Source: Galerina marginata
Lineage: Eukaryota > Basidiomycota > Agaricomycetes > Agaricales > Galerinaceae
Direction: 5' to 3'
Assembly: GCA_023014335.1 (NCBI GenBank)
Contig: JAECYW010000005.1
Span: forward strand, 2,976,001 to 3,040,000
Length of the DNA stretch: 64,000 bases
Position numbers and translations under genes: made by a program. The notes below the pieces were generated by a model. That model was not told where the DNA came from and made no database searches. It was given only the letters and a program-made list of their open reading frames with translations. Within the stretch, counting starts at the first letter, position 1; each line of letters begins with the position of its first letter. Of this stretch, positions 1-64,000 are shown piece by piece.

Positions 1-979
1 GATCCAAAAACAGTCCATTTGACGGCGACAATGAATCAATGCTTTTCACTGCTGAGCATCTCAATGGTTAAGCTTCTTCAAGCAAAACTTTAGCACTCAA
101 CATCTGACCGTGGCGAGTTGTCAATGGTGAAGGGCCTGACCAGAACGGCTAAGTACACTAGGTCCCATTTCCGCATTTGGAAAATATTTCCGCTTGCGGA
201 GAACCTCAGAAGGTAAGTAGATGGTCGATCATCTGTTGCTAATGCAAGATGCTATGTTTTAAATATGTCTGAAGATCTCATCTGAAGCTCATTTTCTTGG
301 AGAATGGAGTCCAAAGTCATCTCCGACGTCTCTGCCATATAAAAAACGGATAATTACCCGACTTTAGTATCTGGCACATACTCGAGTAAGGATCGATAGC
401 CAAATTTTGCCTTTTTGAGGACCAAAAATATGTACAGGCTTAGATAGCTTTCAGGAGTATTCTAACAACTTCTCCTTCACGGAGACAACTTTTATTGGAA
501 TTTAGTACCAGGCTGGCCTTGGGCGGGCCGATGTGATGATGGCCTTAGTACACGCATTGATAAATAAAACCGCTCTCAACTTCAATCAAGATCTCACGAC
601 GTGAGGGGACTTAATTGAGCCTATTCTTTTACCCAGGCTCACCTCACCACCTTACATCATGTCAGGTGGAAAAAAGTACTGGGTCGCACCACAGTTCTCT
701 AAACGCCTCCTCCAACAGCTTGCTTGTTACTCAGCGCTGAAGTAGACCCGGTATGAAGCCATCCCTTTTTTTATTGGAATTCGAGCCTATAATACTGATG
801 AGGGCCCTTATGTTATGTACAGCTTTGCGGCGCTGTACTCCATCTATCATCTGAACGTGTGAGGCTTTTGACTCTGATTGCAATATGCGCTTTTACTTAT
901 TCTCTTTGTTGGAACGTCAGGCTTGTTGACTCCCTTTTCCTAACCACCCAGTGCACCTGCTTCACAATTGACTCCGAAA
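1..979. other. left flank, no gene seen
   Basis: No convincing open frame, tRNA or repeat is visible. The last few hundred bases presumably hold the promoter of the ankyrin gene. They include a pyrimidine-rich stretch shortly before the first ATG. Confidence 0.4.
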
Positions 980-2640
980 ATGGAGGCACCGCCCGTCTAC
1001 GTTGAGGATGAAATTCCTCAGAGCCCTTTCGACGCGCTTGTGACTCGAATAGCTGCGCCGATATCTACCACGCATCCTCTTGCTCGGGTTATCCTCGAAA
1101 GTTTTATTGAAAGCCAAAAGGCTCCAGCTTACGATAGACCTCGGGAACCGCCTCAGCCCATTGATCACTATCCGCCGGACGACGGGCCCAGTACCGATAC
1201 TTTGACGAGCGTCAAACAACAAATCGTCAGGGAACTATTCGACGCTATCAGGCGAGAAGATAGCGAAACCATCTTACTTTTAATCCAAAACAACCTCGTC
1301 ACTGCCAACACCACAAGAAACGGCCGAACGCCCTTACTGGAAGCTATATCAACCAAACTCATCCACATAGTCAAAGAACTCCTCGACTTAGGCGCAGACC
1401 CTAATGCATTCGGTGCCGTGGTAAGCTCCAAGTCTACTCAGACTCGACATCAATATTTAAATGCTGCGCTTCCCAGCATAGCGGCGGCCAACGTGGCCAA
1501 GCCACTCGCACTCCATTGATGTTGGCGGCGAGCATTGGTTCTCTCCCAATTGTAAAACTGCTCTGCGAACCCCCTTACAGTGCCAACGATGCACTCGTCG
1601 CTCCAGACGGCGAAATTGCTCTACGGCTTGCTGCGGCTGCTGGTCACCGTGCAATAGTCCAGTACCTCCCTTCCCGCCGCGCCGGGGGCTTCCTACGCTG
1701 GCAGACGCATCATGCACTCACCATCGCGCGGATCGAGAAGGCCTTCAAAAAAATTGGCACATTTATCAAATTCTTTGTTTGGGATGTGCCGAAATATTTG
1801 GTCTGGAGCATTCCCAAGCAAGAGGTCGTGCTTCCCTTCGTGAGAGGCTGTAAGTGGTGTTGGGGACGCAGAAAGCAGTTTGGAGCCTGGTGTATACGTC
1901 AGGTTACCGAGATGCCAAAGAGGGTTGCGAGGTTTGGGAAGTGGGTTTGGCACGGAGTGAAGAAAGTTCCTGCAGCAGCTGCGAAGGCGGGAAAGTGGGC
2001 TGGAACTGGCCTAAGGAAAATTCCAGCAGCAGTTAAGGCGACCGGGAAGTTGGCGTGGAAATTCATAACGGCGACATTGCCAAAATGGATAAAGGATATG
2101 GCAGTAGACCTTTGGAAGTTCGTCAAGGCCATGGCAAGGTTTGGGACGGAAACATTTCCGCGAGGGATGAAGAAGATGGTAGTATGGTTTTGGGAACTTC
2201 TTACGCAGCGCATTCCAAAGGCGATTTTTACTGCGCTCAAGTGGGTTTGGGCAGGATTTACCTCGCTTGCGAAAGCAACATGGAATATTGTTGTGAAGCT
2301 GGTGTCGCTTTTGCATACCCTCCTCCAAGCCGTCATTACCTTCCTCCGTAATGTGAAGCTCATGGATATCTGGAATGGATTCTGCGACGTCCTACGGGCT
2401 ATTTTCATCACCTTCCCTGTGATGCTTTGGTCCTGGGTGGAGAAGTTCGGCGAAGCATCATACCGGATTATGGCGACGCTCTTTGGTTTTTTCGGAGAAA
2501 TTGTGTGGTGGATTTTCTATGGGTTGAAGTTGCTGGTATTTTATGTTCCGGGGAAGGTCTGGGTTATTCTGCGAAGCATTGGAAGCTCACTCGCCAAAGC
2601 CTGGCACGAAATACTGGTTTGGATCAGTCCAAAGGCATAA
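980..2640 (+). CDS. ankyrin-repeat protein with tryptophan-rich amphipathic tail
   Basis: Exons 980-1420 and 1477-2640 give about 534 residues. The 56-nt intron (GTAAGC...CCCAG) is phase 0, and removing it restores an ankyrin repeat containing TRTPLMLAASIGSLPIVKLL. Residues ~86-145, ~157-180 and ~190-215 read as three ankyrin units (TPLLEA..., TPLMLAA..., G.IALRLAAAAGH), so the N-terminus should bind a protein partner. From about residue 230 the protein changes character. It becomes a long run of Lys/Trp/Phe segments with prolines about 18-19 residues apart (MPKRVARFGKWVWHGV, VPAAAAKAGKWAG, IPAAVKATGKLAWKF), ending in very hydrophobic segments with W-W-F patterns. This looks like stacked amphipathic helices that lie on or in a membrane. 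That reading is inference, and I know no named family for the tail. An in-frame TTG lies four codons upstream of the first ATG, which I took as the start. Confidence 0.8.
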
Positions 2641-3329
2641 TGATACCAAATGTAAAAGATTTTCTCCGACCCCGAACTGGATAGCAATTCTACCGGACCA
2701 CCTGAGCTTGACCTGAGCGAAAGAGAGAGCTTTGAGAGCATGTGACGTACGTTATTTGAACAGGATCGTCGATTGAACAAGGCCCACGTTCCATTGACCT
2801 AGTAGGTTGTCCAGATGTGGCCTTCCACCACGCCAACTGTAAAAAGTTTCATTGACATTGGCCTTGTATTTTCCCGGTTCCGTGTTGCAATATTCTGGGG
2901 CTATGATTGAAGGGGTAAAGAACTAGAGAGCAGAAAATCCAGACACGCTTGAATGAGCACATTACCCAAAATAGACACAAGAGTTAGCTCAGTAGAAATC
3001 CGCTCGGCGTCTTTGCTGGGAGAAAGACCCTCACTGCTGGCATACTGCACAGCAGAGCCATTTTGACTGGAATATAACAGAACCGTGGTTGACGACGAAA
3101 GTTGTCTGATTGAATCCTGACGAGCAGACACATAAATCACATTTCTTTCCAAACTAAAGGGAGCATACGTAAGAACTACAAGACAAAACGAGTCCGTCAA
3201 TAAGTATTTTGAGTCAGCAAGAGAGGGGGTTTCGCAGGGCAGCATGGCGCATTTTTGGGTGCAGGAACGCAGAGTTGGGGAGCATAAATAACTGGAAAGG
3301 AACGAAGGGACCAAAAAAAAACAAGATGA
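2641..3329. other. convergent intergenic region
   Basis: This is the space between two converging genes, probably two 3' UTRs. I see no repeat, RNA gene or conserved frame in it. Confidence 0.4.
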
Positions 3330-5819
3330 TCAAGCATCGGACTGCATAGGCGCGACCTGCCCGCCCTTGGCGGAGGACGGGGTGAAAGTGTGCCAGCGAT
3401 CATTGAAGCGGACGTCTGAAGCGATTGGGTTAGCTTTCGGGTTATGAGGAAATAGGGAAGAAGTGGACGTACCCAAAGGCCTACCACCGTACATGTATTG
3501 CTGGAATTTAGCTGAAGGCAGGAAGTACAACATCCGAGTCAGTGGAAAAGAAGGACAAGCACAAGTAATCGATACGCACCAATGGCAGTTTCAGCCTCGC
3601 CAGTTTGCGCGAACTGGACAACACCGCAACCCTTGGAACGTGTGCCGTCAAAGAGAATCTCAGCGAGCTCAACCTGACCAGTCGTCTCGAACAGCTCGAC
3701 CAAATCTTCATTTGCAGTCGACCAAGGCAGCTAAAAAAAGATGACTCATCAGCCCACAATCGCCGGAGACAAACTATCAACAAAAGCCACATACATTGCG
3801 AACCATAATTTGCTGACTCGGCTCACCATCGACATAATTGGCAGCACCTCCATAGCCCGACGCGCCGCCGTAGTTGTTCATTCGCAGTCCACCACCACCA
3901 CCACCGCTGGCACCGCCTGGGGCAGCCGTATGGTCAGGGCCAGGATAGTCGGCGTACAGTTCCTGATCAGAGAAGTCGCGGCCACCACCTGCCTGTGAGT
4001 ATCCGCCACGGAGGCCGCCCCCGCCCCGCAGCCCGCCACCACGCAGTCCCCGTCCGAGCCCGCGTGGCCCACCACGGAACCCACCGCGGAAACCACCGCC
4101 TGAAAGGCCGGCGTAACGGTCCTTTCATGGGTAAACTGAGATGATTGATAAGAGTATGTTGTCAACAATACATACCTCTCGGACCTCGAGTGTTCGTCCG
4201 TACCAGTCAAAGCCGTGATACATGCCTAAACAAAAATAAGAGACTGATACAATGATGTTGGTGACACCTACTGATTGCCTGCTGAGCATCTTTTGGAGTC
4301 TCAAACACGACAGTGCCGGAGCCTTTGGGCCGTCCATCCGCGCCGATGTTGATATCAGCACGAATGATGTTGCCAGCAGTCCGGAACAGATCTTTCAGGT
4401 CCTGCCAGCCAGCTTGATATGGCAGCTAATCGGTTAAAGCTGAGCTTGATAAAAACGACAGGAAGAATGGAAGAGGTCTCACGTTGCCAACGTATAGTTG
4501 GTTGCCCGGGTTGCTCTGGGTTCCGAAATAGTTGTGGGAGGGAGGACGAGGCGGTGGTGCTGCGTTCAAGCCTTGACCGGCCATGGCCATTCCGATTTTA
4601 CCTGGAACGGGTGTGGCGCCGAATCTGGCTTCGTTTTCGCGGTCCTGTAGGCTTTGTAAGACATTGAATGTAAACAGAAATGGAATAACTTTGTACTTCA
4701 CGGATGAAAACAGGTCGGCCGAGCATAGGTTGCTCAGATAATTCGCGAATAGCACGTTGAGCATCTTCCGACGACGCAAATTCGACAATGCTGGGGAAGA
4801 ATGTTAATTAAGGTGTGTTAAGCATCAACGACAAAAACTCACCCGCATCCCTTGGAGACGCCAGTAGGAGTAACAAGTACTTCGGCGAAGAGGACCTCAC
4901 CAGCTGCCAACCAAAAACTCCCATCAATATCCTCTCTTCAAACCGGCCATTCCGCCAAACGAAAAAAAGGGTCAAAAAAGGGCACTCTATCCTCAGCAAC
5001 ACCCTCATCCTCCCCAATCGCACACGCTCCAGTTCATCGGAGAGGCCAGCTGAAGCTGAAAGCATGGAAGAAAACTCGCTGGAAAAGCGCCTCTACAACA
5101 TCGCCCCCCACCCCGAATAATATCGAAAAAGCTAAAATTCCCCCACCCACCTCCCCTCATGAATTCCATTAGGTCACGATACTTGACTTCGTAACTCAGG
5201 TTGCCGACGTAGACTCGGTTTTCTCTCTTGCTGATTTTTGCAAACTCTACCGCTTCTTCGTGGTCAGCGTTCATTGGGCCTCCCAGAGAGCGAGAGAAGG
5301 TGTCCGCTGGCTTGCGGTCCCGGCTACGAGACCTGGACCTGGACCTGGAACGAGTCCGAGACCGAGACCGAGAGCGGCGACGACGACGTGGAGACGCCGA
5401 ACGTCTTCTCGAACGAGAACGAGAACGGCTTCTGGATCGTCTACGGCGCTGGAAAAGTGGCGACAAAATTTAGAAAAAGATGGAAGTGGCAGAATGATCA
5501 ACTCACATCGCCGCCACGTCTCTCTGGCTCCCAGTGGTCACCGACTCTAGGTCGAGGAGGACGACCTGTTGTCACAATTATCAATGTCGACAGAAAACTA
5601 GAAAGATCAGATATTCTCACCGGAGTCGCGCCTGTCGCCACGGTCGCGATCTCTGTCCTTGTCCCTGTCCCGCCTGTCTCTATCGCGGTCGTAGTCGCGA
5701 TCCCGAGGGTCCCTTTCCTTGTCGCGGTCAAAATCGCGGTCTCGACCACTCCCACCATTTGTCGGCGCAATGATTCCTTTGTCGTCACCGTCATCCTTGT
5801 TCTTCATGTCAATATCCAT
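3330..5819 (-). CDS. GBP2: Gbp2/Hrb1-type SR-like RNA-binding protein with three RRMs
   Basis: Twelve exons join in frame: 5819-5621, 5565-5507, 5448-5151, 4903-4843, 4790-4697, 4644-4483, 4425-4272, 4225-4176, 4121-3795, 3730-3580, 3511-3473 and 3415-3330, giving 559 residues. The N-terminus is a D/R-rich stretch followed by RS dipeptides. RRM1 has RNP2 RVYVGNLSYEV and an RNP1 core KGCGIVEF. RRM2 has QLYVGN-LPYQ and KGSGTVVF. A Gly/Arg-rich linker (RGG-type repeats) then leads to RRM3 with IMVRNLPWST and KGCGVVQF. RS/RGG segments with three RRMs match the yeast Gbp2/Hrb1 poly(A)-RNA export and quality-control factors, which load through TREX. Gbp2 and Hrb1 arose within yeasts, so this is best called a single Gbp2/Hrb1-like orthologue. 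Nuclear location is expected from the family. It is head-to-head with the MAM33 gene. Confidence 0.9.
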
Positions 5820-6253
5820 GTTGTTGTCGCCGTTTTGTACGCCAAAATATCGGAAAATCAGACAAAATAAGGGAGCGAGATGGTGGCAGAAGGTGAGACT
5901 GGCTCAGTCATTTTTTCTCCCAAGGATGAACGGCGGAGAACAAAAATTGAAACTCCGGATTTACTCTGGTAGCCTAAAAAAAAATAGCGCGTAACGCAGA
6001 ACACAAAATTTCGCGTGTTTTATTTTTTTGGCGCTAATAATTACTTGAACTTTGTTGAACTGGCGTTCAACTGAGCAAGAACCCTTGCAAGGACTGGGCT
6101 CCGGAGTCTGGATAACCTACAGCTCGATTTGGATGTTTGCTTCCGAGCCTGTAGCTAAGCAAATACCACCAACGCGTGACGTGCCCGCTTCGCAAAAAAA
6201 ATATTCTTCACCACTCTTCCATCTCCACCACTTTCCTCTCTTATATTTCCGAA
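5820..6253. promoter_or_regulatory. shared promoter of GBP2-like and MAM33-like genes
   Basis: This 434-bp gap separates two divergent start codons, so it must hold both promoters. It contains an A/T-rich core with a T-run near 6020-6030 and C/T-rich tracts just before the MAM33 ATG, as is common at fungal transcription starts. No specific factor site is assigned. Confidence 0.5.
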
Positions 6254-7435
6254 ATGTCTGCCGTCGCCGCTCTACGCACCGCTGCACGCGCTGGACCAGC
6301 GAGGCTGGTCGCCGGGATGCGGGTTTCACTTGTTTCTTCAGTCGCTAGACCCATGTCGAGGATGAGTGCAGTGAACACGGTCAGAGCTGCTGGTATTAGG
6401 GCTTTTTCTGCATCAGCTGGGAGGTTTGGAAGCGGAGCTAGTGAGTAGTCGACTTGAATTCCTCGCAGGCATGCTTGGGATGCTTCGCGGTTTCGTATCA
6501 TTGGTGACTGGTCACTGACTTGAAGTTGTTTTGAACAGCCGATATCTCACTGTCGCAAAAACTGCAGGAAGAGCTCAAGTACGAGCAGGAGGCAGTTGCT
6601 GACCGTGCCGACTCGACACCAGAATTCTTAAAAACTTTCCTTGAGCAGGGAGTTTGGTCTGTGAGTAGAACCGAACTTTGCCGTTTACTTTTGTCTTAAC
6701 CAAGTATTGCAGATTAGCGACACCCGCGGCCATGACGAGGTCACCCTCAGCCGTAAATTTGGTGATGAAAGGCTAGTTAAACATGTCGTCACAATAAAAT
6801 GTTCTCTGACCCTTTCCCTTCAACAGCATCCGAATCATGTTCTCAATCGCAGACCTCCAGGAGGAAGACTTTGACCTGGAACACGAGAATGAAGAATCTG
6901 ATGATCAACCCGGCTCGCCCATTCGTGCTTCGCTCTCTATCACCAAGGTCCATTTCTCAGTTTAAATCTGTGAATGCTATATTCATGTTCTGATTCACTT
7001 CTCAACAGTCAACTGGACCTGGTGCTTTGAACGTCGACATGGTCGCCCAAGATGGCAGCTTCGTTGTCGAGAACCTCTCCTTCTACGAGGACACCAAGCT
7101 CGGCACTGAGCTCACCGCTGACGCTGACTGGAATCGACGCGGTCTTTATATTGGCCCTCAGGTATGTAATCTCTATCCCTGTTAGATGTCCCAAAGCTGA
7201 CCGCCCGATAGTTCGACACTCTTGATGTTTCAGTCCAGGATGAATTTGACAAGTTCCTCCAAGAGCGCGGTGTCAACGAATCCGTGGCGGCCTTCATCCC
7301 TGAATATGCTGGTTACAAGGAGCAACAGGTATAACTATTTTTTCTTCGCTTGCCTCTGTCCGATGACTTACCTGACAATTACTATAGGAATACGTCAAGT
7401 GGTTAAGCAAAGTCAAGAGCTTCATTGACCTCTAG
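6254..7435 (+). CDS. MAM33: mitochondrial acidic matrix protein, MAM33/p32 family
   Basis: Seven exons (6254-6440, 6539-6660, 6713-6771, 6827-6947, 7009-7161, 7212-7328 and 7388-7435) give 268 residues. The first ~55 residues are rich in Ala, Arg and Ser and lack acidic residues, as in a mitochondrial presequence (ending near RAFSASAGRF). The mature part carries the family's acidic core: EFLKTFLEQGVW, IRIMFSIADLQEED with a following acidic loop, NVDMVAQDGSFVVENLSFY, then LDVSVQDEFDKFLQERGV and a C-terminal EYVKWLSKVKSFID helix. Family members form doughnut trimers in the matrix and support mitoribosome function and oxidative phosphorylation. Intron 3 appears to begin with GC rather than GT (AG|GCTAGT). 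A GT donor 3 bases downstream would break the frame. The length is normal for the family. Confidence 0.92.
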
Positions 7436-10053
7436 ACTCTTTCACCGCCCACTTCATTGAAAAGTATCTTGGTCCATGTGGCGCTTCTGGTTGTCACCTT
7501 GCATTTCCCTCCCTGTGCATATACATTGCCGCATCTACAACTCCCCTTTATTATGTAACACTGCCTTTGCCCAGATTAATGACGCTTTCGCTTAACCACC
7601 ACTCATAATGCAATTATTATGTCTTCCTTCGGAGTGACGTTCAATTATCATCTGTTCCAAGACGGTTTACCACGAGCTTACTAAATTCGATTGGCTCTAT
7701 TTCTTCAATTCATGTGCGTCCGCCTGGAGCCTCTTGAGTCCTCGTATGGAAAACAAGATTTTCTGGAGCACCTTATAATTCAGGTTTAGAAACAGATCTT
7801 CCTTTAAAGCGCTGCACGCACTGCCCGCTGCGACTCCGGTCCTGGAGTTGAGGATCGACATTACTGCAAAAGGCGAGAACAGTGGCCTGTCCTTCCAACC
7901 ACCCTTAAACTCTTGCGATAAATACCCGTTTGTTTTGCCTCAGGGCAGTATTGCTCTAGACTAACCAACTGCAGAAGATCGTATGGAGTCGAAAAAAGGC
8001 GGAGAACTTCCATTCTGTCAAGGTCACCGACGCAGTGGCACTGGCCCCACTTTTCCGTGCGTGCGCTCGCGCAGTGATGTTAATTCAGGATCAAAACAGT
8101 CCTCAACGAAGCGAGATGTTTGGAGCGAACCGGCGCAGGAAGGAAATTTCACAACCTGTCTACATTTTGGCATTTTGCTGTAAGTCTGAAACCAGCTCCT
8201 CACGTCGACACCGGCTGCTTGGTGCATCGCATATTTTATTTTGCAGCCTGTTTACGATTAAACCTGGGACCAAAGAAACTTCCTCATCCCGCACCTCTTT
8301 CTCTATAAGCACTGTCTGGCTTTTGGCTCTCTGCAAAGCTCAACGCGCTGTTTCGGATGTGGGTTGTTCATTGATCTGGAATTATCTGCATGATGCAACT
8401 CAGATGGTCACAAGGGTTCCACAAAATCCTCACACCGAACCGCAACAAACCGCAACCTGTCTGGATCCTTGGATTACGCGATGGTTATTTGTCTTGTGCG
8501 CCTTTAGCCTTCAGGTTGGTGGCTACCGACTTGGAAACTTGAATTCGAACGAGCCGCTGCCGATGTCACAATGAGTGGAGAGGATATCATGTTCCAGGAG
8601 GTGGCGTTCATTGCTTAATCGGGTGCCGAACCACCCGAAATCTTCCTTGAACTGAGAATCCAGTCGACGGGTAAGCTTACCGCTGGGAGTGACGACGGGG
8701 CAACCATTGAACCAAGGGGTCTCCGACTCTCCGCTGTCCACGGGCGAGTCCCATCGGCCTTTTCAGGAATTTATTTTACGATCTAATATTTTCCAGTAGC
8801 CATTCGCCGTTGCCACTGATGAGTTAATTGCATCTAGCATGTCGCCAACGACTTTTCTTTCATTCAAGGAATGCCAGAAACGGGAGAGAAAACATACCCC
8901 CACCCTCGTGGTAATTGTCGCCACTGACTCGCCAGCTCTTTTCAAAGCCTACTCGAGCACTGAGGACTCTTCCGTAGCATGTAATTTTCCAGCCGGTGTT
9001 CACTAAATCGTCATCACTTCGCAACCGATCACCTGTGCTCATTAACTATAATGACCCTTGTCTTTGGGCCCTTAGCAGCCAGTTGAAGACTTATAACAAT
9101 TCTTTAGAGTTTCTTTCGCATGTGGAATTCATTAAGAACGTCCCTTGGGCCTTATGGTCTATTTATATAGTGGTGGAATTTCGCGGACCTCGAAAGCACA
9201 AGAAGTCTGCTCTCAAGTGGTCAAGAATGGGCCAAGAAACCTGGGGAAAGCAATGCCTCCATCCCCTTTATCCCGAATAAAGATATACCTGTTGTTAAAT
9301 GCAGGCTTGTTGAAACTGAAATCTGAGGCCAAGTAAGTTGAAGTAAGTTGCCGAAGCCCTTCAGGATTATCATATCAGAAGTTCCTTTGCAACAAGAGTG
9401 CAAATTTTCTGACCCTCTGACCTGTATCGCAGTATCTGGGGCGAAAATACCCATCTAAAAATAGGCGTCGGATCGGGATACGCAGGTCGACGTCCTGGAA
9501 CCAACGATCGCGTTTTCATATAGGTCACCCTTCCAAGCTTTAGCTGGTAACCAGGAAATTAATTTGGAAGGTGTTCACCTTTTGCGGTGAATTAGCCACT
9601 CGTAAAGATCCTGACCATATGATAATTAAAGGGAACAACGAAAGTCAAATACGTCTGCTTTTTCTATGGAAGAGGACAACTTGGCAATTGTGAGGATACC
9701 GGAGCCGAAGGACGCCCAATAATGATCCTGAGGGTAGGAATCAATTTATCTGGTTCAGTTCCGAAAGGCAAACCGTCGACTTCATTGGTCGCGGACAAAT
9801 TTAAAGTTTACTGGAATTAGGTATTGTAGCAGAGGGTGATTATAGACTTTCTTGGACTTGTGGGGTCATTTCATATCCATCGTTGGTATCTACGGTCGAT
9901 AACAGGACTTCGCCAGGATCAAGACTGCTGGAAGGTGATTCGAAATTGAGACTGCGCATATGCAGTATGATTCTGCACGACTATTGACCATTAAATTGGC
10001 ATATGCTTCAAATGTGTCAATTAGTATAATCCTACCGTCATTGAAATGAGAGA
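7436..10053. other. long region without a recognised gene
   Basis: About 2.6 kb with only short, mutually inconsistent frames. A minus-strand stretch around 8500-9040 has pieces that look coding-like but could not be joined into anything I recognise. No terminal repeats or RNA genes were seen. Confidence 0.35.
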
Positions 10054-11062
10054 AACCGGCCACCTAGAAGGACGGGCATGCCAGTGAGGACGAATAAAAC
10101 GACAAACAAAACCGGACTCTTACACAAAGATAATAATAGGATTGACAGATCGCGATGTGAAGCACACAACGGTTGTTGAGAATACAATCACTGTCCAAGA
10201 TGGCGCCGATAAATGTGAGTCCCAAGCTTCGACTTCTGTGACCGGATATCAGAATGATTCTCACCGCCAAGCGTAATAAAGCTCCAGTGGCCTGAATTCA
10301 CAACCATGTCCACAATGGCTGCCCGACCGTGCGCAATTTTTCGCTTTGAAAACGTGGCCATCCACAGTGCAAGGTGTGCCAGAAAAACCATCACACTAAT
10401 GTATTTTAGAGAGCCCGCCGATAGGCTGGTAGCTAGGCAAAGCGACGTACCCAAGGGGCGCAGCTTCGATTGGTGTACGATGGAGGTCGCATTGGTTATT
10501 AAAAGCGTCTTCGTGAACGTTTCGGCCTATCAACACGAACGCGACTACGAACTGAAGAGCCAGTGGGATGGCCAGAACAAGGACTTTGGAGTCCTTCAAA
10601 TACAAAGCATATACTGTAAGCCATTGTTAGCATCGTGTAGACACTACAGGGGATTAAGATGTGAATAACTTCGCAGGACCAATAGTATATCTAGGACGAT
10701 TTGTAGCGTTGTACAGCTCCCCGCCAGGAACCAGAACCATAACTTGCAGTGAAGGGGCGAGACAGGACCATGTGCGAGTAAGATATGAATAAAGGAATAA
10801 TGGATGCTGAAAGACAGACATTTAGATGAGAGACAACGTATGCAATAACACTGACATTTGCGTGATCAGCGCGCAATATCGAGACCACAGATACAGAAAT
10901 TTTGTGGTTGTCGAACGTGCCCTGCAATTTGAAGGTAGTCGTCGGTTGATAGTCCCCCGCATTTCAGGAGACCACTCACCGCCAGATGTAAATATACTCC
11001 ATCCTACATGAAGAAAGGAGATCTAACGTGAGGAGGACAAGTGCTGCAACTGTAAATGACAT
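10054..11062 (-). CDS. DUF6533-like seven-helix membrane protein, ends uncertain
   Basis: No single open frame shows this gene, but short exons join cleanly: 11062-10980, 10921-10856, 10806-10670, 10613-10451, 10395-10265, 10190-10126 and a further exon from 10063. Each join is in phase with normal GT-AG introns. The product has successive hydrophobic helices: VAALVLLTLDLL, then YIYIWRARSTTTKFLYLWSR, IIHYSFIHILLAH, LWFWFLAGSCTTLQIVLDIL, LRIYALYLKDSKVLVLAIPL and VMVFLAHLALWM. The order (helix, W-R-R segment, second helix, 'R-Y-ALY..DK' loop) is typical of the large basidiomycete DUF6533 family, a set of presumed plasma-membrane proteins of unknown function. The N-terminus may be longer by an upstream exon, and I could not fix the C-terminus or stop. 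It could be a decaying copy. Confidence 0.55.
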
Positions 11063-11991
11063 TTATGAAGTTTGACGTGAACCAGTTAAAGGAAGGAAAC
11101 ATACGTGACGAATAATTTCGTTTCTCAAACCCTTCCCGACTGTACACAAGGGCGAAATTCTCTTGCAGCATCTTCGACCTGGAAAATGCGTTGGGTAGGA
11201 TGTCCGCGTACTGTGAATGGGGGCAAGCGAAGTGGCGATTTGGGGGCAAAAAATTACAGGTGAAATCTTGCCAGTAATATATTTGGCTAGTCAGGGTCAA
11301 TTTAACCAGGCGATAGAAACGAACTTTAAGTGTCCTGAGGCGAACGGGATCGGAGGCCAAACATCAAGGATACCATGGACCCATTGGTTTGGATAAAGTA
11401 TTTTGTGAGCAGTGCGAAGCCAACAGCACTCCTAAAGTATCGCTTTGGGTGCGAAACGAAGCAAATTCGTCGACGATGGTGCTTAAGCCTGAGAAGCAAT
11501 ATTTACAGAGCTTGTCTCCCAGGCGCAAAGGCTTGATTTCTCCAACAAGGTTACACGATTGAAGCAACCTGAGATCCCAGATTAATACTATTGTTAATAG
11601 TCCCAGGCCGACGTAAATCGTTCCACGTGCCTAGGTCATTTGGTAAGTTGACAGAACCATAATGAATGGGACCTGGTTGATGCCCTGATCATGAGCTCTG
11701 AGATCTGAGGAGTCGCAAAAAATAAGCCGTAAGAACGCGAGAGCTAAGCGAGCAAATGGATAGATCGCCGCCAAAAGTAGTAAAACGCCATTTAGCAGGT
11801 TGTAACTGCCATGATTCGATGATTCAATATAAGAGTGCTGCTGATCTTACATTCTGAGTGTTAGTTAGCGGGACCGTAGCAGAGGGTGAGTCAAAATATT
11901 TCAGTCCTCCCATTTTATGAACAATCTCAAGTTCTCACGATGATTACCGGGATGCTGGCAGTCGGGATTCAGATAGATCATAGCATAAGAA
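11063..11991. other. intergenic, nothing recognised
   Basis: Short minus-strand frames occur between 11100 and 11570, but I could not join them to the membrane-protein gene or relate them to a family. Confidence 0.35.
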
Positions 11992-12721
11992 ATGTCGGCA
12001 CTATTCTTACAATCCGATTTCATACTACTTGACGGGAAAGACGAAGGTCAAGTCGACGGCGTTGCTCTCCCGGAAGATGGACAAGAGGAAGTTCTTATGA
12101 AGAAGTGCGCCGTCCTCCTTATCTCTTCCACGATCAAATCTACAGGACCTACCTCAGGCGAGCGAAACTGTTTGAATTCGATGGGGCGAATTCAAAATGG
12201 ATAACGAAGGCGACTGGTGATGCCACTCTTCTACGATCGTAAGTACGATCAAACCAAGGCACGAGTCAGATTCGTGATGAGAAGAGACAAAACCATGCGA
12301 ATCTGTGCCAATCATTGGAGTAGGGCACAAGTAAACATACACTCTTACTAATTTTTTCTAACTTCGCTCTATCTATATACATAGTTACCAAGGACATGAA
12401 ACTCCAGTACATTGTTGGCTCTGACAGAAGTTGGGTTTGGAGGGTAACTACCGACCTTTCAGAGCAGCTACCTCAACCAAAACACTTAGCCATTCGCTTC
12501 GCTTCGTCTGAGAGTAAGTTTCTTATTACTGGTACGGATATAGTCTGAGAGAGCTCAGATTTTATATAGTAGCCATGCAATTCAAACAAGCCTTTGAAGG
12601 CGCCCAGGAGAGTTTGAACAGCGAAGATAAGCTTTCGCAGCTCGAGTTATTAAGGCTTGAACGAGATCGCATCAATCGACAAATTACGTTGCTTGAGGCC
12701 CAGATTGGAGATGGAAAATGA
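11992..12721 (+). pseudogene. RanBP1-like Ran-binding domain, frameshifted
   Basis: Segments 11992-12104, 12158-12319, 12385-12513 and 12570-12721 join with GT-AG introns into a Ran-binding domain. Recognisable blocks are EEVLMKKRAKLFEFDG, VRFVMRRDKTMRICANHW, GSDRSWVW and LAIRFASSE, then MQFKQAFEGAQ. The order and spacing match RanBP1/Yrb1, which stimulates RanGAP and releases Ran-GTP from karyopherins. Within the second segment the frame breaks at about 12240: the upstream frame meets TAA just after ...LLRS and the downstream block continues in another frame with about ten extra bases. No normal intron removes the break without deleting the conserved core. The N-terminal acidic leader is short or degenerate. 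It is probably a decaying duplicate of the essential gene elsewhere. A sequencing or assembly error is the alternative. Confidence 0.7.
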
Positions 12722-13336
12722 CAGAAGTAGCATCGATTTTCTGCCACAACGAACGGTTTTTACAGAACATCACTATTTAAGCGCCGGTACTATACTACTC
12801 GTTTCATAGATACAACATGAGCCCTGAAAGCGACAACTATGCAGACAGAGAGTCAGGGCTTTAAAACACAGCGATTATTTATTGAGGAAAAAAATCCCGT
12901 GGATGCGGACATCCACGGAAGGTCAGAAAATGAAATGTCTCGAAATCGACAGCCGATCAGAAACGAATGCTATTGGTCGACAGAACTTTCTTTGAGTTCA
13001 AAACCCCATGTCCACTTCTCACCTCCGTACGGTTTTTTCCAATGTTCCCATCTTACCGACATTCCCACCATTTCTCCTTTTTCCTCTCTGTCGCCCATTT
13101 ATCTCCCCCGCCCTGTGAACCTGAGGTTGAACATATGTGTAAGTCGCCATTGCCAAGCCTCCTGCAAGGGAGCGACATGGTTTGGATATAGTATTTTTGA
13201 ATACAAGTCTTGGAAAGAAAGGAGGATGACGCTGGAACATAAAGTACAGAGCTCCATTGGCGTGAAAAACAAGAAAGAAGGACAGGCGGTCTTTAAGGCT
13301 TGAATGAGAAACCGAGAATTTCGCAAACTGTATAAT
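12722..13336. other. convergent intergenic region
   Basis: This lies between the RanBP1-like relic and the 3' end of the aldehyde dehydrogenase. Open frames here have no coding character that I can recognise. Confidence 0.4.
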
Positions 13337-15991
13337 TTAGGAAGAGGCCATCTTCAACCGAGACGTCAGCCTACCAGCAACAGCTACGGCAATCGCCAGA
13401 ATAAACCATTTGCCCCACCATTTACTCGTTCCTGTGGCGGCAGGAGGTCCGGTTGGGCGGGAAGGGAGAGATCGCATCATCTTCATGGTTGCATCGGCCT
13501 TCGAGGACTGCATAGAAAGCGGTCAGAAGTCGGTGGGACAGAAGAGAGAAAGATCATGCATACGGTGTAAGGTGGGAACCGGAACTTCAGAATGTAGTCA
13601 ATCCTAGAAACCGACCACAAGATTCAGTTCAGGGCTAATAAGAAGTTGGCGGTAGTAGGCAACGAACCAGCCGGGAGAATCCATCGAGGAACGGAAATGG
13701 GTAAACATGTTGAATGTATACTCGCCTGTGTGCATACCCTCTACGGTTTTAGCCGCGTATCAGCAAAAGGAGAGTCAAGAGATGTTGGCGCACTTACGTC
13801 CGCTAGGCCCAATACCACCGAATGGCAGACCATCGGCTACAAAAAGAAATGTCAACGCTGAGTCATACTTGAGACAAAACTCGTAATGACCTCCAGGATG
13901 TATGACGGTCTCGTTCGCGACGACTGCACCGCTCTGAGTCCTATCGAAAACTGATAATTAATGTAGTAAGTAACAGTTTAACCCATGATCCTAAAGCAAA
14001 TAAACACCTTTAGTCTTGACTTCGTTGTCCTGGGAGAACACGTAAAGTGCAAGAGGATGATCGCTATGTACACACATTCTTAGTGCAGATCATCGAATTT
14101 GGAAGGTCGGAACAAGTACCGTTCATTCACAAATTTGATTGCATCTTCCAGATTGTCAACAGGAACGACTGGTAAGATAGGTCCAAAGATTTCCCTGCGG
14201 AAAACCGTCAGATTTGACTAGTGAGAAAGGGCAAGTAAGGCACTCACTCGCTCATCAACGAATCTTCGCCTTTGACGTCCTTCACCACCGTAGGGGCAAT
14301 GAATTTGGTCTCACGATCGACTTGACCGCCAAATGCCACAGTGCCTTGAGTCTTTTCGAGGAGCCCAGCGATGCGCGCTGTGGCTTGTGGTGTGACGATA
14401 CGGCTGAATGCGCCTGGCTCAGCAGAACGTTTGTCTGCATCCGGGTAGAATTCTTCGTATCTATTCGCAAGATTAGTAAGAAGACTTGACACCAATCCTG
14501 ACGACAGAAGAAATGATAACGTACACTTCCTTCAGTGCCTGGACGAACGTATCTTGGAAATCCCTCGGAACGAGGATATAGTCAGGAGCGACACAGGTCT
14601 GGCCGGCGTTCACCACTTTTCCCCACATGATGCGCTTCGCTGCCAGCTTGACATCGCACTTGGGGTCGATGATTACAGGGGACTTGCCTCCCAGCTCAAG
14701 ACTGATCGGCGTCAAGTGCTTAGCCGCAGCTGTTGCGACAATCTTCGCTACCCGACCATTACCTACAGATATTGCGAAAGTTGTCGAATTCAAGTAGCAG
14801 CCAGTGTAAATATCTCCGAGACCCACCAGTGTAAAGAACTGTTCAGAAACATAACTTAAACAAAATCCAGTTTAATCAAAGATAAACCACGTACTGTGGT
14901 CCCACTGTAATTCCAAAATCTGATAAGGAAACAAGGTCAGATATGGTCACCGGGGAAAAGATATCTGCCAAGGACCATACCTTGGTCGTCTCTGGTATAG
15001 CACCGTTGACCATCCTGACAAGGTCATTATCGAGGTACTTGTGAAGAAGCTCGGTCATCAGGCTGCTCGTCGCAGGAGTGGACTCAGAGGGCTTGAGCAG
15101 GACACTGTTCCCTGCGGCGATGGCACCTGCCTATGACGAAGTCCACTTCAGCCTTGGAAAAAAAAGCGTTAAACTAGAAAAAACATACCAACGGTCCCAA
15201 TGTCAAGAAGAGGGGATAGTTAAATGGGCTGATAATCAAGACAGTTCCTTTGGCCTCTTTCCTGATCAACGGGCGCATAGGGGAAACGTTGATGCTGAAC
15301 GGCGGCTTCGTGGGTTTAGACCACTTTTCAACGTTCTGCAACTGCACCACAACCTCGCTGATCGTAGGTATGATTTCGAGCCTGTGGTAGATTACGATAA
15401 AATATTAGATTCCGGTTGAAAAGGGACGAGGTATGGGAGGAAGCAGTGACGAAGAAGGAAAGGGAAAAAAAAAGAGGAATAAAGCTACGCACATACGAGC
15501 CTCCAAAACAGGTCGTCCCAGGTCCTTCTTCATTGTCTCCTCAAAGGGCACCATGTTGTCCTTAATGAGGTAGATAAGCTGTGTGAGCTGGTACTTCCTA
15601 TAGGCAATCGACTTGAGTTTTCCGGAAGCAAATCCTGCACGAAGTTCATCCCTGATCTGAGGAGTAACGAAGAGGAAAAGAAAGGTCAGTATTCCTGTTG
15701 AAAAAAGCAGTAGAGGAACAGTAAGGAATATTAGAAAAGCGAAGGTCGTTGAGCGGGATGCCCTTTTTGCATTGTCTCCATGGCCATCTCTACCCGCAAC
15801 GACCTTCTAACACCATGCAAAGTAGCACTGGATGTCGAGTCGAAGCCGTATCAAAACTCCTCGCAAATTCATGCCACCACCGCTGACCACCTCCCAGAGA
15901 CTGAACTACGACTAGTACGACGTCATACCGAGCTGAAACTCACCTTCGGAATCTCGTCAATAGGCGTATAAGCAAGTTCTGTTGTTGACAT
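13337..15991 (-). CDS. tail-anchored fatty aldehyde dehydrogenase, ALDH3 type
   Basis: Fifteen exons join in phase (15991-15944, 15656-15493, 15381-15189, 15130-14981, 14919-14895, 14838-14827, 14762-14525, 14460-14248, 14194-14120, 14063-14008, 13950-13891, 13836-13798, 13740-13668, 13603-13564, 13507-13337), giving 518 residues. The enzyme oxidises aldehydes with NAD(P)+. Visible motifs are the cofactor-binding [15 protein letters not shown] and KPSE, the catalytic-Glu block LELGGKSP, the nucleophile block [11 protein letters not shown], and the C-terminal [10 protein letters not shown] and MFTHFR. A single hydrophobic helix ([16 protein letters not shown]) at the very end suggests a tail anchor in the ER or peroxisome, as in fatty aldehyde dehydrogenases such as ALDH3A2 and yeast Hfd1. 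Exon 6 is only 12 nt. The first intron is long (~290 nt) for this region. Confidence 0.92.
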
Positions 15992-17227
15992 TTTCCCGTA
16001 TATCTAGTTGTTGGGTTGATGGGTTTAGAGCGTCGAATTTGGTGGAGACAGACTGAGGACAGATTGAGTTGTCAGCGGTGACTTCAACAAGGAATGGTCA
16101 AGTTCGAACAATGAAAATATCCCTCAAAACGAAGTAGGAAACCAGTGAGAAAAGAGAATGGATGTGAAGGACCAGGTTCAATCGACAACGAACCACGCAA
16201 CGATCACGTTCAACGTTACGTTGTTCAGGTCGTTCAGGGAAGAGGACCGGCTAACCGGCAATGATGCACCCGGAGGGCGGATCAGCATACGTATTGTCAC
16301 AGTTGTGTTCCGCACCACAGAAGTACAGCAGCAGTGCGCGCAAAGAGAGCAGAGATTCTGCTTTTCTGTAGTTTAGATACGGGTTTCCGGACACAGAACA
16401 CATGGGCTACACCGGCCAGTTGAAGCACTAGGCCGCGACCCTGCAAAGAAAAAGTTTCACTGAAACACAGATAAATCGATGCTGGCCCGCATTGGCACGA
16501 CCATAACTTTCCTTGACCAATCCTTGACCGAAGCAAAATAGAAAGATTGCAGCTGGTACTCACCAAAAGTTTAGACTGAGATATTGCTACACCGGAGCGA
16601 GGCGATCTTGAGATGAAACTGCAACTGCTTTATACCCTGTGAGGACTGGCCGGAAAGACCGAGGAGACCGACGCGTCAGAAATGCCCTGCGGTTAAGCGT
16701 GGACATGCTGACGATGTACAGCTCTAAAAATGCGTACCTGGTTGCAAAAACACAGACAAGGAGAAACAAACCCAATAAAGTTGTGTCCTTTCCAATGATT
16801 TCGAAGTTAACGAAAGCGAAGAGACAATATCGTAACTCAGAAACACGGAGATGTACCTCAAGAAATTAGAGTCTATGAAGAAGCGTTCAAGAGGGGTGAA
16901 TGCGCCAGATTTGAGGGGAGACGACAGAGTTTGGCAAAGGTGAACACCGCTTGAACACCGCAGCTTATAAATGAATAACGAATTAGCACGTGAAATGACT
17001 CCCCCGATAGAGACACGAAGGTACTTGGGCTTGGAAGAACTGTACAAGCGTACAAGTCGGAGATGCATAAATAACGATCACATGGATCTATCTACATCAG
17101 ACCTAGACTTCATTCTCTAAGTTTCTGGAGAGAGATGTAACTGTATATTTTGACGATACAACGCGATGTTAGAAGCTACGCAAACTTCGCCAATGTTCAG
17201 CATGGGAGGAGAATTCCACAAGGATGT
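15992..17227. other. upstream region of the aldehyde dehydrogenase
   Basis: About 1.2 kb. The 15.99-16.3 kb part should hold the dehydrogenase promoter. No further gene, RNA or repeat could be supported. Confidence 0.35.
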
Positions 17228-18877
17228 TTACGACGTCTACAAACCCAGAGAATATTATGCATCCAAGTGGAAAGAAGATCATAACTCTCACCTCAGAATT
17301 GGGTGAAGGCAAGTAGTCGAGGACACGAATTCCTTTTTCTGTGTCCAGATAGAGGGATCTCGCGGAGACTGGGCAAAGTCCTGCGCATCCCTTCCATACT
17401 TCGTCGGTCTGCAACAACGTGAGGGTTTCATCGACGATTACATTTTGACCCGCAGCTTCCTTGCCGGCTGCAAAGGTTGAACCTGTGTGAACCTTTACGA
17501 GGTTTGACGCAGAATCGAACCACCACGAGACCAGCGTATTCTCGCAGAAAAAACTAGATTCAAATTTCAAGTTGGCTGAGCGAGATATAGCGAATGTCCA
17601 TCGTTCGGCGAGTTCTGCCGACTTGAAGCGGCCTCCTAGGACGACTTCATACCGCCTTGACTGTACGGGAACATCAATTCCATCGGTTTCGATAAGGTCA
17701 TATATATGAGGCTGAAGACTGCCTGAATACCAATCACAGGGTCCTTCACACCAGACTGAACGGAGATCGGGGTACAGCAATGTGAAATGAGGCGGAACGG
17801 ACGGCGGATTGGCGTCGCTAAACGGAGGCTTTGAGGGGGACAAAGGTGGTATGGGCCATACAGAAACCCCAGTATGATAGAGAAGGATAATGGACGATTG
17901 GTCGACGAGGATCTGATTGGATATATGAGCACGAGATAAAACAATCTTGGGCAAGAATTTCAAATACCTGGTCGTAATCGTCTGGAACAGTCCAGCTTGC
18001 CCAAGTATCTGCCTTGTAGTCCCAAATGTTGACGGTGGACCCTTGAAGGAAAACGAGACGATCAAGTGAATGGCAAAAGAACGAAACATTTTCGCCCGAT
18101 TTCTGGAGCTCAGCAATTTTCCGCAGTTGAGGGTTCTCGCTTTGGGGGTATATTTCGTACACCAAAAAGGTCTCTGGCCTCAACGCCAATATAAGCACGA
18201 CAGGACATAAACACGGTGAATCGGCTCACAAATCCCCTCCGTTAAATTCCCCTTGCCATGTTGGCTCTAGCGCTGACAGCAATATTCGGAGTCCGAGATC
18301 ATCTGGCGTCGGGTGGACAAGAAACATTCCTGTGAACGTCAATTTGGTCAAGGCCAGAGGTTCCACGAATTGGGTAACGTGTAGGCCAAGACTGGCAACA
18401 AACTCCAGATCCCAAACGGCTACCATGTTCCATGAGACTGTCACTAAAAATCGCCCACCAGGAACAAGATAGAGAGTCGCGCAGCGTTCCAGTATTTCGC
18501 TTGCAGTGGGCTTGAGATAGCTTGATTTATATGGGGGAATGGGCTCGTCTCTGTCGCTCGTTCGCGATGCAAGGGCTATCCATCTTCTTGGCGCAGTAGC
18601 TGCGTGCTCGAGCGCTAATCGAGACATGCTTTCTAGAGCAAACGAGGGCCGAAAGGTGGAATTTCGAATACAAACTCGATGTAATGCGTCCATCCAGATA
18701 GTTACTTGCATCGTGGCATGGTAAAGAGATCTGCAAGTCTAAGAAAGGGTTGTTCAAAAGGGCTTATAGAAATGAAGTTAAACCCACCTTTCTTAGTTGT
18801 AAGATGTCATGAGGGTCGAGAAATTTGATGATGGAAATTTGGATATCCAGTGGAGCCCTCGAAAGAGCGTCCGTCAT
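17228..18877 (-). CDS. F-box domain protein
   Basis: Five exons (18877-18788, 18738-18230, 18178-17968, 17912-17292 and 17236-17228) give 479 residues. The N-terminus is an F-box: APLDIQISIIKFLDPHDILQL followed by RK-TCRSLYHATM across intron 1. This is the SKP1-binding signature of SCF ubiquitin ligases. The rest is a beta-rich region with WD-like strands (LVPGGRFLVTVSWNMVAVWDL, VNIWDYKADTWASW) that should recognise a target. This is the layout of the large basidiomycete F-box family, whose targets are unknown. The start ATG sits directly before the F-box, and the last exon is just three codons including the stop. The stretch upstream is shared with the MYND-finger gene. Confidence 0.8.
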
Positions 18878-19819
18878 AGTTGGTATGAATTTATAGAAGT
18901 CACTGATGGCTGTATTTATTGGGTCTGAACATAAAGTGCATCAATTGCACATAAATTCGCAGATGAGCATACTTCTGAGAGATGAAATAGGATATCGATC
19001 AACACCTTTTTCATCAACACCTTGTAAACGGTAGATGTCAATGATTTGGATGGCGGTCACTCACCGTACCTCAAGGCGAACCCAGTACAGAAGTGCCTTA
19101 AAGGCAAAAGGATGACCTTGGATGGTTTTCGATTGTCTTGCAATCTAGTTCCCTATGAAGTGAACATGAAAGGTTGAAAGCGAGATAATCATACAGACTC
19201 CGTCGTCCGACCCTTATGAGATCCAAGCATGGTCTCGTGATCGTTTATTTTGCCGGCTTCCGATTGGGATTATTGGCCCTCCATGTAAACTTGATATAAG
19301 CATATCAGGTTTAATATATTACGAGCCAAGGAGGTATCTCCTGAGTTCGACGTAAACGGGAATGCCTCGAGGGGGTATTGACATACAGCTTTCGATGCGT
19401 TCGTTGGTGTCTAAGTTCGACCAATTTTTTGAAGAAAGAGGTCTAGAAAGTTCGCCGGTTTTTGCATAAATCCAAGGAATTTACTTCAGTTCAATTTTCG
19501 AGTCAGGAGGAAAATATCAAGTCTCGGCCTTTTCCTAGACACAAGCAGAGTGTGCAAGTCATCACTACGGCACAGTTGAGGAATATTCCAGCTCAGGGAG
19601 AGGAAAAACTCGTCTAATGGCATAGTTGTCAGAAACTGTCGTTTAGGACGTGGCTTGACTTGAATGGTAAAAGCCTCCAAGAAGAAAAAAGAATGAACGA
19701 CGCAGTTGTAAAGGGCAACATGAGAGTTGCAGTGTTTTGAATTTCCAGCCGTTCATGGATCACACGTGATTTTCACCTTCTCCCTCCCGACAACCAGGAT
19801 TGAAGGCGTTTCTCTGATT
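18878..19819. promoter_or_regulatory. divergent intergenic region between F-box and MYND genes
   Basis: This 0.94-kb space between two divergent starts must carry both promoters. I see no specific binding motif and no additional frame worth reporting. Confidence 0.4.
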
Positions 19820-20703
19820 ATGACCACCTCGAAATCCTCGTCATCTCAAAAAAAGGGAACTTCTAACAAGGAAGAAGACCCAAATGTTATCGCTGGAAAG
19901 AAACTAGAAAAGAAATGTGGTAATCCAGAGTGCTACGCTCGCCAAAGTGAGATTGAACTGAGGGCTTGCGCGAGATGTAAAAGTATGAGGTTTGTTGTCG
20001 GTTGATATCAAGTTTTCAAGAGACTAATAAACTTTTCTGGGCAGGTATTGCTCTCGAGAATGTCAAGTTGCACATTGGAAGGTGCGATAGCCGAATACTC
20101 ATCTTGGTGTCATCATTTTGCTCATTAGATTTACAGAGCCACAAGACGTCATGCAATAACAATATGGGGCATGTCGAAGAGCTAGCAAAAGCAGACGCTG
20201 ACGGATTCTTGCAAGGATTACTTCCACGCGGGCTTACCCTTCTCGAACTTGACCAAAAGCTCGAGAAGTGGGTAAAATTCCACAGTAACTTGCTTATGGC
20301 GGCGACCATCCATGCCCTTTCCCTGCCGAAAGACATCAAGCGCGCACGCAATTACCTGCTGCGCGTCAAAGTCGTTTACCGACCTGACAACAACGGTATC
20401 TACGCAAAAGCTTTCCGCGTCTATGACGCGTCCCTCATTACCGTGGAAGAGGGAAGGGCTCTCGGAGGAGTATGGCCTGAGAGTATCGACCAGTTGCAAC
20501 AAATGAGAGAAGAGAGCGAGAGTTTGAAAAGGGGCACTGTCGCAGCTGTCGCGCTGGAATGTGTACCTCTTGCTATGCAGACCGTGCCGTTTGGTTCATT
20601 GCGAGACCTGAGCCCTTTGCGAATACAACATCGTTGGAAGGAGATTTTGATAAAAAATGTAGAAGCTGGAAAGAAGTACACGCGTTTTGAGGCCGACGAT
20701 TAG
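19820..20703 (+). CDS. MYND zinc-finger protein, intact copy
   Basis: Exons 19820-19989, 20045-20081 and 20137-20703 give 257 residues. The N-terminus is Ser/Lys-rich. Residues ~34-77 form a MYND finger: CGNPECY, CARCKSMR, YCSRECQVAHWK and SHKTSC supply the Cys/His ligands. The tiny second exon (37 nt) encodes the middle of the finger. A ~180-residue C-terminal domain follows (GLTLLELDQKLEKWVKFHSN, LGGVWPESIDQLQQMREE, RWKEILIKNVEAGKK), which I recognise only as recurring with MYND fingers in mushrooms. MYND fingers bind proline-rich peptides, so a protein-interaction role is likely and no enzymatic activity is implied. A close paralogue with the same exon pattern, broken by an insertion, lies at 34767-43500. 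Confidence 0.88.
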
Positions 20704-20776
20704 CCTGGACTTTCATTCATTCATTGGTTTGTCAATAACATATCTGCGGGCATAATTTCCAGGCAATGACCCTATA
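20704..20776. other. 3' flank of the MYND gene
   Basis: Short A/T-rich sequence between the stop codon and the first inverted repeat. Nothing else is seen. Confidence 0.3.
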
Positions 20777-20822
20777 ATTGTGCATAAATCGACTCTAATG
20801 AGAATGAATCCATTATGCACAA
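20777..20822 (+). repeat. left inverted repeat of a 1.7-kb segment
   Basis: Starts ATTGTGCATAA, continues TCGACTCTAATGAGAAT and ends near TTATGCACAAT, so it is itself partly palindromic. A near-identical copy in inverse orientation lies at about 22461-22507. Further TTATGCATAA-like pieces occur near 20835 and 20915. Confidence 0.7.
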
Positions 20823-22460
20823 TAGCGTCTGAATCAGAGTCATGCATAAAGATGCACAATCCGAGAGATGGTGGCTATGCAGTCTTTGCAGACGAGAGCC
20901 GCCTTATAAATTATGCATAAGTCTACAGGAATGCCTAATAAAGGAGGCAGATAAGATCTCGGGGGGCCCCCTAAACGGTATACAAAACCTCCGCGCTTTC
21001 CCTGATGGAGATTGACTATAGCTACCAGCGCACGACGCTCTTCCCGGCGATCAAATTTTCAAGACGTCGTGAGGAACGGTGATCAGCTCACCCCATCATT
21101 GTTCGAAACGACGACAGCGATGGGTCGGATACCCGGTCCGTACACTGCCCATTACTACTACTCGAGTATGCGACCTGTATGTGACCGTCGAAATCGTCGT
21201 TGGACGCGACGCGCACACTGCAACACCCTCTCACAGGGCGGCTGTATGGAACTTATTAAAAGTACTCTATATTACGAGTACCTCTCTCCTGACACTGCGA
21301 TGGCAATATTAGTATGGATAATGAAAGGTTCTGTCAAAGAAGGGTATAAGGTCTGCGTACAAGACAGAAAGTCAATGCTTTATAGTAGTTTTGGATATAC
21401 TTACAAGTAGCTTTGAGCCCAATCTTATTAAGATCTCGGAAGAAGATATGGCTAATGTGAGATGATCCTTGAATGTCAATTAATTTCAAACCATTCATTC
21501 TTCTTGGTGTTAAATAAAAGAAGTAAACAATTGAATCTAAACTAATCCTATAGAAAATAATGTGACCCAATTTTTGCAACGTTTGAGAGCACCAGGCATT
21601 TTTTTTTCATCTATCTAATTTATGATAACGCGGTGAATTTGTGGACCTGGTCGAAAAGCCGATGGTCATGTTGAGATTTCCTGCAATGAACCTGTAGCGA
21701 AATCTGCGAGGGTAAAACAAGTTTAAGGAACATCGAGACAACAAAATAAGCGCCGTAGAGAGGCTCCGATGTGCGGTTCGGAGCTCGGAAGGGCTACCAA
21801 AAAAATCGGTCAGCGCCAGTCGAGGTACAAAGTCAGGCGGCAAGATCGAAGCCGTAGAGAACGGAGACAGCTGTAAATGAGTTTGAGAGCGAGGTGAACT
21901 GAGAGCAATGCAAATAATGGCGGCATCTGCAAGAAAATCCAGGAGTTAAGTAGAAATTCTGAGAAGGGAGATGGGGGGATGAGATTGAAGACTTATCGGG
22001 CAGAGCCAGAAGGCAGAAAAGGCGAACACTGGAGTGCGGCGCATGATGGTCGTCGACTTAGGTGGGCGCTTTGAAAAACGCCTCCGGTAAGCCGGTAAGA
22101 CGATACCTGGGCGCGCCGCAGTGTTCAGCACCGCGCCTACCACACAAATCAGGAAATTTTAACGTTGGAGCAAGCGGAACAGCGGCGCTCATCGAGGAAG
22201 GCGCGCTGTCACCGTGGCCCCGGCCGCCCCGATATGGTGCCATCTCTCTCGGACAATTTAGGACACACTGTCGGGAGTCGGGAGTCGGCACACGTTAATA
22301 ATAGCATCAAGCGCGCGTAGAGCAGTACGGGGGTATTATTAAATCAAGATCATTGATCGGAATGCGGCGTTGGCAGGAGAGATAAAGTGGAGTATACATT
22401 TATAGAAGACCACTCATTAGAATAGAAATATGCATAGCAGCCGATTCTAACTTAGAGCCC
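20823..22460. mobile_element. segment between inverted repeats, possible non-autonomous element
   Basis: Bounded by ~46-bp inverted repeats. The interior has short frames on both strands but no transposase, reverse transcriptase or other known domain. The part around 21600-22300 is G/C-rich with several purine/pyrimidine blocks. I could not find a matching target-site duplication at the outer edges, so element status is only suggested by the paired repeats. Confidence 0.4.
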
Positions 22461-22507
22461 AGTGTGTATAATGAATTAATTCTCATTAGAGTCGAATTAT
22501 GCACAAT
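22461..22507 (-). repeat. right inverted repeat of the 1.7-kb segment
   Basis: Its reverse complement begins ATTGTGCATAATTCGACTCT and continues AATGAGAATTAATTCATTAT, differing from the left copy at only a few positions. Confidence 0.7.
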
Positions 22508-23005
22508 ACGGACAGCACTAGGTGTAATTTCCTATTCCTATTCACGTCTTGTAATTATCACAGAGAAACATGTCAACTCGAGTTCAGGTTGTGTTGGTTC
22601 ACCATTCCGGAAGATTTGATCGCCATTGCCCAATGGTAGATGGTAGAATCCAAAAACCAAATCATAAATTACGTTGTATTTTCCAAGAAAGTCATGAACA
22701 TAAGTTACTTTACATTGTGATCAATCAGCATCTAATCACCCAACTCCTCTCGTAAACTGCATCCAAAAAATTGTCGAAAAACAGGCAGAAAAGAACGACG
22801 AGAAGGAATAAGCCGATAAAGGGTTGTGTGTGTGATTTATTGTACAATAGAAACTCTATATCTTGCAGAAAGAAAAGAAGAAAGACTAACAAAAGATGGT
22901 TTCATATGATATCTATAAACGTCCGTCCAACGTGAAGCTTGATGATAAGGTGAGATGCGTTCTATTCGTGTCCGTCGTGTCCGTCGTGCGTGGCCGCGTT
23001 CCAAA
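22508..23005. other. intergenic, 3' flank of TPS2
   Basis: About 0.5 kb between the inverted repeat and the TPS2 stop. A 61-codon frame at 22570-22755 has no recognisable similarity. The A-rich part near 22770-22880 may be the TPS2 3' UTR. Confidence 0.35.
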
Positions 23006-26000
23006 TCAAAGGTTAGCCTTCTCACTGGCACCCGCAGCCGGAGCCTCTTCGGGGGTAGGAATAGCGGGAGAAGCCTCCCTCTTCGGCGTCGGAATATAGG
23101 GCAGTTCCTTCACCAAAGCCAGCATATGGTCCACGACCTCCTGCGGCGTCGTCACATGCCAGCTCGCCAGCGTCCGTTTGCTGCTGTGCCCGACGGCGGT
23201 GGTGAACACCGCCTGCGACTCGATTGCCAGGTCGACCGGGCCAGCGTTGGGATCGTCGACGAGCTTGACGGCTACGGGGGCGTCCATGGTCACTTTTGTC
23301 GTGCCGGGTGGGAAGAGGAGGAGGGCGCGGAACATATCTTCGTCGGTCTACAGAAAATAGCCATAAATCAGAACGTTATACACAAGCTGTCATCCAACAG
23401 CACGAACCTTATCATCGCCAGCGCAGAAGATAAACTCGGCATCGGGATTCTTGTACAATATTCTCTTCACAATTTCTCCCTGCGAAATATCAATACGTCA
23501 TCGCCCGCAGAACAAAGACCGAAGAAACACCGTACCTTATTTACAGCAATCGGCCTGACTTCGAGGTTCTTTTTTCCGACAAGAACTGCAGAAGCAATCC
23601 GGTAAATTAACTGTTCTGACATCGAAGGGGAAAAAATTACCTTCGATGGGTCTCTTGTGTGCCAAGTTGTTCTCTAGCAAGTCCTGACATTGACGGCATT
23701 GGAATTGACTGAAATATCCCGCCAATGAGAACAAAGTCGCCATGAGATTGAAAGAAAAGAAGGCTTACCCCCACTCTGGATCACTTGAGCGATAATGCCA
23801 TGTGATGGAGCTCTTCTTCATTTCGATATGGCTTCCAGTCGTTCTCTGTAGAAAAAAGAAAGAAAAAACGAGAATTAGCACAACGTCATATGCCATCAAA
23901 ATGAGAGAGAACACACCTCAGTATAATACCTGAAAATTTCTTCGACCTCCGACATCCAGCTCATATCCAAGTTCTCCGTAAAATTCGTCCACTCCGTCGT
24001 CCCACGCTCCCGCACGAATCCACCATGCTCCGCCGAGAACCCAACGTTCTTCAAGTGCCCGAGGTGCTGCTCGAGGAACTCGCCATCGCGCCCCGAGATG
24101 ATGTACACGATATTGTGTGGATCTGAAGAGAGCTTCTCGAGTGCCTCGAGGGTCGCTTCGGTCGGGGTGGCCATAGAGGGGACTTTGACAATGGGAGCAA
24201 GGGTTCCCTATAAAAAATTCGAAACGCAGATCAGAACAAAGAAAGCCCGAGGATAAGATAAGAAAGAAGAGAAAGAAAGAGAAACCCACGTCATAATCGA
24301 ACAAGAACAGCCTCTTCTTCGCCTTTGAGTACAGACCCTCCAACAGCTCTTTCGGGATATAAGGCGTTTGCCTTGCCACGCCTTGCAGCGCCAGCTGGCT
24401 GAGCAGCATCTTCGCGAGGACCGCGGCCCAGGTGTGCGAGGTGTGCGTGGTGACGACTTTGTACAGCTTGGCGTGGCGGGCGGCCTTCTCCACCGTGTCC
24501 ATAACGAGCCCTTGGTTGATGGCTGCTGCGACGTCCTTTGTAGCGAAAAAAAATATGCGATGAGTCACTCAAACACAAACAAAGATAAGAAAGAGCGTAC
24601 CCCAAGGTTCCAAGGATTCACCAAGAGCGCGTCTTCCATGTTCTTACTGATGCCCATAAACTCGCTGAGCACACTCGGGCTCTTCCCTGTGCTGTTCTGC
24701 GCAATCACAAACTCCATGCTCGTCGTGTTCATCCCATCCCGTAGAGGGGTGATGACAGCCAGGTCCGCCACGCTCAGCAACGCGTAGAACTCGTCCTTCT
24801 TCAAGGTTTGGTGGCTGTTTGAGTCGGTCAGCACTATGTTTTAAGGATGAGGATACAATAGGAAGAGACGAACTAATGGTGCACGGGGATAAAGTCCAGA
24901 CTCCCATATTCGCCGTTGATGTGGGCGACGAGCTCGCTGACCATGCGCTCGAGCTTGGGCGAGTCGGTCAGCGCTGGGCTTGTCACTTGGATCATGACGA
25001 CGTTGCCGACCCACTGGGGGTAGTCTTGTAGGAGTTTCTCAAAAGCGCGGAGCTGAAAGGAAATCGATCGATTAATACGGGCCTTGAGATGGTCATGGAG
25101 CGGGGCTGACCTTTTGGAGTACACCCTTGACGACATCAAGCTTGTCTCGGCCAACGATGATCTTCTTGCCCTCATAAAGGTTTCTGAGGGCCTCGAGTTT
25201 GGGTTTGATACCAGGACGGGTACTATGCGACAACAGTCATTAACTTTCCGATGACAAACGAAACAGAAATCGCGTACATGTCTCTCGCAACACGCTCAGC
25301 ATCGATGCCGACGGGGCAGTGCATGACGGCGGTGACGTGTCCTTCGACGTCGATTCCACGCGATGTGGTTTCGTAACCACATACGCGAATGCAAGTTGAG
25401 ATGAAATGGCGCGAGTAAGAGTAGGTCTGAGTGTAGATGTCAACTTGCGATACTATTTCAAAAACTTGAGGTAAAATAATTACCTGGAAACAAACGAGGT
25501 TCGCGCCGAGCATACCGTCCAAAATTTCCTTTCGACCTATGAAATTTGAGATGAGTAAACGCGTCACAAATAATTTAAAGACAGAGCAGGAAATTCCATA
25601 TAAACCAACTCGAAAGCCAAGCCCACGACACCTCCAAACCACAACAGGCGTACACCAGCCCACGATGCACACACGTGCCAAGGTAAGAAGTTCATTTTGG
25701 CAATCGACGACGTCACATTGGGGAGCGCGGCCAAATATCCATTCCCAGTGAATCATGATGCGACGTGCGGACCGTCCGGTCCACGAACATTCAAGCCGAG
25801 GGAAAAGTAGAAGAGCAAATAGCAGCTGGTACACTCACGAGGAAGACACCTGAACACCTCAGAACTGGGGAACGGCGTGTGCACGAAGAGCCCAATCACT
25901 GCATCTGGTATGGATTCGCGGACGAGCCTGAGATAAAAAAGTAAAAAAGTCAGTTGGATGACGACATTGGATGGGTAAATTTAGCAGGGCAAGGGGCGTC

Positions 26001-26941
26001 TGCGTGCAGACGTGGAATTGGGAGGCCATGCGCGACGACGTACCTTGGGACGAGGAGGAGATGGTAGTCGTGTACCCAGATTAAGTCACCCGGTCGATAC
26101 ACATCGGCTATACGCCTGGCGAAGGCTGCGTTGGCTGATTCGTAATATGGGTAGTGAGAATCGGCCGAGGCGTATTCGGTGGCGACGTCTTGCCACAGAA
26201 GATAGTGGAAGAGAGGCCAGAGAGCTGGAAGTGTTGCGCGTTAGTTTCTGGTCATTGAAACATAGGGGGCATGGCAAGAGTGGAGAAATACGTGTTGAAA
26301 AATGACAAGAACGCACTTTGCTTGCAATAACCGTCATAATGACCATGGGCAACCTTATCGTCCAACCAGACCGGAACATACTTCGTTTTCCTATCTCTGT
26401 CGTCATCAGGGTCGCTTTCTTTGGGGTGGAACTCTTTGAGGGCGGCCTCGAACTCTTGACGCTCCTTCGGTGTTACCGTATCGGCGGGTATCTTTTCCGT
26501 GGGTGTAGAAGATTCGATGTCTCCGGTCCAACCGACGATAAGCTGTTCGTGGGTCGACGACAGAGAGCGAATGCCAGAGATCATGGCTGCATGTCCATAA
26601 CGAGGAGCCAGAGACCAAACTGGCTCTGGAGACGAGCCTTTACTGTGCTCATCGGCAGGTAAGTTAGTCGAGGGTGGTGATGAGGCTGCTACTGGAGTCT
26701 CTTCCTGAGGAACGTCCGCCGGTTTCGAGGGTGGAGTCGCGGGTGGGCTGAGAACGCCAAGTGACGTTTTTGAGGCGAGAGTGGCGGTTATGGGCAGGTA
26801 GTGGCAGACGTGGAGAATGCGTCCAGAGAGAGGAATGCCATTCTTGCGGTGTTCCTCCTCGAGGGCCGCGATCTTCTCGCGAACTTTGTCGATGGAGATG
26901 TCGTCTCCGCGTCGTGTATAGGGTTCTGCGAACGAGTCCAT
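23006..26941 (-). CDS. TPS2: trehalose-6-phosphate phosphatase with GT20 domain
   Basis: Fifteen exons join in phase and give 915 residues: 26941-26317, 26224-26044, 25927-25839, 25536-25484, 25426-25278, 25222-25111, 25052-24874, 24814-24601, 24535-24290, 24207-23917, 23845-23769, 23708-23641, 23585-23536, 23479-23408, 23347-23006. The enzyme dephosphorylates trehalose-6-phosphate, the last step of trehalose synthesis. Residues ~1-560 are a glycosyltransferase-20 domain (WVHDYHLLLVPR, LFVHTPFPSSEVFRCLP, VGRDKLDVVKGV, TPLRDGMN), which in fungal Tps2 is mainly structural. The C-terminal HAD phosphatase domain has the nucleophile motif LFDYDGTLAP, VYIISGR, and the Mg site FCAGDDKTDEDMF. An N-terminal disordered insert (Pro/Ser-rich) and a Glu/Ala-rich tail flank the domains. 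The first in-frame ATG is used. Family members associate with the Tps1 synthase complex in the cytosol. Confidence 0.95.
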
Positions 26942-29559
26942 CGTCGTGGACGGGGGTGAGGTCACTGTGTTAAACGGTGACAAAGGACAGAAGGATGTGG
27001 GAGAGCAGAAGGAAGGGCGGAGGATTAAGTAAAGAAAGAAAAGATGATGGACAGGATTTCAAAAGTAATCGTGATGCTCTACAAATCGTCATAAAATGCC
27101 CAATTTGGAAACTCCCGTCGTTGCGTCTTTGCCGATGTTCGTCCGGTCCGGGGTTCACCGAGGTATCTCCACCCCATCGACCACGTTCATCGTCCCCGAC
27201 AGGTACACCGTCGCTCTTTTTTTGTACATTGTCCGCTTACAGGTTTTTTGGCATCGATTTTGGTTATCAGCCCGATTTAGCGGCCGTCTAATAAGGATTA
27301 GCCCCTTTCACCCCTCCTGGATCCGGTATTCCATGTGACCTCTTGAAATCAGGCTTGCTATCGCCCAGACAGCTCTAGACAAACCAGAGTCTAGCGAAAA
27401 CTGTGGACATTTGTGGATAGAAGGTCTTCTATCATATACTCCGCCCACCAAGTTTGTCCTACATGTGAATTTTTCTCGCCGTCTTCATTCTATGGAGACA
27501 CGTATTGGCATCGCGCACGTTCGATGACACAAGAAGACAGGTAAATGTTAGTCAAGTATTTATGATAGCCGTGAAAATGACTGGTCTTTTTTCATTAGAA
27601 AACTCGGTAGTTAAAGTTCAAAGTGCGCAGAGCGAATGGGCTCTCGCCAACAAACTAACTGACGTCCAATAATCATTGTCGACGACGTCTTTCATATATC
27701 GTGATAATGAAGATATCCGTTCTCGAGCTCGGAATGGATGCCATGGTACGGGAAATCCAGAACATTAGAGTTGTTTTTGGAAGAACCTTCTGCTGGGAAT
27801 CAAGTCGTGGAATACTGTCCTTTTCTGCGCAATTGCTTTCAACTGTAACTATAGACCTCCGAAATCTCTTTGCCGATATCTCAGAGAACAGCAGAATGAC
27901 AGTCTTTTTCGAACCCACCATATCATTTATTTATACAAACCAGTCAGATATAATAACTCTCGCAGAACGGAATCCATCTTCCAAGCAGTTAAACAGGCCA
28001 ATCCGCGGCCAGGTAATTTTTGACCAGGTTTTTGACAGCGACATCGGTGCTTAACAAACGCCGGAGATCTAGACGTCCATTATTCAGACTTTAAAAATAG
28101 CTGCAGTAGGCCAATATCTTGAACAGCTCTTACACCACATTATTTGCATCATAACGGTCTCTTACTACCTTTATAAATTTATTTTCCATTGCCCTTTTGT
28201 AATTTACATTTGCGAAAACCCCAGCCCGAGATTCGAGAGACAAAGTCAGGCATCCTAGAGGTCGACGTTGAATATTTGGATATCTGCCATGCAACCTTCC
28301 ATGTCAGTCCGTTTTAATATGCGCATGAGAAAAGATACCCGAGAGTCTTAAATAACTTGGTGAAGAAGTTTCCGAGCCTAAACAGACCCTCCTCCCCAAG
28401 AAAAGGGTGACAACCCAAACGTATATAAACATTTCTCAAGGTTTTCTGATTTTTTTCTGATTTTCTTTGGGTATGCAACCTTTCTCAAAAGCCCTCCATT
28501 AAGAGCAGGTGAGGGTGACCTCGACTTATAACTGACCCAGCATCGTTGGCCATAAACTCCAAGAAATAAACGCGCCAAAACGCGCGCTTATCTGGCGGCC
28601 CGAATCAGCCGCCATTGGAATGAGTGTCCTTGATCATCACCTTGTTTTCCAACTTTCATCGCCAGACCTTCTGGATCACCTTGGCGGGTCGTATTCTTCG
28701 ATGGTTCCGATCACTCTCTTGATCTCTTAAAAGAATTTGCCTTGTTGAAATTTTGGTCACATTGGCAGCAGCAGCACACTCTTCAGGCGACAGTCGCAAA
28801 CCATTGACATGGAAATACCCCGAGGCAGCCTTCGTTGATCCTTAAGATATCCAGATTTTGATAATGGCTTTGCTCGAGCCTCATTTATCTAGCTGAGAGA
28901 ATTTATTCCTGCTTTACCGTATTTGATGTACCAGTCGGTAACTTTTTGTTATACTTTCAAATTCGGGTCTTCATCTTAGATGGCACCGAACTGTACAGAT
29001 TGAGACCAAAGGATTTTGTCCGGTTACGATTAGATTTTTCCATGAAGGAAAAATCGACAGTGCATTTTTCCTACAGGCAATATCACATATGTCAAGCGCG
29101 CATGCAGCTTATTATTATTTCAATTTGAATTTCGTCTCGTACCAAGAATTCCATGCATGGGCGTTTTGAGAGAGGGTTTAAATGACCAGGTTATCGACAT
29201 TTAGTTTGGTTTTTTCTCTGAGAAGTTTTGATGAAGCACCAGGGACAGTAAGAAAACCTGCAGTCCACTCAGGTTGCAAAGGCCCAAATACTTCGGCCAC
29301 GCCCCTCCGAAAGTGTACATGTTATTACCTGTTTCCATGTGAAATTTGTTTGAATCTCTAGCCATGGCGCTATCATGGGCAAGTTTTGTAAAATTTGGCC
29401 TTCTTTGAAGAAAGTACGAACGATTGAAAGTCTATGGTTCTGTAAATGCTTTTGCCAACTCCTCGATGGGTTATGAGATACAAATGCACGAAATAATCGC
29501 CATTACTTTTGACACTTCTAGCCGGCGACATCGTATTATACACCCTACTTTCACCGCAA
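26942..29559. other. long intergenic region, nothing recognised
   Basis: 2.6 kb with the TPS2 promoter at its left edge. The rest is A/T-rich with scattered short frames (for example 27701-28054) that show no known domain. No tRNA, repeat pair or transposon remnant was identified. Confidence 0.4.
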
Positions 29560-30275
29560 TCAAGCCGTCCAAGCTTTGGCAATGAGTTCAGTGAGACCTA
29601 GAGAAAATGTGAGATTCACGACGCCGGTTGAATCAAAATAAACAGACCAATGTCATTTGTGTTGAACTGATACACACCAACAAGGGTGGCTACGGTCGCG
29701 GTACGAAGAGCCCACGTCGCAACACGGCCAATGACTGGGAATTTGCGTGGGTGGAGATAGTCCACAACCATGGAGTCGAACTGGCCAGCCCTGTAAGCTA
29801 ACGGCACACGAGGAAGAATGACAACGACGACTCACCCCGATGTGACTGTGCATGATCAAACTGACCCCAAGCAGACCGTCAATTACCGGGTAGTTACTCC
29901 CCGTCGTGAAGAACGCGGCTGCTGTCAGTGGTACGAGACTCGCAGACAGAAGGCGTTCGAAAGCCCAGTGGTACGACCCGTGGATGCGTGAGGGTGCTGG
30001 GAAGCTTGTTGGGTCGTTTACGGTACCCTTGAGGATAGCTGGTGATGAAATTAGCTCCAACAAAACTTTTTTGTCCAAATAGAGTACGTACGGCCACCTG
30101 GGACGTATTGCATTTGGGTCGCCTCGCTGGTTGCATATCGAGCTGTTCTCATTGGTTAGTGAGGCTTCGGGGTATGAATGAACCGTAAAAGCGGACCTTG
30201 GATAGCAGAGCGCGCCACAATACGACGAGCGAGAGCTCTCGGCAGCGTTGAACGGAGAACAAGGTTCGAGGACAT
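29560..30275 (-). CDS. SDH4: succinate dehydrogenase membrane anchor subunit (CybS)
   Basis: Five exons (30275-30184, 30126-30092, 30038-29836, 29780-29648 and 29597-29560) give 166 residues. It is the small heme-b/ubiquinone-binding anchor of complex II in the inner mitochondrial membrane. The first ~30 residues are Arg/Ser/Leu-rich without acids, as in an import signal. The mature part has GTVNDPTSFP, then HGSYHWAFERLLSASLVPL (helix I), GLLGVSLIMHSHIG with the heme-ligand His region, FDSMVVDYLHPRKFP containing the quinone-site Asp-Tyr, and a last helix ending NTNDIGLTELIAKAW. The normal family length supports completeness. Another in-frame ATG lies 21 codons upstream (30338), but the internal one gives the usual presequence length. 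It is divergently transcribed from the ferredoxin reductase gene. Confidence 0.93.
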
Positions 30276-30467
30276 CGTCGCCGACGATGAGCTGAAGGAA
30301 ATGCGGAAACAGGAGGGTGAACCGGTTGATCCCGACATCCGGATGTGTTTTATTTGGCAATTCGGGCCGAAGTAAATAGTCAGTCAACGAGCCGGAATTG
30401 TGTCGAACACATTTTCGTCTTCCTTTCGTCCATTTCCTATCTTTTTCATGGTCTTTTTTCTGGAAAT
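30276..30467. promoter_or_regulatory. bidirectional promoter, SDH4 / ferredoxin reductase
   Basis: Only 192 bp separate the two divergent start codons. Both products are mitochondrial redox proteins, so shared control is plausible. A T-rich tract precedes the reductase ATG. No factor site is assigned. Confidence 0.6.
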
Positions 30468-32064
30468 ATGAACCCTTTGAAGTTGGCTGTAATTGGAGGC
30501 GGTCCTTCTGCTTTCTACGTTGCATCAAGAATCCTAAAATTGCAACCTGAAGCTCGGAATCTTCGTATTCATCTATACGACCGTCTGTGGGCGCCTCATG
30601 GTCTAGTTCGATACGGGGTCGCACCAGACCACCCAGAAGTAAAGGCGAGTTAAATTGCCTTGCTGCAGGGACCAGTTAATGGCCGGAGACATAGGACGTC
30701 TCCTCGATCCAGCACGGCAATTCAAGGTCGCCTGGTGGAGCTTCATCTTTTTATTACTCTCCTTAACTGACCCATTTTTCTAGAACTGCGTACACAAATT
30801 TGACCAGGTAGCTGAAGACAGCCGCTTCCGATTTTTTGGCAACGTAGATGTGGGTGATAGCGCCAATTCAATATGGCATACCCTCCGTCTCCCGCTTGCC
30901 TCCATCTTCAAGAATTACAGCCACGTCCTATTCGCCACAGGGTGTACACTACCCACTCTCCACGGAGACCTCCCACCTTCGCCCTATTGTGTACCTGCGT
31001 TATCCCTGGTACACTGGTACACCCAACATCCGAACACACCCGCACCTCCACCTCTAGATAAAGTGAGCCACGTCTCTCTGATTGGGAATGGGAACGTGTC
31101 ACTCGATGTTGCTCGCATGCTTCTTACGAACGTAGATGTCTTGGCGAAGTATGACGTCCCCCAGCACGTCTTGGACCTCCTCTCGCGTTCGACAGTGAAG
31201 CACGTGTCGATCATCGGACGACGAGGGCCTCTAGAAGCAGCTTTCACAATGAAAGAGCTCCGTGAGATGATCAACCTCCCAGAAGCTTCCATGGTCCCTC
31301 TCGAACCCTCACTCGTCACTCCTCCCGCTTCGGGGCCTCCGCTGACGCGCCAACAAACGCGTGTTCTTCAGTTACTCAAGCAAGGATCGAAAAATGCGCC
31401 AGGGACGACATCCAAGACCTGGTCGCTCGACTTCTTCCGGTCTCCCATTGGGATCGTGTCCCCGACCGACACCTCTTCCCCCGCCCAACTTTCTCTGGCC
31501 CATACCATCGTAGACCCAGAAACACAACGAGCAGTGCCCACAGGAGAGACGTCTACTTTGTCAACAGACCTCGTGGTAACATCCTTGGGCTTCCATGGCG
31601 AACCCACTGTCAGTTTTTATGACCCTGGTCTCCGCCATCTGCGGACTGTTGCTGGGCGAGTTGTGACTTCAAATGGCACGATCCTGAAGAACGTTTATGC
31701 CTCTGGATGGGCCGCAACCGGGGCGAAAGGCGTCTTGGCTACGACGATGATGAATGCATATAGCGTTGCCGATACCATTATCTCGGACTGGCAGGCAGCT
31801 TCCGACCGCGTGCCGATGGCGGATGATGATCTTCAGCGGTGCCAGGAAGATTATCAGGTACATGATTTGCCGCCTTTGAACCCGAATCCCGCTTTGGATG
31901 AGATACCGGAGGAGGTGGAGAAAGCCTTGAAGGGTGGCAATATTACCGATTATCATCTCTGGAAAGAGATTGATCAAGAGGAAGTCAGAAGGGGTGAGGT
32001 GTTGGGCAAGGAGAGAGAGCGGATGGGTTGGCAAGACGTGCGTGAGTTCTTTGTCTTTAAATGA
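30468..32064 (+). CDS. ARH1: mitochondrial adrenodoxin/ferredoxin-NADP+ reductase
   Basis: Exons 30468-30644 and 30784-32064 give 485 residues. The flavoenzyme passes electrons from NADPH to mitochondrial ferredoxin for Fe-S cluster, heme A and CoQ synthesis. The FAD-binding motif AVIGGGPSAFYVASRIL stands at the start, followed by the family hallmark HGLVRYGVAPDHPEVK and NCVHKFD across the intron. The NADPH site reads LIGNGNVSLDVARMLL, with IIGRRGPLEAAFTMKELREM after it, and the C-terminal FAD contact is YASGWAATGAKGVLATTMMNA. The 139-nt intron appears to use a GC donor (AAG|GCGAGT). Using the nearest GT would delete the invariant Val-Lys of HPEVK. The N-terminus begins almost at the FAD motif, so a cleavable presequence is not evident, unless an upstream exon exists. 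Confidence 0.93.
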
Positions 32065-32464
32065 CCCTGTCGTATTTTAAAGGCGAATGATAATACGCTG
32101 AAGGAGGCTTAAGTCAAGCAACTGATCAGAGGGCGGCGAAGGCAGTTTCAGGCCTGACTTCCGGAGTCAAAAAATTTGGTTTTCGTTGACTGACCTAGTA
32201 GCCACACCACTTCTTTCTTCAAAACTAGCGACGTTGCACCTAGAAATATAACGATTCATTCACTAGGCTACTTAACCATGTAAGTAAGGGCCTTGTGGAA
32301 GTAAAGAACTCAAGCCACGGGGAACGGTGCGTCTATTTGATGAACCAAATAGGGATTTTTGAATTATCGTCCATCTGTTTTCCAGATACGAAGCAAAACC
32401 TCGAATACCTGAAATGTGATGCAGACTTTGTGCGAACTTGTGCTGATTAGCACTGCCCTCTCTC
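32065..32464. other. convergent intergenic region
   Basis: About 400 bp between two converging stop codons, presumably 3' UTRs. No other feature is seen. Confidence 0.4.
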
Positions 32465-34041
32465 TCAACTCGCAGGTATACTTTCACAAGCGCGCACGGT
32501 CTGCCCACGGATATCATCAAACCAAAAGCTCTGGATCAAACAGGATGCCGGTTCTCGTGTTGTGGGATCCATTTTCAACATTGACTGCACGAGCGAAGCA
32601 AAGCCTATCTCGTCTTTCCAACGCGTCGGATAACCCGGAGGGCCTTGGAAGACCCCTTGTTGGTATACTTCCGAGGCTGCTCGAAGGGAAGCATCTAGAG
32701 TCGGCATCGATTAGATAAAGTTTCATATGCGAATGAAAACAAGAAATACCATCGTTTTCAAGGCGTAACCTCAGCTTTTCATCGAGAAGGGCAAACCAAG
32801 ACTGTGGTAATGGGCCGGCAAATTCTATTATCGATTCAAGAAGCTCCACTTTAGATTGAGTGAAAAGGGGATGACCAGCAACCAATTCATAGATCTGAGA
32901 CGCAAGCAGTCACCGAGATGTCAGTAGAGGTAGACGACGAGTTTAACGCACTGAACAGCCCAACGACCAGATATCACCTGAAAATCGCCACTCGGGTTTA
33001 TAAAATTGTTCTTTGATGTGCTCTGCTTGTAAAAGAATTTCCGGTGCGCAAAAGTATGGCGGCGACTGATATTCAGGTATAGGGTTCGATGCGCGGAACG
33101 CTAGAAAAGATGCCTTATTAATTTATCATCTTATGCAAAGCATTTTCAATCTGGGGCTCACCACTGCCGAAATCAATAATTACCGCATCTATTTCCTCCA
33201 TCCCATGTCCCTTCATAAGAAGTTTTACGATATACACCACCTCTGCAGGCTCAACCAGGTACTTGGGCCAGGAGTCATTTTGACCGTCGAATTGACGAGG
33301 AATGACGGGCACTATTTGCGGATACTCTTCGAGGGTTTCCATCCAGACTTTTTCGCTGAGGTTTCTCAGTCCAGGAAGAGCAAACGCTATGTTGTCGGTG
33401 TGCAAATCTTCGAGAGGCGGTTTTTAAATACACTGAGGAAGGAAGTATACGAGAAACGATAAGCAGCGCACCTCCATGGACTACTCCCTGCTGGGATAAG
33501 AAGTCTAACGCGAGCAAAGATTGATAGGCAGCACGTTTTGCGTCATAAACGCCACAATCCTGGAGGGCCAGTCGAGGGAGAACCACGTCTGTAACTAGAA
33601 CGTCGTGGGTTCCGTTGGGGCCGGTTATTTGAAAGTGGTCGAGGAGCTGAAGAATATGCTTCTGTCCTGGATGAGAAACGCCCACAGCGTCCGGAGTTAG
33701 CGCCTGCAACAAGTTGATTTCCTCATTCCACTTCCGATCCGCCATGTTTATCTTCAGTGCGACTCCTCGGCTAGTGGTTTGTAATTTTGTCGGACAAAGC
33801 TTGACGTTTTACAAAGGCTGGCGACTTACTCGTTGTCCAACATGTCATGCGCTAGCCATACAGTCGAGAAGGCGCCTTGGCCAAGTTTTTGAAGAACTCT
33901 GTAACGCGGTCTGTCGCTTCCTAGACAAGTGGAAAATGTGTCGCCAATATGCACAGGGTGAAGCCCTCCTGGTTTGTAGGATCCTATATCCTCTACTCTT
34001 TCGCCAGGATAGTAAAAATCTTCTATGGGGTAACGATACAT
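32465..34041 (-). CDS. SRPK-like protein kinase
   Basis: Six exons (34041-33830, 33770-33472, 33407-33162, 33100-32952, 32894-32750 and 32694-32465) give 426 residues. After a short GGLHPVHIGD entry typical of SRPK relatives come the glycine loop LGQGAFSTVWLAHD, VALKI with the ATP-binding Lys, the catalytic loop VVHGDLHTDN (HGD in place of HRD) and AVIIDFGS as the Mg motif. APEIL, DIWSLGCSIYEL and a C-lobe ending SMLKMDPTTREPAS follow. All core residues for catalysis seem present. SRPKs phosphorylate RS-domain splicing factors, but this expanded basidiomycete group lacks the usual long spacer insert and its substrates are unknown. It might act on proteins such as the RS/RRM protein at 3330-5819, which is only conjecture. 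Confidence 0.88.
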
Positions 34042-34766
34042 GGGTTGCTGCGAGAGTTTCTGTTTGGCGGTCGGCAGCCTACGCGCAGTTGTATCTAAAT
34101 CCTGTACATTTCATAAATCAGATTAGATCATACATAGTTGTTGGCGACAGCTTACAATACTTGATTTATGAGAAAAGTTTAGGGCAAATGCCAATAAGCA
34201 CAGGACACAACGTCTATAACCCAAATAGCTACCAGTAAGCACCAGGACAGTGATCAGGGGTTGAAAAAGAAAAAACGATCACTCAACTTCGCGGCAAGCT
34301 CGAAATAGCTATTGATCGATCACGAAAGTGACCATTTCGTAAATTATTATTAGAATATTTCTGGCTGATCCCGTCATACATCTTGGGTTTGGCGCCCATT
34401 TACGACCCTAAATTTAAATTTAGGCGCCATTAGTCTGTGATATATTACCCTTGAACTACGGTATCAACCTACGACAGGTAGGCGCTTAAGGCAAAGACGG
34501 CAGCAGTTGAAAGGGTGCTGAATATATAATTGGAGTGAGTCATCACGATCATGATACATGTTTGCCCTGTCTATGAGCGAGAGGTTGACACCTGTGTTCT
34601 GATCATGAATTGCTTTACCCAGTAATACCTCTCCAATGCTATCAACACGGCTAGCGAATCAAAAATTACATTTGTTGGGCTCTGCTCCATCAACCTATGT
34701 AGGTCTGAACAAAGGGTATCCAGTTGAATGACTTGGAGGCACAGAGAACCATTAAAAGTGGCAAAA
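34042..34766. other. intergenic, nothing recognised
   Basis: Promoter region of the SRPK-like gene on one side and 3' flank of the broken MYND gene on the other. A/T-rich, without a supported frame. Confidence 0.35.
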
Positions 34767-35498
34767 TCAAGATGAGGTATCGTCCATCTCAAAACGTGTA
34801 AACTTCGTGCCATTCTCGACGTTCTTTATCAAGATCTCCTTCCAACGCTGCTGTATTTTCAACGGGCTCAGGTCCCGCAATGACCCAAACGGCACAAGCT
34901 GCATGGCGAGAGGTTCGCATTCCAGCGCAACAGCGGCGACTGTACCTCTTCTCAAAGACTCGCTTTCTTCTCTCATTTTCTGAATTTGGCTGATGCTCTC
35001 AGGCCATACACCTCCGAGGGCTCTACCAGCGTTCATGTCGATAAGGACAGCATCATCGACGCGGAAGGTCTTTGCGAGGACGCCATTATTGTCAGTCCGG
35101 TAGCTGATTTTGACACGCAGCATGTACGAGCGGGCACGCTTGATGTCTTTTGGGAGAGAGAGCGCATGGATGGTGGCTGCCATAAGCAGGTTGTTGTACA
35201 ATTTGACCCACTTCTCGAGCGTTTGGTCGAGTTCAAGAAGAGTGAGACCAGGAGGCAGTCCATAGTCGCCTCCCTCCGCATCTGCTTTTGCTAGTTCTTC
35301 GGCGAGCTGTATGTTGTAATTGCACCAGACCTTGTGAGTCTGCCGCGGCAAGGTTAATGACCTGGATAAAAACAAAGATCAGGATTAGCAGATCATACTC
35401 ACCTTCCAATGGGCACTCTGGCAATCCCGAGAGCAATACCTGCAGCAAGGGATTAGAAGAATTCTGGCGTTATTTGTTGTTGACAGACCTTATACTTT
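34767..35498 (-). pseudogene. MYND zinc-finger gene, 3' part severed by insertion
   Basis: Pieces 35498-35489 (end of exon 1), 35439-35403 and 35339-34767 encode the second half of a MYND finger (YCSRDCQSAHWK, then THKVWC) and the same C-terminal domain as the intact paralogue at 19820-20703 (GLTLLELDQTLEKWVKLYNN, RWKEILIKNVENGTKF). The 37-nt middle exon is conserved in both. No start codon remains: exon 1 is interrupted by a 7.84-kb insertion and resumes at 43336. The reading frame itself is undamaged, so the disruption looks recent. Confidence 0.9.
35491..35498. repeat. 8-bp target-site duplication, left copy
   Basis: TATACTTT, matched exactly at 43336-43343. Deleting the element plus one copy restores MYND exon 1 through its GT donor in frame. 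Confidence 0.9.
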
Positions 35499-36975
35499 CG
35501 GATACCTGGTGGACTCCCCGCCGTTCAAGGAAGGTTGGCAAATGAGCCAAAACAATGGTCGGCCGGTCAGTTTTCTGAGGTCGCCACGCAAAATTTGCAC
35601 GTGAACACTCACCTGGAGTTGACCTTCGCGGAAGATGTAACTGATTACAGACCCCAAGTTCATTGAAGAGTTGCCCTCTGTAATTCATTACGTTAAAATT
35701 GTATATTAGCAGTGTAATGCATTACTGAGTAATTAATTACACAGTCTTAAAGTATGTAACAGTGGCCTTTCAGGCCATATACCTTGGGTAATTAATTACT
35801 CAGTAACCCATTATGCTTCTCAGCTGAGCCACACCTATAATCAATTACTCAGTAACCCATTATGCTTCTCAGCTGAGCCACACCTATAATCAGTTACTCA
35901 GTAACCCATTATATTTCTCACCTTGGTACACCCATAATTGATTACTCAGTAATATATTATGGGTCATACCCAAGCCATGCCTGCACCTCTCACCTAGGCC
36001 ACACCCATAATTAATTACTCAGTAACCCATTATGCTTCCCACCAGAGCCATACCTGACATCCTGTAATTAATTATTCAGTAACTCATTATGCTTTTCACC
36101 TGAGCCATGCCTGTAATTGATTACTCAGTAACCCATTATGCTTTTCACCTGAGCCATGCCTGTAAAGGCTGTAATTAATTACTCAGTAACCCATTATACT
36201 TTTCACCTGAGCCATCCTGTAATTAATTACTCAGTAATCCATTATGCTTTTCACCTGAGCCATGCCTGTAATTAATTACTCAGTAACCCATTATGCTTCT
36301 GACCAGAGCCATGCCTGTAATTAGTTACTCAGTAATTTATTACTGGACTTCATTGGGCTATACCTATGCCTCCCACCTCAGCCAAACCTGTAATTGATTA
36401 CTCAGTAACCCATTATGCTTCTGACCAGAGCCATGCCTGTAATTAATTACTCAGTAACCTATTATGCTTCTCACCTAGGCCACACCCATAATTAATTACT
36501 CAGTAACCCATTATGCTTCTCACCAGAGCCATACCTATAATTAATTACTCAGTAATCCATTATGCTTTTCACCTGAGCCATGCCTGTAATTAATTACTCA
36601 GTAACCCATTATGCTTCTCACCAGAACCATACCTGTAATTAGTTACTCAGTAATTTATTACTGGACTTAATTGGGCTATACCTATGCCTCCCACCTCAGC
36701 CAAACCTGTAATTGATTACTCAGTAACCTATTATGCTTCTCACCAGAGCCATACCTATAATTAATTACTCAGTAATCCATTATGCTTTTCACCTGAGCCA
36801 TGCCTGTAATTAATTACTCAGTAACCTATTATACTTCCCACCTGGGCCACACCCATAATTAATTACTCAGTAATTTATTATGTGCTTTACACCAGAGCCT
36901 CACCCATAATTAATTACTCAGTAATTTATTATGTGCTTTACACCAGAGCCTCACCCATAATTTATTACTCAGTAA
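35499..36975 (+). repeat. left inverted arm with ~49-bp satellite array
   Basis: The first ~280 bp are unique arm sequence, matched in inverse at ~43058-43335. From about 35760 a unit of about 49 bp repeats roughly 23 times. It consists of TAATTAATTACTCAGTAACC, CATTATGCTTCTCACC and AGAGCCATGCC, with longer variants where a CTGGACTT...CTATACC spacer is added. Confidence 0.9.
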
Positions 36976-37010
36976 CATTCTCTAGGCATTGGCACAGTGT
37001 GCCAATGCCT
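36967..37010. repeat. near-perfect 41-bp palindrome
   Basis: Arms ATTCTCTAGGCATTGGCACA on either side of one central base. It lies exactly where the left satellite array stops, so it could form a hairpin or cruciform at that boundary. Confidence 0.85.
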
Positions 37011-37193
37011 AGAGAATGACTTGATGGGTCATTGGTAATTCTCATACTGTACACACTAGATAGTACTTCTCTTAATTATATGCGTCTAAAATTGTGTAAA
37101 TCAAAAGAATGTCATCTGAAATATGTTCATTTATCAGTTTTAAGTTAAAGTCCCACCATTCTCCCATCTATCTAGCTCCAGGCCACCTTTCCA

Positions 37194-37245
37194 CCGAAGA
37201 TTTTCTTACCAGAGGCACTTTTTAAAATGCCTCTGGTAAGAAAAT
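37194..37245. repeat. interrupted palindrome, MITE-like hairpin
   Basis: Arms TTTTCTTACCAGAGGCA and its complement surround a ~10-bp T/A-rich loop. A degenerate relative (TTACCAGAGGCGTTTTTC...) stands near 40929-40965. Confidence 0.75.
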
Positions 37246-38639
37246 CTTTGTGCGGAACTCACATTGGCGCCAATTAAGCGCCCAGTTCAACCTCAGCACA
37301 TGACCCGCCAACCCGTGTCATGGGTACGAGTTTCTGTAGGGTACGAAATCGCCTACCCATACCCATACCCTGACAAAACCCGCACCCTAACCCACACAAG
37401 TCATCGTGTAATTTGTACCCGTGGGCCGTGACAATGCCTACATCCACCTTAGTGTTGGATGGCTTTGGTTGATGATCACATGGATTTCATGTATGCAGCA
37501 TGCTGCTTCTTGAGCCTTTCACAATTCCTACAAAGAATTAGCTAGTTTACTCTTGATATACCAACTTACTTTTGTCGATATTGCTGCTGCCTTTCAGCCC
37601 CTGATCCTTTGGACAATGCAGACAGCTTCCTACAGGGTACAGAGTGATTCATGTTGGTGATGGTTGATGACCAGTTAGCCAGGTAGCGGCACCTTTGAAA
37701 TGGTATCTGAATGTCTTAGAGAAAACCCAACCAATAAGTATAATTGAGAAAATTCAATTTATTCCAATTTCTATATAACATAATGTTCAAGGACAGACAA
37801 ACTTCGCGATGTGATGATAAATTGCCATTGTAGGCATGTTGCTCCCGCAGCATTGTTTGATCAGGCGAGCTGAGCAAGATAGTTTCAGTTGTGGTGCTCC
37901 TCGCAGCATCATTCATGTCGGCGATCGCAGTTGCGATTGTCCCAAGTCGTCCAAATCGCTCCTGCGGCATCGTTCATGTTGGCGGTTGAGTCGCAGATGC
38001 AGTCGGCGTTGATCACTGTGTCGGCAGTCAAATCATTCATGCAGGCAGCCGAGTCTAGTCGCGGTCGTCCGAGTCGCTCCTGCGGTGTCATTCAAGCAAG
38101 CGGTCAAGTTGTCCCAAATTGTCCGAGGTGCTCCCGCGGCGACATTAATTTCGTTCCGAGCTGTCCGGGTCGCAGTCGCAGGTTCCAAGTGGCTTGCAAT
38201 GCTGCCGCGGCATCGTACATGTTAGTGGTGAGTAGCAGTTGCAGGTTTCAAGTGGCTTGCGATGCTCCCGGGGCATTCGCGCCATCGTATTCCCTTCACT
38301 TGTGTTTCCGTCAGGCGAGCTGAGGATGGACAGGTCGATTCTCGATGTGCTGGCTCCTGCGGCGTCTTTCTCGTCTTTGTGTACTTCATTGTTGGGGAGC
38401 CAGGTAACCTGTGTCAGTAGAACGTGTCAGCAGAACGTGTCAGCTTGGAGGAGAGGCAAGTGGTACGTACCCGGGATTTCCTTGACTTGTTATTCTTGTA
38501 CCCCATCGACCTTCCCAAGTCACTCCTCGTATCCTGATCAACCATGCCGTAGTGTAGGCTCAACATTGTTGAAGTCTTCGAGATTTGGAAGTCGGAGCGG
38601 CGAGGTTGACGAGTTTGTAATGGTGGCTGGCAAGATGTT

Positions 38640-38745
38640 GGCGACATGTTGGTGACGGGTTGGTGACGGGTTGGTGACGAGTTGGTGATGACCGTCACCA
38701 ACTCGTCACCAACCCGTCACCAACATGTCACCAACATTTTGGGCA
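38640..38745. repeat. GTTGGTGACGG tandem repeat facing its complement
   Basis: About four GTTGGTGACGG-like units are followed directly by CCGTCACCAAC-type units, giving a long imperfect hairpin. Confidence 0.8.
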
Positions 38746-38922
38746 GTCTGACCGCCGTCGAGCATACGAAGCACCTTTGCCCTCTGCTCAAACTCCGTGC
38801 TCGCTATGTTCATGCCGTCGCAGAGATGCCGACTGCCAAGGTGAGCAGCGCACTCGATCTTCCGATGGCCGGTGCACTGATGTCAACAGCCAATCCAGTA
38901 GGTCTCAGATAACCCACCTGCA

Positions 38923-38930
38923 CCTATATC
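38923..38930. repeat. target-site duplication of nested MITE, left
   Basis: CCTATATC, repeated exactly at 39598-39605. Confidence 0.85.
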
Positions 38931-39597
38931 TAGTGTTTGGAAGTCCAGTTAGAGGACTGCGAAAAGACCGAGACTGGACCGGGACTGAACTGGTAAAGAC
39001 CGGAAATTCGCAAGACTGATCAAGACCGCAACCGCGGTCCGGTCTTCGGTCTTCGTCAATCTCAAAATTGTAGAGACCGACGAAAAACCGGTTTAAACCG
39101 GTCTCAACCGGTCTTTTCGCGTATAAATTTGCACATAAATACGCCTGTTAAATACCTTTCGAACAATATAAATTTCATATTTTTTGGCCTGGAACTAAGA
39201 AAGTTATGGCCAAGTCTGTCAATTTTATTGAATTTGAGTATAACTCAGCCAATTCTTGAAGGAATACTATGTGTTTGCTTGTCAGTACCAAGGTAAACTC
39301 ATTTATTATTGTATTCAGTTCGATCTACAGGCTTATCCATGTAAAAAACAGTACATGTCAATGAAAATATATGATTATACATGGCTATCTACCCTTTTAA
39401 GAATATATTACCAGAAACTGAAAAGACCGGTTCAGACCGGTTAAAAGACCGCCCAAGACCGCCCAAGACTGCTCTAAACTGGTCTTGGTCAGTCTTGTGC
39501 GGTCCTTTGCAGTTAATGGACCGCAAAAGACCGGTCTCGGTCTCGGTCTTTGGATTTCAGACCCAAAGACCGGACCGGACCGGACTTTCAAACACTA
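38931..39597. mobile_element. nested hAT-type MITE, 667 bp
   Basis: Ends are TAGTGTTTGGAAGTCC and, inverted, TAGTGTTTGAAAGTCC, flanked by the 8-bp duplication CCTATATC. Both subterminal regions are packed with AGACCGG/CCGGTCT motifs in opposite orientations, as hAT transposase-binding subterminal repeats often are. There is no coding capacity. The 8-bp duplication and the TAGTGTT end place it with hAT elements, like the autonomous copy at 54825. Confidence 0.85.
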
Positions 39598-41379
39598 CCT
39601 ATATCAACTGCACGATGAGCCGCTGCCTCCCTCAACTGCTTTCCTCACCTCCAACTCCTAATCTATGCCTTCGTGAGTACCTGCCAATATTGTTACGAGT
39701 CCTATTTATAGGACTCGTTCTTTTATCGATCTGAACCCACCAAAAATTTGGCGGGGTGTAACGCTCAAGTTTCCGGCAGACGCCGATAGCTATTTTTAGT
39801 TCGCCCGTGGTCGTCGGTGATGCATCGGTGATGGTTCAACCATGTCCGTGTCGGCTCTGTGCTGGTTCCCTCCCTTGTTTCTCATTCCCGTCTCTCAATC
39901 GGAAGCCTCGAACTAGTTCGGCCAGTCTACTTACACATTCCTTCTCTAAAGACTCTATCTGACCAAACTCCGACAGGAACAGGCTTGTTTCAAGCCCCAC
40001 ACCTTTGGATAAGGCTGACGATGCCGGGCGCCCCTCCTCTTCAAGTTCCCTTGAGATGTGGGCCGGTAGGGGGATACCCAGGGTAGAGAAGAGGGGTTAA
40101 AGAGCATGAGGGAAGGCCCTAGTCGGGGGAAACAAGCAGGTACGAGGTGAATTAAGTCATACAACTCGATTCACATCCCCTTATCTCCCATCCACCTCCC
40201 CGCTCATCCAAACCGTAGACGTAGACACGTTGCGGTGTACGGTTACCCCATGCGCAGCCTCTGATCCCGCGACCCATAATATATGCCGATGAAAAGCAAG
40301 GCGACTGCTCGTCTATGTTTGGCAAGTCATCGAGTAGACATTATCAGCACGTAACCGACCCCGCGACCCCATTGCACATGCCGACGAAGAGCTAGGCAAA
40401 TGATCGTCCTCATTTGGCAAGCCACTCTCGTGTCTCCACATCCTGCGTCAAGCTCCACACCCCCAGCCCATGCACGCATCCAGTCTCTCGCGCACATTCC
40501 ATGACTTATCCGAGACTTTGAAATTAAGTATTGCCTTTGCTCACAGCATTCGATAACGCCAGCAATGATTACACCCAGCTCCCTCGTGTACAACCACTGT
40601 GTCTGACTACTCAAGCTCCTCGTTTGCCACCGATTTTGCCTCGCACCCGCCGGTTCGATCTGCCAACTTTATCCTCCCTAAATTTGACCACATCTTCGGC
40701 GATAGACTCCTCGTCCTGCCTGGTGAATTGTCTTCTTGGTGGTATTATCTTGGGCTTTCAAGCGTCATCTTGCAACAGGGAGTACAATTGTAGTATTTCC
40801 TTATTCTGTAGCCTTGCAATGTAACACTCTGAATGTCTAAATAAATCAGGAAACCTGTTATCTACAAAACTACCAGAATTAGCGGGAGCTGAGTTGATTT
40901 AACTACCATCAAAAACCCGTTTTGACCTTACCAGAGGCGTTTTTCAAAATGCCTCTGATAACAGTAGCTTCGCTTTTTCGTGTGCCACACTGCCTCTCTC
41001 CGCTCCCGCTTTGTGTCCCTCAATTAAACATCAACCGTTCAACTTATATTATAATTTTAAAGGATTGTTAGCCGTAGGATATAACTTCTTATTTCTTTAT
41101 TTCCTCTGCCTCGAATCTTGATATTCAGTTAATTTACTTTAATTACAATTCCATTCCATCAGACCCAGCGTGTAAATGTGGAAATTTATTATTGAAAGAT
41201 AGATTTAAAAGGAGAAGGGCTCGTAAATGCCATGCAAAGCATTGGCCTACAAAGCTAGTCTTGTTGTTGTCTTCTTCATAATGGGGGAGAGTGCAGGTTA
41301 TAATGACAAGGGCCAGGTATGCACTTGTATATCCATTCGCCCTTGTGTATCACTCATGTGGGCTGTACCCAGCACAGTT

Positions 41380-41900
41380 CTTTCAGCCCCGCCTTGGTGG
41401 GTGTTTAGCCCAGCCCCTACTTGCGGTCCTTTGTGCTGCACCATTTGCTTTACCCTGGCGTTTATTGTTGACCCTACCCGCGGCCGACGATTCATTGTAT
41501 TCTTACTCACCGTTGGCCCTACCCGCGGCTGATGGTGCAGCTTGTTGTCGTCCTACCCGCGGCTGATGGCGGCCGTATTTTTGCTCATCGTTGGCCCTAC
41601 CCGCGGCTGATGGTGCAGCTCTCGTCATTGCTGCACCATTTGCTTTCCCCTGGCGTTTATCGTTGGCCCTACCCGCGGCCGACGATTCATTGTATTCTTA
41701 CTCACCGTTGGCCCTACCCGCGGCTGATGGTGCAGCTCTCGTCATTTCCGCACCTGCTTGGCACCCGCGGCGATGGCATGTTGATTCATTGTTGGCCCTA
41801 CCTGCAGTTGATAGTGCTGTGGTTGCAGCTCGTTTTCGCTGCTCTTGCTGTGCTCATTGTTGGCCCTACCCACAGTTTATGGTGCATCTTGTTGTCTCAT
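41380..41900 (+). repeat. minisatellite with GTTGGCCCTACCCGCGGC core
   Basis: The core recurs about eight times, usually followed by TGATGGTGCAG or CGACGATTCATTG, with composite periods of roughly 55-130 bp. Some frames stay open through it only because of the periodicity. I do not regard them as genes. Confidence 0.8.
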
Positions 41901-42229
41901 GCGCCCTGGAACCATATTGTATGACATGCAAGCCTGAATACTTCAGGAACACAAAATTCCTGATTGATTATACCCACTCTCAAGGGCATACAAAGTGCAG
42001 TGCCTCCAGCTTCTTAATAACCTATGCTCGGGTGATTCCTCATCTTGCAAGAATTAATTCCAGTGCAGCAGAATGTGTAAATAATGGGATATCTTGTATC
42101 AGGAAGTTGGTCAGTTATATGAGTCAAGACAGGGCAATTATGTACACGCAGGTTTATCTGGGAATTTGGAATAGGCTAAAGATTCAGAGGATGAAGGGTC
42201 TATAGTGTGACTAGTGTTGAATTACAGGC

Positions 42230-43335
42230 TTGGGACAGGATTGAATCAATTAATAATTATTGGTTACTGAGTAATTAATTACAGCTATGGCTCTAGTGAG
42301 AAGCGTAATGGGTTACTGAGTAATGTATTATGGGTATGGCTTGGGTGAGAAGCATAATGGGTTACTGAGTAATTAATTATAGGTATGGCTCTGGTGAGAA
42401 GCATAATAGGTTACTGAGTAATCAATTACAGGTTTGGCTGAGGTGGGAGGCATAGGTATAGCCCAATTAAGTCCAGTAATAAATTACTGAGTAACTAATT
42501 ACAGGTATGGTTCTGGTGAGAAGCATAATGGGTTACTGAGTAATCAATTACAGGTTTGGCTGAGGTGGGAGGCATAGGTATAGCCCAATGAAGTCCAGTA
42601 ATAAATTACTGAGTAACTAATTACAGGCATGGCTCTGGTCAGAAGCATAATGGGTTACTGAGTAATTAATTACAGGCATGGCTCAGGTGAAAAGCATAAT
42701 GGATTACTGAGTAATTAATTACAGGATGGCTCAGGTGAAAAGTATAATGGGTTACTGAGTAATTAATTACAGGCATGGCTCAGGTGAAAAGCATAATGAG
42801 TTACTGAATAATTAATTACAGGATGTCAGGTATGGCTCTGGTGGGAAGCATAATGGGTTACTGAGTAATTAATTATGGGTGTGGCCTAGGTGAGAGGTGC
42901 AGGCATGGCTTGGGTATGACCCATAATATATTACTGAGTAATCAATTATGGGTGTACCAAGGTGAGAAATATAATGGGTTACTGAGCAACTGATTATAGG
43001 TGTGGCTCAGCTGAGAAGCATAATGGGTTACTGAGTAATTAATTACCCAAGGTATATGGCCTGAAAGGCCACTGTTACATACTTTAAGACTGTGTAATTA
43101 ATTACTCAGTAATGCATTACACTGCTAATATACATTTTTAACGTAATGAATTACAGAGGGCAACTCTTCAATGAACTTGGGGTCTGTAATCAGTTACATC
43201 TTCCGTGAAGGTCAACTCCAGGCGAGTGTTCACGTGCAAATTTTGCATGGCGACCTCAGAAAACTGACCGGCCGACCATTGTTTTGGCTCATTTGCCAAC
43301 CTTCCTTGAACGGCGGGGAGTCTGCGTGCTGTCCC
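42230..43335 (-). repeat. right inverted arm with satellite array
   Basis: About 15 units of the same ~49-bp satellite in reverse orientation (TTACTGAGTAATTAATTA...), then ~280 bp of unique arm sequence shared with 35499-35780. It has fewer units than the left arm, so the arms have diverged in copy number. Confidence 0.9.
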
Positions 43336-43343
43336 TATACTTT
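43336..43343. repeat. 8-bp target-site duplication, right copy
   Basis: TATACTTT, the second copy flanking the 7.84-kb element. Confidence 0.9.
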
Positions 43344-43500
43344 TGCACCTTGCACAAGCTTTCAGAGTCACGTCTATCGCACGGGTGTAACATTGTGGGT
43401 TACCACATTTTAGCCCTATGGTTTTCGCGGAAGCAACAATAACGCTGGGATCTTCTTCTACCTCTTTTTTTTTCTGAGAAGACGATTTTGAGGGAGGCAT
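43336..43500 (-). pseudogene. MYND zinc-finger gene, 5' part severed by insertion
   Basis: The ATG at 43500 opens a Ser/Lys-rich leader (MPPSKSSSQKKK) and the first half of a MYND finger (CGNPQCYTR, KACARCKS). The frame then runs into the transposon and would pick up foreign residues before a stop near 43168. Together with 35498-34767 it would code for a protein much like the paralogue at 19820-20703. The promoter is intact, so a truncated transcript may still be made. Confidence 0.9.
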
Positions 43501-43663
43501 TGATGGGAGAGAATAAAGGAGAGTACAGTGGCACCCGATTCGCGACGACTTCACGTGTTGTGATCGGAGTCCGAACCAGGGCTCAAACAACGCGTCCGCA
43601 TTTTGACGCGAACGAAACGCTTGTGCAGCTTGCTCGCCGTCTTGGGCGTTGTCGAAGCTCAAA
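43501..43663. promoter_or_regulatory. bidirectional promoter, SMC1 / broken MYND gene, with ACGCGT box
   Basis: This 163-bp gap lies between divergent starts. It contains ACGCGT at 43590-43595, the MBF/MCB core that drives G1/S genes in fungi, and a GACGCG half-match about 15 bp downstream. This suits a cohesin gene. Function is inferred from the motif only. Confidence 0.55.
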
Positions 43664-46600
43664 ATGCCTCTTGTGCGCATAGAAGTATGCGACTTTAAGT
43701 CGTATAGGTGAGTAAAGATATTGTTAATAGTGGAATGGACAAGCTAACGCGAACTAGAGGACACCAAACGATAGGTCCATTCATGAATTTCACATCGGTC
43801 GTTGGACCAAACGGAGCGGGGAAATCCAACTTAATGGACGCCATTTCATTTGTTCTGGGCGTAAAGAGCGCGCAGTTGCGGAGTTCTCAGCTGAAAGATC
43901 TGGTGTACCGCGGGAGACGGCTGGCTCGAGGTGACGCCGAGGAAGGTTCGGCGGCAGGGTCTGACGAAGAAGAGGAAGGAGAGGGTACCGCGAAGAAGGC
44001 GTGGGTCATGGCTGTATATGTCGACGACGACAAGAAGGAGTGGAAGTTCCAGAGAACGTAAGTTTTTGATTGTTCTGCCACAACCGTTGATACTGACTTG
44101 CATTCAGGATATCAACCACCGGCGCATCCGAATACAAGCTCAACAGCCGAGTCGTCACCTACTCAGCCTACAATGCTGCTCTTATCTCTCACAACATCCT
44201 TGTGAAGGCTAAGAACTTTCTCGTATTCCAGGGAGATGTCGAAGCTGTCGCGTCTCAATCCCCACGAGAGCTCTCTCGTCTTATCGAGCAGATCAGTGGA
44301 TCGTTAGAACTCGCATCGGAATACGAAAAGGCGAAGGAAGCGCAGGAGCGGGCGACAGAGAATGCCACTTTCAACTTTACGAAACGGAGAGGAATCGCTG
44401 GAGAGATTAAGCAGTACAAGGAACAGAAGACTGAGGCGGACCGATTCGATGCTCTATGTCAGGAGCGGGTAAGTGGCATCGTTATTTAATCATTTCTATA
44501 TCTCATATATAGCTATTCAGGACCAACTTATGCTTGAACGTATATTGACGAAACTGTACCACATCGATCTCGGGATTGAAGACAATACGCGGTCCATCGT
44601 CAAGAAAAACAAGGAACTTGCTGGCTTCCGACAAGAGCAGAAAGCACATGACAAAGAGTTGGAAGCTGCGCGAGCTGAACAGGCGAAAGCAAGAACAGCT
44701 GTTATGCAGAAAGAGAAGAGTATAAAGAAGGCAGAAAAGGCCTTGGAGGGCAAGGTACGTTGATGCTTTTTGTGTTGAAAAAATTTTCATGCTTCATGGA
44801 CGGATAGAGACCAGAACTAGTGGCCACAGAAGCCCAGATTACACACGCGACACGCAAGTTGAACAACGCGCAAAAGTCAAAGGAGGAACTTGCAAAGAAT
44901 GAGAAGCAGTTGGAGACGAAAGTTGCTACGTTGCAACAGGAGCTAGTGAGTGTGAGGAAAGCGGCTGAACGGGCTCAAGGTACGACTTGTCGGCTCTATT
45001 TTTCTGTTCTTGTCTTATTTTGTTTACAGAGGAACAACGAAACGCCTCACAACATAATATTGCACTGAGCGAAGAGAGTCTAGAAGAATATCGAAAACTG
45101 TCCGTCCTTTCGTTGAAAGCTTTTCTTTTTTTGGTCTGACTTTATTTGTAGGAAGGCCTCGTCCAGCGTCCTTGCTGTAGACGAACGACAGTCTCTGGAA
45201 TCTCTTACTCGAGAGGAAAAGACTGCTGCAAGAGCTTTAGCCCAGCTATCTGAAAAGGAGCAAGGGTTTGAAGAGAAGAAAGTCTCGCTGAAGGATGAGC
45301 TAAGCTCGCAGAACGAGAAGAAACAAGAGGTCAGCGTCGTTTTTTTGAGATCATTGTACTACTTCCTTATGCTTTGGACAGCTGGAAGAAAAAATTGCTT
45401 CTTTTCAAACCGAACTCGCGAATGTTCGACAGGAGCTTGATAATCAGCAATCTGAAAGGGCTCGGATAACGTGAGCATTTTTTTCTGGAAGGGGAGAAAT
45501 ATCATAACCTTGCTCCGTTTCTCAGGAAACTCCAAGTGGAGGCGGACGAGAAACTACAAAACGTTTATCACCAACTACTGCAAGCCGGTGTCGACAAGCA
45601 GGAGTCAGAGAAAGAGGCAAAACTGAAAGAAACACTCTCAAACCTCCAGCGCCTCTTCCCAGGTACGGTCTTCCGTCTTGCACCTACACTCCTATCCACA
45701 GCATCTAACCCTTCCAAGGCGTCCGCGGGCGCATCGTCGACCTCTGCAAACCCAGCCAACGGAAATACGAAACCGCCATTTCCGTCATCCTAGGCCGGAA
45801 CATCGACGCCATCGTCGTTGACGAAGAAAAAACCGCGATCGACTGCATCGAGTACATGCGCAACCAGCGTGCGGGGCAGGCGACGTTTATTCCGCTCGAC
45901 ACGATCCAGGTCAAGCCCGTGAACGACAAGTTCCGCTCGTTCGCGAAAGGCGCAAGGATGGCGGTGGATTTGGTGCAGTATGAGGCTGCGGTGGAACGCG
46001 CGATACACCACGCGTGTGGGAATGCGCTGGTGTGTGATACGATGGAGGTTGCGCGGTTTGTGTGTTATGAGAAGGGGCAGGAGGTTAAAGGTGTGTTTTT
46101 TTATTCCTTTTTTTCATGTTGTTTGGGCTTTTTTGAACCGGCTTTTGATAGCTGTTACTTTGGAGGGTACCATTATACATAAGAGTGGGCTTATCACTGG
46201 TGGTCGAAGCACTCATAACAGCAATAAGAAGTGGGACGAGAAGGACGTTCAAGGTGTGATATCTATACATTTCTCTCTTTTACTGATAATGACATACAAA
46301 TTTAGGTTTGATTCGTGCCCGGGATAATTTATTGGCGGAGCAGCGAGAGCTCAGCAAACAGAAGCCGCGCGGCAAGACGGACGAGTCTCTCATTGGCGAG
46401 ATTTCGCGGCTAGAGGCGAATACCACTGTTGCAAAAGACGACCTGGTACGTTAATCGATGTCGTCTTCTTTCTATTGTTTATTTTGCGTTACAGCGGGCT
46501 TGCAAACTCCGCATCACTGGTATTAAAGACGAGCTCAAGCACATCGACCGAGAGTTGAAGACGGTGTCTCCTGACTTGAAGAAGGTGGGTGTCTACCATT

Positions 46601-48485
46601 CTGTTGTGACTGTAATTTCATCTTATTTCATATAGGCACGAAACACGCATTCGAGCCTTCAAAAAAGGATCGAGGAACTTTCAAGCATCATCAATGCGGC
46701 TGAGGATGGCATTTTTGCCCCGTTCTGCCGTAAAATCCGAGTGGCAAATATTCGGGAGTACGAGGAACGCCAGCTGAAGGTCGCACAAGAAGAGAGTCAA
46801 GCTCGTTTGCGATATGACACTCAGATTGCTCGGTTAACGAACCAGTATGTTTTCTTTGTTTTTATATATACAGAATACTTAAGACATTTTAGAGCCGAGT
46901 TCGAGAACGAAGGTTTAACCAATATTCGCGAGCGTCTAGGTCGTTTGGATACCCTCATCGACACCGAGAAAGCGAACCTGAAGAAGCTCGAGGAGCAGAA
47001 AGTTGCTGCAGAAAAGGATATCGAGGCTTCAGAGACTGTGGTTGTTAATTTGAAAGAAGAACTCGTGGCTATCCAGGAAACCCTTGAGGAGAAAACGAAA
47101 GTGGTGGACCAGGTCAAGAAGACAAATTTGAAAGCTTCCAAGGTCCTTGATCAAGCTTTGAAAGAGATCGCTATTTGTGTGAGTTGTCTAGTGGTGTCAA
47201 GTTTACAATTTGTCTGATTGCAGCTGCCTTGTAGAACGACGAGATTGAAAAGCTTGGTCTCGAGCGATCTGCTCTGTATCGCAAGTGTCGTCTTGAAGAG
47301 GTCGAGTTGCCTCTGCTCGAAGGCAACCTCAAGCACGTTCCCATGGAAGAGGTATGTCCTGTCTTTAAATTCTGCATCTTTATGTTGATAGGTTTTCAGA
47401 ATCTTCGTGAAGAAATGGCCATGGACGTGGACGAGGACGAGAATGGCACACAAAGGCCCAAGGTCGCTGCAGACTATGGTATCCAAGTCGATTTCGAATC
47501 TATCGATGAAGATAGTGCTGAAAATCCAGCTGACACCTTCGCACGACTCGACAAGGAAATCGCGGAAAAGGCCTCTGAGATCGAGCGGATGGCTCCTAAC
47601 ATGAAAGCGATGGAACGGTGAGTCTTGTCTTGAGCTATTTTTGCTGGTGTTTGACGTGAAACGTTTCCTAGCCTCGATGATGTAGAGACAAAACTCGCAG
47701 ACACGGAAAAAGAGGCGGAGAAAGCACGGAAGGATTCTAAATCTGCACGCGATCATTTCAACGATGTTAAAAAAAGAAGGTTTGGGTCCCAATCATTCAA
47801 CGAGTTCTGTTACTGATGAAGAACCAGATGCGATATGTTCAACAAAGCATATAATCACATCTCCGATCGTATTGATCAAGTGTACAAGGAGCTGACGAAG
47901 GGAAAAGCAGCGCCCATGGGTGGCGTTGCATATTTGAGCTTGGAGGACAGTGAGGTTCGTATCATTTTTTTCATTTCTTGAACGACTGTTCATCCATTCG
48001 TGATGTAGGAGCCTTATAATGGTGGCATCAAGTATCATGCCATGCCTCCAATGAAACGTTTCCGAGATATGGAACAGCTCTCAGGAGGAGAGAAGACTGT
48101 GGCTGCTTTGGCTCTCTTATTTGCGATTCACAGGTGAGCGCGTGTTGATATCTTTTCTATACTTAGTTATTTATCTTTTTTGTTCGTCTAGCTACCAACC
48201 TGCTCCGTTTTTCGTTCTGGATGAAGTCGATGCTGCCTTAGACAACACCAATGTTGCCAAAGTCGCGAATTATATCCGGGCACATGCGTCCGATACCTTC
48301 CAATTTGTCGTCATTAGTTTGAAGGGTTCTCTGTATGAAAGAGGTCATTCCTTGGTTGGCATCTACCGAGATCAGGAAGTAAATAGTTCTCGGACGTTGA
48401 CTCTTGACGTAAGTTCTTTACTACTCAAATGCTCATACTCTTGCTAATATGAATTCTGCTACAGTTGACCCAATATGACGACTGA
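43664..48485 (+). CDS. SMC1: cohesin subunit SMC1
   Basis: About 22 exons, beginning 43664-43707, 43758-44057, 44108-44468, 44521-44754 and 44808-44979. SMC1 is the ATPase arm of the cohesin ring that holds sister chromatids together. It starts [14 protein letters not shown], with Walker [19 protein letters not shown], and has [17 protein letters not shown]. Long coiled coils follow on each side of a hinge (~45720-46090) with [20 protein letters not shown]. The C-terminal head has the ABC signature [16 protein letters not shown] and Walker [14 protein letters not shown]. The ending [14 protein letters not shown] is usual for SMC1. An acidic Glu/Asp/Gly insert after the first head strand is larger than in yeast. 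All checked joins keep frame, so it should be functional. Confidence 0.95.
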
Positions 48486-48796
48486 GGACAGATATGTACG
48501 CCTTGCTTTGTATTCATTTGCTTTTCTCCATTGCTCTTATCTCGTCCCTTGTTGTATGTAATTGTACGAACTTAACGATTATACCATATTATTTCGCCCG
48601 GCATAATTTCCATAATTTGATTGTCGAAGATTACTTGTGTAAAACAACTTGAAAGAAAAGTACAGGATGTGGGTTGGTAGAAGTAAAAGCAATACATATT
48701 TACAAGTGAACTATCTAAAATGCAGATGTGGTCGAAAGCTGAAGTAACACGATGTACAATAAAGTAAGACATAAGTTTTAAGAATAGTTGATGTGG
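48486..48796. other. convergent intergenic region
   Basis: 311 bp between two stop codons. A/T-rich 3' UTR sequence with nothing else visible. Confidence 0.4.
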
Positions 48797-51700
48797 TCAG
48801 AAAGGTTGAGATGAAAGAGTCCGCGCAACGTCGTTGGCGTTCTGGTTGCTGCCGAAGGTGACCTGGTGTGCCGCTTGCGGAACAGGTGGAGGAAGAGGGT
48901 GTGAGCGAGACTCGCTCAGTGTCAGGACCTCGTCGAAATACGAACTGAGAACGGACATATGTTTGGGGGGATGGTAGTCGTCCTTGGGGGGCGCCGGGAA
49001 GTCCGATAGGCCTGACATCCTGGAAACTGTCGAGGTAGTCATGTAACTGCTTCGGGTGGCCTCCGTCGGTGGTTGAAGTCCAGAAACTACCCGTTCTTCA
49101 ACGTCTTCGGCTTCCTTGGTTTTCTCTGACCGATTGTGTACGAAGGCAGTCTGTTCAAACGAGACGTGGTGGTCGGAGGAGAGGGTGGGCGGCGTTGAAA
49201 CAGACTCAACCATCCCAACCCGGAAAACCGCTAAAGGAAGAAAGGATTAGTCTCACGTTAAGAAGAAATGATCGAGAGGCTTACCAGTCGGATCGTCGTC
49301 GTCAGCATTTTCAATGTACGACGAGGCTCTGGAGGACTGAATGTCTTCCGGCAAAGTGTCCGACGGTTTGAAGGCATGAATAGGAGCAGGCAAACCCTCA
49401 TGTTCTGGAGATCCAGACTGAGGCATTTCTTCGAAAACAAACTGCAGTGCTCCTTCCGGCAGCCTCTTGGCAGGCGTAGCATTTCGATACAAGGATGTCG
49501 GAGACTGAGAGTACTGACTGCTCGTCCGCTCTCGCTCCAGTGCCAACTGCTCGAACTCATCGCTAAGCTGACGTGCCAAACTTGTGAGGCTGCTTCCAGT
49601 GCGACGGTTGGGCATGTTGAGGTCCCATGGAGTCGAAGATCTATTTGGAGGTGAGGGTGTCTCAGGAAGCGCAGCTTCCGTGGGCGTTCGGCCTATGACA
49701 TGAGGGGCAGGCCTGTAAAAGAGGTCTTGGAAGCTGTCAAGGTCATTTGGGCTTCCGAGAGGAGGAGGAGAACGCTGAGGAGAGGAATCTGACGTGGCTG
49801 CAGGTGAAATAGACTGTGCGCGATCGACAGCCGGTGTAGGGAGGTATTCCAGGTGAGATGAAGCATTTGCTGATGGTTCAGACGAGTGCTGCATGTCTTC
49901 CAAGTCCAAAGGTCGCGATAGATCGAACTGGACGCCGTGTCGACGAGAGCTGGCACCGAACTCGGGTAAGTGCAAACCCTTGAACTCTTCTGCTTGATCG
50001 TGCTCCAGTTGCAGGGTCCGCTGCTGCTCCTGTGCTGCCCGTACTTCAGCATTGACCAACGTTTCCCCGACACCAACAATGTCATTGATGATGATTGTTT
50101 GTCGGTTTGGAGAAGAACTGCTAGCGTTGTCTGGCAGGAGGGGAGAGTATTTCAAGTCGCCTGGGAGAATTTCCCGTACGACACCTGGAGAAAGTTGGGC
50201 CCACATCTTCGATGGGTTGGGAGTGCCGTCCTCGGAGCGGAACTGTCCAACCAGCCCATTAGCGTCGAGATAACTATCACGTTGTGACGGCTGGGCGTAA
50301 GGGTGAAGGACCATATGCGGCGGCAGTTTATGCCTTGCAATAATCTCCGAGATAGGCGGCGCCTTTAAACCTAGGTTAACCGATGGATGTGGTCCAGCGT
50401 ATTCTACATGGCGTTGGTGCTCCAACGACGAAGGACCTGGTGCGTTGCTGAAGGAGAGTCCGCCTTGAGCGTAAGGGTGGTTTGGTATGTAGTCCAAATC
50501 CTCCTCAGGGGGTGTACCCAGCGCGATGCCCACTTTCGAATCGCTAAGTCTGGACTCTGCTGGCGATGGCGTATGTCTTTGGGCGATGTATTGTGGGTGT
50601 ATACGTTGTCCACGATCCACGGGAATGTGCGCAGGATCTGCTAGACGGATTACTCTGGTCTCGTTTCCCTTCAAAGCCCCCTCCAAGTCTGGTGCCTTAG
50701 TCCTCCCTGGATTCAACGAAGTGGTGCTATCCGTCACTGGGTATCCACAAATCACGGTCGACTTGGCCACCTTCATGGCCGACTTGCTCCACGAATTATT
50801 CCTGGAATGGTTTCGAGAATGTGACTTGGAAGATTTGTCAAGCGATTTGGCGAGCGAGTTGCTGTGAGAATGCGACATTCTTCCCGATGATGTGGTGGTC
50901 GTACCCTCGCTGAAGCTCATGTTCAATCTCGGGGGGCCAATGGTTGGCGTTAGGGGTTGCGCTCCTAGGCACGCACGCGCGGCGATGTACTCCATGCTGG
51001 ATTGATGCTGATGTTTCCCCTGCCGACCCTTCTGCGTCAACGACTTGGTTCTAGTCCTCGACAAGCTCCGTGCGCGTTTGTTACCCCACGAATTTGCAGC
51101 CTGCATTTGCCATTCCCGCCTTTGCTTGTCGAGCAGTTGGCCTTCCCGCAGCACACTGCAAAGTGATGGAAGAATCAGTATAACTGTCAGGAGTGGGCAA
51201 ATTGAACAAGATAACGTACTTCGCTAACGATGGTGGGGGACTGGGTAACGCCAAATCGTCCTGTGCGAAGCTTTTCGGTCTAGGTGGTCTCGAAGTCGAC
51301 ACTTGTGCTCCAGCTCGCGAAGTCTGGGGATCCCTAGAAGTTGAGGCATATGAGTGCTGTATATCCTGCGTCTTTGAACGTCCATTGTTTAAATCCACCA
51401 AAGAACGTGAATGGGCTAGCACACGGGATGGAATGCCCGGTTCCCGCTGCTGCAGTTGCTGCTGTTGTTGCGTAGCGAAGTCCTCAGTCAACGGGGTTCC
51501 AGGCGGGCTGACGATCCTTCCACTACTTTCCATAATCGGGCCATCCATGGGTTCATGTTTCAACTTTAGCCTCGGACGAGGGAAGAGCAAAGCATCACAC
51601 CAGGTCTCCGCAGATAACCAGCGATCTTTTCCTTTAGGAAACACGAAGTTAGGTGCATTGTTCTTGTCGGCAACGGATATGGTTTGATTACGGAGGTTTG

Positions 51701-52898
51701 GTGTCGAGATTGAGTTCTTGAGCGCTTTGACTCCAGCAGAACGTGGAGAGAATGCGGAATGAGCGGCGTCAGCGCTGCTTGGACCTGCCGTTTGCACGGG
51801 CGTCGTGAAGGTCAGTCGTGGTGGGTTGGTATTACCTGGGGATAGAGCGATACGAGGCGTAGGTATCAGCGGTGCCGTACGGGGTGGTTCTGGAATCTCA
51901 GTCTGCGGGAATACATAGGCGTAGGGATGGCCAGAACCCGTCGAAGTGGAATTTTGCCGTGACATACCAGCGCCTTCTCGAGACCCTGGTTGGAGAGAGC
52001 TACGCGAGCCTCCTGAAGAACTTGGTGATTGAGGTTGGTAATTGGGCTGCTGGAGGTACCGCTTGGCATCGGTCGATTTATTAAGGAGTGTCGAGTAGTA
52101 GGAGTTGTAGTAATCCTCATCAGTAGCTGTCATGCTCATTTTGTCGGCCTGATGCAGAAGCTGAGTATCGTTTACGCCTGACGGACGTTTGGACTCGGAG
52201 GATGAACTCTGGCGTGGCGGTGTCGGGGATTCGAACCTTGCGTAGGGGCCTTCCTTCTCTGCCGCACTGGATCGCGAGAGATGACTTGATTTACGAAGAG
52301 AATGACTCCGGTCCAGAGAGAGAACTGATGCAGCTCTGCCGCCGAAGTTGAAAATACTGGCGAAACTGATCCGGTTCGCGTCTTTTGAACGAACGGCAGG
52401 CATGGGCGACTCTCCGACGCCGCCCACAGCATCTAAGCTGATGTAAGATGGCACAGGAGGTGGGTTCCCCGAAGACACCGTCGAGCGACGACGGGTCAGA
52501 CTGGCTCGGTTCGGATCCACCGCGCCTGACGACGTCGTCCGTCCAGAAATAACAGAGAACGTGCGATCCCTGCTTCGGCCCTTGCGTTCCTCCTCGACAG
52601 GTCTTCCACCGCCGCTGCTTCGAGTGTTGAAGTCATTATGACCGCCATACCGAATGTGGAGCTCCCTGTCAGCTAGCATGCTGTCATCTTCGTCGTAGTC
52701 CTCCACCGGATCCCCCCAACTATCCCTGGCTTTCGGACGACGTACTGGCTCGCGGGGCGCTTCGTATGGACCATTGTAGGGGATGTACCAGTCTTCGTTG
52801 TTCCCTGACTTGGTTTTTGATTCGCGAGACCGTGATGAAAACCCAAAACCACCACGCAACCTAGCAAAAGGCGGGTTTGGAGCTGTCTGGGTAGCCAT
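48797..52898 (-). CDS. large Ser/Pro-rich disordered protein, unknown function
   Basis: Three exons (52898-51220, 51155-49285 and 49230-48797) give 1327 residues. No catalytic or folded domain is recognisable. The sequence is dominated by Ser, Pro, Arg and Gln with many SP/TP and RxxS sites, as in heavily phosphorylated scaffolds. There is a poly-Gln run (near 51460), a segment rich in S-H-S-N/S-R-N-H repeats (near 50830) and a short conserved-looking motif APPISEIIARHKLPPHMVLH. The first exon begins with the ATG giving MATQTAPNPP. An earlier in-frame GTG is not used. Possible roles include polarity or cytoskeletal adaptor proteins, but nothing in the sequence decides. Codon use and clean splicing argue for a real gene. 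Confidence 0.8.
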
Positions 52899-54816
52899 GA
52901 ATAGTGAAGATTTGAGGGTCCAAGGAAGGCTCAGTCGCTCCCTATAGCCCGCGCCAGCAAATCCCCGACGTGGCAGAGGAAAATTGAGCACGAAAAAACT
53001 TGAACAGGGGTATCACGGTCCAGTAACTTGATTAAGGAACGATGTTTGAAGGAGAAGTTTAGCTTTTTGACCAGACTTGGAAATTTTTATGACTTTTGCT
53101 CACCTGAGAGCCTGGCTATCCTCCTGTTTCCTTGGTCTGCACAACGAACTAGAGAGCCTTGGAAAGCATCCAGGTCAATCCTGGATGATGGAAAGGAAGA
53201 GGAAGACAATACACATACGTTTTCCATCAAACCTCTCATGGCGAAGCAATTCTCACGAATCCCTGTGTTTTAGTGATCGTCCCAAATTAGATCTTTTATG
53301 CCGTTCCACGTGGATTGGGAATCTAGCCACACGAGGTTCACACCAGAAGAACGAGGTACGCTTCCGAAAACCACTTGAATGACCTCAATAATTTATAAAG
53401 TATGGAATTAGTTCGAATTTTCTTCGTTTTTCCCAATTTTCTAACGCCTCTGCTCTGATTTAGAAGCACGTCGCATATGGCAGGAGGACCAGACACCACT
53501 CCATCGTTCTTGATATCAAAGCCTGAGCTGATAGTCCGAATGACAGCGTAGGAGCCACAAAAGGACAGGCCACATAGCCAGGCAGTTTCGACATGACATT
53601 CCTTTGCTCACAATGTAACAGTACTTGATGAAGCTTTCGCTGAGACTAACAATAGCACTTCAACGTAATTTCCATCCAATTCGATGAGATATACTCACTT
53701 GCCCCGCATTCGATACATGTACAGGAAATGTCAGCGCTTGCTGACACCGCTACACAGTAGCTCATTAATGAAAATCGGACATATGCAAATGGGCAGCAAG
53801 TTCTCTCAGAAGTACCTAAAGAAAAAGATTACTCCCAACGAGAAGATGGCTGGACTCATCCGTCATGGATGGGCATCATTAACCTAAGAATATACCATGA
53901 AGGATTCATCACTGAGCGCATCAAGTCCGGACGATAAATACATCCTCAATGGATCCCATGCTCGTCCAGATCAAGTATATTTTGCTCCCCAGCAGCCAAT
54001 TGATGCCTTACTTGTGTTAATTGTTTGACAGAGGCGCAGAACGGCGTCGATTGAAGGCAGCTTGGCAGCACTCACGCCGCGGTCGCTGAGTCAAGCTGGT
54101 AAATGGTGGTGACCAACATAGTGCAGCTCGTTGCGATGGACATCGATTGACGACTTGTGAGGAACGAGGTGAGCTTTGTGATACGGCGATGGAGAAATCC
54201 GTTATTTAAATACTAGTGTGTTGCTTTCCGGCCAGAATACTGAGCGTCTTGTAGGCATGAATAAATACTGCGCATATTGCCCCGCCATTTCCAAGATAGA
54301 ATGAGGTAAATCTTCGTGTAATATCGTCCATCGTTCGTCCAAAACTTGATAGATGGCTTTCATCCTCGAGGTAAACATGCCGACCTTTCAACTTGCCATA
54401 AGTAATAGGTATCCAAGGACCTGCCATGCCAACCCGTTTTAAATCCCCAGAGTAGTAATTCGTTATCAGTCGAACGACAACGACTCGGATGCGAAGACAG
54501 GAAAGAACTCGGAGTAGAAAGAATAGATTTGGGTCCGTCTAGCACCGCCCAGAGAGATGAACGGCATATCGTCATGCTTAACAGTAGGCGGATGATTAAT
54601 CACCCTCCCCGTCTCTAAGGTGTATTGTCAAAGGACCAAGAATACAAACCACGTTCGACCATGACCTCGAGACTTGATATATCAGATAGATAGCTGTCGC
54701 CAAGTTAAACCCGAGGGCACAGAATGGGAGGCCCGGAGTCCACCGGGACGAGAACATCGACGTGACGTCCGTTTACACAGACGTCAGAATGTGGGGGAGA
54801 GTTCTAAATTTGAAGA
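52899..54816. other. 1.9-kb region without a supported gene
   Basis: The left edge holds the promoter of the disordered-protein gene. Minus-strand pieces around 54200-54600 (for example a stretch reading DDMPFISLGGARRTQIYSFY) look faintly coding but do not connect into a complete gene. Confidence 0.35.
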
Positions 54817-54824
54817 ACAAAAAG
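54817..54824. repeat. target-site duplication of hAT element, left
   Basis: ACAAAAAG, repeated exactly at 58992-58999. Confidence 0.9.
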
Positions 54825-57800
54825 TAGTGTTGCCGCGAGTTGAGCTGGCTTGAGTTCTGAGCGGGCTTGAGTTTCAGTCTAACCTTATTCAGTGGCTTGA
54901 GTTCGCTTGAGTTTGATGAACTCAAGCGCGGCTTGAGTTCCCTGACTTGCCAACTTTGTAATATTTCCTATTTTGTGTCAGTGACGTTGCCTCTCTCCTC
55001 GGTCACCCATCATCGTTGTCTTATCACTATACCTTCATATACTCTCCTGACCCCTTCCACAATATCATTATGATTCTCATATGCTCTACTGAGTCATGAA
55101 AGCTCAAATAAAGGGGTCAAAGAGGTCTATTGTTTTCAATGGTGTTAGGATGAAGTGAATGGAAACGGAGGCGAGTCATCAATTTATGTGGGATTATTGG
55201 AAGGTGAGTCGCACTCTCTGGTTTATTGCAGCTCCTGTTGACTAGAATCTTTTAGTTGCTTGCATTTTATGTTTACAGCGCAACGAGGGTCTCTCCGTCG
55301 AGCCTGAACACTGGAGCGGTGAGTATAGTGTATAAATTGCTCAAGTTGGAGAGGTGCCGACGCATGGATCCCTCTTCAGATGATATCCCCCAAATCCAGG
55401 GGTCGTTTCCGCCAGTTCCGACCTATCGATTCACTTATCAACATCCTCTACACCCACCCACTGCGCCAGAGGGTTATTATCATCACCCATCTTATGCGCC
55501 TAATGCTCTCTCCATTGAAGGCTCGCAAACTGGTACCTACCACGCCCCATTGCAGTTCCACCACACGTTTGCGTCACAACCCAGTACCTCAACTCAACAA
55601 GTACCTCTTGGGCCGTCTCAACAAAATTTTGCCTCAGGGCCCGCCTCCCGCTCTGAGGGTTCGTCACGAAAACGACCTGCTTCAAACAACGCCGCTGCTG
55701 CCACGACTTCAAAACGTGCACGAGGTGCAATTGCGGAGAATATAAGGCCGGCAGCCTCAAGTCCTGCACCCTCGCGACTCCGTTATCAGGTACTACCCAC
55801 CACTCACCCTATCTCGTCCAGTCAAACGACCGAGGCACCACCGCCACTACATATTTCGCTCGACAATTCGACTTTTATCCCAGGCGTCGGCCCTTTCACT
55901 GCCCCTGTCAACGTCTCAAATGTCCAACACCCCGGCCTATCTGGAATTGGACTTGGCTCGATTCTTCCTCGGGAGAAGAAGAGCGGGTCGAAAGCGACAG
56001 ATGTATGGTTTTTCGTTAAACGAGCTATTTCAAAGGAAAAACCCACAGCTGTAATTACATCTTCGTCACCCGACTCCGATATCTTTTACGATCGGCCAAA
56101 GGACGCTGAGTTTGTAGCGTGTCGGCTTTGCTGGTAAGTTCTTGCTTGTCCTTTTTCTTCTTGATGAAACCATTGATTGCGGTTTTCAGTGGAAAAGACT
56201 GGGCTGCTTGGAAATGCTGTGACGGTCAGACAACAAACATCCGGAACCATCTACGGGAGAAACACGGGGACACGTATCGTGAAATGGTGATTCTCAACAA
56301 GCTCAAAGGTTGGGAGGAAATTGCGAGTGGTGGCCACCAATCCTCCTTCCGTACCCCATCTGCTCGTGAACGGTTCACGTTGGAGGGCTTCTATGAAAGG
56401 TTAATCAAATGGATAGTTGTGGATGATCAGGTAGGTTTTTCTCACCCCTACACCTGCAAGCATACTGATTAATTCTGATGCCATCCACAGTCCTTGAATG
56501 TTGTCGACTCTCCGGAACTTCGAGATCTCTTTCTCTATATTAGTCAAGATCTCAACGACCGCGACATTCCTCACCGCACCCGCATCACAAAACTTATTGT
56601 TGAAGCATTCCAACGGGAATATAAGGCCATGGTTGAGGAGATTCGAGTACATTTTCTTCATCGTTATTTATTGTGTAAGTGATATCGTACTCATCTTAAT
56701 GTCCAGAATTCGTTAGGCCGTGTTTCATACACGGGCGATGTCTGGTCTCGCCAAAATCTAGAGTCCTATTTTGCTGTTTCGGGTCACTACTTGATTATAG
56801 CCCTTAACGGGCATCTGGAGTTACGAAATCGCCTGGTCGCTTTCCGGTGTATACACGGCTCACATACAGGAGAACATCTTGCCGAAGTCTTTCTACAAGT
56901 GATCGAAGAATTGGGTGTCCTCGACCGTGTAAGTTATAGTCAAGAGAGTTTAGCATAGAACTTGATCAGATCATCGTAGATTGGCATGATAACTCTCGAT
57001 AATGCCTCCAACAACAACACCATGATGGAAAGTCTTTCCGATCGCCTTGAAGAAAAAGGTATCAAGTTTGATAAGGATGGAAATCGTATTCGGTAAGGAA
57101 TGGTTCTCTTGTCATCGCCAGCAGCTGAAATGTTCCCCAGATGCTTTCCGCACGTTACCAACATTGCGACAAAGACCGGCCTCAAACATCTGACCAAGAT
57201 TCCTTCAGATGACCCAGAGGTTGGTGACCCAACACTTATTGAAGATGGCGAGTGGCAAGCAATTCCGTACCAAATTCCTTATGATTACCGAGAAGCTCTT
57301 AATGGTGATGTCGTTGCCGCTGTCCGGAAGCTTGTCAATGCTTGTCGGGCATCTGGTCAGCGACGTGAATTACTGGAAGAGATCATCAAGAAGGGTAATG
57401 CTGACGGTAGCTTTGACCTTCGCATTGTGACCTTGCTAAGAGACGTTGACACGAGGTGGTCTTCTACCTTCCTTATGATCGATAGGTTGCTCGAAATGTA
57501 TCCGGTAAGCTTTTGTTTCCAGTCAACTTTGGATTGAAGTTCTCGAGGTCCATTAACACGGTGCTAGGCTGTGAAGCGCCTTCTCGAATGCCCCGAACTC
57601 AGTGACATTACCGACTTAACTGCGAACCAGCTTCAAGTTCTAAAGGACATCCGTTTATTTTTGAATGTTTTTCACACCGCCCAGCAGATTGTTTCTGCAG
57701 AACAGACTCCAACACTTTCAATCGTTATTCCAGTCTATGAACACCTCATCGGAATGCTTGAAGACCTTAAGCGCCATGTCCCAAATATTTCACATGCCAT

Positions 57801-58991
57801 CCAAGCATCTATCGGAAAGCTGGAGGAATATCTTGAGAAATCGCGATCAAACAAGGTCTATGTGCTTGCCATGTGTAAGTTGTCCATCCCACAACTACCT
57901 TCCAATTTATGACCTCTTTTGGCATGACCTAGTGATAAATCCAATGATTAAGCTTCACTGGGCCGAGGTGCACTGGTCACCTCCAACGCTTTCAAGCGCA
58001 AAAGAGTGGATTCAGGCTGCAGTAAGTACTTAGCCCTGTTGATTCCGTTCTCCATACATATTTCATGTAGATGCTCGAACATCAGCAAGGCATCCAGGCT
58101 GAAAAATTGAAGGTTCCCGCGTCGACTGGGCGTCGACTTGTGAAGGTGCCCTCACATGCCGCTCGTGCTCAGGCAGCTGGATTGGCACGATTGAACGCTC
58201 TCGCAAAATCTCTATCAGCGGAAAACCTCAACCACAGCACATCTGGCCTTGAGCCAACTTCTACCCCGACACCTACCAGAGCCGAGATACATGCGCAGAA
58301 TCTTTTAACTGTGCGGGAGGAGTTGCGGCGATGGGATGCTGCGGGAATAATAGAAAACGAACAAGAGATTGAGGATTTTGACCTCGTACGATTCTGGCAG
58401 GTGTGTTCATAAATTCTATCCTTTTCTCGGTCGCTTACCTTTGTTGTAATCTAGAGCAAGAAGCATGAATTTCCGATCTTGTATAAGATTGCCCTTGATG
58501 TCATCCCAGTACAGGCCTCGGCTGTTCCTTGTGAAAGAGTCTTTTCTTCAAGCAAGGAAACTGACACTGACAGACGTTCAAATACCGGCCAAACACTAAT
58601 GGAGATTCTTCAAATCTCTAAATACCTTGCTCGATCCCATAGACTTGATTTCACTTCGGGCTTGCTTGCGACAGAGGAGGAGTGTACTGTAATTGATGTT
58701 CCCCCATCCACACTTACTGACCTGCTCAAAAGTGGTGACATAGAAGGTCTAGAGACTTTAATAGCTGGATCTCGTCGTTAATATAACTTGTATTACGCCT
58801 GCACAACCTACACAGAGCTCTAAGTTAATCCAGACCAAAGGACGAAGAGGTATCACAACCGTGGCAACGTGTGCCCCGGGAGGTGCCAAATGAGGAAGTC
58901 CAACTCAAGCCAGCTTGAGCGGAACTCAACCGAGCTCAAGCGAATTAGCCGAGAGCTTAAGTTGCGCTCAGCTCAGCTCACGGCAACACTA
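54825..58991 (+). mobile_element. hAT transposon, apparently complete (4167 bp)
   Basis: Ends are TAGTGTTGCCG and its inverse CGGCAACACTA, next to 8-bp duplications of ACAAAAAG. Both subterminal regions contain many GCTTGAGTT / AACTCAAGC motifs in opposite orientation, the presumed transposase-binding sites. The single gene inside has no stop or frameshift. Exact duplications, matching ends and an open transposase suggest recent insertion and possible activity. Confidence 0.93.
55364..58781 (+). CDS. hAT family transposase with BED-type zinc finger
   Basis: Ten exons (55364-56133, 56190-56430, 56491-56646, 56707-56928, 56980-57092, 57141-57504, 57568-57874, 57933-58021, 58071-58400 and 58455-58781) join in phase, giving 972 residues. 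A long Pro/Ser/Gln-rich N-terminus precedes a BED-like finger (CRLC-CGKDW, then HLREKHG). The catalytic core shows VSYTGDVWSRQNLESYFAV, with the first Asp in T-G-D-V-W, then IGMITLDNASNNNTMM with the second Asp region, and RCFPHVTN. The C-terminal dimerisation block reads FPILYKIALDVIPVQASAVP followed by CERVFSSSKET. These are the standard landmarks of hAT enzymes, which cut and paste by hairpin formation and leave 8-bp duplications. The BED finger should recognise the subterminal repeats. An earlier in-frame start at 55256 is less likely. Confidence 0.9.
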
Positions 58992-58999
58992 ACAAAAAG
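58992..58999. repeat. target-site duplication of hAT element, right
   Basis: ACAAAAAG, identical to the left copy. Confidence 0.9.
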
Positions 59000-60404
59000 C
59001 TCCTCTCTGATAGGATAGTAAAACATAACACTAACACTTATCGCTGTGGGAAATCACCGAGGGGTACGTGAGAAGGACAGAAATCTCCCAAGAAAGCTGT
59101 TCAAAGCTGGGTTGCGCTGTAGTCCTCGTAGTAAACGACACCAATGTCGTCGGGTCGTAGAAAGCAAGAGACAAAGAAAAGACCATGAAGAATTCCACAA
59201 GGCCTAGCAAAGCGTAGCACTGTCATGAGGCTTATGAAGTCCAGCGAGCAGTTTTTGCCAGGTCATAATGAAGAAAAAATACCCTAGGCCTAGGCTTGAC
59301 TGTACATGTTGTGTGGCGTCCCGAGTGAAAAATTCGAAGAGAAAAATCCTTGGTTATAAGCTCAGCCCAACTCCCCGACGCCCATACTCGTGGATAACCA
59401 AATAAAATGACGAAGGCGTCCCGAGTTCCCTGAGAAGAAATACGGAGGAGAAACAGCATTCTCATGCAGACTAGAGACAGTAGGTCGGAGAGCAAGACGA
59501 ACTTACTTTTTACTCCCCACAGTTCCGGAACACCCACGCGGAAAAAGTTTGGAAAATTGAAGATGATGTGTTTGAGTTTGTTTGGCCGGACGCTTGAACT
59601 GGACGATTTGTAATCAGTATGCTTTGCTTCTGCCATTAACCCACTGTACGCACAGTTCAGAAAAACCCAAAGAGGCGGCAGGCCATTCCTTGTTTCAAAA
59701 ATACTTTTTAAGCATATCTGCTTCTAACGTGGAAATGTACTTGCTGGCTTTCCAAACTGCGCCAATTCCCAATTCAAGATTTTTGGCCCACCGATCCATG
59801 GCACAAGAACATTTATTTTGCGACGAATCGGCACTTCACTAGGCTGGTTCCTGCTAAACTCAAGCTTAACTTTTGTTCTACACCTGAACGGTGACTCCCC
59901 CTATCTTGCAGCCATCTGAGCCATCTGATGGTACCGTTCTGGTACCATTGTTGCGCTAAATCCACCAATAGCCACTGATCCTGTCATACTTTACTGGGCT
60001 GTTCCTCGATTCTTACCATCCCTCCCGAACAAATGAGGAGACCCTACTTCAGCTGAAGTCGATATTTTTGGTCGTGAAAGCAAGCTGTTTTGCTTCAGTG
60101 TAAAACCGTCCTCGAGACAAAGGAACAACCGTAATGGAATCTCTGTATCGGTGTCGCTACTTCCAAAACCAAAGTTCTAGGAGCCCGGCACTGGGCAGAT
60201 GCATGCTGATCATATGTCAATTACGAAACATGGGGCGTCTTGCCCGAGAAGCCCCAGGAATAACTCGGCTTCTGCTTTGACATGAACCACATTCCCACAC
60301 CGCCTTCTGGTGCGTATGTACCAATGGGAACCTCGAACTCCATTTATCGGCGAGAAATCTCTTATAAGTAATGAAAGGTTGAAATACTGATCTTCACCCT
60401 AACC
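59000..60404. other. region between hAT element and P450
   Basis: A minus-strand frame at 59232-59636 could be a first exon plus read-through intron, but its product is not recognisable. The last few hundred bases are presumably the P450 promoter. Confidence 0.35.
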
Positions 60405-62414
60405 ATGGCTGCGGCTAACGCTAGCTTCAGCCCTCTGGCGCAGTTTCTGGCGAATCCCTCTGAATGGACCTCCAACACACCATTACAAGCCATCTTCGGC
60501 GCCGTCGCGGTGATCCTGCTCTCCACATTACTGCTGCGTTCCAGCTCGAACGAAAAGGTCTATGAATTGGGAGGAATTCCTATCGTTACCGCGTGGACCT
60601 TCTTCACTCGTCGATATGACTTTATTCAAGATCGATTCAAGGAAAGTAAAGGGAAGATGTTCCGTTTCAGGGTGCTTCAAGTGAGTAGACGAATATGTTG
60701 CGAAATGATTTGACAATCGATGGCGACGCAACAGCATCGGGTGTTATCTATGGCCGGCGAAACCTCGCGGAAGGTGTTTTTCAACGAACCTGGGCTTAGC
60801 ATGACCGAGGGGTACAGGATTCTAATGGGCGGTGCACCCGAGCTGAAAGACATTAAGATTCAGACTACCAGTGATGGTGAAGATGTGCAGTCGGACATAG
60901 ATGAAGGGTTTATTAAGCGCCTTCTATCACTGGTCCGCAAAGATAGGATTGCCGACAGTACGTGTAAGATTTTGCCACAATTTATGGCATATGTTGAAGA
61001 CAATTCAGCGCTCCCTGCTCTACTCGACGATTTGGATGTCCGGGTAAGTGGCTGGGGCACCGAAGGCAAAATCAATCCTTTCAAAGACGTTTACGATGTA
61101 CGTTTCTTTAACTTTTTCTCGTGAAACGGTGCTAAATTTCGGCTCGCAAGCTTGTTTTCCAAATGACGATCCGGATGGCGACTTGTCAAGAGCTAGCTGA
61201 AGATCGGGAGGCGATGGACTTGATCTCGAAAACGTACTGGACCTTGGAGCAGAGTGCAACTCCAGTTTCTCTCCTTCTGCCTTGGTTCCCCGGTCCGGCG
61301 AAGAAGGCTAAGGAGAAGGCTACAACGGCTCTTTACACAATGTTCCTCAAGTTTGTGGAACGCCGTCGTAATGCTGCTACTCCGTCAACGGACCCAATTG
61401 ATATCCTAATCGCCCAAGGGCACTCGGATCAGACTATCATTGGTGTAAGTATTCCTTCTCTCCAGTCTCACTTGTGCCTAACTTTATTGTTACAGACCAT
61501 CATGGGAATCGTTTTCGCTGGCGTAATCAATACCGGCATGAATGGTGAGCACAAGACTTTAATCTTTGGAAAATACATGACAATTTTTACAAGCATGTTG
61601 GACCCTACTCTACCTTGGTTCAAACCCGACGTGGAAAAAACGGGTTACCGACGAATACAAGACCCTGGTCGAGAAACATACCGACACTCTTTCTACGGAT
61701 CCCCTTCACAAGCGTCTTGCGACCATTCCTTTGAACGCTTGGGAAGACGAGCTTCCTACTTTGGATCTTGTTATCCGGGAGACCCTTAGACTGACATTGA
61801 CAGGTTCTGCCATCAGGCGAAATCTTCATCAAAATGTGAAAGTGGACGACGACATTGTAGTCAAGACTGGAGAATTTATGACATACCAGCTTGCCGACGC
61901 GCACTTGAACCCTAATATATACCCTGAGCCACTCAAGTTCGACCCCGAGAGATATCTTGAAGGGCGAGAGGAGGATCGTAAGGAGACATTTGCCTATCTT
62001 GGTTGGGGTGTTGGTACGTGTTTCTTTGGTCAATGCCAGAACCCTTTACTAAGCCTTCCTTCTGCACATAGGACGCCATCCTTGTGCCGGTATGAAGATC
62101 GCGAAACTTGAGGTAAAGCTTGCGCTCGCCTTGATTCTCTTGGGATTCGAGTACGAGCTCGTCGACGGCTCGGGGAAATACCCCAAAGCCCTTCCTGTCC
62201 CCGACAGAAACGATATCCAACAGGTCAGTTTTTTACTCACTTGAATTTTCAATTACAACTCAAAACATTACAAGGCTCGCCCATTGGGAGAACCTTGTTA
62301 TTTGAAGGTAAAGCGTGTCATAAAGTGAAGAACTGTCCCTGTCAGGAAGACTTGGGTATAACGAAAGTTGAGGGACGCTGGATGGAAATTCCAACCGATG
62401 AAGACGGGAAGTAG
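60405..62414 (+). CDS. cytochrome P450 monooxygenase
   Basis: Eight exons (60405-60680, 60735-61097, 61151-61444, 61496-61544, 61594-62013, 62072-62223, 62275-62307 and 62346-62414) give 551 residues. A hydrophobic segment, PLQAIFGAVAVILLSTLLLR, near residue 30 should anchor it in the ER. The I-helix region reads GIVFAGVINTGMN, where the usual acidic-Thr pair is altered to Val-Ile-Asn-Thr. The K-helix ExxR is VIRETLRL, the PERF-like motif is FDPERYLEG, and the heme loop is FAYLGWGVGRHPCAGMK with the cysteine ligand. The C-terminus RPLGEPCYLK is like that of CYP51-related fungal P450s. Its substrate cannot be inferred and there is no obvious biosynthetic cluster next to it. Confidence 0.9.
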
Positions 62415-63753
62415 CCTTGAAAGAGAGTTTAGCCACGAATAACCCCAGCCTGTTATGATTTATTCGCCGACCTTTTTTCTTCCTTTGTTGCCCCTGGAGG
62501 CTGATGTATTATTTTCGATTTATGCACCACTCATCTCATTATTGAATAGACCGCCGGCAAAATGAATATTAGTGGTCCGATTCTCCTGCTTGTATTTCTA
62601 GTTCCCTTTAGGTTAAGATTCCACTTTGAATCTCTCAAATGAGGTCTTGTCCGCCTAAAGACAAGAAATGTTTGAAGACAACGACAACTTTATATTTTTC
62701 CTGCACCCTCGAGCTGCTGTTTCTGCTCATTCGCGCTTGGCGGTCTTCAACCGTCGCTATGCAAGAGTTGTACCGATAATGAACTCCCTTCTCCTTTCTA
62801 TGTCTCCCCTTGGTGGATTTTTATTGACTATATCCCGTTCTCAACTCCAAATCGATAAAAATGATGGCAATGAATATTCAAGGAGGTACGTAGAATGCTA
62901 TTCCTCCTCAGGCTCATGCGGGGCAAACATACCAAGAGAAATCAAAAACCGATTCCAAAATTGTGCAGGGTACGTGTACGCTCTCAAACCATCCTCCACA
63001 GCCTCTAAAGAGTGCATATAATAGCTGTAAATTTGAATGCACTCTAAAGCCGCGCAAATTTCTGGCCCATTACTTTTTTTGTCACACTCGCGTACCTGTG
63101 CGGCCTGGTGGTAACGTACGGAAAATTCTTGGGGCAAAATGACACCATGAAAGAATGGAAGACCGAGTGCGATGCGGCAAGTACTCTACAACATAAGCGG
63201 CTTTGGAGTGCACCTAATCAAACGGGGCATGATAAAGATCCACTACCCGCGCCTAACTGGCAGTTTGCAATACGGCATTGACAAGTGGATGTTTCCGGGC
63301 GCTTAATCAAGGTGACGATGACTTGCCGGCTCATGAACGGAAAGTGTTCGAGGCACCCAAACGAAATGGTTCTCAATTCACCAGCCTTGTGACTTTGGTG
63401 TGCGAGTGGCCAACGTGCTGCCGATTTTCGAATGCGCTAGAGAGCGGCTTCTGAGATGCCTCGACCTGCCTCGACTCAAAGCTACAACTTCGATGCAAAT
63501 AAGGAGAGAATTATGGACTGTGTAATTTTGATAATCCCCCCAGGCCTCACTTGAATTACGCTGGGAGCAGTAGAAATACATGGTAACTTCGAAACAAGGA
63601 CTGTGCAAAACCGGGTAAATTATACTAGTATATGTAATACTGACACAAATTCTGGGAGAGGTTTGTAGTAAGGATGAACAGACATTAAAATAGTGGCGTA
63701 ACCTATGCTAAAGGAATAAATACCGCGTGTTTCTAATGAAGGGGAATGGTTCG
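62415..63753. other. intergenic, no supported gene
   Basis: A plus-strand frame at 62668-63021 and minus-strand pieces at 62898-63137 are present, but neither shows a known domain. The minus-strand pieces have splice-like signals and might be a decayed gene. Confidence 0.35.
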
Positions 63754-64000
63754 CTAACTCGGTCCTTGACCTAAAGGCTCTCGACCTAAAGATGGCTCAT
63801 CGGAGGCCGCCTCGAGCCACGTCGGTATTATATTAAGCACATAAATTGCCCCAACGATAGCGTATAAACTGAAAGATAACCCATTTTATAAGAGCGGTGA
63901 ACTGACTTGAAATTAAAGGGGATGCTTACATTCTGACATTTACAAATGCCGCAACCGTCGCCATGACAGAGCTTGCAAGCTCGGAGGCAAGTAAAACTTT
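63754..64000 (-). CDS. C-terminus of a membrane protein, continues beyond window
   Basis: Exons 64000-63930 and 63868-63754 read LLASELASSVMATVAAF, then VNVRI-LYAIVGAIYVLNII and PTWLEAASDEPSLG, ending at a TAG. The intron (GTAAGC...TTTCAG, 61 nt) joins in phase through the codon AT|T. Two hydrophobic stretches indicate membrane helices followed by a short hydrophilic, probably exposed tail. The 5' part lies outside the window, so the family cannot be named. Confidence 0.55.

Follow-up and report, generated by a model that had tools for sequence, protein, structure and literature searches.

A probable foldback-like DNA transposon family with satellite arms in Galerina marginata, one copy of which interrupts a MYND gene

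A 7837-bp element that splits the first exon of a MYND gene in Galerina marginata very probably belongs to a young family of non-autonomous, foldback-like DNA transposons with five copies in the assembly. What is new is the family itself, the unlike tips that lie outside its inverted repeat, and a satellite that is confined to it. The element lies in a 64,000-nucleotide stretch of contig JAECYW010000005.1, the whole of which is referred to here as the window, and positions are those of the window unless another copy or contig is named.

The insertion and the interrupted MYND gene

The insertion occupies positions 35499-43335 and is bordered on either side by an exact TATACTTT, where the chance of one exact 8-mer at fixed edges is 4^-8. 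The features of the locus are as follows.

34767..43500, minus strand: MYND gene with the element inside its exon 1; the start codon is at 43500
35439-35403 and 35339-34767, minus strand: MYND exons 2 and 3, splice sites chosen by us
35491..35498, no strand: left 8-bp target-site duplication TATACTTT
43336..43343, no strand: right 8-bp target-site duplication TATACTTT
19820..20703, plus strand: intact MYND paralogue in the same window, a natural uninterrupted reference

A first-pass annotation of this DNA had proposed an insertion with base-exact boundaries in an otherwise undamaged host gene, and both claims held. Excision of the element together with one TATACTTT copy restores a spliceable MYND gene on the minus strand, with three exons separated by GT-AG introns and a spliced product of 258 aa; for the second intron several acceptors were tried, and the one kept is in frame and gives the length of the orthologue. 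The restored protein differs from G. marginata GALMADRAFT_241879 (258 aa) at 9/258 positions. The paralogue, 257 aa long and uninterrupted at the codon matching the insertion site, differs from GALMADRAFT_241889 at 11 of 257; both reference proteins were found by a protein search with the paralogue as query. Divergence from the respective orthologue is thus no greater for the interrupted gene than for the intact paralogue, which fits a recent insertion, as do the undamaged gene and the exact duplication. The copy in the MYND gene already holds at least one nested insertion. A second haplotype of the MYND locus was not found in the assembly.

Five copies, their arms and their tips

Genome searches covered the window's own assembly (69.3 Mb, 43 contigs), where a search for further copies with the same ends had been suggested. 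Five copies were recovered on five contigs, with different lengths and each with a different exact 8-bp duplication at the same outer edges (TATACTTT, GTTGTTTG, AACAATTC, CGAACTTC and GCCTCGAT).

Copy C39, the window copy in the MYND gene: 7837 bp
Copy C29, 362191-367865: 5675 bp
Copy C12, 1714980-1720331: 5352 bp
Copy C40, 3489729-3496487: 6759 bp
Copy C43, 2734160-2763847: 29,688 bp, including a nested element of 22,932 bp

All five copies agree at every base of the outermost 21 bp, on the left as well as on the right. In the search with each 21-bp end the backwards control gave 1 match, and the right-end search also returned 3 near-matches. With up to 3 mismatches allowed, the start of the inverted repeat was found genome-wide only at the 10 ends of the five copies (control 0), with no autonomous partner among them. 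A search of viral contigs for an exact 19-base match was negative.

Several sequences were considered as partners and set aside. The 29.7-kb C43 copy was rejected as an autonomous partner, being a 6756-bp copy plus the 22,932-bp nested element; the latter has ends CACTGGACGC/GCGTCCAGTG, TGT on both sides and a retrotransposon-type coding sequence, and we take it to be CACTA-like by its ends. Two of the right-tip near-matches (20/21 bases; C12:3333170 and C21:31327) have no second end and no exact duplication, and sit in a duplicated segment beside a gene that, recognised by eye, is presumably DOT1-like. The third (C41:2998193, 3 mismatches) is at chance level, since the backwards control also gave 1 match.

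In the window copy, the arms and tips are arranged as follows.

35499..35511, plus strand: left 13-bp tip CGGATACCTGGTG, outside the inverted repeat, identical in 5/5 copies
35512..35787, plus strand: outer non-satellite part of the left inverted arm
35788..36975, plus strand: 49-bp satellite of the left arm, with the repeated TTACTCAGTAA motif
42256..43046, minus strand: 49-bp satellite of the right arm
43047..43322, minus strand: outer non-satellite part of the right inverted arm
43323..43335, minus strand: right 13-bp tip GGGACAGCACGCA (read inwards), unlike the left tip, identical in 5/5 copies

The inverted arms proposed earlier are real, but the inverted repeat begins 13 bp inside the insertion edge and not at it. 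One block pairs 35512-35874 with 42960-43322 (98% complementary) and a second, offset block pairs 35838-36157 with 42726-43045 (99%); together they span approximately the outer 600 bp, followed by weaker satellite matches to 36975 and 42256. The 49-bp repeats reach these same two positions, in agreement with the earlier description of satellite arms of more than 1 kb, and each repeat holds one near-palindrome TTACTCAGTAA. The satellite monomer (up to 3 mismatches) has 191 matches in the genome, 107 forward and 84 reverse (control 0; part of them listed individually), and a count within the five elements gives the same 107 + 84; no fragments or free arrays were seen outside them at this threshold.

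Comparison of the two arms of each copy gave differences of 4/295, 1/295, 1/295 (plus a 5-column gap), 1/239 and 2/221 over the outer 300 columns, and two copies have private deletions, of 56 and 74 columns, that are present in both of their own arms. Over 650 bp the arms of C29, C40 and C43 differ at 1-2 of 650 positions, those of C39 at 14/597 and those of C12 at 25/621, and in a tree over this length the two C12 arms are not nearest to each other. The arms within a copy are therefore clearly homogenised over their outer part in all five copies, and throughout in three. Homogenisation ends at the tips, which are outside the inverted repeat; they are conserved at 10/10 ends, and in every copy left and right differ. 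Predicted folds of the tips were no better than those of shuffled sequences. Because the arm ends are homogenised within copies, arm identity cannot date the insertion, and the earlier claim of a recent event stands on the undamaged gene and the exact duplication. With respect to the tips, the core points the same way in four copies and is reversed in C12, as expected from recombination between inverted arms.

Long inverted arms are difficult to assemble, and a fold-back artefact had been named beforehand as an outcome that would overturn the insertion. At the level of the assembly, the five contigs, the five different exact duplications and the different lengths speak against a fold-back or mis-join, as does the exact orthologue length of the restored gene (with the acceptor kept as above), and we regard such an artefact as barely credible.

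The core and the candidate mobilising enzyme

The core of the window copy contains the following features.

36976..42255, no strand: core between the arms, no recognised protein domain
38718..38930, plus strand: first piece matching the DNA upstream of a TET/JBP-like gene (C12:272.3 kb), 85%
38931..39597, no strand: nested 667-bp element, ends TAGTGTTTG/CAAACACTA, exact CCTATATC flanks
39593..39693, plus strand: second piece matching the DNA upstream of the TET/JBP-like gene, 77%
41258..41897, plus strand: third such piece, 71%

A Pfam scan of all 25 stop-to-stop frames of at least 70 aa lying wholly inside the C39 element gave no match at the curated cut-off and no transposase, bearing out the earlier view of an element that is non-autonomous and has no recognisable transposase inside. 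Sub-threshold rows were DUF6418 (E 0.062) and DUF2645 (E 0.097), and a separate scan gave one CwfJ row (E 0.2); outside the window copy, the scan covered two frames from the nested portion of C43. The nested 667-bp element is presumably hAT-like, judging by its ends.

Approximately 1 kb of the core resembles, with 70-85% identity, the stretch C12:272.3-273.3 kb, which lies just upstream of the TET/JBP-like gene; this is the one such place among the 40 of 71 candidates scored, and there may be more. The last exon of this gene matches Tet_JBP with E 3e-5 and 23.8 bits, below the curated cut-off of 34.9. Three closer relatives of the gene showed no comparable inverted-arm structure, and the core of the C40 copy aligns weakly with one of the three (66% over 306 bp). 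Twenty of the loci L028-L049 have sequence in common with the core, over at most about 530 bp; this was rejected as a sign of relatives, being a dispersed repeat nested in the core.

A genome search for the TET/JBP-like family gave 42 matches. Measured against 98 of the 135 KDZ matches, 13 of them have a KDZ match no more than 5.2 kb away and 14 no more than 12 kb away; the expectation for 12 kb is about 3%. Around the C12 gene and its six closest relatives there is no KDZ match nearby, the nearest being 79 kb away (same 98 of 135), so a link between the core and KDZ elements is suggestive only. Two KDZ elements with TET/JBP-like genes lack inverted repeats at their termini; a candidate 7-bp duplication with CA..TG ends was seen at one and none at the other, and unrestricted 8-bp pairs around the two number 114 and 79, too many to carry meaning.

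Our best guess for the helper, held tentatively, is a KDZ-type (Zisupton-like) transposase, because there are 135 KDZ matches in this genome, including 21.4-kb elements with 2.1-kb inverted repeats. These are three near-identical elements on contig C4, whose extent and 2083-bp inverted repeats were worked out from where matching pieces lie, with only the ends considered; one has an 8-bp duplication (ATTAAATG), one a 7-bp duplication (GACGTGT) and one no matching duplication. This genome is therefore home to KDZ elements that combine long arms with duplications of about 8 bp. A 50-bp tandem repeat lies near the end of their inverted repeat, so that long inverted repeats with tandem repeats of about 50 bp are common to these elements and the present family. 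Duplications of 8 bp are also reported for Cryptococcus KDZ1, with 241-bp inverted repeats (4-8 bp in KDZ2 and KDZ3; PMC12810828), and for Zisupton-1_PGr of a Dileera lineage (PMC12730594), and the 8-bp duplications of the present family are like theirs. Kyakuja elements, which are also characterised by CA..TG ends, are described as having 7-bp duplications and no inverted repeats (PMC12730594); the present family, with 8 bp, long inverted repeats and ends other than CA..TG, does not have these features.

Unlike KDZ elements, however, the five copies contain no KDZ match among the matches listed of 135, and their tips do not match the ends CACTTCAGTGG of the C4 family, the sole KDZ family compared; the family may nevertheless be a non-autonomous KDZ derivative that lacks the transposase domain. 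Against the element arms, the 2083-bp KDZ inverted repeat gave no match among the matches listed, and against the cores only short weak ones (best 77% over 56 bp, E 0.002).

Mobilisation of the same kind of element by a hAT transposase appears rather unlikely to us: the genome has 26 matches to the hAT dimerisation domain and the nested 667-bp element in C39, presumably hAT-like, has an 8-bp duplication, but the family tips CGGATA and GGGACA are unlike its TAGTG-type ends. The 8-bp duplication length does fit hAT elements, for which it is given as usual in PMC12730594. No hAT match lies inside the five elements among the matches listed of 26.

A Mutator-like or P-like transposase we judge unlikely. 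Mutator duplications are usually 9 bp, against exactly 8 in all five copies here. PMC4079207 places the majority of foldback elements, though not all, in Mutator, and PMC3573991 places Galileo in P; yet the duplications of Tetris vary from 8 to 10 bp (PMC4079207), while all of those here are 8.

The unlike 13-bp tips at all ten ends, outside the inverted repeat, and the lack of a sequence partner in the assembly would also suit an enzyme from a class of transposase not yet described, one able to recognise two unlike tips. This too is improbable, as a missing partner in one assembly is weak evidence (for Tetris, likewise, no autonomous copy was found) and an 8-bp duplication fits known classes.

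Relation to known foldback-like systems and proposed mechanism

Long terminal inverted repeats with tandem repeats and target-site duplications of about 8-10 bp characterise foldback elements; the present family has arms of more than 1 kb with 49-bp repeats and duplications of exactly 8 bp in 5/5 copies. Tetris of Drosophila virilis is described as having tandem repeats in its inverted repeats, 8-9-bp duplications in three complete copies and no autonomous partner found (PMC4079207). The present family resembles it in being non-autonomous, in its long inverted repeats with tandem repeats and in the absence of a partner, but the Tetris unit is about 220 bp against 49 bp here; the comparison is one of architecture. 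Tetris repeats also form longer satellite arrays, whereas 191/191 matches here are inside elements. In Galileo, a Drosophila element of the P superfamily, internal tandem repeats are described as making the long inverted repeats variable in length, with arm extension explained by copying between arms (PMC3573991). Long inverted repeats with internal tandem repeats are shared with the present family, but Galileo is flanked by 7-bp sequences as opposed to 8 bp, and its nearly complete copies encode transposase, (PMC3573991), of which none was recognised in the C39 copy. Tetris and Galileo share this architecture, and the present family is therefore not an unnamed kind, contrary to the earlier impression that it matched no nameable family. 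A fungal foldback-like element with satellite arms was absent among the matches listed in the open-licence literature.

We propose that a transposase supplied in trans would cut at the fixed outer ends and insert the element with an 8-bp stagger. The family ends for comparison with other elements are CGGATACC/GGGACAGC, and the two unlike 13-bp tips may be the cleavage ends. The 49-bp repeats with the near-palindrome TTACTCAGTAA are putative arrayed transposase binding sites. Recombination or conversion between the arms would keep them alike and occasionally flip the core, which is probably passive cargo, partly related to the DNA upstream of the TET/JBP-like gene. That the system has an enzyme, perhaps of an undescribed lineage, needing two different 13-bp ends outside the kilobase satellite arms, with conversion stopping at the tips, we consider doubtful.

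The complete five-copy family opens arm homogenisation, core reversal and the recognition of unlike ends to joint study. One of its copies disrupts a gene at base-exact boundaries next to an undamaged paralogue, and its satellite, confined to transposon arms, offers a test case for the origin of satellites from transposons.

Repeats and similarities of the element cores

In the core of the element, 11-bp GTTGGTGACGG-type repeat arrays form an inverted pair (window 38637-38736), and counterparts of this pair are present in the other element copies. DNA similar to the cores was also observed upstream of a TET/JBP-like gene (G000:C12:272345-274909).

KDZ elements and a hAT match

Contig C4 carries three KDZ elements of 21.4 kb, almost identical to one another, with 2083-bp inverted repeats (loci L056 and L057):

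G000:C4:747586-768946, KDZ element
G000:C4:888545-909905, KDZ element
G000:C4:1012620-1033978, KDZ element

KDZ elements described for Cryptococcus (PMC12810828) are shorter. A hAT dimerisation-domain match was observed in the window itself:

58455-58607 (C39:3034455-3034607), + strand, hAT dimerisation-domain match

Near-matches to the right tip

The right tip of the element was matched at 20 of 21 bases in two loci, L050 (121-141) and L051 (128-148), within a duplicated segment adjoining a putative DOT1-like gene, recognised by eye. Approximately 43 bp beyond the near-match, the 8 preceding bases recur imperfectly (CAAGAAGC/CAAAAAGC in L051), a repeat that might be an excision trace.
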